This document shows positions 1 through 53,075 of a DNA stretch of 53,075 nt, in pieces. The notes beneath the pieces are model-generated. The model had not been told where the DNA came from. It saw nothing but the letters and a program-made list of their open reading frames with translations, and ran no database searches. Source of the stretch: an uncultured Eubacterium sp. (GTDB lineage: Bacteria > Bacillota > Clostridia > Oscillospirales > Acutalibacteraceae); assembly GCA_905234995.1 (NCBI GenBank), contig CAJOJV010000012.1, positions 1-53,075 of the forward strand, written 5' to 3'. Position numbers and translations under genes: made by a program. Positions within the stretch are counted from its first letter, which is position 1; each line of letters starts with the position of its first letter.

Positions 1-2
1 AA

Positions 3-122
3 GAAATATATAAGAATTACGGCAGGTATAATGCAGAGCAAATCAGAGAAGATTGCATTAACCGCTTTTCAAAGGCCGCAGTCTGCGAGCAGATTGAAGC
101 TATATATAATCAAATGAAATAG
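3..122 (+). CDS. C-terminal end of a probable glycosyltransferase (5' partial)
   Basis: Frame 3 is open from the window edge to a TAG at 120-122 and encodes 39 residues. It ends in the pattern FSKAAVCEQIEAIYNQM, which resembles the last helix of GT-B (family 4-type) glycosyltransferases, where a phenylalanine-led segment is followed by a helix ending in xxIYxxM. Everything upstream lies outside the window, so neither the catalytic domain nor the start can be seen. A terminator follows within 40 bases, so this is the last gene of its unit. The family call rests on this short tail only. Confidence 0.45.
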   Translation, partial: EIYKNYGRYNAEQIREDCINRFSKAAVCEQIEAIYNQMK

Positions 123-154
123 TGCCGACCGGGGGACTGTCCCCCGGCTGGTAT

Positions 155-198
155 AAAAAAGAAGACCGCTTGGTATATCCCAAGCAGTCTTCTTTTTA
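155..198. terminator. Bidirectional rho-independent terminator
   Basis: A 13-bp stem (GAAGACCGCTTGG at 161-173 with CCAAGCAGTCTTC at 180-192, one G-U pair) has a short AT-rich loop, six A before it and five T after it. It can end both the partial glycosyltransferase on the plus strand and the purF-like gene arriving on the minus strand. A second G/C-only hairpin lies just upstream (CCGGGGG at 129-135, CCCCCGG at 141-147). Confidence 0.85.
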
Positions 199-227
199 TG
201 TCCAACGGTCACCGGTTACCGACCGAT

Positions 228-1640
228 TTATTCCTTTCCGTTCCAGCAGTAGGTGCAGAGCCTGTTTTCGCCTATGCCGATGGATTTAACCATATCGTCA
301 AGGCGCTGATAGCGCAGGGAGGTGAAGTTCAGCTCCCTGCAGATTTCATCAACCATCTGCTGATATTTTTCACTGTCAGGGTCGGCATATTCCTTAAGCG
401 TTTTTTCGTCGGGCATTTTGCCCTCAAGCTTCAGAATAACCCTGCGTGTAATAAGGTCCATATCAGAGGTTGAGCGTGAGAAATTCAGGTATTTGCAGCT
501 GTAAAGAATCGGCGGGCAGGCGGGGCGGATATGCACCTCTTTTGCGCCGCTGTTGTAAAGAAATTCCGTTGTTTCACCAAGCTGCGTGCCGCGCACGATT
601 GAATCGTCAATCAAAAGCAGGCTTTTGCCTTCAATCAAATCGTGAATGGGAATAAGCTTCATCTTTGCAATCAGGTTTCGCTTCGTCTGATGGGTCGGCA
701 TAAAGCTGCGCGGCCAGGTCGGAGTGTATTTAACGAACGGTCTTGTAAACGGCACGCCGCTTTCGTTTGAATAGCCGATTGCGTGCGCAATGCCTGAATC
801 GGGCACGCCTGCAACGATATCGGGCTTAACCTGCCCCGCGTCCCTCTTTGCAAGGTCTCTGCCGCAATTATATCTCATCGTTTCCACGCTAAGCCCCTCG
901 TAAGATGATGAGGGATAGCCGTAATATGTCCACAAAAACGTGCAGATTTTTAAATCCTTACCCGGGGCAAGCAGCGTTTTAACCTCATCGGCAGTCATAA
1001 CCACAACCTCGCCGGGGCCGAGCTCCTTGTAATCCTCATAGCCGAGGTTGAGATAAGCAAAGCTCTCAAAGCTCGCGCAGAAGCCGTTTTCCTTTTTGCC
1101 GAGCACAATCGGAGTTCTGCCGTATTTATCCCTTGCGCAGTAAATGCCCTTCGGCGTTAAAACCATCATGCTGATTGAGCCGTCAACGATTTCCTGAGCG
1201 TAGCGGATGCCGTCAATAAAATTTTCCTTCTGGTTAATAATTGAAGCAACGAGCTCCGTCTGGTTAATATCGCCGTTTTGCATCTCAAAGAAATGCGTGT
1301 TGGTCTTGATGATTTCGTCAACGATTTCATCGGCGTTATTGATTTTGCCGACGGTGGTTATCGCAAAGGTTCCGTGGTGGGAGCGCACCAGAATAGGCTG
1401 CGCCTCAAAATCCGATATGCAGCCGATGCCCATTTTGCCGTGCATATCGTTTGATTCCTTTGTGAATTTCGTTCTGAACGGCGCGTTTTCAATATTGTGA
1501 ATTGCCTTGTCAAAGCCGTTTTCGCTGTCGTAAACGGCAAGGCCGGCTCTCCTCGTTCCGAGGTGGGAATGATAATCCACACCGAAAAACAAATCAAAAA
1601 CGCAATCCTCTTTCGAGGCTGCCGCAAAAAAACCGCCCAT
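228..1640 (-). CDS. Amidophosphoribosyltransferase-like protein lacking the glutaminase Cys
   Basis: 470 residues with the PurF layout: an N-terminal class II glutamine amidotransferase (Ntn) fold followed by a type I phosphoribosyltransferase domain with an intact PRPP loop (LLLIDDSIVRGT, about residues 340-352). PurF makes phosphoribosylamine, the first step of purine synthesis. The mature N-terminus of true PurF is Cys (MCGI...); here the protein starts MGGFFAA, so the nucleophile position is Gly. The start is well fixed: AAGGAGG lies 7 bases upstream of this ATG, so the Cys has not been lost through a wrong start. HxHLGTRRAG after the start still resembles the family. It lies 53 bases downstream of the GH43 gene on the same strand. 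It may use free ammonia, be a regulator, or be a family-specific paralogue; I have a memory of MGGFF-type PurF homologues in other anaerobes. Family call firm, activity uncertain. Confidence 0.85.
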   Translation of the reverse strand: MGGFFAAASKEDCVFDLFFGVDYHSHLGTRRAGLAVYDSENGFDKAIHNIENAPFRTKFTKESNDMHGKMGIGCISDFEAQPILVRSHHGTFAITTVGKINNADEIVDEIIKTNTHFFEMQNGDINQTELVASIINQKENFIDGIRYAQEIVDGSISMMVLTPKGIYCARDKYGRTPIVLGKKENGFCASFESFAYLNLGYEDYKELGPGEVVVMTADEVKTLLAPGKDLKICTFLWTYYGYPSSSYEGLSVETMRYNCGRDLAKRDAGQVKPDIVAGVPDSGIAHAIGYSNESGVPFTRPFVKYTPTWPRSFMPTHQTKRNLIAKMKLIPIHDLIEGKSLLLIDDSIVRGTQLGETTEFLYNSGAKEVHIRPACPPILYSCKYLNFSRSTSDMDLITRRVILKLEGKMPDEKTLKEYADPDSEKYQQMVDEICRELNFTSLRYQRLDDMVKSIGIGENRLCTYCWNGKE

Positions 1641-1693
1641 ATGAATTCCTCCTTAAAATCAATTAAAAAAGCAAGAACACATAGTATCCCTGC

Positions 1694-2641
1694 CTAAATT
1701 CTGTCCTTATATCTTTCGGCAATAATAATGCCGTCCTTAACGTTCAGCCTGCAAATGCGCGCATTTCTTGAGTCAAACGCATTTGCGCCGTTCTCATTAT
1801 GGTAATCCCTTGCATGGTAAACGGCATACCACTGCCCGTCCTCCTTAATCATTGAGTGGTGACCCGTGCCCTCCTCATAATCGTTGGCAGCCAAAACGGG
1901 GTGATATGTGTTTTCATCCGGGAATTTGTTAAACTTAAGCTTGGTTAAATCCTTTTCATCGGATTTAACGCAGGCGTAGCCTATGTAATAGGTGGGCTGC
2001 TCGTAGCAGTTGCCGGAGTACATAACGTAGTGCCAGCCGTCCTCCTCAAAATAGAAAGCGCCCTCAATCGTGTGCCAGTGCTGCCCCTCTTTGTATCTGT
2101 CCCTGCGGTAAATATCCTCGTCAAGAGTCGGCACAACGACCTTAACGGGCTTGCCCTCGGGGGTAAAGGGGTCAAGCATACGGTCAACAACGATGTGCGT
2201 GCCGATGCGCTCGCCCTCAAACTCGTTCGTGGAATAAAAAAGAAACAGACCTGCCTCGTTCTTCACAATGTGCGAATCAATGGAAAACGGGGGTAAAATC
2301 TGCTTCGGGTTGACAAACGGACCCAAAGGGCTGTCAGCCACGGAAACGAACATAGCGCCCCTGTGCCCGCCCTTATCAGGCTCGTCATCATAAACTTCCA
2401 TAGAGTTATACATATAAAATTTGCCGTCAAGCTCAATAACGCTCGGTGCCCAGTATTCGCGCAAATCGCCGTGGGAGAACACCTTGCCGTAATACTCCCA
2501 GCCTTCAAACAGATTGTCGGATTGATAGGCGTAAACCCCGTCATGCCCGGTGGTGTAGATATAGTATCTGCCGCCGCTTTTGATGATATAAGGGTCTGCC
2601 TGACCTATGTAATTATCCTTGTCAACCTTAAGTAAATGCAT
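1694..2641 (-). CDS. Glycoside hydrolase family 43-like protein (arabinosidase/xylosidase type)
   Basis: 315 residues from the chosen start. It has the five-bladed beta-propeller signature of GH43: QADPYI near the N-terminus (general-base Asp), FSIDSHI in the middle (pKa-modulating Asp) and TIEGAFYF (general-acid Glu), with repeated blade motifs such as GRYYIYTT, GKFYMYNS and GWHYVMYSG. These enzymes cleave arabinose- or xylose-containing plant oligosaccharides; the exact substrate cannot be read. No signal peptide, so probably cytoplasmic and acting on imported oligosaccharides. A longer reading starts 30 bases upstream at 2671, but that ATG abuts the -10 box of the promoter at 2672-2700, while AGAGGT precedes the 2641 ATG; 2641 is therefore preferred. 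No transporter genes adjoin it. Confidence 0.85.
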   Translation of the reverse strand: MHLLKVDKDNYIGQADPYIIKSGGRYYIYTTGHDGVYAYQSDNLFEGWEYYGKVFSHGDLREYWAPSVIELDGKFYMYNSMEVYDDEPDKGGHRGAMFVSVADSPLGPFVNPKQILPPFSIDSHIVKNEAGLFLFYSTNEFEGERIGTHIVVDRMLDPFTPEGKPVKVVVPTLDEDIYRRDRYKEGQHWHTIEGAFYFEEDGWHYVMYSGNCYEQPTYYIGYACVKSDEKDLTKLKFNKFPDENTYHPVLAANDYEEGTGHHSMIKEDGQWYAVYHARDYHNENGANAFDSRNARICRLNVKDGIIIAERYKDRI

Positions 2642-2671
2642 AGCTTGACCTCTGCCGAATGTATTACGCAT

Positions 2672-2700
2672 ATTATAAACTATCTGTCAGAATAATTCAA
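2672..2700 (-). promoter_or_regulatory. Sigma-A promoter of the GH43 gene
   Basis: Reading the minus strand: TTGAAT (2700-2695), 17-base spacer, TATAAT (2677-2672). The predicted transcript would start inside the longer possible reading frame, which supports the downstream ATG at 2641. Confidence 0.7.
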
Positions 2701-2743
2701 TTGTAAATATACATAAAATATAAGAATTATCGCCGCTGTTTTT

Positions 2744-2776
2744 TGATAAAGAAAACGGGCAGATATCTGCCCGTTT
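2744..2776 (-). terminator. Terminator after the dGTPase gene
   Basis: A perfect 24-base palindrome (arms AAACGGGCAGAT and ATCTGCCCGTTT, 2753-2776) begins 2 bases after the dgt stop codon and is followed on the minus strand by a T-rich run. Confidence 0.75.
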
Positions 2777-2778
2777 AA

Positions 2779-4005
2779 TCAGAAGGTTATAAGTTCGTTA
2801 TATATTTTGATTGCATAGCTGTCCGTCATACCGCTGATGTAATCAATGATTGCCTGGATGAAAAGCTTTTCATCATCAAGTCTGCCGTAGATTTTTTCGT
2901 TAAGGTATCTTTTTGCCTCCGCCTTAACCTCGTCGGGCAGAATATCCTCCGAAACGTATTTTTTCAGCCAGCTTGAAAAATCGGAAAACAGCATCGGGTA
3001 ATCCTTTTCCCTGAGCCTGAGCGATGCAAAGAGCTCCTTCTCGTCATAAGCCGCAAGCAGCTCATTAAAGATTGAATTAATAACAAGGCTTGCATATTCC
3101 TCAAAGTGCTTCAGGCGCGGATTATCGTAAATTCTCTCGTAGTTAAAACGCTTGATTTCGTTGAGATACTGCGCGTATTCCTCGCTCAGGCAAATGCCGT
3201 TTTCGGGGCTCGAATTCTTGCAGATATCGCTGACGAGCTGATTGATGATAACCGTCGTGTTCACTGCGTCGGACTTGAAATGCCTTGCAAAAGCCTCAAG
3301 CGTTTTGTAATCGCTTTCATCAAGCAAATGAAGCCTTTTTGCATCCTCAATATCCCTGCCGACGTAAGCGATTTTATCCGCCAGCTTAACTACGCAGCCC
3401 TCCCAGGTGCAAGCCTCGTATTCGCCCGGGTTTCTGAAATCGTCAAGGTCTATGTAATCGGTTCTCGGGAACAGGCGGTTTTTGTTAACCTCGCCGCAGT
3501 GTGAAATAATGCCGTCCCTCACGGCGTAGGTCAGGTCAAGATTGCGGAAATTCATCTGCTCGTCCTCAAGCAGCTCAAGCTTATCGACAAAACGCAACCC
3601 GTTCTGCTCGTGCCAGAAGCTTTTGCCGAGGTGCTCAAGGCTCAGATTTCTGATCATTATCTCGCATTTGTGTCCGAACGGCGCGTGCCCCAGATCGTGT
3701 CCGATTGCGATTGCCTTGGTCAGCTCCGTGTTAAGCCCGAGCGCGCCTGCAATAGTGCTGCTCACGGATTCAACGTGCGCCACGTGCTCCATTCGGGTGC
3801 AGATATGGTCGTTGCCGATATTATAAAAAACCTGCGTTTTGTGCTTTAAGCGCCTGTAAGCAAGGCAGTGCAGAATTCGGGTGTAATCCCTGGCAAATTC
3901 ATTGCGAACATCGTCGCTTCTTCCGTAAAGCTCTGTTTGGCGCGAGGTTAAAATTTCCCAGCTTTCATTGCTTCTGTCAGCCTTAACAGCTTCAAATTTT
4001 TTCAT
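2779..4005 (-). CDS. dgt: dGTP triphosphohydrolase-like HD-domain protein
   Basis: 408 residues. The HD phosphohydrolase metal site is intact: RMEHVAHV (first His), then GHDLGHAPFGHK with the HD pair, and a later Asp in the helix KLADKIAYVGRD. The N-terminal R-N-EFARDYTRILHCLAYRRLKHKTQVF segment is the typical start of bacterial dGTPase-like proteins, which remove triphosphate from dNTPs and tune the dNTP pool. The usual HKGE of the family reads HKCE here. It is the last gene of the operon MATE transporter, peptidase-like protein, dgt, with only 4 bases between it and the gene before, and GGAGT ahead of its ATG; a terminator follows the stop directly. Substrate specificity within dNTPs is not readable. 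Confidence 0.88.
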   Translation of the reverse strand: MKKFEAVKADRSNESWEILTSRQTELYGRSDDVRNEFARDYTRILHCLAYRRLKHKTQVFYNIGNDHICTRMEHVAHVESVSSTIAGALGLNTELTKAIAIGHDLGHAPFGHKCEIMIRNLSLEHLGKSFWHEQNGLRFVDKLELLEDEQMNFRNLDLTYAVRDGIISHCGEVNKNRLFPRTDYIDLDDFRNPGEYEACTWEGCVVKLADKIAYVGRDIEDAKRLHLLDESDYKTLEAFARHFKSDAVNTTVIINQLVSDICKNSSPENGICLSEEYAQYLNEIKRFNYERIYDNPRLKHFEEYASLVINSIFNELLAAYDEKELFASLRLREKDYPMLFSDFSSWLKKYVSEDILPDEVKAEAKRYLNEKIYGRLDDEKLFIQAIIDYISGMTDSYAIKIYNELITF

Positions 4006-4009
4006 AAAA

Positions 4010-4612
4010 TCACTCCGATATATTATATAAAATCATACCGCCCTTTTGCGAAAAGCCGCTGTTCCACAGTGCGGAAAAATCAATCCAGTCAGGCGTGCTG
4101 TAGGTCAGTGCGCGCACCATTCTGCTGCCGTCATATTCGGCATAGCCAGTCAGCAGAAACCAGTGCCACTCGTAGTCCTTCAGCCGTTTGTCCTTGTTTA
4201 TCAGGTTTAAAAACGGAATCGGAATGCCGTTTTCAATCTGTCTTTTTATTGCCTCAAAGGCAGTGCTTTCACTCTCGTTGCCGTCAAGCGCAGAAACGGA
4301 TATTCTGCTTTCGCCCCTGTCTTTTAGAAAAGCATTAAAGCCTTCAACAAAAATTCGCGTGTTATTAATGCCGCTCATTCTCGGGTGAAGATATGGCTTC
4401 ATAACCGATGTGAATTTAACGTAATCCTGCCTGTTAAGCGGCGATTTGCCAAAGGGGTAAAGCGCCGTGCCGAAATTGAGATCAAAGTATATGCTGCTGT
4501 CGCAGGCGCTAACTGCCGCGCAGCCGCCAAGACGCATAAAGGGATCGGTCAGCCAGTCCTGATTGCCGCCCTCGGATGTGCCGATATGAAACATTTTAAT
4601 TTCTTTTCTCAT
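4010..4612 (-). CDS. Papain-like (C39-type) cysteine-peptidase-like hypothetical protein
   Basis: 200 residues, no signal peptide or membrane segment. I do not recognise a named family. The arrangement LGGCAAVSACD near residue 30, EWHWFLLTGY near residue 150 and a following TPDWIDFSALWNSG resembles the Cys, His and Asp blocks of papain-like C39-type domains (GxxxC...A, then H-W-x-x-x-T-G-Y, then an Asp). The substrate is unknown and catalysis is inference. It sits between a MATE transporter (ATGA overlap, start 4612) and dgt (4-base gap), so the three are one transcript. A second Met (MFHIG, 6 codons in) has no ribosome site, so the overlapping start was kept. Confidence 0.6.
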   Translation of the reverse strand: MRKEIKMFHIGTSEGGNQDWLTDPFMRLGGCAAVSACDSSIYFDLNFGTALYPFGKSPLNRQDYVKFTSVMKPYLHPRMSGINNTRIFVEGFNAFLKDRGESRISVSALDGNESESTAFEAIKRQIENGIPIPFLNLINKDKRLKDYEWHWFLLTGYAEYDGSRMVRALTYSTPDWIDFSALWNSGFSQKGGMILYNISE

Positions 4613-5976
4613 TCCTTATCCTCTTTCGGAAGCGTTTTAATGAACGCAATTAAAAACGGCAGCGCAGTCAGGCAGGAAATAACGTAGCCGATGGGCTGTG
4701 CGATTTCAATTCCCGTAACGCCAAATAATTTCGGCAGTATCAGCACAAGCGGAATAAAATAAAGTCCGTTTTGAGTGCAGGCAAGGAAAAATGCTCTGCC
4801 GATTTTGCCGATTGCCTGAAAGGTCATATTTGCAATCATAACCGTTGCAAGCGAAACGATTGCAATGCAGAATATTCGCAGCGCAATGCTGCCGATTTCA
4901 ACAACCTCCGCTTCTTTCCTGAAAAGCGAAATTATCTGTGGCGCAAATATAAAGCAGCTTGCTCCGAGGCAGGCAACAACAGCTGTTGAGAACGCCCAGG
5001 TAAACTTTATTGCAGAGCGCACTCGGCTGTATTTTTTTGCCCCGTAGTTAAAGGAGCAGACCGGCTGAAAGCCCTGCCCGATACCTATGCAGATACTGAA
5101 CATCAGCATTCCCACCTTGGAAACGATTGCCATTGCAGCGATGCAGACGTCGCCGTAAGCGCCTGCCTGCAGATTGAGCGCCATTGTTGAAATACTGCCA
5201 AGCCCCTGCCTTGCAAGGCTCGGAAGCCCCGTGCCGATAATTTCGCCTATCAGCTTTGGGTTAAAGCTGAAATATTTCGGGCTGATTCGGCTCTGTGTTT
5301 TCTTTCTCAAAAACATTGTAAGCAGAATGCACAGGCTTACGTATTGCGAAATCATCGTTGCAAGCCCCGCGCCGTCAATGCCCATATCAAGTGCAAAAAT
5401 GAAAATAGGGTCAAGAATAATGTTCAGCACGCCGCCCGTAGTAAGTCCAATCATTGCAAGCGCAGCCATGCCCTCGTATCTCAGAATGTTGTTTAAAACG
5501 CAGCTTGCGGTCATTGCAGGCCCTGCCAGAAGAATGAATTTCGCATAAGCGCAGGCATAGGGCAAAATTGTTTCTGTGCTGCCGAGAATTCGCATAAAGG
5601 GCTTAAGAAAGATAAGTCCCAGCGCCATTATTATAATTCCGCAAAGCAGGGAAAGGAAAAAGCCTGTTGAGCTGTAACGTCTTGCGCTTTCTATATCCTT
5701 TGCTCCAAGATGTCTGCTGATGCAGCTGCCGGAGCCGTGGCCGAACATAAAGCCAAACGCCTGCAAAACTGCCATCAGGCTGAAAACGACGCCTGCCGCG
5801 CCGCTTGCCGCAACGCTGATTTTTGAAACAAAATATGTGTCAGTCACATTATAAATAGTGGTAATCAGCATACTGATAACGGTTGGTAGGGCAAGCCGCA
5901 TTATTAACTTTTTAACAGGCGTTTTCGTCATTTTTTCAAACTGAGCCACCGCCTGTGCCTCGCTTTTGTTCTGCAT
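4609..5976 (-). CDS. MATE family efflux transporter
   Basis: 455 residues with about twelve hydrophobic helices in two similar halves, typical of NorM/DinF-like MATE transporters that export cationic drugs or metabolites using Na+ or H+. Family features seen: PVKKLIMRLALPTVISMLITTIYNVTDTYFV in the first helix (split here only for description), FMFGHGSGSCISRHLGAKD at the end of helix 2, and GIGQGFQPVCSFNYGA in the second half. A longer reading begins at a TTG (6003) next to the -10 box; the ATG at 5976 is preceded by AAGAGG and gives the usual N-terminus, so it was chosen. First gene of a three-gene operon, with a strong promoter at 6009-6037. Substrate unknown. Confidence 0.88.
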   Translation of the reverse strand: MQNKSEAQAVAQFEKMTKTPVKKLIMRLALPTVISMLITTIYNVTDTYFVSKISVAASGAAGVVFSLMAVLQAFGFMFGHGSGSCISRHLGAKDIESARRYSSTGFFLSLLCGIIIMALGLIFLKPFMRILGSTETILPYACAYAKFILLAGPAMTASCVLNNILRYEGMAALAMIGLTTGGVLNIILDPIFIFALDMGIDGAGLATMISQYVSLCILLTMFLRKKTQSRISPKYFSFNPKLIGEIIGTGLPSLARQGLGSISTMALNLQAGAYGDVCIAAMAIVSKVGMLMFSICIGIGQGFQPVCSFNYGAKKYSRVRSAIKFTWAFSTAVVACLGASCFIFAPQIISLFRKEAEVVEIGSIALRIFCIAIVSLATVMIANMTFQAIGKIGRAFFLACTQNGLYFIPLVLILPKLFGVTGIEIAQPIGYVISCLTALPFLIAFIKTLPKEDKE

Positions 5977-6008
5977 TGTGCTGCCTCTTAACTTAATATT
6001 CAAAATAT

Positions 6009-6037
6009 ATTATATACCAATTGCTTTCGTTTTTCAA
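6009..6037 (-). promoter_or_regulatory. Sigma-A promoter of the MATE-peptidase-dgt operon
   Basis: Minus strand: TTGAAA (6037-6032), exactly 17 bases, TATAAT (6014-6009). It is back-to-back with the plus-strand promoter at 6090-6118. Confidence 0.8.
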
Positions 6038-6089
6038 TTTCATAATAATTATTTTGTAAAATAAGGCAATTAATTAAATAAAATAGTTG

Positions 6090-6118
6090 TTGAAAAAATG
6101 CTTATAATGCGTTAAAAT
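6090..6118 (+). promoter_or_regulatory. Sigma-A promoter of the sugar dehydratase gene
   Basis: TTGAAA (6090-6095), 17-base spacer, TAAAAT (6113-6118), followed 19 bases later by the ribosome site AGGTGG (6137-6142) and the ATG at 6150. Confidence 0.75.
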
Positions 6119-6149
6119 ATATAAATAAAATACATTAGGTGGTAAACTA

Positions 6150-8030
6150 ATGAGAAAAATTAACAGAAGCTTTAACAGCTATCTGAAGCAGATTGCTATT
6201 GCAATTGCCGATTTGCTGCTGTTTTTTGCCGCAAATTGCGGAATAGTATATTTTACGAATAATGGGCATATTCTTGACACGGCATTCAGCAGAGTGTTGA
6301 TAAGCGTGCCGCATCTGGTTATAACAAGCGTTCTGATGATTGCAATCAATATGGCCTTAATGCTTTATCGCAGCGTCTGGAGCTTTGCCAGCATTGATGA
6401 AATTGTCAGAAACCTGATATCCGCAGCCCTGAACACTGCCATGCTTTTTTGCGTGGACTGGCTTTTGTTTGAAAAGGCGCTGGCGTTTGAGGAGGCTTTG
6501 CCCTTCTATGCTTATCTGCTGTTCTTTATGGTTGAATTCTTTATGCTCTGCGTGCCGAGGCTTGGCATCCGTGCATATAAAAGAGCCTTCAGCTGGCTTG
6601 CCACGGGAGCCTCAAAAAATCAGAAGAGGATAATGATTGTCGGCGCGGGCTTTATGGGCAATTTCTTTATTAATGAAATCAACTCAAACGTAAACCGTAA
6701 CGGCAGAGCGGTTGTTGCGGTTGATGATAATCCCGCAAAGCTTAATAAAAGAATTAACGGCGTTCGTATCAGGGGAACCTGCGAGGATATTCCCGCGCTC
6801 GCCGAAAAGTATAGTATCAACACGATTCTGATATGCATACCCTCTGCCTCAAAGGCGCGCCAGCGCGAGGTTATTGAGATTGCAATGCGCACTAAATGCG
6901 AGGTTAAGATTTCCCCCTCGGTTGATGAATTTCTTGAGGAGGGCGGCAAAACCCGCAGAATCAGAAATATTGAGATTTCGGACCTTCTTGCGCGTCCCGA
7001 GGTTACGCTTGATAAAAAGGTCTGCCGTTATCTGATAGGGCAGACGGTGCTCGTAACGGGCGGCGGCGGTTCAATCGGCTCCGAAATTTGTATGCAGGTT
7101 GCAAGATATAACCCAGCAAAAATAATTATTTTTGATATTTACGAAAACTGCGCCTTTGAGCTTCAGAACGAGCTCAATAAAAAGTACGGCGATTCGGTTG
7201 ATATTTACGTGCGCATAGGCTCCGTCAGGGATACGGACAGATTGCGCGAGGTGTTTGACGAATTCAAGCCCGAGGTTGTGTTCCACGCGGCGGCTCATAA
7301 GCACGTTCCGCTTATGGAGGACAGCCCTTGCGAGGCGGTTAAGAATAATGTTTTCGGCACGTATAACGTTGCAATGATTTGCCGCGAATACGGCGTTGAA
7401 AAAATGGTAACTCTTTCAACCGATAAGGCGGTTAACCCAACGAACGTTATGGGCTGCACAAAGAGAATCACTGAAATCATTATTCAGTATATGGATTCTA
7501 TCAGCCTCAACACCGTGTTCACCGCGGTTCGCTTCGGCAACGTGCTCGGCTCCCACGGCTCTGTTATTCCGATTTTCAAAAAGCAGATTGAGGAGGGCGG
7601 CCCCGTCACCTTAACTCATCCGGATATCACAAGGTATTTTATGACCATTCCCGAGGCTGCTCAGCTTGTTTGCCAGGCAGGCGGACTTGCAAAGGGCGGT
7701 GAGGTTTTCGTGCTTGATATGGGCGAGCCCGTTAAGATTATGGATTTGGCAGTTAATATGATTCATCTTTCGGGCAACGAGGTTGAGGATATCGGCATTG
7801 AAATCACGGGTCTGCGCCCGGGCGAAAAGCTTTATGAGGAGCTTGCAATGGAAAGCGAGCTTGAAACCCGCCAGACCACGGCGCTTGAAAAGATTTTCGT
7901 TAATCAGCCGATGGAGATTAATCCGATTACGTTCAAGGAAATGCTTAAGGAGCTTGAGGGAGCGAACGATGATAACGTCCGTGCAATCCTCAAAAAATAC
8001 GTTCCCAATTATAATCCTTCAGATAATTAA
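6150..8030 (+). CDS. Membrane NDP-sugar 4,6-dehydratase (CapD/PglF family)
   Basis: 626 residues. Four N-terminal membrane helices (about residues 10-140) lead to a first nucleotide-binding region (IMIVGAGFMGNF, about 160) and then an extended SDR dehydratase domain: NAD loop TGGGGSIGSE (about 302), HAAAHKHVPLMEDSP, LSTDKAVNPTNVMGCTKR and GLRPGEKLYEEL. In this family the usual catalytic Tyr of YxxxK is Met (here MGCTK), as known for PglF-type UDP-GlcNAc 4,6-dehydratases. It probably makes a 4-keto-6-deoxy sugar nucleotide for capsule, glycoprotein or teichoic acid building, at the inner face of the membrane. It has its own promoter and terminator and stands alone; the nearest possible partner is the glycosyltransferase tail at position 1. 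Substrate is inferred from the family. Confidence 0.9.
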   Translation: MRKINRSFNSYLKQIAIAIADLLLFFAANCGIVYFTNNGHILDTAFSRVLISVPHLVITSVLMIAINMALMLYRSVWSFASIDEIVRNLISAALNTAMLFCVDWLLFEKALAFEEALPFYAYLLFFMVEFFMLCVPRLGIRAYKRAFSWLATGASKNQKRIMIVGAGFMGNFFINEINSNVNRNGRAVVAVDDNPAKLNKRINGVRIRGTCEDIPALAEKYSINTILICIPSASKARQREVIEIAMRTKCEVKISPSVDEFLEEGGKTRRIRNIEISDLLARPEVTLDKKVCRYLIGQTVLVTGGGGSIGSEICMQVARYNPAKIIIFDIYENCAFELQNELNKKYGDSVDIYVRIGSVRDTDRLREVFDEFKPEVVFHAAAHKHVPLMEDSPCEAVKNNVFGTYNVAMICREYGVEKMVTLSTDKAVNPTNVMGCTKRITEIIIQYMDSISLNTVFTAVRFGNVLGSHGSVIPIFKKQIEEGGPVTLTHPDITRYFMTIPEAAQLVCQAGGLAKGGEVFVLDMGEPVKIMDLAVNMIHLSGNEVEDIGIEITGLRPGEKLYEELAMESELETRQTTALEKIFVNQPMEINPITFKEMLKELEGANDDNVRAILKKYVPNYNPSDN

Positions 8031-8062
8031 AAAACAGACACCCGATTGGGTGTCTGTTTTTC
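8031..8062 (+). terminator. Terminator of the dehydratase gene
   Basis: Directly after the stop: AAACAGACACCC (8032-8043), loop GATT, GGGTGTCTGTTT (8048-8059), then T run. Confidence 0.9.
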
Positions 8063-8065
8063 CTT

Positions 8066-8187
8066 TGCCCTGTTAAAATAAAAAACAACAGGGCTCTCCT
8101 CTCGGGCTATCGAACAGTCCACCGGACTGTTCTCCCAATCGGCGCACAATCTGCGCGCCTCTTGGAGGTCGTTTCTCGCCCTGTTAA
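8066..8187. repeat. Hairpin-rich intergenic element next to tRNA-Val
   Basis: No ORF. It is bounded on both sides by nearly the same sequence, CTGTTAAAATAAAAAACAAC at about 8072-8091 and CTGTTAAATAAAAAACAAC at about 8181-8199. Inside are a perfect 9-bp hairpin (GAACAGTCC 8112-8120, loop ACC, GGACTGTTC 8124-8132) and a second G/C hairpin (GGCGCA...TGCGCGCC, 8141-8159). The left part carries ACAACAGGGCTC (8087-8098), which also occurs in the T-arm of the neighbouring tRNA-Val (8236-8247). It looks like a repeat inserted or duplicated next to the tRNA; no function can be read. Confidence 0.55.
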
Positions 8188-8222
8188 ATAAAAAACAACA
8201 GACACCTGATGGTATCTGTTGC
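8188..8222 (-). terminator. Terminator of tRNA-Val
   Basis: On the minus strand the tRNA is followed by an 11-bp stem (CAACAGATACC, loop ATCA, GGTGTCTGTTG; plus coordinates 8196-8221, one G-U pair) and a run of T. With CTTTTT on the other side it can also work on the plus strand. Confidence 0.8.
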
Positions 8223-8226
8223 TTTT

Positions 8227-8302
8227 TGGTGGGAACAACAGGGCTCGAACCTGTGACCCTCTGCTTGTAAGGCAGATGCTCTCCCAGCTGAGCTATGCTC
8301 CC
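8227..8302 (-). tRNA. tRNA-Val (UAC)
   Basis: A full 76-nt cloverleaf on the minus strand: acceptor GGGAGCA paired with TGTTCCC, discriminator A and encoded CCA (8227-8229), D-arm GCTCAGCTGGGAGAGC, anticodon loop CTTACAAG with anticodon TAC, and T-loop GGTTCGAGCC. It reads GUN valine codons. It stands alone, flanked by the divergent promoter of the alpha/beta hydrolase gene and by its own terminator. Confidence 0.97.
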
Positions 8303-8365
8303 GAACGCTTTCTTATTTTAACATAAAATCTGTAAAAGTCAAGACTTTTATTAAATAATTATCGG

Positions 8366-8393
8366 TTGACAAAATCACACCATTGTATATAAT
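8366..8393 (+). promoter_or_regulatory. Sigma-A promoter of the Mbeg1-like gene
   Basis: Consensus TTGACA (8366-8371), 16-base spacer, consensus TATAAT (8388-8393); ATG at 8424 after AGGAG. Confidence 0.8.
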
Positions 8394-8423
8394 TAATTTG
8401 AACAAACATTTAGGAGAAGCATT

Positions 8424-9578
8424 ATGCCAAATCTTAACGGATATATAAAAAAATTCGGCGGCATTTCTTTCACGGAAAAGCCCTTCACCGATGCGGATAA
8501 CGTTGCGCTTTGCTATATTTATTATATGCCCTTTGAGCAGGTGGTTTCATCAAGTTTTGATGACGAGCCCGTGCCGTATGCCGATGCAGCCAATGCGCTG
8601 TTTAAGGCAAGGGGCAGCAAGCATAAGCCCGTCGGTTTAATTCTTATGAGAAACATCAGCGTGCAGATGATGGCTATGAGCAGGCAAAAGCGTTTTGCCG
8701 AAATGAAAATGGTTGCCTGCACGGATAATTTCGGCAAGGAGCCCGCAGTGCAGTTTAATGCCGCAACCTTCCTGCTTCCGAGCGGGGAAGTGGTTGTCGT
8801 TTTCCGCGGCACGGATGATACGCTTGCCGGCTGGAAAGAGGATTTTGATATTCTTCTTGAGGATTCAATTCCCTCGCACGAGCTTGCAACCGAGTATCTT
8901 GAAGAGGTTGCCGCAAAGTTTGACGGCGATATTATCATCTGCGGCCATTCAAAGGGCGGCTACGTTGCTCAGTACGGCGCGTTGCACGCTTCGCAGGAGG
9001 TCAGGGACAGGATTAAGTATCTCTATAATAACGACGGCCCCGGCCTTGCGGATTACGGCTATCTGGATTCAAAGCCTTATCAGGAGCTTCTGCCGAAATA
9101 CCGCCATTTCATTCCGCAGTCCTCCTTCATCGGTATGATGCTTGCTCACGATGATGATTACACGGTTGTTAAAAGCGTCCGTCAGGTCGGTATGATGGAG
9201 CACGATTTATCAACCTGGCAGTTCACTAACGGCGAGCTTAAAACCGTTAAGGATATCACCAATAAGGGCAAGGTTACGGATTTGGTTTTCCACGACGTTG
9301 TCAGAAATCTGGACAGTAGGCAGAGCGCTGCGTTCGGCAAGGCGCTTTCCTCAATCCTTGAGGGCGTTGACCAGAAAGGGCTTATGGACGTTGCCAAGAA
9401 TCTGCCCGAATCAATCAAGGGCGGCAAGGCGGCATACGATGCGCTTGATGAGGAAACCAAAAATACGCTCAAGGAGATTTCGGAGGGGGTTAAAAAATCC
9501 GTCAGAAGCTCGGTTAAAACCGTTATCATGGGTAATTACACCACCGTTCGCGAACGACTTGAGGAAGAAAGCGAATAA
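8424..9578 (+). CDS. Mbeg1-like (DUF2974-type) alpha/beta hydrolase
   Basis: 384 residues. The central part looks like a lipase-class 3/Mbeg1-type alpha/beta hydrolase: VVVFRGTDDTLAGWKEDF (oxyanion strand and loop, about residues 128-145) and IICGHSKGGYVAQY (nucleophile elbow with Ser, about 171-184). An Asp and His that could finish the triad lie later (for example YNNDGPG and VFHDVV). No signal peptide or membrane helix, so probably cytoplasmic. The C-terminal 100 residues are charged and helical. Its own promoter and terminator make it a single-gene unit. Proteins of this type are common in gut Firmicutes, but their substrate is not known to me; esterase or lipase activity is inference. 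Confidence 0.75.
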   Translation: MPNLNGYIKKFGGISFTEKPFTDADNVALCYIYYMPFEQVVSSSFDDEPVPYADAANALFKARGSKHKPVGLILMRNISVQMMAMSRQKRFAEMKMVACTDNFGKEPAVQFNAATFLLPSGEVVVVFRGTDDTLAGWKEDFDILLEDSIPSHELATEYLEEVAAKFDGDIIICGHSKGGYVAQYGALHASQEVRDRIKYLYNNDGPGLADYGYLDSKPYQELLPKYRHFIPQSSFIGMMLAHDDDYTVVKSVRQVGMMEHDLSTWQFTNGELKTVKDITNKGKVTDLVFHDVVRNLDSRQSAAFGKALSSILEGVDQKGLMDVAKNLPESIKGGKAAYDALDEETKNTLKEISEGVKKSVRSSVKTVIMGNYTTVRERLEEESE

Positions 9579-9580
9579 CA

Positions 9581-9614
9581 AAAAAAGGCTTGGAGTTAAT
9601 CTCCAAGCCTTTTT
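9581..9614. terminator. Terminator, probably bidirectional
   Basis: AAAGGCTTGGAG, loop TTAAT, CTCCAAGCCTTT (9584-9612), with A run before and T run after. It closes the Mbeg1-like gene and could also serve the minus-strand luxS operon. Confidence 0.85.
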
Positions 9615-9624
9615 AAATTGATAT

Positions 9625-9733
9625 ACAAATTGGGATTTGTCGGGGCGTAACAGGAACACATCGTCGGGGTCGCCGTCCCCTACAATTGTATGCGTTCATT
9701 CTTCCTGAAACACCCCGCCAAACTCAGATTTAG
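9625..9733. repeat. Element E1 with paired quasi-palindromic ends
   Basis: Left end ACAAATTGGGATTTGT (9625-9640), right end CCAAACTCAGATTTAG (9718-9733), the latter running into the luxS stop codon. Just inside are GGGGCG on the left and CCCCGCC on the right. The interior holds GGGG-tcgccgt-CCCC and the palindrome TACAATTGTA. It shares its ends with the elements at 15875-16082 and 22045-22106. Confidence 0.6.
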
Positions 9734-10197
9734 TTATTTCCTTCGGGATATTTCAAATCCTCCTTGCTCCAATCCTTGATGATTTCAAGGAATGCCTTAG
9801 CCTCCTCCTTAGCCTGCGCAAGGTTATGGTCGTTGCAATTGCCGCAATCTCTCATATTTGCGCCGGGAATCATACCCCAGAATTCGGCAATGTGCTGAAA
9901 CGCCTCTCTGATAAGGTTAATTGAATAATTATCGGTAAGCGAACGGGTGAGAAAATAAAATCCCGTGCGGCTTGCCATCGGTCCGAAATAAATAATATTC
10001 TCGGCAAATTCCGTTTTTTCAATATAAGCCTTAAAAATATGCTCAATCGTGTGCATTGCGGCGTTGGTCATAACCGGCTCGCGGTTAGGCTCGCGCATAC
10101 GGATATCGTAGGTGGTGATATCCTCGTCAATTCGGCTGATGTAAACGCCCTTTTTCAATGCGTTGCGGTCAACATTTAAGCTCGGTATGGTTTTCAT
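9730..10197 (-). CDS. luxS: LuxS-family protein (S-ribosylhomocysteine lyase homologue) with altered active site
   Basis: 155 residues aligning end to end with LuxS, which splits S-ribosylhomocysteine into homocysteine and the AI-2 precursor. The metal site is present: HTIEH (two His and the catalytic Glu) and the Cys of RDCGN. Two usual active-site residues are changed. The catalytic Cys of MGCRTGFY is Ser (MASRTGFY), and the substrate-side His of the N-terminal SFxVDH is Arg (SLNVDR). The DNA is unambiguous: codons AGC and CGC, each one base from the usual residue. Third gene of rluA-type, phospholipase-like, luxS, with an ATGA overlap at 10194-10197. No Pfs/MTAN or methionine-cycle gene is nearby. 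It may be inactive or altered; the family call is firm. Confidence 0.9.
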   Translation of the reverse strand: MKTIPSLNVDRNALKKGVYISRIDEDITTYDIRMREPNREPVMTNAAMHTIEHIFKAYIEKTEFAENIIYFGPMASRTGFYFLTRSLTDNYSINLIREAFQHIAEFWGMIPGANMRDCGNCNDHNLAQAKEEAKAFLEIIKDWSKEDLKYPEGNN

Positions 10198-11117
10198 TTA
10201 ACTTCAACTCCTGTTAAGAATGATAAATTATGTGTTAGCTCATAGCCGTCTGCGCCCTCGTTAAAGCCCCTGATTATTTTCTCAGCTCTCGGCTTTGCGG
10301 CTTCAAAAAGGTCATAAAAGCTTTCGCGGCGCTCACCCTCTTCATAAGGGGATTTCCATTTGTTATGATTTATATTAGCATATTTTTTTGCCGTTTCCAA
10401 GTCATCCGTGCGTAAAAATGCCGTAAGCATAAAGTTTTTTGAAATCGGCGCTAACAGACGCTCAAGCCTGCCGAATTTCTTTTGCTTTTTATTGTCCGCG
10501 TCAACGAGGATAACCTGCATTTTTTTCAAGTCGTCAAACGCCTGCTCGGCTTCCTCAGCGGTAAAAGGATAATCCGGAATAGCGCCCTGCATACTCTGCA
10601 GCGTGCGTGCGGCTTCCGCCCTCTCTTCATAGTTGAAATTAAGCGTGTCCGCCGTTTCAAACGCCTTTGGCTTTTCAATTCCGAGCCGCTCGTGAATAAG
10701 CAGGGAATCAAGCCCGAGCTCAATCATATTGTGCACGGAAAACGGGTGCGCTTTCGGATTTATTTCGCAAATTCTGTATTGCAGATAATACACGTACGGG
10801 TGGCAAACGCTGTCCAGCGCATAGTGCAGAATCATTCCGTAGGCATAGCTTTTTGCAATATCGGGGGCAGGGGAGGCTGAGTTGCAGTAATCCCTCATCA
10901 TTTCAAGCATATCGCCGAATTTTGCCTTGTGCAGCTCAGAGCCCGAGGAGCGGCGGGATTTGCCCTTCCACTGCGGCAAAACCCTGTGGAAGAAAAAGAT
11001 ATCGGGACCCTGAGTGCCGATATATACTGCATTCTCGTTCAGCTCAAAATCCGCAAGCTCGTGAAGCTTCGGCATCATTTCCCTTGCAAAATTATAATGT
11101 GTTGAAAAAGCGGGCAT
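10194..11117 (-). CDS. Zinc-dependent phospholipase C-like protein
   Basis: 307 residues with the pattern of bacterial zinc phospholipase C / S1-P1-type proteins found in Clostridia: MPAFSTHYNFAREM (N-terminal metal site), GTQGPDIFFFHR, YGMILHYALDSVCHPYVYY (His and Asp ligands in an all-helical core) and HNMIELGLDSLL. These proteins bind three zinc ions and cleave phosphodiesters; the substrate of this cytoplasmic-looking version (no signal peptide) is unknown. AAGGAG precedes the ATG by 8 bases. It overlaps the stop of the pseudouridine synthase gene upstream (TAATG) and the start of luxS downstream (ATGA), so the three genes are translationally linked. Confidence 0.82.
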   Translation of the reverse strand: MPAFSTHYNFAREMMPKLHELADFELNENAVYIGTQGPDIFFFHRVLPQWKGKSRRSSGSELHKAKFGDMLEMMRDYCNSASPAPDIAKSYAYGMILHYALDSVCHPYVYYLQYRICEINPKAHPFSVHNMIELGLDSLLIHERLGIEKPKAFETADTLNFNYEERAEAARTLQSMQGAIPDYPFTAEEAEQAFDDLKKMQVILVDADNKKQKKFGRLERLLAPISKNFMLTAFLRTDDLETAKKYANINHNKWKSPYEEGERRESFYDLFEAAKPRAEKIIRGFNEGADGYELTHNLSFLTGVEVK

Positions 11118-11986
11118 TAATAGTTCTCCTTAATAATATTCTCAAAATCCTGCGGGAAATTGCAGGATATTTTCATCTCTTTTCCTATTATTGGGTGTGT
11201 AAAGCAAATGTCTTTACAGTGCAATGCCTGTCTGTAAAGTAAATTACTTGCCGCCCCGTACATCGTATCGCCCAAAAGAGGATGACCGATGCTTGAAAAA
11301 TGCACTCTTATTTGGTGCGTGCGCCCTGTCTCAAGCCTGATTTTCAGCAGGGTTAAGCCGTTTTTGTTTTCAATCGCCTCATAGTGGGTGACTGCGCTTT
11401 CGCCCTCACCCTTCGGGGCAATGCCTCTTTTGATAATGCTGTCGCCAAGGCGTTTTATCGGCGCGTTGATAGTGCCGCTCCCTTTGATTTCTCCGCAGAC
11501 TATTGCATAATAATCCTTTTCTATTTTACCTGCCAGCTTTGCGGCGGCAAGCTCGTTTTTAGCAATCACAACCAAGCCGCTTGTGTCACGGTCAAGGCGG
11601 TAAACCGCGCGAAATGAGGTGCTTTCCTCTCCTGCAAGATGCGCTGCCACTGCGTTTGAAAGCGTGTCGCCGATATGGTTTCGGCTTTCGTGTACGGGCA
11701 TAAAGGGCGGCTTGTTAACAACCAGAATATCCTCATCCTCATACGCAATTTCAAGCGTATCCTCAGACGGTGCGGGCATATGCCCCTTGCTTTCAATTCG
11801 GATTTGCAGCCTGTCGCCCGCGGAAAGGCGCTCAATTGCTTTTGCAAATTCACCGTTTTTTGTTATGCCGTTTTCCGTTCGCTTCAGCCTTGCAAGCAGG
11901 GAAGCGGAAACGCCGAAATCATGCAGAAAATCTTTAATCTGCCGTCCGTTATCCTTTTCGGCAATAATAAACTCAATTTCTCTCAT
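11117..11986 (-). CDS. RluA-family RNA pseudouridine synthase
   Basis: 289 residues. An S4-like N-terminal region (about residues 15-55) precedes a pseudouridine synthase domain with the catalytic motif YRLDRDTSGLVVIAKN (Asp about 130), VCGEIKGSGTINAPI and GRTHQIRVHFSSIGHPLLGDTMYG. The family converts uridine to pseudouridine in rRNA or tRNA; RluC/RluD-type 23S sites are likely but cannot be assigned. The ATG lies only 6 bases after a TATAAT box and has no ribosome site, so its mRNA may be leaderless. No other start codon gives a normal N-terminus. First gene of the operon with the phospholipase-like gene and luxS. Confidence 0.88.
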   Translation of the reverse strand: MREIEFIIAEKDNGRQIKDFLHDFGVSASLLARLKRTENGITKNGEFAKAIERLSAGDRLQIRIESKGHMPAPSEDTLEIAYEDEDILVVNKPPFMPVHESRNHIGDTLSNAVAAHLAGEESTSFRAVYRLDRDTSGLVVIAKNELAAAKLAGKIEKDYYAIVCGEIKGSGTINAPIKRLGDSIIKRGIAPKGEGESAVTHYEAIENKNGLTLLKIRLETGRTHQIRVHFSSIGHPLLGDTMYGAASNLLYRQALHCKDICFTHPIIGKEMKISCNFPQDFENIIKENY

Positions 11987-11992
11987 AATGAA

Positions 11993-12021
11993 ATTATATC
12001 AGCAAAAAAGCGCCAAGGCAA
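11993..12021 (-). promoter_or_regulatory. Promoter giving a possibly leaderless mRNA
   Basis: Minus strand: TTGCCT (12021-12016), 17-base spacer, TATAAT (11998-11993), then six bases and the ATG of the pseudouridine synthase gene at 11986. Normal start-site spacing would place +1 at or next to the A of ATG. Confidence 0.7.
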
Positions 12022-12054
12022 CAAAAAAATAACGGGAGGCTTGCCCTCCCGTTT
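12022..12054 (-). terminator. Terminator of degV
   Basis: On the minus strand: AACGGGAGG, loop, CCTCCCGTT (plus coordinates 12031-12052) then TTTTTTT. Its T tract abuts the -35 box of the next promoter. Confidence 0.85.
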
Positions 12055-12061
12055 AATGCAG

Positions 12062-12928
12062 TTATTTTTCAAATGAAACGATTATGCCGCCGTTTGAAGC
12101 ATAAAGCGAATTAAGCCCGCTTGCCTTAAGGATAATAATGTTTTCCTCTGCATAATTGCAGGCGGCTTTGATGTTTCGCTTAACCTCGTTTGCCTTTTCA
12201 ACGCAGCAAACCTCTGTAACGTAGCATTTTTTGCCTGCTAAATTGCTTCCCTCAGTGTCAGCGGCGATAAGCTTTGCCATTTTGCTAAGCGCGCGCTTCA
12301 CCGTTAAATCCTTGCCCGAAACGGAAATATTGCCCGCCTCTGTTCTGCGGCAGATTAGCTTAACTTTCAGTGCCTCAATAACGCTTGCCGCCAGATTGTA
12401 AAGCCTGCCGTTGCCCTTGAGTGCGTCCATACTCTCAAGGCAGAAATAAAGCCCAAGCCCGTTAACGCAGTAATCCTCAACCCTTTCAACAACCTCTTCA
12501 AAAGGTGCGCCGCCGTCAGCCAAGGTCTTGATCTTTTCTGCCATCAGTGTTTCAAGCCCGGAGGTTGCTTTTGAATTGAACACGTGTATGTTCTTTGTGC
12601 TGCCCGCGTGCTCCTCTTTGTATAAATCAACTCCCTGTATTGCGCTGTTGTAGCAGCCGCTGAGCTTTGAGGTAATCGTGATTATATAAACGTCCTCCTC
12701 GTCGCCCTCAATCGCCTTTGCAAATGCGTCGGGTGAGGGGCAGGCGGATTTTGCCAGTTCATTGCTTTCAACCATTCTGGAAATAAAATCCTCCTGATTA
12801 AAGCTCTCGTCATCAATAACGACGTAATCGCCGATCTGAAGGGTAAGCGGCACAACCTCAAGATTGCTCCAGCCCCTCATTTCTTCATTTATATCGCAGC
12901 AGGAATCAACAACTATTTTATATGACAT
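12062..12928 (-). CDS. DegV family fatty-acid-binding protein
   Basis: 288 residues from the chosen ATG. Two-lobed DegV fold: MSYKIVVDSCCDI at the start, LTLQIGDYVVIDDESF, then TSKLSGCYNSAIQG (fatty-acid head-group site, usually TSxLSGTY) and ESMDALKGNGRL (usually L..L.KGGR). DegV/FakB proteins hold a fatty acid so that FakA can phosphorylate it for lipid synthesis; no fakA is nearby. A longer reading begins at 12988 but runs through the promoter; AAGAGGTG before the 12928 ATG decides the start. It is a single-gene unit between its promoter (12978-13007) and terminator. Confidence 0.88.
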   Translation of the reverse strand: MSYKIVVDSCCDINEEMRGWSNLEVVPLTLQIGDYVVIDDESFNQEDFISRMVESNELAKSACPSPDAFAKAIEGDEEDVYIITITSKLSGCYNSAIQGVDLYKEEHAGSTKNIHVFNSKATSGLETLMAEKIKTLADGGAPFEEVVERVEDYCVNGLGLYFCLESMDALKGNGRLYNLAASVIEALKVKLICRRTEAGNISVSGKDLTVKRALSKMAKLIAADTEGSNLAGKKCYVTEVCCVEKANEVKRNIKAACNYAEENIIILKASGLNSLYASNGGIIVSFEK

Positions 12929-12965
12929 AGTGAAGCACCTCTTATTACTATAACTTATTATAACT

Positions 12966-13007
12966 AAATCCGCTTGTATTATAAACAAACGGATTTAAAC
13001 AAGTCAA
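12966..13007 (-). promoter_or_regulatory. degV promoter with a palindrome across the -10 box
   Basis: Minus strand: TTGACT (13007-13002), 18-base spacer, TATAAT (12983-12978). A 12-base inverted repeat, AAATCCGCTTGT (12966-12977) and ACAAACGGATTT (12985-12996), is centred on the -10 box with one mismatch, as expected for a repressor operator. It has no T tract after it, so it is not an argH terminator of the usual kind. Confidence 0.6.
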
Positions 13008-13033
13008 TTAAAATGGATAAAGTTTTTAAAGTG

Positions 13034-14410
13034 TTAATAATTAATCTTTTCCCTTGCAGCAGCAATCTGCGCGGCAACGCTCTCAGTGCTCGGACCGCCT
13101 GCAACAAGCCTGTCTGAAACGCATTTTTCAAGGTTAATTGCGGTGTAAACCTCTTCGTCAAACAGCTCGCAAACATCCTTGTAATCCTCAAGCGGCAGGG
13201 TTTCAAGGGTAACGCCCTTGTCAATGCAAAGCGCAACAAGCTCTCCCGTTGCCTTGTATGCGTCGCGGAAAGCAAGCCCCTTGCCCACAAGATAGTCGGC
13301 GCAGTCTGTTGCATTAATAAAGCCCTTTGCAGCAGCGTTTCGCATATTTTCCTTAAGCACGGTCATCGTGTCAATCATCGGGGTGAAGGCGGTCAGGCAC
13401 ATTTTAACGGTGTCAACGGCGTCAAAAATTGCCTCCTTGTCCTCCTGCATATCCTTATTATATGCAAGTGCAATGCCTTTCATCACGGTTAAAAGCGCGG
13501 TTAAATCGCCGAAAACGCGTCCGCTCTTGCCGCGCACAAGCTCCGCAATATCGGGGTTTTTCTTCTGCGGCATAATGGATGAGCCGGTTGAAAACGCGTC
13601 GTCAAGCTCAATGAATTTGAATTCCCAGCTGCACCACATAATGATTTCCTCGGAGAAACGGGAAAGGTGCACCATAATAATTGAAAGGTCAGCCGCAAGC
13701 TCAAGGCAGAAATCGCGGTCCGAAACGCCGTCAAGCGAGTTGAGCGTAATGCCGTCAAAGCCAAGCTCCTTTGCAACCATCTCCCTGTCAAGCGGGTAAG
13801 TGGTGCCGGCAAGCGCGCCTGAGCCGAGCGGGCAGATATTCATTCTGCGCTTCGTATCTGCAAGCCTGTCCAAATCCCTGCAAAGCATTGCGGCGTAAGC
13901 CATAATATGATGAGCAAAGGTAATCGGCTGCGCGCGCTGAAGATGGGTGTAGCCCGGCATAATGGCGTCCGCGTTTTCCTCCGCCTTTTTGCAGATAACC
14001 TCAATCAGCTCTTTAAGCTTGCCCTCAAGCTCCTCAATCTCCTTGCGAAGCGTAAGGCGAATATCAAGCGCAACCTGGTCGTTCCTGCTCCTTGCGGTGT
14101 GCAGGCGCTTGCCGGTGTCGCCGAGCCTTGCGGTCAGCTCGCCCTCAACGAAGGTGTGAATATCCTCAGCAGCCATATCAATCTGAAGCGAGTCGCTTTT
14201 AATATCGTCAAGAATTTTGCCAAGCTCTGCAATGATCTTTTCGCTCTCGCTTTTTGCAATAATTCCCTGAGCGCCAAGCATTCCCGCATGTGCAATGCTG
14301 CCTCTTATGTCCTCCTCAAACATCCTGCTGTCAAAGCTGATAGAGGAATTAAAATCGTTTGTTTCCTTGGCAAGCTCTTTCTTAAACCTGCCCTTCCAAA
14401 GTTGAGCCAT
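13034..14410 (-). CDS. argH: Argininosuccinate lyase
   Basis: 458 residues, the normal length. It cleaves argininosuccinate to arginine and fumarate, the last step of arginine synthesis. The fumarase/aspartase-superfamily signature TGSSIMPQKKNPD (catalytic Ser loop) is intact, as are DIHTFVEGELTARLGD, LHTARSRNDQVALD and YTHLQRAQPITFAHH (catalytic His). AGAGGA precedes the ATG. It follows argG by 53 bases, with a strong hairpin in the gap, and forms the argGH operon. No clear terminator of its own is seen before the degV promoter. Confidence 0.97.
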   Translation of the reverse strand: MAQLWKGRFKKELAKETNDFNSSISFDSRMFEEDIRGSIAHAGMLGAQGIIAKSESEKIIAELGKILDDIKSDSLQIDMAAEDIHTFVEGELTARLGDTGKRLHTARSRNDQVALDIRLTLRKEIEELEGKLKELIEVICKKAEENADAIMPGYTHLQRAQPITFAHHIMAYAAMLCRDLDRLADTKRRMNICPLGSGALAGTTYPLDREMVAKELGFDGITLNSLDGVSDRDFCLELAADLSIIMVHLSRFSEEIIMWCSWEFKFIELDDAFSTGSSIMPQKKNPDIAELVRGKSGRVFGDLTALLTVMKGIALAYNKDMQEDKEAIFDAVDTVKMCLTAFTPMIDTMTVLKENMRNAAAKGFINATDCADYLVGKGLAFRDAYKATGELVALCIDKGVTLETLPLEDYKDVCELFDEEVYTAINLEKCVSDRLVAGGPSTESVAAQIAAAREKINY

Positions 14411-14435
14411 TGTCAGTCCTCTTTAATAGTCGCAG

Positions 14436-14454
14436 GGGCGGATATTATCCGCCC
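14436..14454 (-). promoter_or_regulatory. Hairpin between argG and argH
   Basis: GGGCGGAT and ATCCGCCC with a 3-base loop in the 53-base gap. No T run follows, so it more likely protects the upstream message or sets the argG/argH ratio than terminates. Confidence 0.5.
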
Positions 14455-14463
14455 GCTAAGTAT

Positions 14464-15696
14464 TTACTCGTTATTGTTCCTTTGAGCGTCAAGCATTGCC
14501 TTAACCTTTATTGAAAGGCCGAAGAGGTTGATGAAGCCTGCGGAATCAGCCTGATTGTAAGCGCCGCCGTCCTCGCCGAAGGAAGCGATGTTCTCATCAT
14601 AAAGGCTGAACGGTGAGGTAACGCCCGCGTTAATGATATTGCCCTTGTAAAGCTTCAGCTTAACGTCACCCGTGCAGGTTTCCTGTGTTTTGTCAACGAA
14701 AGCGGAAAGCGCCTCGCGCAGGGGAGTGAACCATAAGCCGTTATATACAAGCTCGCCGAATTTCTGGGAAACGAGCTTCTTGTAGTGAGAAGTCTCGCGG
14801 TCAAGGGTGAGCATCTCAAGCAGCTCGTGAGCTTTGTAAAGAATTGCGCCGCCCGGGGTCTCGTAAACGCCGCGGCTCTTCATACCAACGAGGCGGTTTT
14901 CAACGATGTCAAGCAGACCGATGCCGTTTGCGCCGCCGAGCTCGTTGAGCTTTTCAACGATTGCAAGCGGCTTCATTTCAACTCCGTCAATCGCGGTGGG
15001 CACGCCCTTTTCAAAATGAATTGAAACGTAGGTCGGCTCGTCCGGCGCCTGCTCGGGAGCAACGCCCAGCTCAAGGAAGCCCTCCTTAAGATACTGCGGC
15101 TCGTTTGCAGGGTCCTCAAGGTCAAGCCCCTCGTGCGAAAGATGCCAAACGTTCTTATCCTTTGAATAGTTCGTTTCACGGTTAATCTTAAGCGGAATAT
15201 TGTGTGCCTCCGCATATTCGATTTCCTCTTCACGGGATTTGATATCCCAGATACGCCAGGGGGCGATGATTTCCATTTCGGGCGCAAATGCCTTTAAGGT
15301 CAGCTCAAAGCGAACCTGGTCGTTGCCCTTGCCGGTGCAGCCGTGGCAGATAGCGTCAGCGCCTTCCTTAAGTGCAATTTCAGCAAGACCCTTTGCAATG
15401 CAGGGGCGTGCGTGAGAGGTGCCGAGAAGGTACGTTTCGTAATCTGCGCCCGCCTTTAAGCAGGGGAAGATGTAATCCTCAACGTATTCATCCTTGAGGT
15501 CAAGCACATAGAGCTTTGAAGCGCCCGTTGCAATTGCCTTTTCCTCAAGTCCGTCAAGCTCGGTGCCCTGACCGACGTCGCCGGATACGGCAATAACCTC
15601 GCAGTTATTATAGTTTTCCTTTAACCACGGAATGATAATTGAAGTGTCCAGCCCGCCGCTGTATGCAAGCACAACCTTTTTGATTTCCTTAGCCAT
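14464..15696 (-). CDS. argG: Argininosuccinate synthase
   Basis: 410 residues, full length. It joins citrulline and aspartate using ATP to give argininosuccinate. The N-terminal ATP pyrophosphatase loop [15 protein letters not shown] and the second motif [17 protein letters not shown] are present, as are the citrulline/aspartate-site segments [14 protein letters not shown] and [24 protein letters not shown] stands 8 bases before the ATG. First gene of argGH, with a sigma-A promoter at 15762-15790 and ArgR-like boxes further upstream. Confidence 0.97.
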
Positions 15697-15761
15697 TTTG
15701 AATACCTCCGATATAATATGTATTAATATATGATTTTATGAAAAATTCTGAACTGCTAATC

Positions 15762-15790
15762 ATTATATATGCCCGTTTCGGCATAGTCAA
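15762..15790 (-). promoter_or_regulatory. Sigma-A promoter of argGH
   Basis: Minus strand: TTGACT (15790-15785), 17 bases, TATAAT (15767-15762). The leader is about 60 bases. Confidence 0.75.
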
Positions 15791-15806
15791 GCAAAATGTA
15801 TAAATT

Positions 15807-15861
15807 TGTATAAACATACAAAAACAGCGAATAATCAATGAATATTATGTATATTTTTGCA
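15807..15861. promoter_or_regulatory. Two ARG-box-like palindromes upstream of argG
   Basis: TGTATAAACATACA (15807-15820) and TGTATATTTTTGCA (15848-15861) resemble the ArgR half-box pair TGNATWWWWATNCA, with centres 41 bases apart, about four helical turns. They lie upstream of the -35 box. A weaker third match overlaps at 15797-15810. Binding by ArgR/AhrC is inferred only from the pattern and from the argGH neighbour. Confidence 0.4.
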
Positions 15862-15874
15862 ATGCAGAGACCCG

Positions 15875-16082
15875 ACAAATTGGGATTTATAGAGCTAAAT
15901 GTTTGCTAACGCAAACGCTAAATTGCTTTGCAGCTAAATAACAACGTTGCTAAATTCGGCTAACGCCGAGCTGATTAGCGTTGACCTTCGGTCAACCTTT
16001 CGCTTGCCGCAGGCAAATTTAGCTACCGCAGGTAATTTAGTATAATCAAAGATTATATTTAGCTATACAAACTCCGATTTAT
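15875..16082. repeat. Element E2: mirror-symmetric hairpin array with GCTAAAT spacers
   Basis: Left end ACAAATTGGGATTTAT (15875-15890), right end ACAAACTCCGATTTAT (16067-16082). Between them the 7-mer GCTAAAT occurs at 15894, 15917, 15933 and 15949. Its reverse complement ATTTAGC (one copy ATTTAGT) occurs at 16017, 16035 and 16057. Each interval holds a small hairpin of different sequence: GTTTGC/GCAAAC, TGC/GCA, CAAC/GTTG, TCGGC/GCCGA, GTTGACC/GGTCAAC, TTGCC/GGCAA, TACC/GGTA, ATAATC/GATTAT, mostly with 3- or 4-base loops. No ORF fits. Confidence 0.75.
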
Positions 16083-16090
16083 AAACCAAC

Positions 16091-16123
16091 AAAAAAGGTG
16101 TATGAGAAAACTCATACACCTTT
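16091..16123 (-). terminator. Terminator-like hairpin without an obvious gene
   Basis: AAAGGTGTATGAG (16094-16106), loop AAAA, CTCATACACCTTT (16111-16123). The better T tract (TTTTTTG) is on the minus strand, yet no minus-strand gene lies in 16124-16310. It may end a small RNA or be a leftover. Confidence 0.6.
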
Positions 16124-16138
16124 AATATTGCCTCTGTG

Positions 16139-16262
16139 TTTATGCTATATTTAATGAGTAATATTTTATCAATGGGGCAATTGCGCCCTGTTGATTTTAA
16201 TGCATAGCTGCTTTCGGCTGCGAAAATCGGCTCAACAGTTGGTCAGGCTGCTCGGTTTTTTA
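16139..16262 (+). promoter_or_regulatory. Possible promoter and structured leader of the large secreted protein gene
   Basis: A weak -35 TTTATG (16139-16144), 17 bases and TATTTT (16162-16167) may be the promoter. The transcript would begin with a foldable stretch: GGGC-aatt-GCGCCC near 16176-16189, and CTGTTGA pairing with TCAACAG across about 16189-16239, enclosing AGC-tgctttc-GGCT. A T run follows near 16256. I checked it by eye against the c-di-GMP-I riboswitch pattern and saw no match. Confidence 0.35.
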
Positions 16263-16309
16263 ATGACAAAAGCTTCTTAATGCAAATTCCAAAGGAGGAA
16301 TGAAACCAA

Positions 16310-19300
16310 ATGAAAGTAACAAAAAGCAAAAGATTATTGGCTGTTCTTCTTTCTGTTGTTATGGTTCTCACTGCAATTATGTGCGTTCCGTTCGTTTCAT
16401 ACGGCGCAACAACCGCTCAGCTTGAAACCCTTATAACCAATTATGAGAACAGGCTTAATCAAACAAAAAGGATTTACACAAATCTTGCCGCTTCTTATCA
16501 GGCATATTATAACGCTTACACCACGCTCGTTTCCTACGAAGCGGGTCAGCCCGGTTATTCGCCTGAAGCTATAGACACGGTTTATGATAATCTTCTTACT
16601 GAGTATAATAATATGACTGTATTCACAGGCTATAAGGGCACGGGCACCGCAGCCTTCGGCTCTGCTGCAACTCAGCCGAGCGGTTATACAAACCTGCTTT
16701 ATGCTGACGGCTCTTCCGATACCGGCTTCAGCTTCAGCTTCAAGAATATTGCAGGCACCTCTGTAGTTGCGGAATACGGCTATTATGCAGATTTCTATTA
16801 TCCTGCAACCGTTCTGCTTTATGACGGAACGACGGCTTCCATGCCCGTTCTTTCCGGTCTTATTAACAGCGACGGCAGATATAACGTTTATGCTTGGAGA
16901 AATTATACCGATTCCGATTACTTTGAACTTCGTAATAACTGGTACGGCTATGCAGACGGCTTCGTTTGGGCGGATTCAGACAGCCTTAATTCTGATCTGG
17001 GCGATCCTGTAACCCTTGGCTACAGCACCACGACAAGCGGCACAAACGTGCTTGTTGATAACAAGAACACAATGCGCTGCTTCTCAAATATTCTTTACTA
17101 TACCGGCACGCCGACCGACACCGTTACTACTTATGATTCACTGACCTGGTATAACCAGCAGGATCATGACAGCAAAATCGCGTCCGGCACTTATTCTCAG
17201 ACGATTAAGGTTATTAACTATAAGCAGCTTCTTGACGCGGTTTCGGGCAAGAAGATTGACGTTACAACGGCAACATACGAATCTGCGCTTGCATATTGCC
17301 AGGCTATGGATACCGCAACAAGCCTTGACCCGAACTCATATTTCATAGGCTATGACGGCACCGTTCCCTGTAAAAATGCAATTGAAAGCGCGGTAAGCGG
17401 CATTGCAACAGCGTATGCAGGCATAACCTCAACCTCTGATTTTGCTTCATACAGAACCTTTGCAAGACTGTATGCGAATTATTCAGCCGTTGATAACACC
17501 AGCGGTTATTACACTGCAGAGTCCTTTGCAAACTTCTCAACGGCAGTTTCCAATGCTGCAGGCATTTTACAGGAAATCGGCGCAAGAACAAGAAGAATGA
17601 CCTCTGCGGCTTCAGATCTTGCAACCCTTCAGGCTGCTTATGCCGCTCTTGAAAAGACCGCTGAGTATATTGACGATACGGATATGCAGATGTATATCAC
17701 GGAGTTCAATTCACTCAATGCAGGTAACTATACCACTGCAAGCTATAATGCGCTTCAGTCCGCAATCAATGCAGCAATTGCCGCTTGCTATAATGACGGC
17801 AACTTTGCTTCGGGCATCAAGCTCCTTGCAGACGTTCCTGCAGACGTAACCACTTATAACACGCATCTCGGCAATATCACAACCGCTTTCCAGAATCTGG
17901 TATCAACCGCAACAGAGGACGACCTCTATCAGGAAACGGGCATCGTAACAATCGGCGGTCCGATTTACGTTCACGGCTCTTATACGGGCACAACTCCTAA
18001 CCGTACTTCGGGCGACAGCAGCACCGTATCTCATACATACGACTTTGATTATATGATGAACGGCGGCACGACGAAGTATGTTTCCGACGGCACCTTGCCT
18101 ACCCATACAACCGATAGCTTAACGGGCGAGTTCAAAACAGAGGTAACCTTCCCCGTGGGCTACAGCCTTATCGGCATCACCGCTTATGACGAGGCGGGCA
18201 CGGAATTAACAAATTCCTCGCTCAGCGTTGTTGACGGCGTGCTTACCGGCTCGTTCGATTTCACGGGCAGCGACCTTGCTACCCTTACTCAGGCGGACGG
18301 CAACACCACCCAGAATAATTACGTAACCCTTAAGTTTGCGCTTGATGATGATAACGACGGCGTTGCAGACGTAACCGAAACGCACCGAGTTGCAGTTAAG
18401 CAGAACCCCGTTGCAACCCATGCAATCGTTTATTCAGAGGGTTATAATGGTACTATAAATCCGAAAATCCGTGTAATAAACTATGAAGCGCTTGCAGTTG
18501 GCTCCTACGGCCTTCTCGGTGACAGCAGAGATGCATCGTGGGATAGCGAAAGCGGCACAAATGCAAACAGCGGCTACGTTAACTGGTGGTTTATGTATGC
18601 GCCTAACAGCTCTGAAAAGGACGCTTACGATAATAAGGTTGACGGCTTGACCGAAAATCAGCTTTCGGTTGATAAGGTTGCAGGTTATTACGGCTCTGCA
18701 AACAAAAGCGTATCAAGCACGCATACCGTAACGGTTAATTCCGCAACTGCTTATTACTATCTTGATTTAAGTGCTCCCACGGATTCTCTTCCCGAGGGCA
18801 TCGGCTATAATAGCTCCACAAGTAAGTATTATTTCAGAATTTTCGTCGGCAACCTTTATAACAGCAAGGTTACTGATGCTTCTAACATTTCTTGCGAAAC
18901 TCACGAGCTTACTTCAGGCTCGAACGTTTTCAGCGCATCGATTGATAACACTTTAACTGCAAATAATGCCTTTGCAAACAATGCTGCAACCACCGGCTAT
19001 GCAACGATTAGCTTCACAGGCTCGGTAGGCACGCTTACAGGCTCATATAAGTTAAGCTATTATCAGACTGCTTCTAATAAGCCAACAGGCGGTCGCGGTA
19101 TCATCAATATGCCGTTCACGGTAGTTGTTGTTAACAAGTCTGCCGTTCGCACGGTTTATGATAATTATATTGCAATGGGTCTTGATTCCCGCTGCTACAC
19201 CGCTGCAAGCTGGGCAACCTATCAAACCGCGCTTAACGCTGCAGAAAACTATCTTAATAACTATCAGTCAAACGCTAATGAATCCACTCTCGTTACTGCA

Positions 19301-21235
19301 ATGAATAATGCATATAACGGTCTGGAGCTCAGCGAAACAAAGTCAGTTCATAATTTCACAAGCGTTGTAACTGCTCCCACCTGCACAACAACGGGTATCA
19401 CAACCTACACCTGCACGCGCTGCGGCTACAGCTACACTGCATTCCCGCTTTCAGCTCTCGGCCACGATTGGGTTTATGCCTCAAATAACGATGGCTCAAC
19501 CCACACCAAGTCCTGCTCAAGAGCAGCAACCTGCGGCACTGCGGCAGCAAGTGAAAATTGCGTTGATGATAATGCGGACGGCAATTGCGATCTTTGCGGT
19601 CAGTCCCTTAAGGACCCTGCAGATTTCGCAGACTTCAATGCAGTTAAGACTCAGATTGAAGCCGCTCTTGCAAGCGCTATGAACGGCACTGATAAGCACA
19701 GCGCAACCGGTCTTAACAATCTTAACACAGCTCTTGCGGCTGCATCCTATTATAACTATACGGATAATCAGCAGAGCAAGGTAACAGAGGATTATCAGAC
19801 CGCTGTTAATAATCAGACAACCGCTCTTCAGGCAGCGCTTAATGCATTCATTGCAGATACGGACGGCTCAAGCGTTTATGAAGCGTTTGCTAAGAACGTT
19901 GCAACCCTTAATGCGGACGCTATGGATATCGCAACGGTTCAGGCTGCACTTTCAGGTGTTGAAATTGAAGCGGGCACGGTAACTGTTAACGGCGTTGCAG
20001 GCTATCCTGCTTACAATTTTGATGCTTATATCGCTGAGTATCAGACTCAGATGAACACCGAGGAAAATTATATTCCTTATACCGTAACTGTTATTACGGC
20101 TTCAAATTCAACGCTTTATGTTGTTGATAACGGCGATGGCAGCTTCTCCTACACTGATGATGGCACAGAGGCAACCGACTTCCATTACGGCGATGAGATT
20201 ACTCTTGCAAATCCGAACGTTGATGCTTCAAGCGATTTCGCTTGCTCATGGGCAGTAAGCGCACAGCCGCAGAGTGCGGTCAGCGCTTCCGCTTCAAGGC
20301 ACGTTACTTATGCTAACACCTTCACCTTCAACGTAAGGGGCGCAATGACAATCACAACGGGTAACTCAAGAACGGACGGCAGCTATCAGATTGTCTTCAA
20401 GCAGTCGTTAAGAGGCGCTAAAACCGATAAGATTCTTGATGTTCAGTATGTAAATGCAGGCAGCCCCTTCGCCTTCACAAAGGCAGTTCTGCCTACAAGC
20501 GTTGCATTCCATACAAAGGATAACGCTCCGTTCTCGGTTTCTTACGATAACGGCACAACCACGACCAAGCTCAGCGGCACAAGCTTCACACCTACGGGTG
20601 ATTGCGTAGTTTACGTAAACTATTCAAGCACAAACTCAGATGTTTATGCTATAAACTACACAACCTCTGATGATGATTATGATTACATTGAAGCTGCGTT
20701 TAATGAATCCGTAACCTTAACGGATGATAATGCGGTTGCATTTGTAACCTACGTTGACGATGATCCTGAGGGTGAAATCAAGTCAGTGCTTTGCTATGGC
20801 ACGTCATACACCTTCTTCGCTTACCAGGATATGGATATCTATGCAGTAAGCAGCATTGATGAGGTTGTAAGCGTAAGCGTATGCTCAGCTCCTATTATTG
20901 ACAGGAAGAATAATAATAAAACATATCTTGTCGGCGGCTTTGCATTGCCTGATGATTGCACCGTTCAGAGCTACGGCTTCGTTATGAATGCTTATGAACC
21001 GGAGCCTGAGCATCTTTCACTTGCAGATCTTGTTAACGACGGCGAGGATTTAATCGTTAACCTCACAAGCTCCAACTGCACGAACGTTGGTCAGAGGGGC
21101 AATCAGTTCTCGGTTAAATTCAATTCGGTTGCTATGTATAATCCGAGCTACGTTGCTTACGTAATTTATACTGACGGCAACGGCGATACGCAGTATGCAT
21201 ATTCTGAAATTATTATGAACGCAGACTTTTCATAA
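16310..21235 (+). CDS. Large secreted FIVAR-like repeat protein
   Basis: 1641 residues. A signal peptide (MKVTKSKRLLAVLLSVVMVL, then a stretch ending SYGA at about 35) targets it outside. Helical FIVAR-like units appear near residue 400 (YYTAESFANFSTAVSNAAG), 473 (NYTTASYNALQSAINAAI) and 962 (CYTAASWATYQTALNAAE); beta-rich stretches lie between them. A Cys-rich block at about 1020-1105 (TCTRCGYSYT..., LGHDW, DDNADGNCDLCG) resembles the CxxC modules common in Clostridia surface proteins. No LPXTG, SLH, dockerin or membrane anchor is seen at the C-terminus (SEIIMNADFS), so attachment is unknown. AAAGGAGG precedes the ATG. Composition is Thr/Ala/Asn/Tyr-rich. Carbohydrate or mucin binding is a family-based guess. 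A 46-residue ORF follows after 13 bases. Confidence 0.8.
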   Translation: MKVTKSKRLLAVLLSVVMVLTAIMCVPFVSYGATTAQLETLITNYENRLNQTKRIYTNLAASYQAYYNAYTTLVSYEAGQPGYSPEAIDTVYDNLLTEYNNMTVFTGYKGTGTAAFGSAATQPSGYTNLLYADGSSDTGFSFSFKNIAGTSVVAEYGYYADFYYPATVLLYDGTTASMPVLSGLINSDGRYNVYAWRNYTDSDYFELRNNWYGYADGFVWADSDSLNSDLGDPVTLGYSTTTSGTNVLVDNKNTMRCFSNILYYTGTPTDTVTTYDSLTWYNQQDHDSKIASGTYSQTIKVINYKQLLDAVSGKKIDVTTATYESALAYCQAMDTATSLDPNSYFIGYDGTVPCKNAIESAVSGIATAYAGITSTSDFASYRTFARLYANYSAVDNTSGYYTAESFANFSTAVSNAAGILQEIGARTRRMTSAASDLATLQAAYAALEKTAEYIDDTDMQMYITEFNSLNAGNYTTASYNALQSAINAAIAACYNDGNFASGIKLLADVPADVTTYNTHLGNITTAFQNLVSTATEDDLYQETGIVTIGGPIYVHGSYTGTTPNRTSGDSSTVSHTYDFDYMMNGGTTKYVSDGTLPTHTTDSLTGEFKTEVTFPVGYSLIGITAYDEAGTELTNSSLSVVDGVLTGSFDFTGSDLATLTQADGNTTQNNYVTLKFALDDDNDGVADVTETHRVAVKQNPVATHAIVYSEGYNGTINPKIRVINYEALAVGSYGLLGDSRDASWDSESGTNANSGYVNWWFMYAPNSSEKDAYDNKVDGLTENQLSVDKVAGYYGSANKSVSSTHTVTVNSATAYYYLDLSAPTDSLPEGIGYNSSTSKYYFRIFVGNLYNSKVTDASNISCETHELTSGSNVFSASIDNTLTANNAFANNAATTGYATISFTGSVGTLTGSYKLSYYQTASNKPTGGRGIINMPFTVVVVNKSAVRTVYDNYIAMGLDSRCYTAASWATYQTALNAAENYLNNYQSNANESTLVTAMNNAYNGLELSETKSVHNFTSVVTAPTCTTTGITTYTCTRCGYSYTAFPLSALGHDWVYASNNDGSTHTKSCSRAATCGTAAASENCVDDNADGNCDLCGQSLKDPADFADFNAVKTQIEAALASAMNGTDKHSATGLNNLNTALAAASYYNYTDNQQSKVTEDYQTAVNNQTTALQAALNAFIADTDGSSVYEAFAKNVATLNADAMDIATVQAALSGVEIEAGTVTVNGVAGYPAYNFDAYIAEYQTQMNTEENYIPYTVTVITASNSTLYVVDNGDGSFSYTDDGTEATDFHYGDEITLANPNVDASSDFACSWAVSAQPQSAVSASASRHVTYANTFTFNVRGAMTITTGNSRTDGSYQIVFKQSLRGAKTDKILDVQYVNAGSPFAFTKAVLPTSVAFHTKDNAPFSVSYDNGTTTTKLSGTSFTPTGDCVVYVNYSSTNSDVYAINYTTSDDDYDYIEAAFNESVTLTDDNAVAFVTYVDDDPEGEIKSVLCYGTSYTFFAYQDMDIYAVSSIDEVVSVSVCSAPIIDRKNNNKTYLVGGFALPDDCTVQSYGFVMNAYEPEPEHLSLADLVNDGEDLIVNLTSSNCTNVGQRGNQFSVKFNSVAMYNPSYVAYVIYTDGNGDTQYAYSEIIMNADFS

Positions 21236-21248
21236 GGAGGGATTGAAT

Positions 21249-21389
21249 ATGAGCAAATTTAATTATCAGGAACCTGAAATGAAAATCCGTAAGTATTCAC
21301 TTCCCTTGGATGAATACATCACCACCTCAAATATGGGCTCGGGCGATGACCTTGGCGACGGTGATGATCACGGCGATATCTTCGGATAA
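21249..21389 (+). CDS. Small acidic protein of 46 residues, downstream of the secreted giant
   Basis: ATG at 21249 behind AAGGAGG overlapping the previous stop; TAA at 21387-21389. The sequence starts MSKFNYQEPEMKIRKYSLP, continues with LDEYITTSNMGSG and ends in a Gly/Asp-rich tail (DDLGDGDDHGDIFG). The YxxPExxI...DxITTS...GxGD pattern resembles small proteins I remember from related Clostridia, of no known function. No signal peptide. It is followed at once by a terminator, so it is co-transcribed with the 1641-residue protein. It could be a chaperone-like partner, a leader-type peptide, or a RiPP-precursor-like peptide; no modifying enzyme is nearby. Confidence 0.75.
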   Translation: MSKFNYQEPEMKIRKYSLPLDEYITTSNMGSGDDLGDGDDHGDIFG

Positions 21390-21401
21390 TAATTAAAATC
21401 G

Positions 21402-21430
21402 AAAGGCTGGGCATTTGCTCAGCCTTTTGT
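21402..21430 (+). terminator. Terminator after the small acidic protein gene
   Basis: AAAGGCTGGGC (21402-21412), loop ATTT, GCTCAGCCTTT (21417-21427), then T-rich sequence. Confidence 0.8.
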
Positions 21431-21446
21431 TTGCGGGGCTATTATA

Positions 21447-22043
21447 ATGATTAAAATATTTAAAAGAAAAAATAAAGGGGATTTATATTCCGAAATAGAG
21501 CGCTATATTTCGCAAAACTATGCCGCAGAGCCGAAAGCGTTCGCCGCGCCTAAGGCAGCAAAGGGGAGACCGCCGAAGGCAGTCGGAAATGCAATGCCCT
21601 TGCCGCCCGCTGCCGAGCCGATGTATGAGGCGTCCGCAATTCCTCTTGCAGATGCTGAGTGTTGCTATGATGCCTCGGATTTTTTTGACGGCAACAGCTT
21701 TATGCTTGATGAAAGCTTTTCCGAAATGCTGCTTCGAAAAATTGACGAGCGCGGTATGACGGACAGCGAGTGCTATAAGCGCGCCAATATTGACAGGCGC
21801 CTTTTCTCCAAAATCCGCTCAAATCCCGAATATAAGCCCTCAAAGCAAACCGTGCTTTCCTTTGCAATTGCGCTTGAGCTTTCACTTGAGGAGGCGCAGG
21901 AGCTGCTTATGAAGGCGGGCTATGCGCTCTCCCACAGCAGCAAGGCGGACGTTATCGTGGAATATTTTATCAAGCAGCGCAGATACGATATCTTTGAAAT
22001 CAACGACGCCCTCTATTCCTTTGACCAGCCGCTGCTTGGGTGA
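21447..22043 (+). CDS. HTH-like C-terminal domain protein paired with a vWA gene
   Basis: 198 residues. The N-terminal half is a basic start ([12 protein letters not shown]) and an Ala/Pro-rich linker of low complexity (about residues 30-70). The C-terminal half (about 90-198) is all helical: [40 protein letters not shown], then [24 protein letters not shown] and [16 protein letters not shown]. This resembles a lambda-repressor-like HTH that, from memory, is often fused behind macro domains in gut Clostridia; no macro domain is present here. No ribosome site better than GGGG precedes the ATG. It probably works with the vWA gene 150 bases downstream. The DNA-binding role is inference. Confidence 0.65.
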
Positions 22044-22044
22044 G

Positions 22045-22106
22045 ACAAATTGAAAATTGTCGCGCAGAGCGCGAAGTGGTCACTATCTCGACAAACTCAG
22101 ATTTGT
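22045..22106. repeat. Element E3 with paired quasi-palindromic ends
   Basis: Left end ACAAATTGAAAATTGT (22045-22060), right end ACAAACTCAGATTTGT (22091-22106), the same pair as in E1 and E2. Between them lies CGCGCAGAGCGCG. A flanking pair, GGTC (22078-22081) and GACC near 22119, may extend the structure. Confidence 0.6.
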
Positions 22107-22195
22107 CGCTTCCCGGGCGACCAAATTTGCTTCATAGCCTCCTATAATGTGCTTGTAAGGTGAAAACACCAAAGCATATTAAGGAGGCTTTTATT

Positions 22196-22864
22196 ATGAA
22201 AAAGGAAATCAAAAACACAAGGGAAAGCAACATAACGGAGCTCGTTTTTATTCTGGACAGAAGCGGTTCAATGGGCGGCTTGGAGCAGGATACAATCGGC
22301 GGCTTCAATTCGCTGATTGAAAAGCAGAAGGCGCAGGAGGGCGAATGCTATGTTACAACCGTGCTCTTTGATAACGAGCTTGAGGTTCTGCACGACAGAG
22401 TGCCTCTTTCCGAAATCAAGCCCCTCACGGGCGAGGATTATTGGGTTCGCGGCTGCACGGCGCTGATTGATGCAATCGGCACTGAGCTTGACCATATCGG
22501 CAAAATCCACCGCTATGCCCGCAGGGAGGACGTGCCTGCAAACACGATGTTCGTAATTATCACAGACGGGCAGGAAAACGCAAGCCGCAGGTATTCGAGC
22601 AGGGAGGTTAAGAAAAGCATTGAAAAGCACAAGGAGGCTGACGGCTGGGAGTTCGTCTTCATAGGCGCGAATATTGACGCGGTTGAAACTGCAAAGCATT
22701 TCGGAATTGATGAGGAAAGAGCCGTTAATTACCGCGCAGACCGCAGGGGAACAAAAGTCGTTTATGAAGCCGTTGCAAGCGCTGTAGGCTCCGTCAGAAA
22801 ATGCGCTCCGCTTCAGGCTGACTGGTGCGATGAAATTAAATCGGATTATAATTCGCGCAGGTAA
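22196..22864 (+). CDS. von Willebrand factor A domain protein
   Basis: 222 residues from the ATG at 22196, which has AAGGAGG 8 bases upstream; the frame is open from a GTG at 22160, but that has no ribosome site. The MIDAS metal-ion site is complete: DRSGSMGG (about residues 22-29), RGCTALID and IITDGQEN. The protein is soluble with no signal peptide, like the small TerY/TerF-type vWA proteins. It keeps company with the HTH-like gene upstream; together they may form a signalling or stress-response pair. Partner and ligand cannot be read. A GC-rich terminator follows at 22876. Confidence 0.85.
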   Translation: MKKEIKNTRESNITELVFILDRSGSMGGLEQDTIGGFNSLIEKQKAQEGECYVTTVLFDNELEVLHDRVPLSEIKPLTGEDYWVRGCTALIDAIGTELDHIGKIHRYARREDVPANTMFVIITDGQENASRRYSSREVKKSIEKHKEADGWEFVFIGANIDAVETAKHFGIDEERAVNYRADRRGTKVVYEAVASAVGSVRKCAPLQADWCDEIKSDYNSRR

Positions 22865-22875
22865 TCAAGCTTCTG

Positions 22876-22905
22876 CCCCCGCGCCTTTAAAGGCACGGGG
22901 GTTGT
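22876..22905 (+). terminator. Terminator-like hairpin after the vWA gene
   Basis: CCCCCGCGCCT, loop TTA, AAGGCACGGGGG (22876-22901), then TTGTAAATTT; the T tract is weak. Confidence 0.6.
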
Positions 22906-22973
22906 AAATTTATGCAGAGTTAGTTGTACCTAATTTTTTTATCGTTTTTCTGCTGCCTGCATTTATGCAATGC

Positions 22974-22988
22974 ATTTTTCGGAAAATT
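22974..22988. promoter_or_regulatory. CodY-box-like site upstream of opp
   Basis: ATTTTTCGGAAAATT matches the CodY consensus AATTTTCWGAAAATT at 13 of 15 positions. It lies 78 bases upstream of the -35 box. An AT hairpin (AAAATGAATAT ... ATATTCATTTT, about 23005-23037) lies between. CodY control of peptide uptake is known in other Firmicutes; here it is inferred from the pattern. Confidence 0.4.
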
Positions 22989-23065
22989 CTGAATATTTCC
23001 GTACAAAATGAATATATATTCCAAATATTCATTTTTGATTTTTTTGCATATTGTTCAAATTCCTA

Positions 23066-23094
23066 TTGAAAAATTCTTTAATTTAGTATATTAT
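23066..23094 (+). promoter_or_regulatory. Sigma-A promoter of oppBCDF
   Basis: TTGAAA (23066-23071), 17-base spacer, TATTAT (23089-23094). Confidence 0.65.
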
Positions 23095-23147
23095 ATATAT
23101 ATTATGATTATTTTTAAGAATCATTAATTATATTGGAGAAGGGAAAT

Positions 23148-24077
23148 ATGAATTCTAAAACATTATTGTATATTATTAAGCGCATACTGCTTGCAATATT
23201 TACGGTGTGGGTTGTTATCACCGTAACCTTTTTCGTAATGCATGCGGTTCCCGGCGGTCCGTTCGTCGGAGAAAAGGCAACCACTCCTGCCGTGCAGGCT
23301 GCAATGGAGGCTAAGTACGGTCTCGATAAACCGCTCTTCGAGCAGTACACTACATATCTTAAGGATATCGTAACCAAGTTCGATTTCGGTCCCTCGTTAA
23401 AGCAGAGGGGCAGAATGGTCGTTGATATCATATTTGACGGTATGAAAACCTCGTTAAAGCTCGGCTTAATCGCTGCCGCACTTTCAACCTTAGTAGGCGT
23501 AGTTCTCGGCGCAATTGCAGCGCTCAAGAGAAATAAGCTGATTGACCGCGTTATTATGGTAATCACAACAGCCTTCGTTTCAATGCCGTCCTTCATAATG
23601 GGCTCGCTTTTGCTGGCGCTGTTTGCAATAAAGCTTAAGCTTCTGCCCGCAAACGGCGCAACCCCCGCGGGTCTGGTTCTGCCGGTTGTAACCCTGGCGC
23701 TTTATCCGATGGCGTATATCACCCGTTTAACAAGGTCCTCAATGCTTGACGTTCTCGGGCAGGATTACATCAGAACGGCAAAGGCAAAGGGCGTTTCCGG
23801 AAAGCAGATTATTTTCCGCCACGCGCTTAAAAATTCACTTATTCCGGTTCTCACTTATCTGGGTCCGATGCTTGCGTATATCGTAACGGGCTCGCTCGTA
23901 GTTGAGCAGATTTTCGCAGTTCCCGGCATCGGGCGCGCGTTCGTAAGCTCAATCACAAACCGTGATTATCCCATGATTATGGGCACAACCATTATATTGG
24001 CTGCATTGATTGTTATTATGAATTTGGTAACCGATATTCTCTATAAGGTTGTTGACCCGAGAATTACACTTGAGTAA
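23148..24077 (+). CDS. oppB: Oligopeptide ABC transporter permease
   Basis: 309 residues with six membrane helices and the BPD_transp_1 pattern: YIIKRILLAIFTVWVVITVT at the N-terminus, HAVPGGPF, then the EAA loop DVLGQDYIRTAKAKGVSGKQ followed by HALKNSLIPVLTYLG, and GSLVVEQIFAVPGIGRAF near the end. With OppC it forms the channel for peptide uptake. The frame is open from a TTG at 23133, but the ATG at 23148 has GGAGAAGGG upstream and gives the standard start. First gene of oppBCDF; 9 bases separate it from oppC. Confidence 0.93.
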   Translation: MNSKTLLYIIKRILLAIFTVWVVITVTFFVMHAVPGGPFVGEKATTPAVQAAMEAKYGLDKPLFEQYTTYLKDIVTKFDFGPSLKQRGRMVVDIIFDGMKTSLKLGLIAAALSTLVGVVLGAIAALKRNKLIDRVIMVITTAFVSMPSFIMGSLLLALFAIKLKLLPANGATPAGLVLPVVTLALYPMAYITRLTRSSMLDVLGQDYIRTAKAKGVSGKQIIFRHALKNSLIPVLTYLGPMLAYIVTGSLVVEQIFAVPGIGRAFVSSITNRDYPMIMGTTIILAALIVIMNLVTDILYKVVDPRITLE

Positions 24078-24086
24078 CGGAGTAAG

Positions 24087-25148
24087 ATGATGAAAAAGAA
24101 GAAATTTACCTTTCATGTTGATTTAGATATGTTTAATCCGGCTTCGGAAAAGGATAAGGAATATCTGGTGCAAATGCGCCCGTCCTCAACCTTTTTTAAA
24201 GACGGCGTTAAGCGCTTTTGTAAAAACAAGGTTGCGCTTGTCAGCCTTATCGTAATCGTTGCCATCACGGTTATCAGCATCGTTGTGCCGTCGTTCTGGC
24301 CGTATTCTTATGAAAACCAGCTCGGCGTAACGGCGGGTGCTTCCGTTGATGCTTCGTATAATAATCTCAAGCCGTTTCAATACGGCGCAACGGAGCAGAA
24401 AATGATTGAAAACGGGGAAAAGGTGTTTCCCCACATTTTCGGCACGGACGCCGCAGGCAGAGATTATTTTATCAGAGTTATTTACGGCACCAGAGTTTCG
24501 CTTGCAGTCGGCTTCTTTGCCAGCATAATCGTGCTGCTTATAGGCACGCTGATCGGCTCAATATCGGGCTATTTCGGCGGCAAGGTGGATTTGATTATAA
24601 TGCGCTTTGTCGATATCATTTATTCTCTGCCCGATATGCTTATGGTTATCCTGCTTTCAACGGTGCTTAAGCTAACGCTCACCCCGAAAATTGAAGGCAC
24701 GGCGCTTGCGCGAATAGGTGCGAATATCATCAGCCTTTTCGTAGTTTTCGCCCTGCTTTATTGGGTTAGTATGTCAAGGCTTATCCGCGGCCAGATTCTC
24801 TCTCTCAGAGAGCAGGAATACGTGCTTTCCGCTCAGGTAACGGGCGCTAAGGGCAAGTGGATAATTATTAAACACCTTATTCCTAACTGCATCAGCGTTG
24901 TTATCATTTCCGCAGCGCTCCAGATTCCTTCCGCAATCTTCACGGAAAGCTATCTTTCCTTCCTCGGCCTCGGTGTTAATGCGCCTATGCCGTCACTCGG
25001 CTCGCTTGCATCTCAGGCGCTCAACGGCTTAACCAGCTATCCTTACAGATTGGTTATTCCCGCAATCGTTATTTCGTTAATCGTTTTAAGTCTTAATCTT
25101 TTCGGCGACGGTCTTCGCGATGCGTTCGACCCGAAGCTTAACAGTTAA
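24087..25148 (+). CDS. oppC: Oligopeptide ABC transporter permease
   Basis: 353 residues. The cytoplasmic N-terminal part (about 45 residues) is followed by one helix, a long extracytoplasmic loop with HIFGTDAAGRDYFIRVIYG, and five more helices with the EAA loop SLREQEYVLSAQVTGAKGKW and ESYLSFLGLGVNAPMPSLG. This is the normal OppC/DppC layout. Two ATGs stand side by side (24087 and 24090); GGAGT is 4 bases before the first and 7 before the second, so the second may be the true one. It pairs with OppB in the membrane and is energised by OppD/OppF. Confidence 0.93.
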   Translation: MMKKKKFTFHVDLDMFNPASEKDKEYLVQMRPSSTFFKDGVKRFCKNKVALVSLIVIVAITVISIVVPSFWPYSYENQLGVTAGASVDASYNNLKPFQYGATEQKMIENGEKVFPHIFGTDAAGRDYFIRVIYGTRVSLAVGFFASIIVLLIGTLIGSISGYFGGKVDLIIMRFVDIIYSLPDMLMVILLSTVLKLTLTPKIEGTALARIGANIISLFVVFALLYWVSMSRLIRGQILSLREQEYVLSAQVTGAKGKWIIIKHLIPNCISVVIISAALQIPSAIFTESYLSFLGLGVNAPMPSLGSLASQALNGLTSYPYRLVIPAIVISLIVLSLNLFGDGLRDAFDPKLNS

Positions 25149-25162
25149 GGAGGGCGGGATAT

Positions 25163-26182
25163 ATGGCACTTTTAGAAGTAAAAAACCTGCGAACCTCCTT
25201 CTTCACAGATGCGGGTGAGGTCAGGGCTGTTAACGACGTTTCCTTCTCTCTTGACAGGGGCAAGGTTCTCGGCATCGTTGGCGAATCGGGCTCGGGTAAA
25301 TCCGTAACCGCATATTCAGTTATGCAGATTCTGGCTGAAACCGGCAAAATTGTTGACGGTTCCATTAAGCTTGACGGGCAGGAGCTCGTCGGCGCGGGCG
25401 AAAAGGTTATGAAAACCGTCAGGGGAAATAAGATATCCATTATTTTCCAGGACCCTATGACCTCGCTTAACCCTACCTACACGGTCGGCAATCAGCTTAT
25501 GGAAGCAATTATGCTTCATACAAACAGAAACAGAAAAGAAGCTTATGACAGAGCTGTTGAAATGATCAGGCTTGTTAATATCAATGAGCCGGAAAAGAGA
25601 ATGAAGCAGTATCCGTTTGAGCTTTCGGGCGGTATGCGCCAGAGAGCAATGATTGCTATGGCGCTTGCGTGTGAGCCCGATATCCTTATCGCGGATGAGC
25701 CCACCACCGCGCTTGACGTAACAATTCAGGCGCAGATTCTTGAGCTTATGGGCGATCTGCAAAAAGAGCTCGGCATGGCAATTATAATGATTACTCACGA
25801 TTTGGGCGTTGTTGCTCAGATGTGTGATGAAATCATCGTTATGTATGCGGGCTCAATCTGTGAGCAGGGCACTGCTGATGAGATTTTCTACAACCCCTGC
25901 CACGAATACACAAAGGGTCTTCTCAATTCTATCCCGACCGCGGATACGGCGGGAAAGAAGCTCAATCCGATTACGGGCACGCCGATTGACCTTTTGAATA
26001 TGCCCAAGGGCTGTCCTTTTGCACCAAGATGCAAAAACGCAATGAAAATCTGCATTGATCATCCTGCAGAGCGTATGGTGATTAATGAAAACCACTCCGC
26101 AACCTGCTGGATGAATATTAAAAAGCAGCTTGACAGCGGCGAGCTTGTAATTGATGAGGAAGGTGGTGATTCGGATGAGTGA
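25163..26182 (+). CDS. oppD: Oligopeptide ABC transporter ATP-binding protein
   Basis: 339 residues. Walker [10 protein letters not shown]-loop [10 protein letters not shown], signature [12 protein letters not shown], Walker [13 protein letters not shown] and the switch His in ITHDLGVV are all present. The C-terminal Opp extension carries the Cys cluster [14 protein letters not shown], with a later Cys (SATCW), which in related transporters holds an iron-sulfur cluster. AAGGAGG precedes the ATG. Its end overlaps the start of oppF by 8 bases, suggesting coupled translation. Confidence 0.95.
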
Positions 26183-27158
26183 TAACCATCCCCTTATTGA
26201 GGTCAAAAATTTAAAAGAGTATTTCAATGTTAACACGGGGCTCTTCCGTTCAAAGCCGTTAAAGGCTGTTGATGACGTTTCCTTTGCAATTAACAAGGGC
26301 GAAACGCTCGGCTTGGTTGGCGAATCGGGCTGCGGTAAAACCACCGTCGGCAGAACCATTCTTCATCTTTATAAGCCCACGGGCGGCGAGGTTTGGTATG
26401 ACGGAAAGCTCATCAAATCCCGCAGTGACATCAAGGAATTCAGGAAAAAAGCAACGATGGTTTTCCAGGACCCGTATTCATCTCTTAACCCGAGAATGAC
26501 GGTTTCCGATATCATCGGAGAGCCGCTTGACGTTCATAAGCTTTATTCCAATAAAAAGGAAAGGGAGGAAAAAATCCTCCAGTTTATGGATTACGTAGGT
26601 CTGAACAGTGAGCACGCTTCCCGTTATGCTCACGAATTTTCAGGCGGTCAGAGGCAGAGAATCGGCATTGCCCGTTCGCTTGCCGTTAACCCCGATTTCA
26701 TCGTTTGCGATGAGCCTGTTTCCGCGCTTGACGTTTCAATCCAGGCGCAGGTTATTAATATGTTTGATGATCTTCAGGAAAAGCTTGGGCTCACCTATCT
26801 CTTCATTGCTCACGATTTGCTTGTCGTTCGCCATATTTCGGACCGTATAGCAGTTATGTATCTCGGCCATATGGTTGAGCTTGCGGATGCCGATGAGATT
26901 TATAATCATCCGCTGCATCCTTATTCAAAATCCCTGCTTTCCGCGGTTCCCGTTCCGGATCCGAAGATTGCAAGGGCAAACAAGCGCATCGTGCTCACGG
27001 GCGATATTCCAAGCCCGCTTAATGCACCCTCAGGTTGCCCGTTCAGAACCCGCTGCCAGTATGCAACGGATGCCTGTGCGGAAAGTATGCCCGAATTCAA
27101 GGAAATTGAAAAGGGTCACTTCGTTGCCTGCCATAGGGTTGCAGAAATCAACGATTAG
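26175..27158 (+). CDS. oppF: Oligopeptide ABC transporter ATP-binding protein
   Basis: 327 residues from the ATG at 26175, which has AAGGTGGT upstream; an earlier ATG at 26151 lies inside oppD without a clear site. Walker [23 protein letters not shown], signature [12 protein letters not shown], Walker [13 protein letters not shown] and AHDLLVV are intact, with the C-terminal [14 protein letters not shown] cluster. N-terminal [20 protein letters not shown] is typical of OppF/DppF. It forms the heterodimeric ATPase with OppD. The promoter of oppA lies across its 3' end. Confidence 0.95.
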
Positions 27159-27167
27159 TGCTATAAT
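27139..27167 (+). promoter_or_regulatory. Separate sigma-A promoter of oppA
   Basis: TTGCAG (27139-27144, inside oppF), 17 bases, TATAAT (27162-27167). A GAAA-loop hairpin (GCACGG/CCGTGC, about 27189-27204) follows in the leader before AAAGGA and the ATG. A separate promoter fits the usual need for more binding protein than transporter. Confidence 0.7.
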
Positions 27168-27246
27168 ATGATTGAAACTATGTGAATCAGCACGGGAAAC
27201 CGTGCAAAAAAATAAATATTTATTTTTAAGAAAGGATTGATTCAAA

Positions 27247-29070
27247 ATGAAAACCAAAAAGATTATCGCTATCGTTTTGGCACTTGCTTTAGTTTTCAGC
27301 TTGGCAGCTTGCTCAAACGGCGGCGGTAACACAGGCGCTGATAAGTCATCAATTTCAGTATGTCTTGCAACAGAGCCTGACACCATTGACCCTGCTCTTA
27401 ACTCAGCAGTTGACGGCGCTACAATGCTTGCTCACCTGTTCTCAGGTCTTGCAAAGTGGCAGCAGGATGCAAACGGCAATCTTGAGATTGTTGCTGATGC
27501 AGCGCAGGAACTTGTTGAAGGTGTTGAGAATGAGGACGGAACCGTTACTTATACTTACACCCTCAGAGACGGCCTTGTTTGGTCTGACGGTCAGCCTGTT
27601 ACAGCTTCTGACTTCGTATTTGCATGGCAGAGAGCTGCTTCAACAGAGCTTGCTGCTGACTACGGTTATATGTTTGACGTAGTAGACGGTTATGCAGATA
27701 TCTGGGAAACCGATGCTGACGAAAACTATGTAAATCCCGATGCTCAGCTTAACGTTCAGGCTCCTGATGACAAGACTATCGTTGTTACTCTTACAAACGC
27801 AGTTAGCTACTGGAATGAGCTTCTTGCTTTCCCGACCTACTTCCCGGTACGCGAGGACGTAGTTGCTAACGAATCTTGGGCTACTGATCCTGCAACTTAT
27901 GTTTGCAACGGTATGTACACCATCGAGTCTTGGGATCATAACTCACTCATCACTCTTAAGAAGAACCCGAACCATCCGGATGCTGCTTCAGTAACGATGG
28001 AAACCATCAAGTTCTATCTTTCAGATGATGCTAACAACCAGCTTACAAACTTCAAGAACGGCGATTGGCTTCTTATTGACGACGTTCCTACGAACGAAAT
28101 CGCTAACCTGAAGACTGAATATCCTGATGAATTCTTCAATGTTGGCCAGATCGGTACATACTATGTATGCTGGAACATCAACGAGGAAATTCTTCCTGCA
28201 GGTTCAACCCTTACCGGCGTTGAGGCTGAAAATGCAAGAGCTGAAATCAGAAATGCTCTCGCTCTTCTTATCGACCGTAACTATATCGTTGATGAGATTG
28301 CACAGGGCGGCCAGATTCCTGCTTCTTCATTCGTTGCTATGGGCCTTACAGATGCTGACGGTTCTCAGTTCTATGAGAACACCGGCGTAAGCACTGAATT
28401 CACAGGCTACTTTGATACTTCTGCTGATGCTCTTGAGGCTAACTTCAACTCAGCTGTTGAAACCCTTAAGAAGTATTACACCTATGATGAGGCTACCGGC
28501 AAGTTCACAGATTTCCCGGCTATCACTTATCTCTACAACACTTCCGAAGGCCATCAGGCTATCGGCGAATACATCCAGTCCGCATTTGCTAATGTTGGTA
28601 TCAACATGAGCATGGAGAACCAGGAATGGGCTACCTTCCTTAATACACGTAAGGACGGCGATTACACAGTAGCTCGTAACGGTTGGCTTGCAGACTACAA
28701 TGATCCGATTTCCTTCCTTGATATGTGGACCACCAATTCAGGTAACAACGATATCCAGTATGGTAAGGGCGCTCATAAGGATGTTAAGGCTTATAGCTTA
28801 GACCTCACTTCTTTCGGCTATGATATTAAGGTTGAAAACGGCACATGGGCTGAAACCTATGATGTTCTTATTTCAACAATTAAGTCATGCACAGATAAGG
28901 ATGTTCGTTACAAGCTTATGCACGTTGCAGAGGATATGCTTATGTCAACCGGCGCTATTACGCCTATCTATTATTATACTGATCTTTATATGCTTGATTC
29001 TTCAGTTCAGGGCTTCTTCTCCAACCCGCTTGGATATAAGTACTTTATGTATTGCACATATGCTGACTAA
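27247..29070 (+). CDS. oppA: Oligopeptide-binding lipoprotein of the Opp transporter
   Basis: 607 residues. A lipoprotein signal peptide (MKTKKIIAIVLALALVFSLAAC, described in two parts: charged start, then lipobox LAAC) anchors it by Cys at about 22. The rest is the SBP family 5 fold: ATEPDTIDPALNS near the mature start, LRDGLVWSDGQPVTASDFVFAWQR (about 112-135 in overlapping segments) and GWLADYNDPISFLDMW in the third domain, as in OppA. It captures peptides outside the membrane and delivers them to OppBC. Codon use is strongly biased towards GCT, GTT and ACT compared with its neighbours, fitting high expression. Own promoter upstream, terminator at 29110. Confidence 0.93.
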   Translation: MKTKKIIAIVLALALVFSLAACSNGGGNTGADKSSISVCLATEPDTIDPALNSAVDGATMLAHLFSGLAKWQQDANGNLEIVADAAQELVEGVENEDGTVTYTYTLRDGLVWSDGQPVTASDFVFAWQRAASTELAADYGYMFDVVDGYADIWETDADENYVNPDAQLNVQAPDDKTIVVTLTNAVSYWNELLAFPTYFPVREDVVANESWATDPATYVCNGMYTIESWDHNSLITLKKNPNHPDAASVTMETIKFYLSDDANNQLTNFKNGDWLLIDDVPTNEIANLKTEYPDEFFNVGQIGTYYVCWNINEEILPAGSTLTGVEAENARAEIRNALALLIDRNYIVDEIAQGGQIPASSFVAMGLTDADGSQFYENTGVSTEFTGYFDTSADALEANFNSAVETLKKYYTYDEATGKFTDFPAITYLYNTSEGHQAIGEYIQSAFANVGINMSMENQEWATFLNTRKDGDYTVARNGWLADYNDPISFLDMWTTNSGNNDIQYGKGAHKDVKAYSLDLTSFGYDIKVENGTWAETYDVLISTIKSCTDKDVRYKLMHVAEDMLMSTGAITPIYYYTDLYMLDSSVQGFFSNPLGYKYFMYCTYAD

Positions 29071-29109
29071 TTTGAAGCTTATAAAATTATCTCAGTAAAA
29101 TAACATCGG

Positions 29110-29139
29110 CACCCGAGGGAAACCTCGGGTGTTTTTTTT
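29110..29139 (+). terminator. Terminator of oppA
   Basis: CACCCGAGG (29110-29118), GAAA loop, CCTCGGGTG (29123-29131), eight T. Confidence 0.93.
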
Positions 29140-29170
29140 GCATTGGCTCTCCGTTTTTTGCTCATAATTA

Positions 29171-29199
29171 TTGCAATTACCTCCGCATTATGATAAAAT
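29171..29199 (+). promoter_or_regulatory. Sigma-A promoter of the M28 peptidase gene
   Basis: TTGCAA (29171-29176), 17 bases, TAAAAT (29194-29199). Confidence 0.65.
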
Positions 29200-29231
29200 A
29201 TTTTTATAAATTTATTTAAGGGGTTTTGAAT

Positions 29232-30500
29232 ATGAAAATAGCACTTGAATATGCTTCCGAGGAAAAGTTTAACGTTAAGCGTCAAACTGAGTATGCGGTT
29301 AAGGGCATAACAAAAATCGTAAATAAAATCGGTCCCCGCAAGCCCGGCTCACCTGAGGAGCACCGCGCTCAGCAGTGGTTTGAAAAGGATATGAAGAATT
29401 ATTGCGAGGATACGAAGATTGAGGAATTCACGCTTCACCGTCAGGGCTTTATGGGCTTCATTCCGTTCACGGTTTGCTGTGGCGTTATCAGCGTTTTCCT
29501 CAACTGGTTTGTTAGCCCGATTGCAGCGTTTATTCTCTGCATTCTTGCTTTCATCCCGCTTGTATTTGAATTCTTGATGTATAAGCAGTTTGATGATTTT
29601 CTTTTCCCGAAGCAGACCTCGCATAATATGATTGCAACAAGAAAGCCGTCAGGCGAGGTTAAGAAAAGGTTTATAATGATTGGCCATTCCGATTCTCAGT
29701 TTGAGTGGCCTATCAACTATTTAATCGGCGGTCTGCAGGCAAAGCTTTTTGTTGAAATTCCCGCTGTTGTAGGTCTCGTTATTCAAACGATTTTCGCGCT
29801 CGTTTGCATCATCGTTGCGAAGGGCGGCGCTGCAAACACAATCACAAGCGCAAGATGGTTCTTCATCCTGTTCTTCGTGGTTTCAATCGTTTTCATTCCG
29901 TTTGAAATTTCCTTCATCTTCTTCCAGAGCTGGACGAAGTCCGTGCCCGGCGCTTCCGATAATCTTTCCGGCTGCTACGTTGGTATGGCAACGATTAAGG
30001 CGCTTGCAGAGGCAGGCATCCGCTTTGAAAACACAGAGGTTGTTATGATTTGCTCAGGCTCAGAGGAGGCAGGTCTTCGCGGCTCAAAGGCTTATTCAAA
30101 GGCACACGAGCAGGAGCTCAAGGATATACCGACTGTTGTTGTTGCGCTTGATACCTTCCGCGATCTTGAGGATATGGCGGTTTATGACCGCGACCTTTCA
30201 GGCACGCTTCAGCATCATAAGGGCGTTAAGGAGCTTGTTCACGACGCGTGCGCAAACTGCGGCTTTGACGTTTCTTATGAATCAATTTATATCGGCGGCT
30301 GTGACGCTGCTCCGTTCACTCAGCGCAAAATCCCCGCAACGGGCTTTGCAGCTATGAATCCTGATCCGCCGAGGTATTATCACACAAGGCTTGATAATGT
30401 TGAAAACCTTCGCCCTGAGGCTATTGAGGCAGGTATCGGCATTATGATTGAGGCTGCTTGTATGTTTGATAAGAGCGGCGCCGAGGGCGTAACAGACTAA
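29232..30500 (+). CDS. Membrane M28-family metallopeptidase with inserted helices
   Basis: 422 residues from the ATG at 29232 (AAGGGG upstream; a TTG two codons earlier is less likely). M28 zinc-site blocks are visible: MIGHSDSQF (first His and Asp), ASDNLSG (bridging Asp), SGSEEAGLRGS (catalytic Glu pair) and YYHTRLDN (last His). Unusually, hydrophobic helices interrupt the domain. Two lie before the first block (about residues 75-120) and two between the first and second blocks (about 175-240), so the protein sits in the membrane. Peptide or aminopeptidase activity is likely; the position after the Opp operon hints at peptide use, but it has its own promoter and terminator. Confidence 0.8.
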   Translation: MKIALEYASEEKFNVKRQTEYAVKGITKIVNKIGPRKPGSPEEHRAQQWFEKDMKNYCEDTKIEEFTLHRQGFMGFIPFTVCCGVISVFLNWFVSPIAAFILCILAFIPLVFEFLMYKQFDDFLFPKQTSHNMIATRKPSGEVKKRFIMIGHSDSQFEWPINYLIGGLQAKLFVEIPAVVGLVIQTIFALVCIIVAKGGAANTITSARWFFILFFVVSIVFIPFEISFIFFQSWTKSVPGASDNLSGCYVGMATIKALAEAGIRFENTEVVMICSGSEEAGLRGSKAYSKAHEQELKDIPTVVVALDTFRDLEDMAVYDRDLSGTLQHHKGVKELVHDACANCGFDVSYESIYIGGCDAAPFTQRKIPATGFAAMNPDPPRYYHTRLDNVENLRPEAIEAGIGIMIEAACMFDKSGAEGVTD

Positions 30501-30520
30501 AAGGGCAAAATGTAAATCTT

Positions 30521-30554
30521 AAAAATCCGTCGTTTATCGGCGGATTTTTCTTTT
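30521..30554 (+). terminator. Terminator of the M28 peptidase gene
   Basis: AAAAATCCGTCG, loop, CGGCGGATTTTT (30521-30549, one G-U pair) and further T. Confidence 0.8.
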
Positions 30555-30613
30555 ATTTTATACGGCTTTATGGTATAATATTTATTTAGTATAATAAGAA
30601 ATCAGGTTAAACT

Positions 30614-33202
30614 ATGAAATTGCTTGTTATTGACGGTAACAGTATCGTTAACCGTGCGTTTTACGGCATTAAGCTGCTCACAACCAAAAAGGGCGATTAC
30701 ACTAATGCGATTTACGGCTTTTTGAATATCCTCTTAAAGCTGCAGGATAACTGCGCGCCGGATGCGGTTGCAATCGCGTTTGACGTTCACGCGCCAACCT
30801 TCCGCCATAAGATGTATGATGAATATAAGGCAGGGCGCCACGCTATGCCTGAGGAGCTTCGCGCTCAGATGCCCGTGCTTAAAAATCTGCTTTCGCTTCT
30901 CGGTTATAAAACCGTTGAATGCGAGGGCTGGGAGGCAGACGATATTCTCGGCACTCTTGCCGCCTCCTGCCGCAAAAACGGCGATGAATGCTTTATCGCA
31001 ACGGGGGACAGGGATTCCCTTCAGCTTGCACACGATGGCGTTAAGGTGCTGCTTGCCCGCACAAAGATGGGACAGGCGGTGACGGATGTTTATGATGAAG
31101 CTGCCATTATGGAAGAGTATGGTATAACCCCTCAGGCGCTCATTCAGGTTAAGGCGCTGCAGGGCGATTCAAGCGATAATATTCCCGGCGTTGCGGGCGT
31201 GGGGCAAAAAACAGCTCTTGATTTGATTCAGCGCTTTGGCAGCCTTGATTATATTTACGAAAACCTTGATGAGATAGATATCAAAAAGGGCGTTCGCGAA
31301 AAGCTCAGCAATGATAAGGAGAAGGCTTATTTATCACTTGAGCTCGGCACAATCCGCACGGATGCGCCCGTTGATACCGCGCTTCAAAGCTATACGGTCA
31401 ATTGCGAAAGCAAGCAAAAAGCAGTTTCGGAATTCGTTCGCCTTGAGCTTTTCAGCCTTATTGATAAATTCAATCTCAATGCAAATGACGCGGTTGCCGT
31501 GCAGGAGGAAGAGCCTGCCGAATTAACCCTTGAAGAGGCTGAAAGCGCTCAGCAGCTTATGGCGCTTTTTGATACGGAGGTTTACGTTTATCCGAATATT
31601 ATCGAAAATGAAATCACGGATTTGTATTTTGCCTTCGGCGAAAGGGTGATTGCGGTTCGCTCCTATCAGCCGTTTTATAAGGATTTCGTTAAGGAATTCC
31701 TGCAAAGCAGCGTGATTAAATATACCTATAATTCAAAATATCTCCACCGCCTGGCGGCACAGCTCGGCGTAACCTGTTGGAACGTGCAGGGCGATTTAAT
31801 GCTTTCGGCATATCTCCTCAGCCCGTCGGACAGTAAGTATGATATTGAGCAGCTCTGTTTGGAATACGGCGTATCCCTGCCGGCTTATCAGAATGAGCTC
31901 GGCAGCGAGGATAAATGCGTTTCCTATGCCGCGGTGCTTGCGCCGCTGTTTGAAAAAACGAATGAAAAGCTCAAGGAGGCGGAGCAGCTTCGCCTGCTGT
32001 TTGATATAGAGCTTCCGCTTGCCCGCGTGCTTGCAAAAATGGAAGTTGAGGGCTTTGAGGTGGACAGGCAGGGCATAGAGAATTTCGGCACTAAGCTTTC
32101 CGCAAGAATTAAGGAGCTTACCGCAGAGATTTACAGCCTTGTGGGGCACGAGTTTAATATTAATTCCCCAAAGCAGCTCGGCGTCGTGCTCTTTGAGGAA
32201 ATGATGATTCCGACGAAAAAGAAAACCAAAAGCGGTTATTCAACAAAGGCGGAGGTGCTGGAGGAGCTTGCTCCCGATTATCCCATCGTTTCGCTCATTC
32301 TGGAATACCGCAGCCTTTCAAAGCTCAATTCAACCTATTGCGAGGGGCTCTTAAAGGTTATCGCGCCGGACGGCAGAATTCACACCTCGTTCAATCAGGT
32401 AGAAACCCGCACGGGCAGAATTTCCTCGCTTGAGCCGAATTTGCAGAATATCCCGATACGCACGGAGCTCGGCAGGGAAATGCGAAAATTTTTCGTTGCG
32501 GGCGAGGGCAAGCTGCTGATTGATGCGGATTACAGCCAGATTGAGCTGCGCGTGCTTGCCGATTTGGCAGACGATGAAGCGATGATTTCCGCCTTCAATA
32601 ATGGCGAGGATATTCACCGCACCACCGCGGCGCAGGTGTTCAATCTTCCTCCCGATATGGTAACGCCGCTGCTGCGTTCAAGGGCAAAGGCGGTTAATTT
32701 CGGCATCGTTTACGGCATCGGCGCCTTCAGCCTTGCAAAGGATATCGGAGTAACCAATAAAGAGGCAAAGGCTTATATTGACGGCTATTTGCAGCATTTT
32801 TCGGGCGTTGCCTCATATATGAATAAAATGATTGAAACGGCTAAGGATAAGGGCTATTCGGAAACCCTGTTCCACCGCCGCCGCTACCTGCCGGAGCTTG
32901 CCTCAAGCAATCATATGCTCCGCGCTTTCGGCGAGCGCGTGGCAAGAAATATGCCGATTCAGGGCACCGCTGCGGATATAATAAAAATCGCAATGGTCAG
33001 GGTTGATAACCGCCTTGAAGCGGAGAATATGCAGGCGCGCCTGATTCTTCAGGTGCACGATGAGCTCATCGTTGAAGCCCCTGAAAACGAAGCTGAAAGG
33101 GCACTGCAGATTGTAACCGAGGAAATGGAAAACGCCTGCAACATGAAAGTAAAGCTATTAGCCGATGGAAAGATAGCCAAGGACTGGTTTTCCGCACACT
33201 AA
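30614..33202 (+). CDS. polA: DNA polymerase I
   Basis: 862 residues. The 5'-3' exonuclease domain comes first (LLVIDGNSIVNRAFYG; EADDILGTLA; GDRDSLQL; GDSSDNIPGVAGVG). The middle domain lacks recognisable 3'-5' exonuclease acidic motifs, as in many Gram-positive PolA proteins, so proofreading is unlikely. The polymerase domain is complete: motif A DADYSQIELRVLA, motif B RSRAKAVNFGIVYG and motif C QVHDELIVE. It fills gaps and removes RNA primers. A possible promoter is TTTATG (30567-30572), 17 bases, TATAAT (30590-30595). The ribosome site is weak (CAGG). No terminator follows before rimI. Confidence 0.97.
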   Translation: MKLLVIDGNSIVNRAFYGIKLLTTKKGDYTNAIYGFLNILLKLQDNCAPDAVAIAFDVHAPTFRHKMYDEYKAGRHAMPEELRAQMPVLKNLLSLLGYKTVECEGWEADDILGTLAASCRKNGDECFIATGDRDSLQLAHDGVKVLLARTKMGQAVTDVYDEAAIMEEYGITPQALIQVKALQGDSSDNIPGVAGVGQKTALDLIQRFGSLDYIYENLDEIDIKKGVREKLSNDKEKAYLSLELGTIRTDAPVDTALQSYTVNCESKQKAVSEFVRLELFSLIDKFNLNANDAVAVQEEEPAELTLEEAESAQQLMALFDTEVYVYPNIIENEITDLYFAFGERVIAVRSYQPFYKDFVKEFLQSSVIKYTYNSKYLHRLAAQLGVTCWNVQGDLMLSAYLLSPSDSKYDIEQLCLEYGVSLPAYQNELGSEDKCVSYAAVLAPLFEKTNEKLKEAEQLRLLFDIELPLARVLAKMEVEGFEVDRQGIENFGTKLSARIKELTAEIYSLVGHEFNINSPKQLGVVLFEEMMIPTKKKTKSGYSTKAEVLEELAPDYPIVSLILEYRSLSKLNSTYCEGLLKVIAPDGRIHTSFNQVETRTGRISSLEPNLQNIPIRTELGREMRKFFVAGEGKLLIDADYSQIELRVLADLADDEAMISAFNNGEDIHRTTAAQVFNLPPDMVTPLLRSRAKAVNFGIVYGIGAFSLAKDIGVTNKEAKAYIDGYLQHFSGVASYMNKMIETAKDKGYSETLFHRRRYLPELASSNHMLRAFGERVARNMPIQGTAADIIKIAMVRVDNRLEAENMQARLILQVHDELIVEAPENEAERALQIVTEEMENACNMKVKLLADGKIAKDWFSAH

Positions 33203-33347
33203 ATCGGTTATTTTTCCGTTATGCTGCGTTATAGGCAAAATTCCACTCGGTCATTTACCGTGTGTAAACTCCCGTCGATAAAATTTTACCAAAGCCTTGC
33301 CTAACGAAAAAATCCCTCGATTTCAAATATATACACTACTAAACGCT

Positions 33348-33773
33348 ATGGAATATGTACTTGCTAAAAAAGAGAATATTGCGGATATTGCGGCGATTGA
33401 AGTGGCTTGCTTTTCAACCCCGTGGAATCCTCTCACCCTTGAGGCGGAGCTTGAAAACGATTGCTCCCACATTTTCACCGCCGTTGAAAACGGCAGGGCT
33501 GTGGGCTACGTGCTGCTCTATATCGTTGCGGGCGAGGCGGATATAGTCCGCGTTGCCGTGCTGCCCGAATACAGGCGGCAGGGCGTGGCGCGCTCACTTT
33601 TAAACCGCGCCTTTGAAAAAACGGAGGGCGCGGTTTTTCTTGACGTGCGTGAAAGCAACGCTCCCGCGATTGAGCTTTATAAATCCCTCGGCTTTGAGGA
33701 TACGGGCGTTCGCAAAAACTATTATTCAAACCCAACCGAAAATGCGGTTTTAATGAAAAGGGAAAGCAAATGA
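33348..33773 (+). CDS. rimI: Ribosomal protein S18-alanine N-acetyltransferase
   Basis: About 141 residues from the ATG at 33348 (MEYVLAKKENIADIA). GNAT fold with acetyl-CoA loop VLPEYRRQGVARSLL and the C-terminal NAPAIELYKSLGFEDTGVRKNYY typical of RimI. The start is uncertain: neither this ATG nor a TTG at 33297 has a clear ribosome site. It overlaps tsaD by ATGA (33770-33773), the widespread rimI-tsaD neighbourhood; tsaB and tsaE, often in the same operon, are not in the window. The 145 bases between polA and this gene show no other feature. Confidence 0.85.
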   Translation: MEYVLAKKENIADIAAIEVACFSTPWNPLTLEAELENDCSHIFTAVENGRAVGYVLLYIVAGEADIVRVAVLPEYRRQGVARSLLNRAFEKTEGAVFLDVRESNAPAIELYKSLGFEDTGVRKNYYSNPTENAVLMKRESK

Positions 33774-34783
33774 ATATACTCGGAATTGAATCCTCCTGCG
33801 ATGAAACTGCCGCGGCAGTCGTTGAAAACGGCAGGCTTGTAAAATCGAATATCGTTGCCAGCTCGCTTGAGGAGCATAAGCTTTACGGCGGCGTCGTGCC
33901 CGAAATCGCCTCCCGCCGTCACGCGGAATGTATCAGCGCAGTGGTTGCCGAGGCTTTGGAAAAGGCTTCCTGCACCCTTGATGATATTGATGCAATCGCA
34001 GTAACCTATGCGCCGGGGCTTATCGGTGCGCTCCTCGTTGGCGTTAATTTTGCAAAGGGTCTGGCTGCCGCTTCCGGAAAGCCGCTCGTGCCCGTGCATC
34101 ATCTGCGCTCGCACATTGCTTCAAATTATCTCACCTCGGACGTTGAGCCTCCGTTTCTTTGCCTCATCGTCAGCGGCGGGCATTCCCATATCGTTGCCGT
34201 GAACAGCTATACGGATTATAAGGTCATCGGCAAAACGCGGGACGACGCGGCGGGCGAGGCGCTTGATAAAGCGGGCAGAACGCTCGGGCTTCCTTATCCC
34301 GGCGGCATAAGTATAGATAAAATCAGCAAAGAGGGGAATGCGGATGCGTTCAAATTCCCGCACCCGCGCGTTGAGGGCGCACCCTATGATTTTTCCTTCA
34401 GCGGGCTTAAAACCGCGGTTATAAACACCGTGCACAACGCTCAGCAGAAGGGCGAGGATATCCCCGTTGCGGATTTGGCGGCTTCATTTCAGAAAAATGT
34501 CGTTGCCTGCTTAACCGAAAAATTAGAGGCGGTTGCTCTTGATTTCGGCTATGATAAAATCGTGCTCGCGGGCGGCGTTTCCGCAAATTCGCTCCTCCGC
34601 TCGGAATGTGAAAAAATGTGCAGGGCTCACGGCTGGGCGCTGCAGCTGCCGGAGCTTAAATACTGCGGTGATAACGGCGCAATGGTTGCCGCTCAGGGCT
34701 ATTATGAATTCCTTGCGGGCACACGCGCTTCATCAAATCTGAATGCTTATGCCACGATGCCGATTGATGAGGCAGAGTTCTAA
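33770..34783 (+). CDS. tsaD: tRNA threonylcarbamoyladenosine transferase
   Basis: 337 residues, full length. TsaD moves the threonylcarbamoyl group to A37 of ANN-decoding tRNAs, with TsaB and TsaE. Seen: ILGIESSCDETAAAVVENG at the start, the metal-binding VHHLRSHIAS (two His), LIVSGGHSHIV, GKTRDDAAGEALDKAGRTLGLPYPGG and VLAGGVSANSLLR, all typical of the ASKHA-fold Kae1/TsaD family. Its start codon overlaps the rimI stop, so translation is coupled. No terminator is clear before the pckG promoter. Confidence 0.96.
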   Translation: MNILGIESSCDETAAAVVENGRLVKSNIVASSLEEHKLYGGVVPEIASRRHAECISAVVAEALEKASCTLDDIDAIAVTYAPGLIGALLVGVNFAKGLAAASGKPLVPVHHLRSHIASNYLTSDVEPPFLCLIVSGGHSHIVAVNSYTDYKVIGKTRDDAAGEALDKAGRTLGLPYPGGISIDKISKEGNADAFKFPHPRVEGAPYDFSFSGLKTAVINTVHNAQQKGEDIPVADLAASFQKNVVACLTEKLEAVALDFGYDKIVLAGGVSANSLLRSECEKMCRAHGWALQLPELKYCGDNGAMVAAQGYYEFLAGTRASSNLNAYATMPIDEAEF

Positions 34784-34825
34784 TTTATATTTAGAATTGT
34801 TTACAGTTTTTATATAATATTACTA

Positions 34826-34854
34826 TTGAACTTTCACAAATTCGTTGCTATAAT
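34826..34854 (+). promoter_or_regulatory. Sigma-A promoter of pckG
   Basis: TTGAAC (34826-34831), 17 bases, TATAAT (34849-34854). Confidence 0.75.
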
Positions 34855-34927
34855 ATTGTTGAAATTTGCGAAGAGTTATTTTTTAGTTTTTCGTTAATTA
34901 GATATTCTACATAAAGGAGTTGTTTTT

Positions 34928-36712
<1,785 letters not shown>

Positions 36713-36726
36713 TTAAACCTTTTATG

Positions 36727-36889
36727 CCTTCCCCTTGAGGGGAAGGGGGACCGCTTGCGGTGGATGAGGTGGAATGATTTTATATACACCTCATCAGTCG
36801 CATAAATGCGACAGCTTTTACTAGCGTAGACGCTCCCCTCTGTCACTTTGTGACATCTCCCCATTAACGGGGAGTACCTCAAGGGAAAC
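36727..36889. repeat. Hairpin-rich intergenic repeat downstream of pckG
   Basis: A chain of small hairpins with no ORF: CCTTCCCC/GGGGAAGG (36728-36745), CCGC/GCGG (36751-36760), GATGAGGTG with CACCTCATC (36763-36795), GTCGCAT/ATGCGAC (36797-36812), AGCG/CGCT (36823-36834), TGTCA/TGACA (36841-36855) and CTCCCC/GGGGAG (36857-36874). The ends CCTTGAGG and CCTCAAGG are inverted, so the whole can close on itself. I remember similar CCTTCCCCT...GATGAGGTG repeats from other gut Clostridia. Confidence 0.65.
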
Positions 36890-36906
36890 CTGATTAATAA
36901 AATATT

Positions 36907-36938
36907 AAGGGCTGTCTGAATAATGACAGCCCTTATTT
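36907..36938 (+). terminator. Terminator after pckG and its repeat
   Basis: AAGGGCTGTC (36907-36916), loop, GACAGCCCTT (36925-36934), ATTTTG. It ends 11 bases before the ATG of the next gene, so it could also act as an attenuator of that gene. Confidence 0.65.
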
Positions 36939-36948
36939 TGGGAGTATT

Positions 36949-37398
36949 ATGAACTACAATCTTTTAAACGAACAGCTAAAAGCCTTAACCGACGGCGTTG
37001 ACGATTTAATTTCGAATCTTGCAAACTCCTGTGCGCTGATTTATGACGCGCTGCCCGATATCAACTGGGCGGGCTTTTATCTGCTCAAAAACGGCGTGCT
37101 CGTGCTCGGTCCGTTTCAGGGCAAACCCGCCCGCACAAAAATTGAAATCGGCAGGGGAGTCTGCGGCACCGCGGTTGCAATGGATGCCGTTCAGCGCGTG
37201 GCAGACGTTCATTCCTTTGCAGGGCATATAGCGTGCGATTCCGCTTCGCGCTCGGAAATCGTCGTCCCGCTTCATAAGGACGGCAAAATCTTCGGCGTGC
37301 TTGATATAGATAGCCCAAGCCTAAACCGCTTCACCCGGCAAGACGAACAAGGCTTAATCGCAATCGCCGAAACGATTGAGGAATTGTTGAATAGATAA
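36949..37398 (+). CDS. GAF-domain free methionine-(R)-sulfoxide reductase
   Basis: 149 residues, one GAF domain of the fRMsr type that reduces free methionine-R-sulfoxide. Seen: WAGFYLLKNGVLVLGPFQG, GRGVCGTA, VADVHSFAGHIACDSASRSEIVVPL and GVLDIDSP. Of the three Cys usual in active fRMsr, two are kept (GRGVCG and HIACD, the latter the usual catalytic one), while the first, normally in QGKPAC, is Arg (QGKPAR). Recycling by disulfide exchange may thus follow a simpler route. GGGAG precedes the ATG. Single gene ending in a strong bidirectional terminator. Confidence 0.88.
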   Translation: MNYNLLNEQLKALTDGVDDLISNLANSCALIYDALPDINWAGFYLLKNGVLVLGPFQGKPARTKIEIGRGVCGTAVAMDAVQRVADVHSFAGHIACDSASRSEIVVPLHKDGKIFGVLDIDSPSLNRFTRQDEQGLIAIAETIEELLNR

Positions 37399-37404
37399 AT
37401 GTAG

Positions 37405-37429
37405 GGGACGCCGACTCGGCGTCCCGCTT
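37405..37429. terminator. Bidirectional terminator
   Basis: GGGACGCCGA (37405-37414), one-base loop, TCGGCGTCCC (37416-37425), then a T-rich stretch. It lies between two convergent genes. Confidence 0.7.
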
Positions 37430-37450
37430 TCTTTATTATTATTATGCTTT

Positions 37451-37885
37451 TCAGTCAGGCAGCGGCTCATTCAAAGCCCAAGGCAAAGTGATGCTGTAGA
37501 AAATAATTCCAAAGTATTCTCCCTTCTGTTTATTTGGGAAACAGCCGAGAATATCATCGGGGCTTGTAATAACGGCAGAGGTAAACGCTTTATCTTTAAA
37601 ATCAAATTCGTATCCGCCGTGCTCTGCAACCTTGCCGCAAACCGTGTAACACGCATCGTAGCTTATCGTGCCATCGTCATTTTGATACAAGATTGTTTCA
37701 TCGGGTCGAGTAATATCAACGCCAAAGTCGTTTAGCCATTCATCAGCGCTTGGAAGAAAATCCTTTATTAGCGCGCAATAATTTCGGCAGGCAGAGCAGT
37801 CGCAAAGCGAGTGGGCTTTGTAGTATTCCCTTGTGTTTTCAATATCAACTGTAAACTTATAACTGTCTTTTTCAATTGTTTTCAT
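37451..37885 (-). CDS. Hypothetical protein with CxC-x2-C-x3-C motif
   Basis: 144 residues, soluble, no signal peptide. Near the N-terminus (about residues 22-37) stands YYKAHSLCDCSACRNYC, a tight Cys cluster that could bind metal. Later parts are FGVDITRPDETILYQNDDG and YTVCGKVAEHGGYEFDF. I remember similar YxxHxLCxCxxCRNY proteins in Firmicutes without a known function. The ribosome site is weak (CGGTGATAAA before ATG) and the promoter unclear. It faces the fRMsr gene and lies downstream of the tmRNA region on the same strand, with terminators between. Confidence 0.7.
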   Translation of the reverse strand: MKTIEKDSYKFTVDIENTREYYKAHSLCDCSACRNYCALIKDFLPSADEWLNDFGVDITRPDETILYQNDDGTISYDACYTVCGKVAEHGGYEFDFKDKAFTSAVITSPDDILGCFPNKQKGEYFGIIFYSITLPWALNEPLPD

Positions 37886-37946
37886 TTTATCACCGATAAA
37901 AGTATATCATATAAAAAATAATAAGTATAGTCTTTTATGAGAAAAC

Positions 37947-37978
37947 CGTTTGATTACCTAAAATCTATCTCCACCAAA
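37947..37978. repeat. Direct repeat copy A (32 bases), tmRNA-end-like
   Basis: Identical over 32 bases to 38170-38201. On the plus strand it ends ATCTATCTCCACCAAA, which resembles the 3' acceptor end of tmRNA (ATCTCCACCA) although the gene itself is on the minus strand. Confidence 0.75.
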
Positions 37979-37985
37979 AAAGGAA

Positions 37986-38013
37986 GAGCACCCTAAACGG
38001 GTGCTCCTTTTTT
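37986..38013 (+). terminator. Terminator-like hairpin in the duplicated segment
   Basis: GAGCACCC (37986-37993), loop, GGGTGCTC (37999-38006), CTTTTTT. No plus-strand gene ends here. It is the counterpart of the tmRNA terminator at 38205-38226. Confidence 0.65.
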
Positions 38014-38037
38014 ATGATTACGAGTGGAATATAACTG

Positions 38038-38055
38038 TTTGGCGGAGATGGCGGT
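38038..38055 (-). repeat. Partial copy of the tmRNA 3' end
   Basis: TTTGGCGGAGATGGCGGT matches the true tmRNA end TTTGGTGGAGATGGCGGT (38232-38249) at 17 of 18 positions, in the same orientation; the similarity fades further in. Confidence 0.65.
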
Positions 38056-38060
38056 GCGTC

Positions 38061-38156
38061 GATTATTGCTTCAATCACCGCAGGTAATACTGTGCATTAC
38101 CTGAAAGTGATTTACGCAACAATCTCCTTTCCCCAAAATGCAAAAGCATTTTGGGG
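38061..38156. repeat. Long interrupted hairpin plus short perfect hairpin
   Basis: Arms pair outside-in: GATT (38061) with AATC (38121), TGC with GCA, AATCAC (38073-38078) with GTGATT (38107-38112), AGGTAAT (38082-38088) with ATTACCT (38096-38102). Next to it CCCCAAAATGC, AAAA loop, GCATTTTGGGG (38131-38156). No ORF. Confidence 0.65.
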
Positions 38157-38169
38157 ACCCCGATAAAAA

Positions 38170-38201
38170 CGTTTGATTACCTAAAATCTATCTCCACCAA
38201 A
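38170..38201. repeat. Direct repeat copy C (32 bases), identical to 37947-37978
   Basis: Its end ATCTCCACCAAATAAAA also forms a long inverted repeat with the tmRNA end across the terminator (38191-38242), so the terminator stem could extend into the tmRNA acceptor arm. Confidence 0.75.
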
Positions 38202-38204
38202 TAA

Positions 38205-38226
38205 AAGAGGCACCCGTTTGGGTGCC
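38205..38226 (-). terminator. Terminator of tmRNA
   Basis: Minus strand: GGCACCC, loop, GGGTGCC (plus 38209-38226), followed by a T-rich run. Confidence 0.75.
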
Positions 38227-38233
38227 TTTTATT

Positions 38234-38582
38234 TGGTGGAGATGGCGGTAATCGAAACCGCGTCCAAAATCAGCTTGACAAGGGCTCTACGAGTGTAGTT
38301 TATCCTTTAAGTTTCCCCTCACAGGGCGATGATAAACAATCTCCCTGCTGCGGTAGGCTCTGATACCTGATGAATGCCGAGCCGCTCACTCATTCATGTT
38401 CGCCACTAAACGACGCCTGCACCAAAGCCGTGGCACTCTATGGGCAGACGAAGGCGCGCTTACGCAGCCTTAAGAACTGTACTATTATTGTCAGTTAATT
38501 TTAAAGTGTTACTTTTAAAGCGGTGCAACTCCGCTACTCGCTGACCAAGCCTCACTAACCCTGTCGAAATCCTTTCATCCCC
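38234..38582 (-). ncRNA. ssrA: Transfer-messenger RNA
   Basis: 349 nt on the minus strand. The 5' end GGGGATGAAAGGATTTCGACAG and the 3' end GGTTTCGATTACC...CATCTCCACCA form the tRNA-like domain with an encoded CCA. The tag frame ends ACA GTT CTT AAG GCT GCG TAA, with the stop in the loop of a stem (AAGGC...GCCTT). It reads about DNNSTVLKAA if the resume codon is GAC after TTAACT. Most tags end in -LAA or -VAA, so -KAA is odd. It rescues stalled ribosomes with SmpB, whose gene lies 179 bases upstream. I could not find a convincing promoter directly upstream. Confidence 0.93.
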
Positions 38583-38599
38583 TCGTCAAAACACACTCC

Positions 38600-38689
38600 G
38601 TGATTGGCAGTAATTTGCTTTGCAAATCACTTAATAATCACTCCGTATGTTTCTCCTCTCCGCAAAATTACATCAGCGTAATTTTGCGG
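38600..38689. repeat. Hairpins between smpB and ssrA
   Basis: GTGATT (38600-38605) pairs with AATCAC (38625-38630) around an ATTTGC/GCAAAT core, and CCGCAAAATTAC (38660-38671) pairs with GTAATTTTGCGG (38678-38689). The GTGATT/AATCAC pair also occurs in the hairpin on the other side of ssrA. Confidence 0.6.
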
Positions 38690-38761
38690 TAATGGGTACT
38701 GATAAGCAATAAATACTTGTGATGCAAAAGGGTTGCCGAAACAATTAAGTTTTAGTTTTTG

Positions 38762-39226
38762 TTAATATCTTTCTTTTATCGCTCTTTCAATTGTGCGGTT
38801 GGCGTCCTTTTGCGCCTGAACTGCGCGTTTATCGTAAAGCTTTTTACCTTTACACAGCCCGATTTCAAGCTTTGCCCTGCCGTTTTTGATATATAAATTC
38901 AGCGGCACGATGCTGAGCCCCTGCTGCTGCGATTGACCGAAAAGCTTCATAATCTCGCGCTTGTGCATCAGCAGCCTCTTTTTGCGCATCGGGTCTCTGT
39001 TAAATCGGTTGCCCTGCTCGTATGGCGAAATGTGCATACCGATTGCAAACATCTCGCCGTCGTCCACACTGCAGAATGAATCCTTCAGGTTAACTCTGCC
39101 CTGGCGGATTGATTTAATCTCAGTGCCGAAAAGCTCTATCCCTGCCTCATATGTTTCAAGCACAAAATAATCGTGATAGGCTTTTTTGTTGCGGGCAATA
39201 ACCTGGATGTCCTTTTGCTCAGCCAA
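38762..39226 (-). CDS. smpB: SsrA-binding protein
   Basis: 154 residues from a TTG start (or 156 from ATG at 39232). SmpB binds the tRNA-like end of tmRNA and brings it to stalled ribosomes. OB-fold motifs: [39 protein letters not shown] and the C-terminal [29 protein letters not shown], given here in outline only. AGGAG is 2 bases from the ATG at 39232 but 8 from the TTG at 39226, which gives the usual N-terminus MAEQKDI; TTG is therefore preferred. ssrA lies just downstream, recR upstream. Confidence 0.95.
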
Positions 39227-39297
39227 AGCCATCACTCCTTTCTTCGCTCCTTTTCCGGCAAAAATTTCGCAAAGCTGCTTTTTTGGCGGTATTTTTA

Positions 39298-39897
39298 TTA
39301 TATAAGGCTTCTGCCCTCCAGCGCTCTGGAAAGCGTAACCTCATCCGCATATTCAAGGTCTGCGCCGACAGGCACGCCGTAAGCAAGCCTTGAAACGGTT
39401 ATGCCCATCGGCTTGAGCAGACGGCTTATGTACATTGCCGTAGCCTCGCCCTCAACCGTGGGGTTCGTCGCCATAATAACCTCTTCAACAACGCCGTCGG
39501 AAAGCCTTGCAATCAGCTCCTTAATCCTGATTTGGTCGGGGCCGATATTGTCCATAGGTGAAATTGCGCCGTGCAGCACGTGGTAAGTGCCGTTGTATTC
39601 GTGCGTGCGCTCAATTGCGGCAACGTCGCGCGGGTCCTCAACAACGCAGATAACGCTTTTATCCCTCGTTTCGCTCTTGCAAATCGGGCAAAGCTCGTCG
39701 TCAGCCAAATCGCAGCAGATTTTGCACTGCTTGATTTTTGTGTGCGCGTCCGTAATTGCGTTTGCAAATTCCTGCGCCTCAGCCTTAGTCAGCCCAAGCA
39801 CGTAAAATGCCATTCGCTGCGCGGTTTTATGGCCTATGCCCTGCATACGCTCAAATTGGTCTATTAAGTTTTGAAGCGGTGCTAAATTATAAGCCAT
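39298..39897 (-). CDS. recR: Recombination mediator protein
   Basis: 199 residues, full length. A helix-hairpin-helix N-terminus ([15 protein letters not shown]), a zinc finger ([16 protein letters not shown]) and a Toprim domain ([31 protein letters not shown]) appear in order. RecR works with RecO/RecF in loading RecA at gaps. GAGGA precedes the ATG. It follows ybaB by 57 bases in the classical dnaX-ybaB-recR order. Confidence 0.97.
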
Positions 39898-39954
39898 TGT
39901 TTTTCCTCAATAACATTTGTGCATTGCAATTATATTTGCGCTTCGCGCAAGTTT

Positions 39955-40299
39955 TTAAAGTCCCGGAATATTAAGCCCACCCGTTACGGCAGAAAGCTCT
40001 CTTTCTTCCTCTTCCTCAATCTGGCGCATAGCCTCGTTGAGTGCGGCAAGCAGCATATCCTCAAGCATTTCAACATCCTCGGGGTCAACAACCTCGGGGT
40101 TAATGCCGATTGCCTTTATTTCTCTTTTGCCGCTTACGGTAACCTCAACCATACCGCCGCCCGAGGAAACAACGTAATCCTTCTCCTCAAGCTCAGCCTT
40201 TTTATTCTCAATATTTGCCTGCATCTGTTGCGCCTGTTTAAGCATTGACTGCATATTCTGCGGGCCGCCGCCCATTCCCTTTGGTAATCTTGCTTTCAT
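39955..40299 (-). CDS. YbaB/EbfC family nucleoid-associated protein
   Basis: 114 residues. It has the Gly/Met-rich start MKARLPKGMGGGPQNMQSM, a coiled-coil helix (LKQAQQMQANIENKKAELEEK), then VTVSGKREIKAIGINPEVVDPEDVEMLEDML, as in YbaB dimers that bind DNA. Its role is nucleoid organisation. AAGGAG precedes the ATG by a short space, and it sits 9 bases after dnaX. Confidence 0.93.
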   Translation of the reverse strand: MKARLPKGMGGGPQNMQSMLKQAQQMQANIENKKAELEEKDYVVSSGGGMVEVTVSGKREIKAIGINPEVVDPEDVEMLEDMLLAALNEAMRQIEEEEERELSAVTGGLNIPGL

Positions 40300-40308
40300 T
40301 TTTTCTCC

Positions 40309-42063
40309 TTATCTGATGTCAATATTTATATTTCCCTGCGCCTTTGCAATCAAATCCTCAAGCGGGTCGCGCTTCGGCGCACTGTCATCCTTCTGTTTGA
40401 AAAGCCCAAGCTTAAACTTGGTGCCCGTCAGCTCAAACAGCGCCTGCCTGATTGCCTTTGAATGGGTAGGGATTTTAATGAATTCGCGTATGGTCGGATT
40501 GTTGCTTTCAAGCAGGAAGAATTCGCCCCTTGTGTAACCCTTTGCGCCGTTCAGTATTCCGTAAAGCGCAATGTCCGCCTTGTAAATCAAATCCATAAAA
40601 TCCGGCCACTGTGCAAACAGCGTCGTCTCGGGCGTCTGCGGCTGCATCTCGGAAGCCTGCTCCCGAACGGGTGCGGGCGGCTCCGTTTGCGGTGCCGGCA
40701 TCGCTTCCTCGGCGGGCGGTTCAGGCTCCTGCATAATCGGTGCGGGAGGCTCCTCCTGCGGCTCGTCGCGCCACGGCGGAACGTCGTCCTCCTCAGTCTG
40801 CCGCTCGGGCGCAATCGGATTTATTTCAGGCTCGGGAACGGCTTTTGCAACGGGAGGCGCAGGCTTAGGCTTTTCCGTAATAACGGTTTTAACCTTGACC
40901 TGTTCAACCGGCACGGCGCCGCTTTTAACGGCTCTTTCAAGCGAAGCAAGCCTGTCAAGCACGGCGTCCGCAGAGCTGTCCAGCTTCGGCTCGCAAAGCT
41001 TGATGAAGCTCATCTCCATCTCAATTCTTGCGTTTGCGCCGCTCTTGATTTTCGTCAGCGCGTCCTGGAATAAATCAAGCGCATATATAATGGTCGGCAG
41101 CGTGAAGCTCTCTGCGCTCTGCTGAATGGTTTTGTATTCATCATCGGTGCAGATAATCAGCTCTCTGCTCTTGTTAACGGTTTTAACGATAAGAAAATTA
41201 CGCAGGTGGTTAATCATTTCAACGCACAGGCGCTCCATATCATAGCTGTTCTGATGCAGGCGGCTGATGATGTTCAGCGCCTCACCGCTGTCCCTGTTGC
41301 AAACGGCGTCCGAAAGCTCATAAAGCGCCTCCTTGCCTGCGATTCCCGCAACCTCGGAAACGAGCGCCTCGTCAATCGCCCTGCCTCTGCCCGCGCATTG
41401 GTCAAGGATTGAAAGCGCGTCACGCATACCGCCGTCCGCAATTCTTGCAATCAGAATTGCCGCCTCGTCGGTCAGCTCAATATTCTCAAAGCCCGCAACC
41501 TGCTTTAAGCGGATTGCCATCGTCTCGGGCTGAATACGTTTGAAATCAAAGCGCTGGCAGCGGGAAAGAATGGTAGCCGGCAGCTTGTGAACCTCGGTCG
41601 TTGCAAGAATGAAAATAACGTGAGCGGGCGGCTCCTCAAGCGTTTTCAGCAGCGCGTTGAACGCACCCGTTGAAAGCATATGCACCTCGTCAATGATATA
41701 AACGCGGTATTTTCCGCGGGAGGGAGTGTAGTTAGCCTCCTCGCGCAAATCGCGGATGTTATCTACGCCGTTGTTTGAAGCTGCGTCAATTTCAACAACG
41801 TCGTAAATCGTGCCCGCGTCAAGCCCCTTGCAGATTTCGCATTCGTTGCAGGGCTCGCCGTCACGGCTGTTTTCGCAGTTAACCGCCTTTGCCAGAATTT
41901 TGGCGCAGGTGGTTTTGCCCGTGCCCCTTGATCCCGTGAATAAATAGGCGTGGGATATGCGGTTTTCCTTTATTTCGTTAATCAGGGTTGAGGTAACGTG
42001 CTCCTGCCCGTAAACGTCGGCAAAAACCTTTGGCCTGTATTTCCTGTATAAAACCTGATACAT
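40309..42063 (-). CDS. dnaX: DNA polymerase III subunit gamma/tau
   Basis: 584 residues from the ATG at 42063 (GAGGTG upstream; the frame opens 8 codons earlier without a site). Clamp-loader ATPase: MYQVLYRKYRPKVFADVYGQ, Walker A GSRGTGKTT, the four-Cys zinc module (CENSRDGEPCNECEIC), Walker B IIDEVHML and sensor ATTEVHKLPATILSRCQRF. Domain III follows to about residue 370. Then comes a Pro/Glu-rich linker (about 385-480) and a C-terminal tau-type domain. No slippery frameshift sequence was seen. First protein gene of dnaX-ybaB-recR, behind the SRP RNA. Confidence 0.97.
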   Translation of the reverse strand: MYQVLYRKYRPKVFADVYGQEHVTSTLINEIKENRISHAYLFTGSRGTGKTTCAKILAKAVNCENSRDGEPCNECEICKGLDAGTIYDVVEIDAASNNGVDNIRDLREEANYTPSRGKYRVYIIDEVHMLSTGAFNALLKTLEEPPAHVIFILATTEVHKLPATILSRCQRFDFKRIQPETMAIRLKQVAGFENIELTDEAAILIARIADGGMRDALSILDQCAGRGRAIDEALVSEVAGIAGKEALYELSDAVCNRDSGEALNIISRLHQNSYDMERLCVEMINHLRNFLIVKTVNKSRELIICTDDEYKTIQQSAESFTLPTIIYALDLFQDALTKIKSGANARIEMEMSFIKLCEPKLDSSADAVLDRLASLERAVKSGAVPVEQVKVKTVITEKPKPAPPVAKAVPEPEINPIAPERQTEEDDVPPWRDEPQEEPPAPIMQEPEPPAEEAMPAPQTEPPAPVREQASEMQPQTPETTLFAQWPDFMDLIYKADIALYGILNGAKGYTRGEFFLLESNNPTIREFIKIPTHSKAIRQALFELTGTKFKLGLFKQKDDSAPKRDPLEDLIAKAQGNINIDIR

Positions 42064-42087
42064 ATTCACACCTCGCTTTCTTAACAT

Positions 42088-42231
42088 AAAACGGTTGCAT
42101 CTTTAACGTAACGTACAGACTTGTCTGCGGCGCACAGAATAATCCACTTATTGCTGCTCGGTTCCCCGCCTGACAAGGTTCGTAGCATCCTGTCGCACAG
42201 GGCCCATACGCTACGCTAAAAACGCAACCGC
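42088..42231 (-). ncRNA. ffs: Signal recognition particle RNA
   Basis: About 140 nt. The conserved SRP54-binding hairpin is seen as TTGTCAGGCGGGGAACCGAGCAGCA (read in two parts: TTGTCAGG, CGG-GGAA-CCG loop, AGCAGCA). The outer ends CGGTTGC and GCAACCG (42092-42098 and 42224-42230) pair, and inner arms GCGTAGCGTA and TACGTTACGT continue the stem. A T run follows the 3' end. The place directly ahead of dnaX is the one known for Bacillus scr. It forms the core of SRP with Ffh. Confidence 0.9.
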
Positions 42232-42246
42232 TTAAATTGTGTATAT

Positions 42247-42275
42247 ATTATATACTATTATTATTCGGAAATCAA
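42247..42275 (-). promoter_or_regulatory. Sigma-A promoter of SRP RNA (and dnaX)
   Basis: Minus strand: TTGATT (42275-42270), 17 bases, TATAAT (42252-42247). The -35 box lies within the last codons of the flavin reductase gene. Confidence 0.75.
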
Positions 42276-42764
42276 CACTTTTTCAATTTCTCCGTAATAA
42301 ATATAATGAAAATCGTTTTCGGGATAATTGTCCGGAATAATGCTTTCGTCAAGCATATCCTCGGGGCTGAATTTGCCCTTTGCAACCTTGCGGCAAATCA
42401 GCACAAGCTTTGCCTCCTCAAAATATGGCGCAGCCTCGTCAAAGCAGGGGGTCAGTCCCGTTTCGGCAGCCTTGTCCGTATCCCTGCCGCTCTTCGTGCC
42501 GCAAAGCCCGAGCGCCGCTTTTTTCTCCGCAGGATAAAAGCTCAGCGTGAAATAACCGTTTGCGTTCAGGAATTCCTCGGTGTATCTCTGCGGGCGGATG
42601 TAAACCGTTGCCATATCCTTGCCCCAGAGCTCGCCGATTGCGCCCCAGGAAACCGTCATCGTGTTAAAGCCGTCCGCAGCTCCCGCGGTAACGAGCCCCC
42701 ATTGCTTTGAAAGCAAATCAACAAAATTTTCCTTAACATCCTTTATATTAATCTCTTTGAACAT
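42261..42764 (-). CDS. Flavin reductase-like FMN-binding protein
   Basis: 167 residues. Split-barrel flavin-binding domain: NTMTVSWGAIGELWGKDMATVYIRPQRYT (substrate and FMN side), ANGYFTLSFYP, then GTKSGRDTDKAAETGL, all typical of the flavin reductase/flavoredoxin family. It moves electrons from NAD(P)H or ferredoxin to FMN or to another acceptor; the acceptor is not readable. AAGGAG precedes the ATG, and a promoter is at 42793-42821. Single gene; its end overlaps the SRP RNA promoter. Confidence 0.87.
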   Translation of the reverse strand: MFKEINIKDVKENFVDLLSKQWGLVTAGAADGFNTMTVSWGAIGELWGKDMATVYIRPQRYTEEFLNANGYFTLSFYPAEKKAALGLCGTKSGRDTDKAAETGLTPCFDEAAPYFEEAKLVLICRKVAKGKFSPEDMLDESIIPDNYPENDFHYIYYGEIEKVLISE

Positions 42765-42792
42765 ATAATCAGCTCCTTAATTTCTTTATGTT

Positions 42793-42821
42793 ATTATATT
42801 AAATAAAAAATAAAAAATCAA
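42793..42821 (-). promoter_or_regulatory. Sigma-A promoter of the flavin reductase gene
   Basis: Minus strand: TTGATT (42821-42816), 17 bases, TATAAT (42798-42793). Confidence 0.7.
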
Positions 42822-42896
42822 CCGAAAAAGGAAACTTGCCGAAAGGCGGTTATTATGATAAAATCATTCTTTGAAATTTCTTTATTATTTCTTTAA

Positions 42897-42925
42897 TTGA
42901 CTTTGTCTTGATTATGCTTTAATAT
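42897..42925 (+). promoter_or_regulatory. Sigma-A promoter of the two-component system
   Basis: TTGACT (42897-42902), 17 bases, TAATAT (42920-42925). Confidence 0.65.
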
Positions 42926-42950
42926 GCTTGGGCGATATGGAGGTTCTGAT

Positions 42951-43640
42951 ATGTTTAACGTTTTGGTTTGCGATGATGACGCCGCTATTCTCAACTCAAT
43001 AAAAATCTTTTTGCAGCAGGAGGGCTATAACGTGCTCACGGCTTCAAACGGGCGGGAGGCGCTTGAGGTGATTTCGCAAAATGAAATTCACTGCCTCGTG
43101 CTTGATATTATGATGCCTGAGCTTGACGGGCTTTCCGCAATGCTTAAAATCAGGGAGCAGCATAATTTTCCGATTATTCTGCTTTCGGCAAAGAGCGAGG
43201 ATACGGATAAAATCACGGGGCTTTCCTTCGGCGCGGACGATTACGTAACTAAGCCGTTCAATCCGCTTGAGCTTATGGCAAGGGTGAAAAGCCAGATAAG
43301 GCGCTATTCAAGCCTCGGCTCAATGGAGATAAGCAAAAGCCGGCTTGTTACGCGCGGACTGGCGCTTGACTGTGAAAAGAAGCAGGTCACCGTTGACGGC
43401 GAGCCCGTGCATCTCACAGCAAGGGAATATATGATTCTGGAGTACCTTATGCAGAATATGGGCAAGGTGCTCACCTCCTCTCAGATTTACGAGGCGGTTT
43501 GGCAGGAGCCCTCCTTCGGCATTGAAAAAACCGTAACCGTGCATATCAGAAACATCCGTGAAAAGATTGAAATCAATCCCGGCGAGCCCGAATATTTAAA
43601 GGTGGTGTATGGTCTTGGATACAAAGTTGAAAAATATTAG
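42951..43640 (+). CDS. OmpR/PhoB-family response regulator
   Basis: 229 residues from the ATG at 42951, which has GGAGG upstream. Receiver domain: acidic pair CDDDAA, phospho-acceptor Asp in VLDIMMPELDG, Ser switch ILLSAKSEDTD and Lys in DDYVTKPFNPLEL. C-terminal winged helix: LTAREYMILEYLMQNMGKVLTSSQIYEAVW and KTVTVHIRNIREKIE. It controls transcription in response to the kinase encoded by the next gene, which overlaps it by 32 bases. VanR-like by layout; target genes unknown. Confidence 0.94.
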   Translation: MFNVLVCDDDAAILNSIKIFLQQEGYNVLTASNGREALEVISQNEIHCLVLDIMMPELDGLSAMLKIREQHNFPIILLSAKSEDTDKITGLSFGADDYVTKPFNPLELMARVKSQIRRYSSLGSMEISKSRLVTRGLALDCEKKQVTVDGEPVHLTAREYMILEYLMQNMGKVLTSSQIYEAVWQEPSFGIEKTVTVHIRNIREKIEINPGEPEYLKVVYGLGYKVEKY

Positions 43641-46089
43641 CCTCTGGAAAAGAACGCTGACGGTGCTGCTTGCAGCGCTGTTTTTCGGCACGAGCGTGTT
43701 CTTCGCGGCTGATGCATTTCTTGCGGTTAAGTATTATAACGGCGACGCGCGTTTGCTGTGGAGCAATTCGCAAATGCTTGCAAAGCATTCCTCGTCTTAC
43801 GTTCTTAAAAGCAGATTGTATGAGGACGTTTCAATGCTTGAAAGAGCCTCCTATTATTCAAATTCAAAGGGAATAAGAGAGGCGGTTTCAGAGCAGAAGG
43901 ACGCTTTCATTTCAGAGGTGCTGCGGGAATTTGAGCAGGAAAAAAGCTTTAATCCAAATTATAATCAGAGCTATTATACCGATGAATACGGCAACGAGTA
44001 CGGCGAGGACGAGGTTTATTACGATGAAGCCTCGGGCAGCTACGTTCACCGCGACGGTAACACGCTCTATATAGTTGAGGAGGAAACGACCGCATATTAT
44101 AATAACGACGAGGGCTTTTCCTTCACATATTATTTCAAATATAATTCAGAGCCTGCAATTATTGTTTCGGAGAGCTTTTTGGACGAGCCGATTTTTTATT
44201 ACGACAGCACCGAGCAGGCGCGCGCAAAATTGGAGGCAGCCGCCGAAAAGCTGCTTGCTCTTGAGGATTACACGCCGTATCTCGGCGCGGGCAGCGAAAC
44301 CTTTTACAGCGTTAAATCGCTTTCGCCGGAGCTGTATTATTATATTGAAAACGCTTCAAACGGCGCGGTGCTCACAAATATTGAGGTCGACGGTACGGAC
44401 GCTTTTGATTATTTTGCTTACGGCGCACAGAAGGATTATTATATCCTGATTGACGGCGTGGGCAACGTCAGCAGCTCGGATAATCTTAACGACGTCGTTG
44501 CGGGCTACACGGGCTGGGACGACAGCAGCATAAAAGCCGTTATATATATTGAGCCCGCGGCTGGGGAAACCTATTCAAGCATTCTTGCAAATCAGGAATA
44601 TATCTCGCAAATTGATTTTAAAACGGACGTTATTATTGCGCTCGTCTGCCTTATCGGCGCATTAATCTGCGGCTTCACACAGCTTGTAATCTGCGGCACA
44701 AGGCTTGAAAACGGCAGGGTTAAGCGCGCGTTCGTTGATTATATCCCGATTGATATTCATCTTGCGCTTTCCGTTTTGGCGGTGGGCTTTGCCTGCGCAG
44801 GTCTGCTTGCGCTGCTTGAATACACCTACGGCGGCTATATGCAGATTGGAGAGGGTTATAATACCCTGCGCGTTTTAATCAGCGCCGCCGCAACGCTTAT
44901 CCCGCTTCTGCTGCTTGAATTTACAACCTCGGTTATAAGAATTTGCAAAAGCGGCGTTAACTTTCTCAGGCAGCTTGCGCTTGTGTGGATTGCGTATTAC
45001 GGAATATGGAAGCCGCTTTGCTGGCTTCATGGAAGGAACAAAATCCTTTTCCGAAAGGCGAGGGCGTGTTTCGGCTATAAGCCGCAGAATTTTAAAGAGC
45101 GTCTGGTTGCGTGGATTATCGCTTATACAGCGCTGAATCTGATTGTTCTTTTCTTTGCGTTTGTTGCCGCTGTAGCTGACGAGCTGTTTATAACGGCACT
45201 GCTTACGGCAATTCTCGTTGCCGTAAACGGCGTGTGCGCATATTTTGTTTTTGATTATATAAAAAAGCTTGATTTAATTATCACTGCCTCCCGCGAAAGA
45301 ACTGCTCTGAAGGTGGATTATGATAAGCTTCCTAACAGTCTTAAGGCGCTCTGCGATTCGCTGAAATACACAAATATTGAGCTGCAGGAAGCGGTTGAAA
45401 AGGCGGTGCGCGACGAGAGGCTCAGAACGGAGCTTATCACAAATGTTTCCCACGATTTAAAAACCCCGCTCACCTCAATCATCAATTATGTTGATTTGCT
45501 TAAGGGCTGCGATATTGAAAGCGTAGATGCGCAGGAATATATCGGCGTTCTGGATGAAAAAAGCAGCAGGCTTAAAAGGCTTATTGATGATTTAATTGAG
45601 GCTTCCAAAATCACAAGCGGCGTAATCACAATAAATCCCGTTGAGCTTAATCTCAACGAGCTTGCGGCGCAGGCAGTTGTTGAACAGCAGCAGGCGTTTG
45701 CCGATAATAAGCTTGAGCTCGTTTTCAGCGGAGAGGGCAAGAGCGTTTATGCTTTTGCGGACGGCAATAAGACTTATCGTGTTCTTGAAAATCTGCTTTC
45801 AAACGCACGCAAGTATTCTGCAAAGGGCACGAGGGTTTATGCAGAGGTTTATGAGAAAAACGGCAAGGGCGTTTTTGAAATCAAAAACACCTCCGCCGAG
45901 CCGCTCAATATTACCGCAGAGGAGCTTAAGGAGCGCTTCGTGCGCGGCGATAAGGCAAGGGCAAACGAGGGCAACGGGCTCGGGCTTTCAATTGCGGATA
46001 TGCTTTGCAATGCGCAGGGAGGTAAGCTCACACTCAGCATTGACGGCGATTTGTTCAAGGCTGCCGTCGAACTCCCCAACTCCCAATAA
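43609..46089 (+). CDS. Membrane sensor histidine kinase with large extracellular domain
   Basis: 826 residues. One N-terminal helix (about 13-36), an extracellular domain of about 300 residues rich in Tyr, Asp and Glu (for example DEYGNEYGEDEVYYDEASG), then five or so further helices (about 341-552). The kinase core follows: phospho-His in NVSHDLKTPLTSIINY (about residue 613), N box NLLSNARKYS and G box GNGLGLSIADMLC. AAAGGTGG precedes the ATG within the regulator gene, so the pair is translationally coupled. The multi-helix block between sensor and kinase is larger than usual. Signal unknown; an outside cation or cell-wall cue is a guess from the acidic domain. Confidence 0.93.
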   Translation: MVLDTKLKNISLWKRTLTVLLAALFFGTSVFFAADAFLAVKYYNGDARLLWSNSQMLAKHSSSYVLKSRLYEDVSMLERASYYSNSKGIREAVSEQKDAFISEVLREFEQEKSFNPNYNQSYYTDEYGNEYGEDEVYYDEASGSYVHRDGNTLYIVEEETTAYYNNDEGFSFTYYFKYNSEPAIIVSESFLDEPIFYYDSTEQARAKLEAAAEKLLALEDYTPYLGAGSETFYSVKSLSPELYYYIENASNGAVLTNIEVDGTDAFDYFAYGAQKDYYILIDGVGNVSSSDNLNDVVAGYTGWDDSSIKAVIYIEPAAGETYSSILANQEYISQIDFKTDVIIALVCLIGALICGFTQLVICGTRLENGRVKRAFVDYIPIDIHLALSVLAVGFACAGLLALLEYTYGGYMQIGEGYNTLRVLISAAATLIPLLLLEFTTSVIRICKSGVNFLRQLALVWIAYYGIWKPLCWLHGRNKILFRKARACFGYKPQNFKERLVAWIIAYTALNLIVLFFAFVAAVADELFITALLTAILVAVNGVCAYFVFDYIKKLDLIITASRERTALKVDYDKLPNSLKALCDSLKYTNIELQEAVEKAVRDERLRTELITNVSHDLKTPLTSIINYVDLLKGCDIESVDAQEYIGVLDEKSSRLKRLIDDLIEASKITSGVITINPVELNLNELAAQAVVEQQQAFADNKLELVFSGEGKSVYAFADGNKTYRVLENLLSNARKYSAKGTRVYAEVYEKNGKGVFEIKNTSAEPLNITAEELKERFVRGDKARANEGNGLGLSIADMLCNAQGGKLTLSIDGDLFKAAVELPNSQ

Positions 46090-46090
46090 T

Positions 46091-46123
46091 ATGTACAAAT
46101 GGGGTACGACCCCATTTGTACAT
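46091..46123. repeat. Perfect 15-bp palindromic hairpin after the kinase gene
   Basis: ATGTACAAATGGGGT (46091-46105), loop ACG, ACCCCATTTGTACAT (46109-46123). No T run follows, so it may be a repeat or an operator as well as a weak terminator. Confidence 0.65.
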
Positions 46124-46203
46124 TGGTGTAATATTTTTCGGAGGAAGAGGAATGGGATTTATACAAATAGTATTATACTTCCTATATTGTAACTGAATTT
46201 TAA

Positions 46204-46232
46204 TTTACTAAACGTCTCCTTTGTGTTAGAAT
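46204..46232 (+). promoter_or_regulatory. Sigma-A promoter of dut
   Basis: TTTACT (46204-46209), 17 bases, TAGAAT (46227-46232). Confidence 0.6.
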
Positions 46233-46260
46233 AGCATTACTAACGCAAAGGAGTTTCTTT

Positions 46261-46770
46261 ATGGAAAGAATTGCACAGTTTGAAAGGGTCAGCTTCGCTC
46301 GGTTTGAGGCGGATTTCAAAAAGAATTTTCCCGAAATTGCGGACGTTGCCGCCGTTTACGATAATATCAGATTGCCGCTCAGGGCAACCTCGGGATCCGC
46401 GGGCTATGATTTCTTTGCCCCCGTTGATTTTACGCTTGAGGCTGGCAAATCTCTGCTTATCCCCACGGGTATCCGCGCAAAGATTTCGGACGGCTGGGTG
46501 CTCAATATTTTCCCGCGCTCCGGGCTCGGCTTCAAGCACCGCGTTCAGCTTGATAACACCGTCGGCATAATTGACGCGGATTATTATAATTCCTCAAACG
46601 AGGGGCATATTATGATTAAGCTTTTTTGCGATGCGCACGACGCGGGGCACAGCGTTTCACTCAAGGCGGGCGAGGGATTTGCTCAGGGCATTTTCCTGCA
46701 GTTCGGCATCACTTTTGATGATAATTCCGATGGCGTTCGCGACGGCGGATTTGGCTCAACAACTAAATAA
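46261..46770 (+). CDS. dut: dUTP diphosphatase (trimeric dUTPase family)
   Basis: 169 residues. It splits dUTP to dUMP, keeping uracil out of DNA and feeding dTMP synthesis. The five dUTPase motifs are present: [42 protein letters not shown] and the C-terminal DGGFGSTTK. An N-terminal extension of about 45 residues precedes motif 1. AAAGGAG before the ATG. It has its own promoter, and rpsU with a perfect promoter follows. Confidence 0.92.
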
Positions 46771-46823
46771 AACGGCATATTTTTCCACGTTGAAATTTCT
46801 TTTTACATTATTTGATAAAATGC

Positions 46824-46852
46824 TTGACAATTCACTTTTATTTGTATATAAT
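46824..46852 (+). promoter_or_regulatory. Perfect-consensus sigma-A promoter of rpsU
   Basis: TTGACA (46824-46829), exactly 17 bases, TATAAT (46847-46852). The leader contains a small hairpin CCTGAT/ATCAGG (46884-46896) next to the ribosome site. Confidence 0.9.
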
Positions 46853-46915
46853 CGTGCACAGATATTAAAGAAATATCAAATACCCCTGATCATCAGGTCG
46901 GAGGGAGGGAATACA

Positions 46916-47092
46916 GTGAGCCAGGTAAAAGTTAAGGAAAATGAATCTCTTGACAGCGCACTCCGCCGTTTCAAGCGTCAGACTTCTCGTGACGGTATTA
47001 TCCAGGAGGTACGCAAAAGAGAGCATTATGAAAAGCCTTCAGTTGCTCGTAAAAAGAAGAGCGAGGCTGCTCGTAAAAGAAAGTATAAATAA
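46916..47092 (+). CDS. rpsU: 30S ribosomal protein S21
   Basis: 58 residues from a GTG start at 46916, behind [29 protein letters not shown] followed by [39 protein letters not shown] is the full S21 (sequence given in parts; the C-terminus is very basic). S21 sits near the anti-Shine-Dalgarno part of 16S rRNA. A longer ORF in the same frame runs in from 46631 but crosses the promoter, so the GTG is the true start. Confidence 0.96.
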
Positions 47093-47101
47093 TTTATACA
47101 T

Positions 47102-47134
47102 AAAGGGGAGCGCTTGCGTTCCCCTTTGATTTTT
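47102..47134 (+). terminator. Terminator or attenuator after rpsU
   Basis: AAAGGGGA...TCCCCTTT with inner CGC/GCG (about 47102-47127), then ATTTTT. It ends just before the AroQ ribosome site, so some read-through may supply aroQ-efp. Confidence 0.8.
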
Positions 47135-47144
47135 AGGTGAAGAT

Positions 47145-47582
47145 ATGAAAAAAATTCTTATTTTAAACGGCCCGAATCTTAATATGACGGGCATCCGAAA
47201 GAAAGACGTTTACGGCGCTGAAACCTTAAAGCAGATTAACGATGAGCTTAAGCTCTATGCCAAGGCAAGGGGAATGAAGGCGGATTTCTTTCAGTCCAAC
47301 CATGAGGGCGATATTATTGACGCCATTCACGAAAGCAAGGATGCTTACGACGGCGTTGTGATTAACGCAGGGGCTTATACTCATTATTCCTATGCCATTC
47401 GGGATGCGATTGAGGCGGTGTCCGGCTTCACGCCCTTCGTTGAGGTGCATATGAGCGATATCAACGCGCGTGAGGATTTTCGCAAGGTGTCCGTTATAAC
47501 AGACGTATGCGTTAAGCAGATTTGCGGCTACGGCAAGGATAGTTATAAAATGGGTATTGATTTATTAGAAGAAATACTGTAA
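47145..47582 (+). CDS. aroQ: Type II 3-dehydroquinate dehydratase
   Basis: 145 residues. It makes 3-dehydroshikimate in the aromatic amino acid pathway. The family pattern is clear: ILILNGPNLNMTGIRKKDVYG (Arg of the lid and catalytic Tyr), FFQSNHEGDIIDAIHE, VINAGAYTHYSYAIRDAI and EVHMSDINARE with the catalytic His. AGGTGA precedes the ATG. It is followed by efp after 45 bases. The aroQ-efp order is common in Firmicutes. Confidence 0.95.
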   Translation: MKKILILNGPNLNMTGIRKKDVYGAETLKQINDELKLYAKARGMKADFFQSNHEGDIIDAIHESKDAYDGVVINAGAYTHYSYAIRDAIEAVSGFTPFVEVHMSDINAREDFRKVSVITDVCVKQICGYGKDSYKMGIDLLEEIL

Positions 47583-47627
47583 AATATTTATATTAAATTT
47601 GTTATTTTTATTCGGAGGTATAATAAT

Positions 47628-48185
47628 ATGATTTCTGCAGGTGATTTCAGAAACGGCGTAACTTTTGAAGAGGACGGCAACGTTCTTCAGGTAATTGAAT
47701 TCCAGCACGTTAAGCCGGGCAAGGGCGCTGCTTTCGTAAGAACTAAGACCAAGAACGTTATTACGGGTTCCGTAGTTGAAAAGAGCTATAACCCGTCTGC
47801 CAAGTATCCCACCGCTTATATCGAGAGGAAGGATATGGTTTATTCTTACAGCGATGAGGGAATTTATTACTTTATGGACCAGGAAACCTTTGATATGGTT
47901 CCCGTTGCGGAGTCCGATTTAAGCGATAATTTCCGCTTCGTTAAAGAGAATGACGTTTGCAAGGTGCTCTCATATAAGGGCAAGGTTTTCGGCGTTGAGC
48001 CGCCCACCTTCGTAACACTTGAGGTAACTAAGACAGACCCCGGCTTTAAGGGCAACACCGCAACCAACACTCTTAAGCCCGCAATCGTTGAAACAGGCGC
48101 AGAAATCCGCGTTCCGCTTTTCATTAACGAGGGCGATATGATCAGGATTGACACCAGAACCTGCGAGTATATGGAAAGAGCATAA
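47628..48185 (+). CDS. efp: Elongation factor P
   Basis: 185 residues, three OB-like domains. EF-P helps ribosomes through polyproline stretches. [19 protein letters not shown] starts the KOW-like domain I; the loop Lys is at [14 protein letters not shown] (about residue 32), with Gly-Lys-Gly as in the Bacillus type. The C-terminal [14 protein letters not shown] is the usual ending. GGAGG precedes the ATG. The next gene starts 21 bases later. Confidence 0.97.
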
Positions 48186-48206
48186 GCAACGAGGTTGAAT
48201 TGAATT

Positions 48207-48599
48207 ATGAACACTGTTGAAAGCTTAGGCTATCTTAAAGGTCTTATCGAGGGCCTGGATCTTGATGAGGATAAAAAGGAAACAAAAATCTTCAAGGCAA
48301 TCGTTGAAGTGATTGATAATATCGTGCTTGATATTGACGATGTTTATGAGGAGCTTGACGATATTGCGGAGCAGGTTGAGGAAATTGACGCAGACCTCGG
48401 CGAGGTTGAGGATTTCCTTTCAGGCGAAAGCTACGTTGACGACCTTGACGATATGAACGACCTTGAGGTTTACGGCGTAACCTGCCCCGCCTGCGGCGCA
48501 GATATTGACGTTGATGAGGAAACCGTTATGGAGGGCAGAATGGAATGCCCCGTCTGCGGCGAAATCCTTGAATTCGAAATCGATGAAGACGAAGAATAA
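48207..48599 (+). CDS. CD1247-type acidic protein with zinc ribbon
   Basis: 130 residues, strongly acidic. The N-terminal part (SLGYLKGLIEGLDLDEDKKE) and long acidic helix (about 35-85, alternating Asp/Glu and hydrophobic residues) match the CD1247 N-terminal domain that often follows efp in Clostridia. The C-terminal zinc ribbon is VTCPACGADIDVDEETV...MECPVCGEILEFEI (two CPxCG knuckles). Role unknown; a link to EF-P or ribosomes is suggested only by the recurrent neighbourhood. It is followed by a strong terminator. Confidence 0.88.
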   Translation: MNTVESLGYLKGLIEGLDLDEDKKETKIFKAIVEVIDNIVLDIDDVYEELDDIAEQVEEIDADLGEVEDFLSGESYVDDLDDMNDLEVYGVTCPACGADIDVDEETVMEGRMECPVCGEILEFEIDEDEE

Positions 48600-48619
48600 T
48601 CAAAAATAATCAATCACAG

Positions 48620-48657
48620 CAGCGCCTTTTTCGTTATGTTTAAAGGCGCTGTTTTTT
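48620..48657 (+). terminator. Terminator of the aroQ-efp unit
   Basis: CAGCGCCTTT (48620-48629), 12-base loop, AAAGGCGCTG (48642-48651), TTTTTT. Confidence 0.85.
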
Positions 48658-48673
48658 ATAATAAGGTGTTGAA

Positions 48674-49417
48674 ATGATTGAAAATATTTTTGCCGGCAGC
48701 GGAGTTGTGGCGATATGGGGCGTGCCTGCTTTGCGCCAGATTGCAGGCGTGTTTCTTGCGGTTTTTCTTTATAAAAACTGCAAGGCAAGGAATTATGATA
48801 AAAAATGGCTGTGGGCTTTGTTCGCCTTGATTTCTCCCGTTCTGTCGGTCGCGGGCTTTATCATTAAAACCAAGATTTCGGAGGATTTCGGCGTTGATAA
48901 GGATGAACAGCGCTCTGCAAAAAAGTATGCAATCATTTCGGTTATAATATATGTTCTTGCTTTAATTATTATGGTTGCTTCCGTGATTACTTTTGCCGTT
49001 TCAGGCGTAATAGGCGTTGCAAATGACAGCATAGAGTTGCTGCCGCATTATTATGATTCAAACGGCGTTGAGCACGAGGATTACAGAACTATTCCGATAT
49101 ATGATAAGGATGGCAATGAATACCACCTTGATGAAGTGTCAGACGGCTGGAATTGCGATTCATATTATGATGAAGCAGGAAACGAGTATTCGCTGGATTA
49201 TTGCTACATAACGCAGGACGGTTATTTTTATTATGACGAAAATAACGAGCTGGTAGATACCAAAGAAGCATTGTGGTATTACGATAAGCACTGGACGGAT
49301 GAAAACGGGAATCTCTATGCGCATATTGATAAAGGCGTTTATTGGGATGAGGACGGAAATCTCTGCATTGTATATTACACAGGCTGGACCCGCCTCGCTT
49401 TTGAACAAAATGATTAA
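48674..49417 (+). CDS. Membrane protein with tandem D-x-x-GN-x-Y repeats
   Basis: 247 residues; not recognised as a named family. Hydrophobic helices at about 15-35, 45-63 and 85-115 precede a polar C-terminal domain (about 120-247). That domain repeats a short unit: YDKDGNEYHLD, YDEAGNEYSLD, YDENNELVDTK, TDENGNLYAHID and WDEDGNLCIVY. Such Tyr/Asp/Gly units resemble YD- or toxin-shaft-type and cell-wall-binding repeats, here in only five copies. The domain would lie outside the cell if the last helix crosses outwards. AAGGTG precedes the ATG. Single gene ending in a terminator. Confidence 0.75.
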   Translation: MIENIFAGSGVVAIWGVPALRQIAGVFLAVFLYKNCKARNYDKKWLWALFALISPVLSVAGFIIKTKISEDFGVDKDEQRSAKKYAIISVIIYVLALIIMVASVITFAVSGVIGVANDSIELLPHYYDSNGVEHEDYRTIPIYDKDGNEYHLDEVSDGWNCDSYYDEAGNEYSLDYCYITQDGYFYYDENNELVDTKEALWYYDKHWTDENGNLYAHIDKGVYWDEDGNLCIVYYTGWTRLAFEQND

Positions 49418-49445
49418 AGGCTACCGATCGCGGTAGCCTTTTTCT
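49416..49445 (+). terminator. Terminator after the repeat membrane protein
   Basis: AAAGGCTACCG, short loop, CGGTAGCCTTTTT (49416-49443). Confidence 0.88.
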
Positions 49446-49446
49446 T

Positions 49447-49665
49447 TTGCGCGAAATGAAATTCGCTTCGCGAATGAAATCTGCTTGCTGTGCAAGCAGG
49501 TGTCGGGCGGATATCCGCACCCATTTATAAATTGCTGTCTGCAAGACCCTTAATAATATTGCATTGCAATATTATTTCATCCGCTTGCGGATATCATCTT
49601 CAAAGAAGATTTCATCCATTCGCAGAATGGATATCATTGGCTAAAGCCTGCTTTAGCCTAAGCCG
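49447..49665. repeat. Mirror-symmetric hairpin array with ATGAAAT/ATTTCAT spacers
   Basis: Small hairpins of unrelated sequence follow one another: ATTCGC/GCGAAT (49461), CTGCTTGC/GCAAGCAG (49481), GCGGAT/ATCCGC (49507), TTGC/GCAA (49532), AATAATATTGC/GCAATATTATT (49552), ATCCGC/GCGGAT (49579), ATCTTC/GAAGAT (49596), ATCCATTC/GAATGGAT (49614) and GGCTAAAGC/GCTTTAGCC (49639). Loops are mostly 2-3 bases. The spacer ATGAAAT stands at 49456 and 49474; inverted ATTTCAT at 49574 and 49609, and the variant ATATCAT at 49591 and 49631. The last hairpin includes the stop codon of the minus-strand lipoprotein gene. Confidence 0.75.
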
Positions 49666-49988
49666 TTCCTTGCCGCGTCGCCGAGGTCGTCGGCAGCGTT
49701 GTCAATTCCGTCTGCCGCCTCGCCGACTGCATTGCCTGCGCCGTCCGCCGCGTCGTCAATTGCGTTGCCCACGTCGGAGGCTGCCTCGCTTGCGTTTTCG
49801 CCCGCGTTTGAAGCCGCTTCGCTCACGGCGTTGCCCGCATTGTCAGCCGCTTCCTCTGCGCGGTTAGTCGTCGTCTGCGTGGTCGTCGTGCTTGAAAGAT
49901 TGCCGCTGTTGTCGTTCATAGAGCAGCCCGCAAAAATCGCAACGAGCGCTACAATGATAACCGCAAAAATTAAAATCGGATTTCTCAT
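49653..49988 (-). CDS. Small lipoprotein of Ala-rich 11-residue repeats
   Basis: 111 residues. Lipoprotein signal peptide MRNPILIFAVIIVALVAIF with lipobox FAGC (Cys about 22), then a Ser/Thr linker (SSTTTTQTTTN). From about residue 45 an 11-residue unit repeats: AADNAGNAVSE, AASNAGENASE, AASDVGNAIDD, AADGAGNAVGE, AADGIDNAADD, LGDAARNGLG. An 11-residue period gives a long straight amphipathic helix, as in LEA-type and apolipoprotein-like proteins. AAGGA precedes the ATG. It may bind the membrane or wall surface. No close family recognised. The downstream hairpin array could act as its terminator. Confidence 0.75.
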   Translation of the reverse strand: MRNPILIFAVIIVALVAIFAGCSMNDNSGNLSSTTTTQTTTNRAEEAADNAGNAVSEAASNAGENASEAASDVGNAIDDAADGAGNAVGEAADGIDNAADDLGDAARNGLG

Positions 49989-50068
49989 TTTTCTTTTCCT
50001 TCCTCTTTTTTATATGTGAGAGCAAATAATGCTCTTTATATTATTTGCGTTTTTTTGCAAAATATTAA

Positions 50069-51388
50069 TCATTTTGTCAGCACGCCATTGTCGGAATAAA
50101 GCAAAAGCATAATTTCCTCCTGTGCTCCTGTCTTTGCGTTGAAGTAAAGCAGCGCCTCGTCTCCGCTCAGCTTTGAAATGCAGTGGAATTCACGGCAGGC
50201 AACCTCCTTGCCGTTCTCCTTCGGAATAACGCATAGCTGCGTGCCCACCACGGCGGCAGAGCTCGGCAGCTTAGCGCTCAGCGCGGCTTCGCCTATTGCC
50301 TCCTCAAACGCCTCTCGCTTTGTGTGATTGGTTAGGAAGCCAAAGGCTTCAAAGGAATAAACCCTGCCCGTTTCAAGCGAAACGCCAACCTTTATTAAAT
50401 CGGGATAGTAAATAATTCCGCCCTCGCTGTAGGCAAAATTGATAACGCATATATTGTCATAAACCGCATAATAGGACTGCGCCATATTATCATAGCCCGC
50501 CTTATTCAGAAACTCCTTTGCGGCGTTAATTGCGTTCTCCTCGGTGGTGTTCTGCGCGCTGACGGTTTCATCGCTGATGATATAAACGAGCCTGCCGCCG
50601 TGCTTTGAAATTGCAACGGTCATATATTTATAAGAAAAAACGTAGGCGGGGATATTGCCGTTATCGTCGCTTCTGTAAAGCATTGCGCCCGCCTCTGCGC
50701 CGATTAAATCCGCCGCAATTTTTTGGCACTCCTCCTTGGAGTATTCCTTTGCGTTGTTTATTTCCGGCTCCTTGTTCAGCACTGCGTCCGCATAAGGCCC
50801 GTCGTAAAGCAGGGTGGGGTAGTTTTCAAAAGCCTCCTCAGCCGTGTTGAAATCAAGCGAAAATGCGGAAACCTTTGCGTTTGGAACGCTTGAGGAGCTG
50901 ATTTGGTTTTCGCTGATTTTTGCCCCGCCGGCACATCGCTCAAGCATAGAATTTGCAAAATCGCTGTATTTCTGTGCATATTCAAGCAGGGCGTGCAGAT
51001 TATCGTAATCCTCCTCGGTCAGCTCGTCCTTTTGTGAAAGGTATCTTGCATAATCTCCCGCCTGACTCAAAAATTTATATGCGCCCGTCAGGTTCAGCTG
51101 GTCAACGGGAAGCGCCGCAAGCGAGCTTTTTGCCGAAAGGCATTGCGAATATAAATCGCTCGAAACGGTGTTCATCATATTTCCCGAGGTTGCGTATTCG
51201 CTCTTTTCAAGGCTCGTTTCAATTTCGTTAAGCGTGCTTGCAAGCTGGTTTAAATTCTGCTGATAAACCGCTTCCAGCTTTGATTTATAGCGTTCGCTTT
51301 CAATATTTCCCTTAATTGCGTAAATCGAAATAATTGCAACAAGGCAGATTGCAAAGCTTGTTGCCCTGATAAAACTGCGTTTTTTCAC
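50069..51388 (-). CDS. ypeB: Germination protein YpeB
   Basis: 439 residues from a GTG at 51388, preceded by AAAGGA; a TTG 6 codons earlier (51406) lies over that site. One N-terminal helix (about 10-28) anchors it, a helical region follows (about 40-170), then PepSY-like repeats (EEAIDAAK-type segments such as EENAINAAKEFLNKAGY and REAFEEAIGEAALSAKL). In Bacillus YpeB is needed to keep the cortex-lytic enzyme SleB in the spore. The usual partner sleB is not next to it. It marks the organism as a spore former. A sigma-G-like promoter lies upstream at 51411-51440. Confidence 0.88.
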   Translation of the reverse strand: MKKRSFIRATSFAICLVAIISIYAIKGNIESERYKSKLEAVYQQNLNQLASTLNEIETSLEKSEYATSGNMMNTVSSDLYSQCLSAKSSLAALPVDQLNLTGAYKFLSQAGDYARYLSQKDELTEEDYDNLHALLEYAQKYSDFANSMLERCAGGAKISENQISSSSVPNAKVSAFSLDFNTAEEAFENYPTLLYDGPYADAVLNKEPEINNAKEYSKEECQKIAADLIGAEAGAMLYRSDDNGNIPAYVFSYKYMTVAISKHGGRLVYIISDETVSAQNTTEENAINAAKEFLNKAGYDNMAQSYYAVYDNICVINFAYSEGGIIYYPDLIKVGVSLETGRVYSFEAFGFLTNHTKREAFEEAIGEAALSAKLPSSAAVVGTQLCVIPKENGKEVACREFHCISKLSGDEALLYFNAKTGAQEEIMLLLYSDNGVLTK

Positions 51389-51410
51389 ATAATCAAATCC
51401 TTTCAAAACT

Positions 51411-51440
51411 AAGTATTACCCCAAAATGCACAAAACATTC
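51411..51440 (-). promoter_or_regulatory. Possible sigma-G promoter of ypeB
   Basis: Minus strand: GAATG (51440-51436), 18 bases, AATACTT (51417-51411). This fits the forespore consensus GHATR-(17,18)-CATWHTA at all five -35 and five of seven -10 positions, and no good sigma-A promoter is seen. Confidence 0.4.
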
Positions 51441-51531
51441 AAAAAACCCTTTTATTAATAATATTAATCTGTTATAATATAGTGCATTAAAGTGGAGAAG
51501 TCTAAATTCCTGCAGAATTGAGGATGTTAAA

Positions 51532-52323
51532 ATGAGCTTGGAAAACGGTAAAAAAAGGATTGTTGTTAAAATCGGAACCTCAACCTTAACACATAAAACG
51601 GGCAAAACTAATATTGCGCGCATTGCAAAAATTGCCTCCGTGCTTTCTGATTTGAAAAACGAGGGTCATCAGATTATCCTCGTTTCCTCGGGCGCAATTG
51701 CGGTCGGTATGAGCCGAATGAGAATTGCCGAAAAGCCAAAAACCGCGAAGGAGCTTCAGGCGGCTGCGGCAGTCGGCCAGTGCGAGCTGATGTTTCTTTA
51801 TGACAGGCTTTTTTCGGAATATGACGTGGTCGTAAGCCAGCTTCTCCTAACCTTTGATGAGCTTGAAAATCCGAAAAGCCGCGCGCATCTGATTGACACC
51901 TTTAATCAGCTGCTTGAATATGATTGCCTGCCGATTATCAACGAAAACGATTCCGTTTCGGTGGACGAGCTTTTCAACGGCGATAACGATTATCTCTCTG
52001 CAACTGTCGCCGTTTTCACAGAGGCGGATTTGCTGATTATGTTTACGGATACGGACGGGCTTTATGACGGCAATCCCGCCGAAAACCCCGATGCCGAGCT
52101 GATTGAATACGTGCCGCAGATTGATGAAAAAATCAAGCGCATTGCGGGCGGCGCAAGCTCAAAGGGCACGGGAGGCTTTATAACGAAAATTAATGCTGCA
52201 GAGCTTGCCGTGAATTCGGGCATTCCCGTTGTAATTACAAACGGCGAACGCCCGACGGATATTTACGGAATACTTAAGGGCAAAAACGTAGGAACTTATT
52301 TTGAGGCGGTAAAGAATGATTAG
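51532..52323 (+). CDS. proB: Glutamate 5-kinase, short form without PUA domain
   Basis: 263 residues. It phosphorylates glutamate, the first step of proline synthesis. The amino-acid kinase fold is complete: RIVVKIGTSTLT at the start, ILVSSGAIAVGM, LPIINENDSVSVDE, FTDTDGLYDGNP and GTGGFITKINAAELA. The C-terminal PUA domain of the longer (about 370-residue) form is absent: the gene ends at the kinase domain and overlaps proA by 8 bases. GAGGA precedes the ATG. A -10 TATAAT at 51473-51478 with a poor -35 may be its promoter. Confidence 0.95.
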   Translation: MSLENGKKRIVVKIGTSTLTHKTGKTNIARIAKIASVLSDLKNEGHQIILVSSGAIAVGMSRMRIAEKPKTAKELQAAAAVGQCELMFLYDRLFSEYDVVVSQLLLTFDELENPKSRAHLIDTFNQLLEYDCLPIINENDSVSVDELFNGDNDYLSATVAVFTEADLLIMFTDTDGLYDGNPAENPDAELIEYVPQIDEKIKRIAGGASSKGTGGFITKINAAELAVNSGIPVVITNGERPTDIYGILKGKNVGTYFEAVKND

Positions 52324-53075
52324 TTTAGGAAAAAAGGCGCTTGCGGCAAAGGATTTCCTTTCAACCGTAACCGAAGAACAAAAGAATAACGCGCTGCTTG
52401 CAATCGCTGCGGCGCTTCGTGAAAACAGCAAAACGATTGTTGAAGAGAACGCAAAGGATTTGCAAAACGGCAGGGAAGCTGGGCTTAACGAGGGCCTGCT
52501 GGACAGGCTTATGCTCGACGAGGGCAGGATTAACGCCATTGCGGACGGCGTTGAAGACGTTGTTGCTTTGCCGGACCCCTGCGGCTTAATCCTTGATGAG
52601 GTAACCCGCCCGAACGGGCTCCTGATTAAAAAGGTTTCCGTGCCTATCGGCGTTATCGGAATTATCTATGAGGCTCGCCCGAACGTAACTGCGGATGCGG
52701 CGGTGCTTTGCTTAAAGAGCGGCAACGCGGTAATTCTGCGCGGCGGCAAGGAGGCGATTAATTCAAATATCGCCATCGCTTCCGTTATGCGCGCGGCTAT
52801 TAAGGAATGCGGCTTTGATGAAAACTGCATTCAGCTTGTAACGGATACCTCGCGCAATTCCGCAAACGAAATGATGCATCTTAATGGCTATCTTGATTGC
52901 CTGATTCCGCGCGGCGGCAAGGGGCTCATCAAAGCGGTCGTTGAAAATTCAACGGTGCCCGTAATCGAAACGGGCTCGGGCAACTGCCATATTTACGTTG
53001 ATGAAACCGCGGATATTGATATGGCGGCTAAGATTATCTTTAATGCCAAAACCCAGCGCATCGGCGTTTGCAACG
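52316..53075 (+). CDS. proA: Gamma-glutamyl phosphate reductase (3' partial)
   Basis: The frame is open from the ATG at 52316 to the window end, about 253 of some 415 residues. It makes glutamate semialdehyde from the ProB product. Seen: KKVSVPIGVIGIIYEARPNVTADAAVLCLKSGNAVILRGGKEA (N-terminal aldehyde-dehydrogenase fold, in outline), DCLIPRGGKGL, PVIETGSGNCHIYVD and, at the very edge, TQRIGVCN with the catalytic Cys. The start overlaps the last 8 bases of proB, so the pair is translationally coupled. Confidence 0.95.
   Translation, partial: MISLGKKALAAKDFLSTVTEEQKNNALLAIAAALRENSKTIVEENAKDLQNGREAGLNEGLLDRLMLDEGRINAIADGVEDVVALPDPCGLILDEVTRPNGLLIKKVSVPIGVIGIIYEARPNVTADAAVLCLKSGNAVILRGGKEAINSNIAIASVMRAAIKECGFDENCIQLVTDTSRNSANEMMHLNGYLDCLIPRGGKGLIKAVVENSTVPVIETGSGNCHIYVDETADIDMAAKIIFNAKTQRIGVCN

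Follow-up and report, generated by a model that had tools for sequence, protein, structure and literature searches.

The A, B, and C modules of the pneumococcal BOX elements are conserved sequences. BOX elements are small dispersed repeats with extensive secondary structure and are seen as parasitic (PMC3049150). REPs and REPINs are short palindromes that carry an unpaired terminal tag, lie between genes, form clusters and inverted pairs, and occur as several types per genome, and REPs of the CGTC kind are also found without a dedicated transposase (sections of the survey PMC3733652). The main text of that survey contains no words beginning with Firmicutes, Clostridi, or Ruminococc. Intergenic hairpins have also been argued to be mobile in the case of the Allomyces double-hairpin elements and the palindromic repeats of fungal and algal mitochondria (passages of PMC7218506), which are organellar, unlike the element reported here. 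The RNA family Gut-1 (RF01706), listed by Rfam as an sRNA, was described from environmental (human gut) sequences only and judged most likely to be a noncoding RNA in the portion of PMC2864571 that deals with it. Apart from the Gut-1 paper, the titles and abstract openings of the openly licensed papers that our searches listed gave neither a description nor a name for the class of elements treated below.

The element studied here lies at 15.9 kb of a 53,075-nucleotide window (the whole stretch of DNA that was analyzed, positions 1 to 53075 of contig C12 in a 2.04-Mb draft assembly of 74 contigs). As in REPs and REPINs, its palindromes are short, dispersed, intergenic, and often in inverted pairs. 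Unlike REPs, it carries a 7-base tag (GCTAAAT or a variant resembling RYKWWWT, instead of GTAG or CGTC) and a TNC/GNA loop code, and it forms multi-unit arrays whose halves can pair through the tags; the REPIN arrangement of a cognate Y1 transposase flanked by the repeat was not found, the Y1 loci of the source genome having no array nearby. Its stems vary, unlike BOX modules, and only the tag, the pairing, and the loop type are kept between genomes. The consensus of the Gut-1 model resembles the element in its three hairpins, UGAAAU linkers, and C(UUC)G or C(UUGC)G loops of the same orientation; it differs in having been published as an RNA (PMC2864571, in part), whereas here it is grouped with a dispersed DNA element. 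The element fails as a GTAG/CGTC REP, as a RAYT-driven REPIN, and, by score, as a Gut-1 member; its class, which seems to include Gut-1 as a fragment, is widespread and akin in kind to REP and BOX repeats, with elements common in related bacteria. For the mitochondrial hairpin elements, no 7-base tag of the kind shared across a bacterial order is known to us.

The best reading is that the element is probably mobile and is a new tagged relative in kind of the REP-, BOX-, and MITE-like repeats. We put a probability of about 70% on its being a non-autonomous, dispersed intergenic copy, composed of a palindrome array with 7-base tags and an inverted second half, that is moved in trans.

Layout of the array at 15.9 kb

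The array is located between a minus-strand gene (positions 14464 to 15696), which we take to be argG, and a plus-strand ORF (16310 to 21235). The latter spans 1,641 residues with a signal-like N-terminus and probably encodes a surface or secreted protein. The array is made up of four GCTAAAT linkers, eight hairpins (stem length, 3 to 7 pairs), and three inverted linkers, of which one is mismatched (Table 1). The initial annotation had reported the four direct linkers (15894, 15917, 15933, and 15949) and the eight hairpins between linkers, and both are present, the former as exact words; of its three inverted copies, those at 16017 and 16057 are exact ATTTAGC words, while the one at 16035 reads ATTTAGT. 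It had also called the hairpin stems unrelated to each other, which they are, yet the source genome has four other copies in which their order is the same.

Table 1 Features of the 15.9-kb array and of its sister element (window positions)
Feature	Position	Strand	Remark
Left outer arm AAATTGGGATTTATAGA	15877-15893	.	Imperfect complement of the right outer arm; pairs with it in the fold
Direct linker 1, GCTAAAT	15894-15900	+	Exact word
Hairpin 1, GTTTGC-TAAC-GCAAAC	15901-15916	.	Paired in 5/5 copies; one pair changed on both sides
Direct linker 2, GCTAAAT	15917-15923	+	Exact word
Hairpin 2, TGC-TTT-GCA	15924-15932	.	93.3% of cells paired
Direct linker 3, GCTAAAT	15933-15939	+	Exact word
Hairpin 3, AAC-AAC-GTT	15940-15948	.	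Both-sided change in 3/3 pairs among copies
Direct linker 4, GCTAAAT	15949-15955	+	Exact word
Hairpin 4, TCGGC-TAAC-GCCGA	15956-15969	.	5/5 copies, stem invariant
Apex GCTGATTAGC, turnover point of the array	15970-15979	.	
Hairpin 5, GTTGACC-TTC-GGTCAAC	15980-15996	.	5/5 copies, stem invariant
Diverged inverted linker, CTTTCGC	15997-16003	-	
Hairpin 6, TTGCC-GCA-GGCAA	16004-16016	.	Paired in 5/5 copies
Inverted linker, ATTTAGC	16017-16023	-	Exact word
Hairpin 7, TACC-GCA-GGTA	16024-16034	.	95% of cells paired
Inverted linker, ATTTAGT	16035-16041	-	One mismatch
Hairpin 8, ATAATC-AAA-GATTAT	16042-16056	.	93.3% of cells paired; both-sided change in 4/6 pairs
Inverted linker, ATTTAGC	16057-16063	-	Exact word
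Right outer arm TATACAAACTCCGATTTATAAACC	16064-16087	.	Common to C12:59583; pairs with the left arm in the fold
Flank with terminator-like hairpin AAAAAAGGTGTATGAGAAAACTCATACACCTTT	16088-16140	.	Also to the right of copy C12:59583
Sister element, ATGAAAT/ATTTCAT linkers	49450-49660	.	Contains the Rfam Gut-1 match

RNA folding of positions 15870 to 16130 gave -88 kcal/mol, compared with -48.5 ± 5.0 for 200 shuffles (z = -7.9), and the predicted fold is a single branched tree, with direct linkers paired to inverted ones. An arrangement in which a 7-mer occurs four or more times and its reverse complement then occurs two or more times is present once in the window and in none of 60 Markov-shuffled copies. 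A strict detection of hairpin clusters (stems of at least 5 pairs, at least 4 hairpins in a row) missed the 15.9-kb array because some of its stems are shorter; it recovered the array at 49.5 kb together with positions 36797 to 36874, and a cluster was also found in 1 of 20 shuffles. The segment at 36797 to 36874, whose size was matched in that one shuffle, is made of four perfect hairpins that are short and have no linker in common.

Copies in the source genome and corresponding sites in related species

In the source genome, two GCTAAAT words 8 to 30 bases apart were found 16 times per strand, whereas the same pattern written backwards as a control gave 2 and 3 matches. Blast identified five copies of one subfamily (C12:15884, C12:59583, C20:22046, C29:26427, and the diverged C19:792) with identities of 100, 98, 91, 92, and 73%, respectively, the last covering positions 11 to 157 of 190. 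The order of the hairpins is the same in all five, although the stems within an array are unrelated to one another; only at position three of the C19 copy does a different hairpin stand. The window copy and C12:59583 also have in common the right flank with its terminator-like hairpin. The outer arms, which pair imperfectly with each other, are common to these two copies, and the left one is largely present at C20:22046 as well; the arms of the other copies differ. A second subfamily in the source genome has other hairpins and a variable number of hairpin units, and shorter relatives occur there too. Among 60 genomes of the genus (one per species, the source genome included, out of 80), matches to the element were found in four, and full-length copies in the source genome only.

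The site upstream of argG was compared with that of two sister species, G044 (ArgG 98% identical to the window's) and G058 (97%). Both flanks match in these genomes, the element is absent, and about 100 other bases stand in its place, so this comparison represents a replacement of about 100 bases and no clean insertion. Upstream regions of argG from 29 relatives (73 to 900 bases) contain no GCTAAAT/ATTTAGC in 26 cases and a single copy in 3. We also searched the flanks of ten further source-genome elements in six near relatives, which made six sites comparable in a comparison that leaves out C12:59583, C17, C20a, and C20b. The flank-to-flank distances of the source genome are 205 bases at the first site (relatives, 108 and 165; the 1,840 bases of G044 are uninformative), 168 at the second (64, 71, 75, 66, and 284, the last including masked bases), 194 at the third (107, 101, 39, 85, and 56), 186 at the fourth (164 and 62), 215 at the fifth, C19 (84, 40, and 58, where 40 and 58 have a poor left-flank match and the comparison is that with G044, in which both flanks aligned well), and 210 at the sixth (66 and 37). 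No GCTAAAT or ATTTAGC was found in the 15 regions of relatives fetched for these six sites.

All seven compared sites, including that of the window, differ between the source genome and sister species by a whole element between matching flanks. Gain in the source lineage would be a simpler reading than loss in the relatives, because at least two relatives are without the element at six of the seven sites. Loss could still account for individual sites, since the gaps of several relatives hold other short repeats and good flanks at C19 were obtained only in G044. Visual inspection of the compared sites showed no target-site duplications, and replacements or diverged gaps predominate among them. 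Given the dispersed copies and the sister species without the element beside argG, the 15.9-kb array was probably not built in place and is one copy of a dispersed element.

The gaps of the relatives have contents of their own. At the sites of source elements C5a and C8a, three regions (L552, L556, and L557) contain other short repeats of the ACCGGCCAC and GCTGACCG types, as if the same intergenic spots took up different repeat families. At the site of C8c, G044 (L551, G044:C122) carries a short intergenic repeat made of GAATTCGGAAT-like words.

Linker words, loop polarity, and the Gut-1 family

A word-free detector, which accepts any 6-mer repeated around hairpins and requires an inverted second half, identified 6 elements in 451,569 bases of the source genome, 8 in stretches of the genus chosen mostly by Gut-1 matches (315,025 bases), and 25 in records chosen by GCTAAAT (582,896 bases), with 0 in one shuffle of each. 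A looser version found 14, 16, 28, 3, and 56 elements in five partly overlapping sets (e.g., L083 lies within L300), against 2, 3, 3, 1, and 7 in three shuffles each. Self-complementary 6-mers (e.g., TGTACA, GTTAAC, and CAATTG) and ordinary tandem repeats (L049 and L124) were excluded as linkers. Read in the orientation in which the loop is TNC, the linker words are GCTAAAT, ATGAAAT, GTGAAAT, GTGATAT, ATGATAT, GCGATAT, TCGATAT, ACGATAT, GTTATAT, GTTTTAT, ATGAATT, GTGATTT, GTGAAGT, and possibly ATGATGT; the orientation of GTGATTT is not fixed by its loops. They would amount to about one degenerate 7-mer, RYKWWWT, a reading of about a dozen words that leaves three freedoms (loop orientation, register, and the choice of real rows) and has exceptions at position 1 (TCGATAT) and position 6 (GTGAAGT and ATGATGT). 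Words are mixed in some places. The looser detector, applied to 20 stretches from genomes without a GCTAAAT triple, found two elements in L331, one of which combines GTTATAT with GTGATAT, and a single intergenic region (L107:2717-3112) holds a CGATAT element beside a GCTAAAT element, and the flank that follows them, TGCACCGCATATAAAGACTG, is nearly identical in the two cases.

The hairpins next to these words have one polarity. Among 419 units with nine words, the loops on the linker strand were C(TNC)G in 149 and C(TNNC)G in 65, whereas C(GNA)G occurred twice and C(GNNA)G 0 times (214 to 2). Such loops, in either orientation, make up 243 of the 505 hairpins near linkers (48%) and 222 of 5,377 background hairpins (4.1%; perfect hairpins with stems of 5 to 9 and loops of 3 to 4 in the fetched stretches), and the words therefore share a unit of one polarity. 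The 419 units are those that passed a stem score; another count gave 559 tag-to-tag intervals with 320 complete Watson-Crick hairpins. The loci were partly drawn from records selected for GCTAAAT or Gut-1, which biases the word frequencies. A single class covers the many linker words, its units have the same polarity, and some of its arrays mix words. A simple definition (a tag of approximately RYKWWWT, a TNC/GNA loop, and a perfect stem) can thus find and group elements with unrelated stems.

Of 394 genomes of the order, 18 (12 of 168 genera) have three GCTAAAT words in a row, and the backwards control occurs in one genome. Three TGAAAT words were found in 123 of 388 genomes (68 of 167 genera); backwards matches in 17 genomes indicate that some of these are due to chance. 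Many GCTAAAT triples are also chance matches, because only 77 of 194 overlapping matches (from 80 of at least 120 stretches) had two hairpin intervals, while 41 had one and 76 none. The hairpin-bearing GCTAAAT records include Ruminococcaceae, Oscillospiraceae, Ruminococcus, and Clostridia MAGs, several of rumen or gut origin according to their titles. Bacillus sp. SJS (L118) has four triple-GCTAAAT matches without a flag from the hairpin detector, probably a different kind of repeat.

The initial annotation was right in its observation and in proposing a class defined by plan, which the word-free detector recovered with several linker words; its array-specific spacer word and its claim of novelty were only partly right. 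GCTAAAT recurs across the source genome and in the 18 genomes of the order, and the other words appear to be variants of the same degenerate 7-mer that individual arrays may mix. As to novelty, the sister array at 49.5 kb belongs to the described family Gut-1, while the GCTAAAT element itself has no match to it.

A viral origin of the element was considered and rejected, as 79 viral stretches with three GCTAAAT words (103 matches) included none with two hairpin intervals. For GTGAAAT, the 80 viral stretches listed of 104 include four contigs with real arrays (L465, L490, L496, and L454; IMG/VR), which may be prophages of carrier bacteria or flanking host DNA. A plasmid search with the element returned no match; the plasmid matches to the query L465 concern other sequence of that query.

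The Rfam covariance model of Gut-1 matches the sister array at 49569 to 49639 on the minus strand with 56.2 bits (cut-off, 50) and, weakly, at 49412 to 49485 on the plus strand with 24.6 bits. The 15.9-kb array (15700 to 16320) gave no Gut-1 match even at an E value of ≤1 and hence lies outside the family by its gathering score of 50. Within the genus, 27 of the 60 genomes have Gut-1 matches at an E value of ≤0.001 and 21 have matches above the cut-off, with up to 31 per genome and 23 in the source genome; one of 14 control genomes (E. coli) had a match, below the cut-off. Among the 150 matches listed, 27 neighboring pairs lie within 200 bases of each other. In 25 of these pairs the two matches are on opposite strands, with the plus-strand match always first, and in the other 2 they share a strand. 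Therefore, Gut-1 as modeled seems often to be half of a larger inverted dispersed element. The most direct link joining the Gut-1 and GCTAAAT families is an array in G044, the nearest relative by argG, in which the successive linkers between hairpins are GTGAAAT, GTTAAAT, GCTAAAT, and GTGAAAT (L239:1320-1440, on G044:C162); two matches overlap this array, one to the window element and one, of 48.6 bits and below the cut-off, to Gut-1. An orphan RNA family is in this way linked to widespread dispersed DNA elements of gut and rumen bacteria.

Stem pairing, rival readings, and candidate mobilization

In the five aligned source-genome copies, which are paralogues (two of them 98% identical) with few covariation events, 97.9% of the cells in hairpins are paired, and both sides have changed in 10 of 39 pairs; 0 of 500 shuffles reached either value, and slid controls were 25 to 41% paired. 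The hairpins are hence kept as pairs in the five copies of this one genome, a point on which the initial annotation had made its reading depend. Relative to the window copy, 14 changes are two-sided Watson-Crick, 2 are one-sided to G-U, and 4 are one-sided to other mismatches. The stems of the 419 units, whose selection for a good stem lowers all mismatches alike, comprise 2005 Watson-Crick, 0 G-U, 4 A-C, and 10 other oppositions. When one mismatch type at a time was allowed as a pair, the counts were 33/1,752 for G-U, 23/1,745 for A-C, 15/1,691 for A-G, and 68/1,879 for C-T. Units between codirectional genes are divided 121 versus 95 by strand, with no strong preference. That the stems change in pairs with hardly any G-U, and without a strong strand preference, favors their maintenance as DNA palindromes rather than as an RNA fold; the slight excess of G-U over A-C (33 versus 23) and the two G-U among six one-sided changes would allow for weak selection at the RNA level. 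Because stem changes at many sites are nearly all from one Watson-Crick pair to another, they offer a natural data set on selection versus template-switch correction during replication. On the opposite strand of the unit, the loops are GNA closed by C-G. A GNA loop closed by C-G is that of unusually stable DNA mini-hairpins of the GCGAAGC type.

A crude ORF-based gene call placed 60 of 79 elements between two genes, left 18 undetermined, and put one, the 49.5-kb array, inside a called ORF. The genes flanking the 60 are codirectional in 35 cases, convergent in 15, and divergent in 10, compared with a baseline of 158, 56, and 61. The elements are located mainly between genes, in all gene orientations. 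These positions bear on a reading that we consider unlikely, in which the array is a structured noncoding RNA gene or UTR element whose transcript folds into the hairpin tree and acts as RNA. The 35 elements between codirectional genes would fit it, as would the strong predicted fold, the compensatory changes in the stems, and the status of Gut-1 as an sRNA in Rfam and as a most likely noncoding RNA in the part of PMC2864571 cited above. However, the near absence of G-U contrasts with 3/24, 8/34, and 16/108 G-U pairs in the minimum-energy folds of the window's tRNA, SRP RNA, and tmRNA, the units have no strong strand preference relative to genes, elements also occupy convergent and divergent gaps, and the element is absent from the compared sites in sister species.

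For a mobile DNA element moved in trans, we hypothesize that the element would be copied as a unit to new intergenic sites via single-stranded DNA; copying as a unit is suggested by the window copy and C12:59583, which share both the element and the flanking terminator-like hairpin. A trans-acting enzyme would read the tag beside the mini-hairpin in the single-stranded DNA, and the stems, needing only to pair, could drift in pairs, with perfect stems kept by selection for the DNA hairpin and/or by template-switch correction. Arrays may gain and lose units between like tags (the number of units varies among copies and arrays), and read-through transcripts would carry a branched hairpin tree, possibly with a side effect on neighboring mRNAs or their stability. 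Which enzyme moves such arrays is now a concrete and testable question. A wider form of this reading, possible but doubtful in our view, would see a previously unrecognized order-wide class of mobile DNA elements, with Gut-1 as a fragment of it, whose identity is a code: a degenerate tag of 7 bases next to a perfect mini-hairpin, the loop of which is GNA on one strand, with this unit repeated in arrays and in inverted halves; a hypothetical enzyme would read tag and loop via single-stranded DNA, and the stems would drift freely as pairs.

It is quite unlikely that mutation alone, by local slippage and template switching, made and perfected the tandem hairpins in place with no mobile element involved. 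Template switching can create and maintain hairpins (passages of PMC8794818), and duplicated and hybrid hairpins are present at L113:3628-3875 and L088:2551-2768, where as many as 12 tag-hairpin units are lined up head to tail in a one-sided array; these two loci are well suited to following how units are gained and lost. Against this, the same multi-hairpin element stands at separate sites with different flanks, and the linker words and the polarity of the loops are found again in different genera and families of the order, a recurrence that local slippage would not produce. Template switching can also invert loops, and the strict loop polarity argues against frequent inversion of whole hairpins in this way.

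Movement as a REP/REPIN by a RAYT-type Y1 transposase is very unlikely, even though tagged short intergenic palindromes in head-to-tail clusters and inverted pairs are also seen in REPs (PMC3733652, in part) and the source genome has four Y1_Tnp matches above the cut-off. The tag is neither GTAG nor CGTC. No Y1_Tnp match was found in 7 of 15 distinct carrier genomes (16 handles, of which G113 and G477 are evidently one genome), and four of these seven are 96 to 99% complete. The three RAYT-like loci of the source genome are accompanied by unrelated hairpins of their own, and up to 1.5 kb around them contained no GCTAAAT. RAYT/Y1 was accordingly rejected as the general mobilizer.

A CRISPR-like array that collects hairpin spacers can hardly be entertained, since despite the constant short repeat, the variable inserts, and arrays of up to 12 units, each insert is self-complementary, the order of the inserts is repeated at separate sites where a CRISPR array would have unique spacers, and an inverted second half fits no CRISPR array.

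The RAYT-like Y1 matches of the source genome have distinct surroundings: that on C45 (L209) lies between two copies of one hairpin, ACAAATGGGGTCGTACCCCATTTGT, and those on C51 (L210) and C57 (L211) have a GGGGAC..GTCCCC hairpin just upstream.
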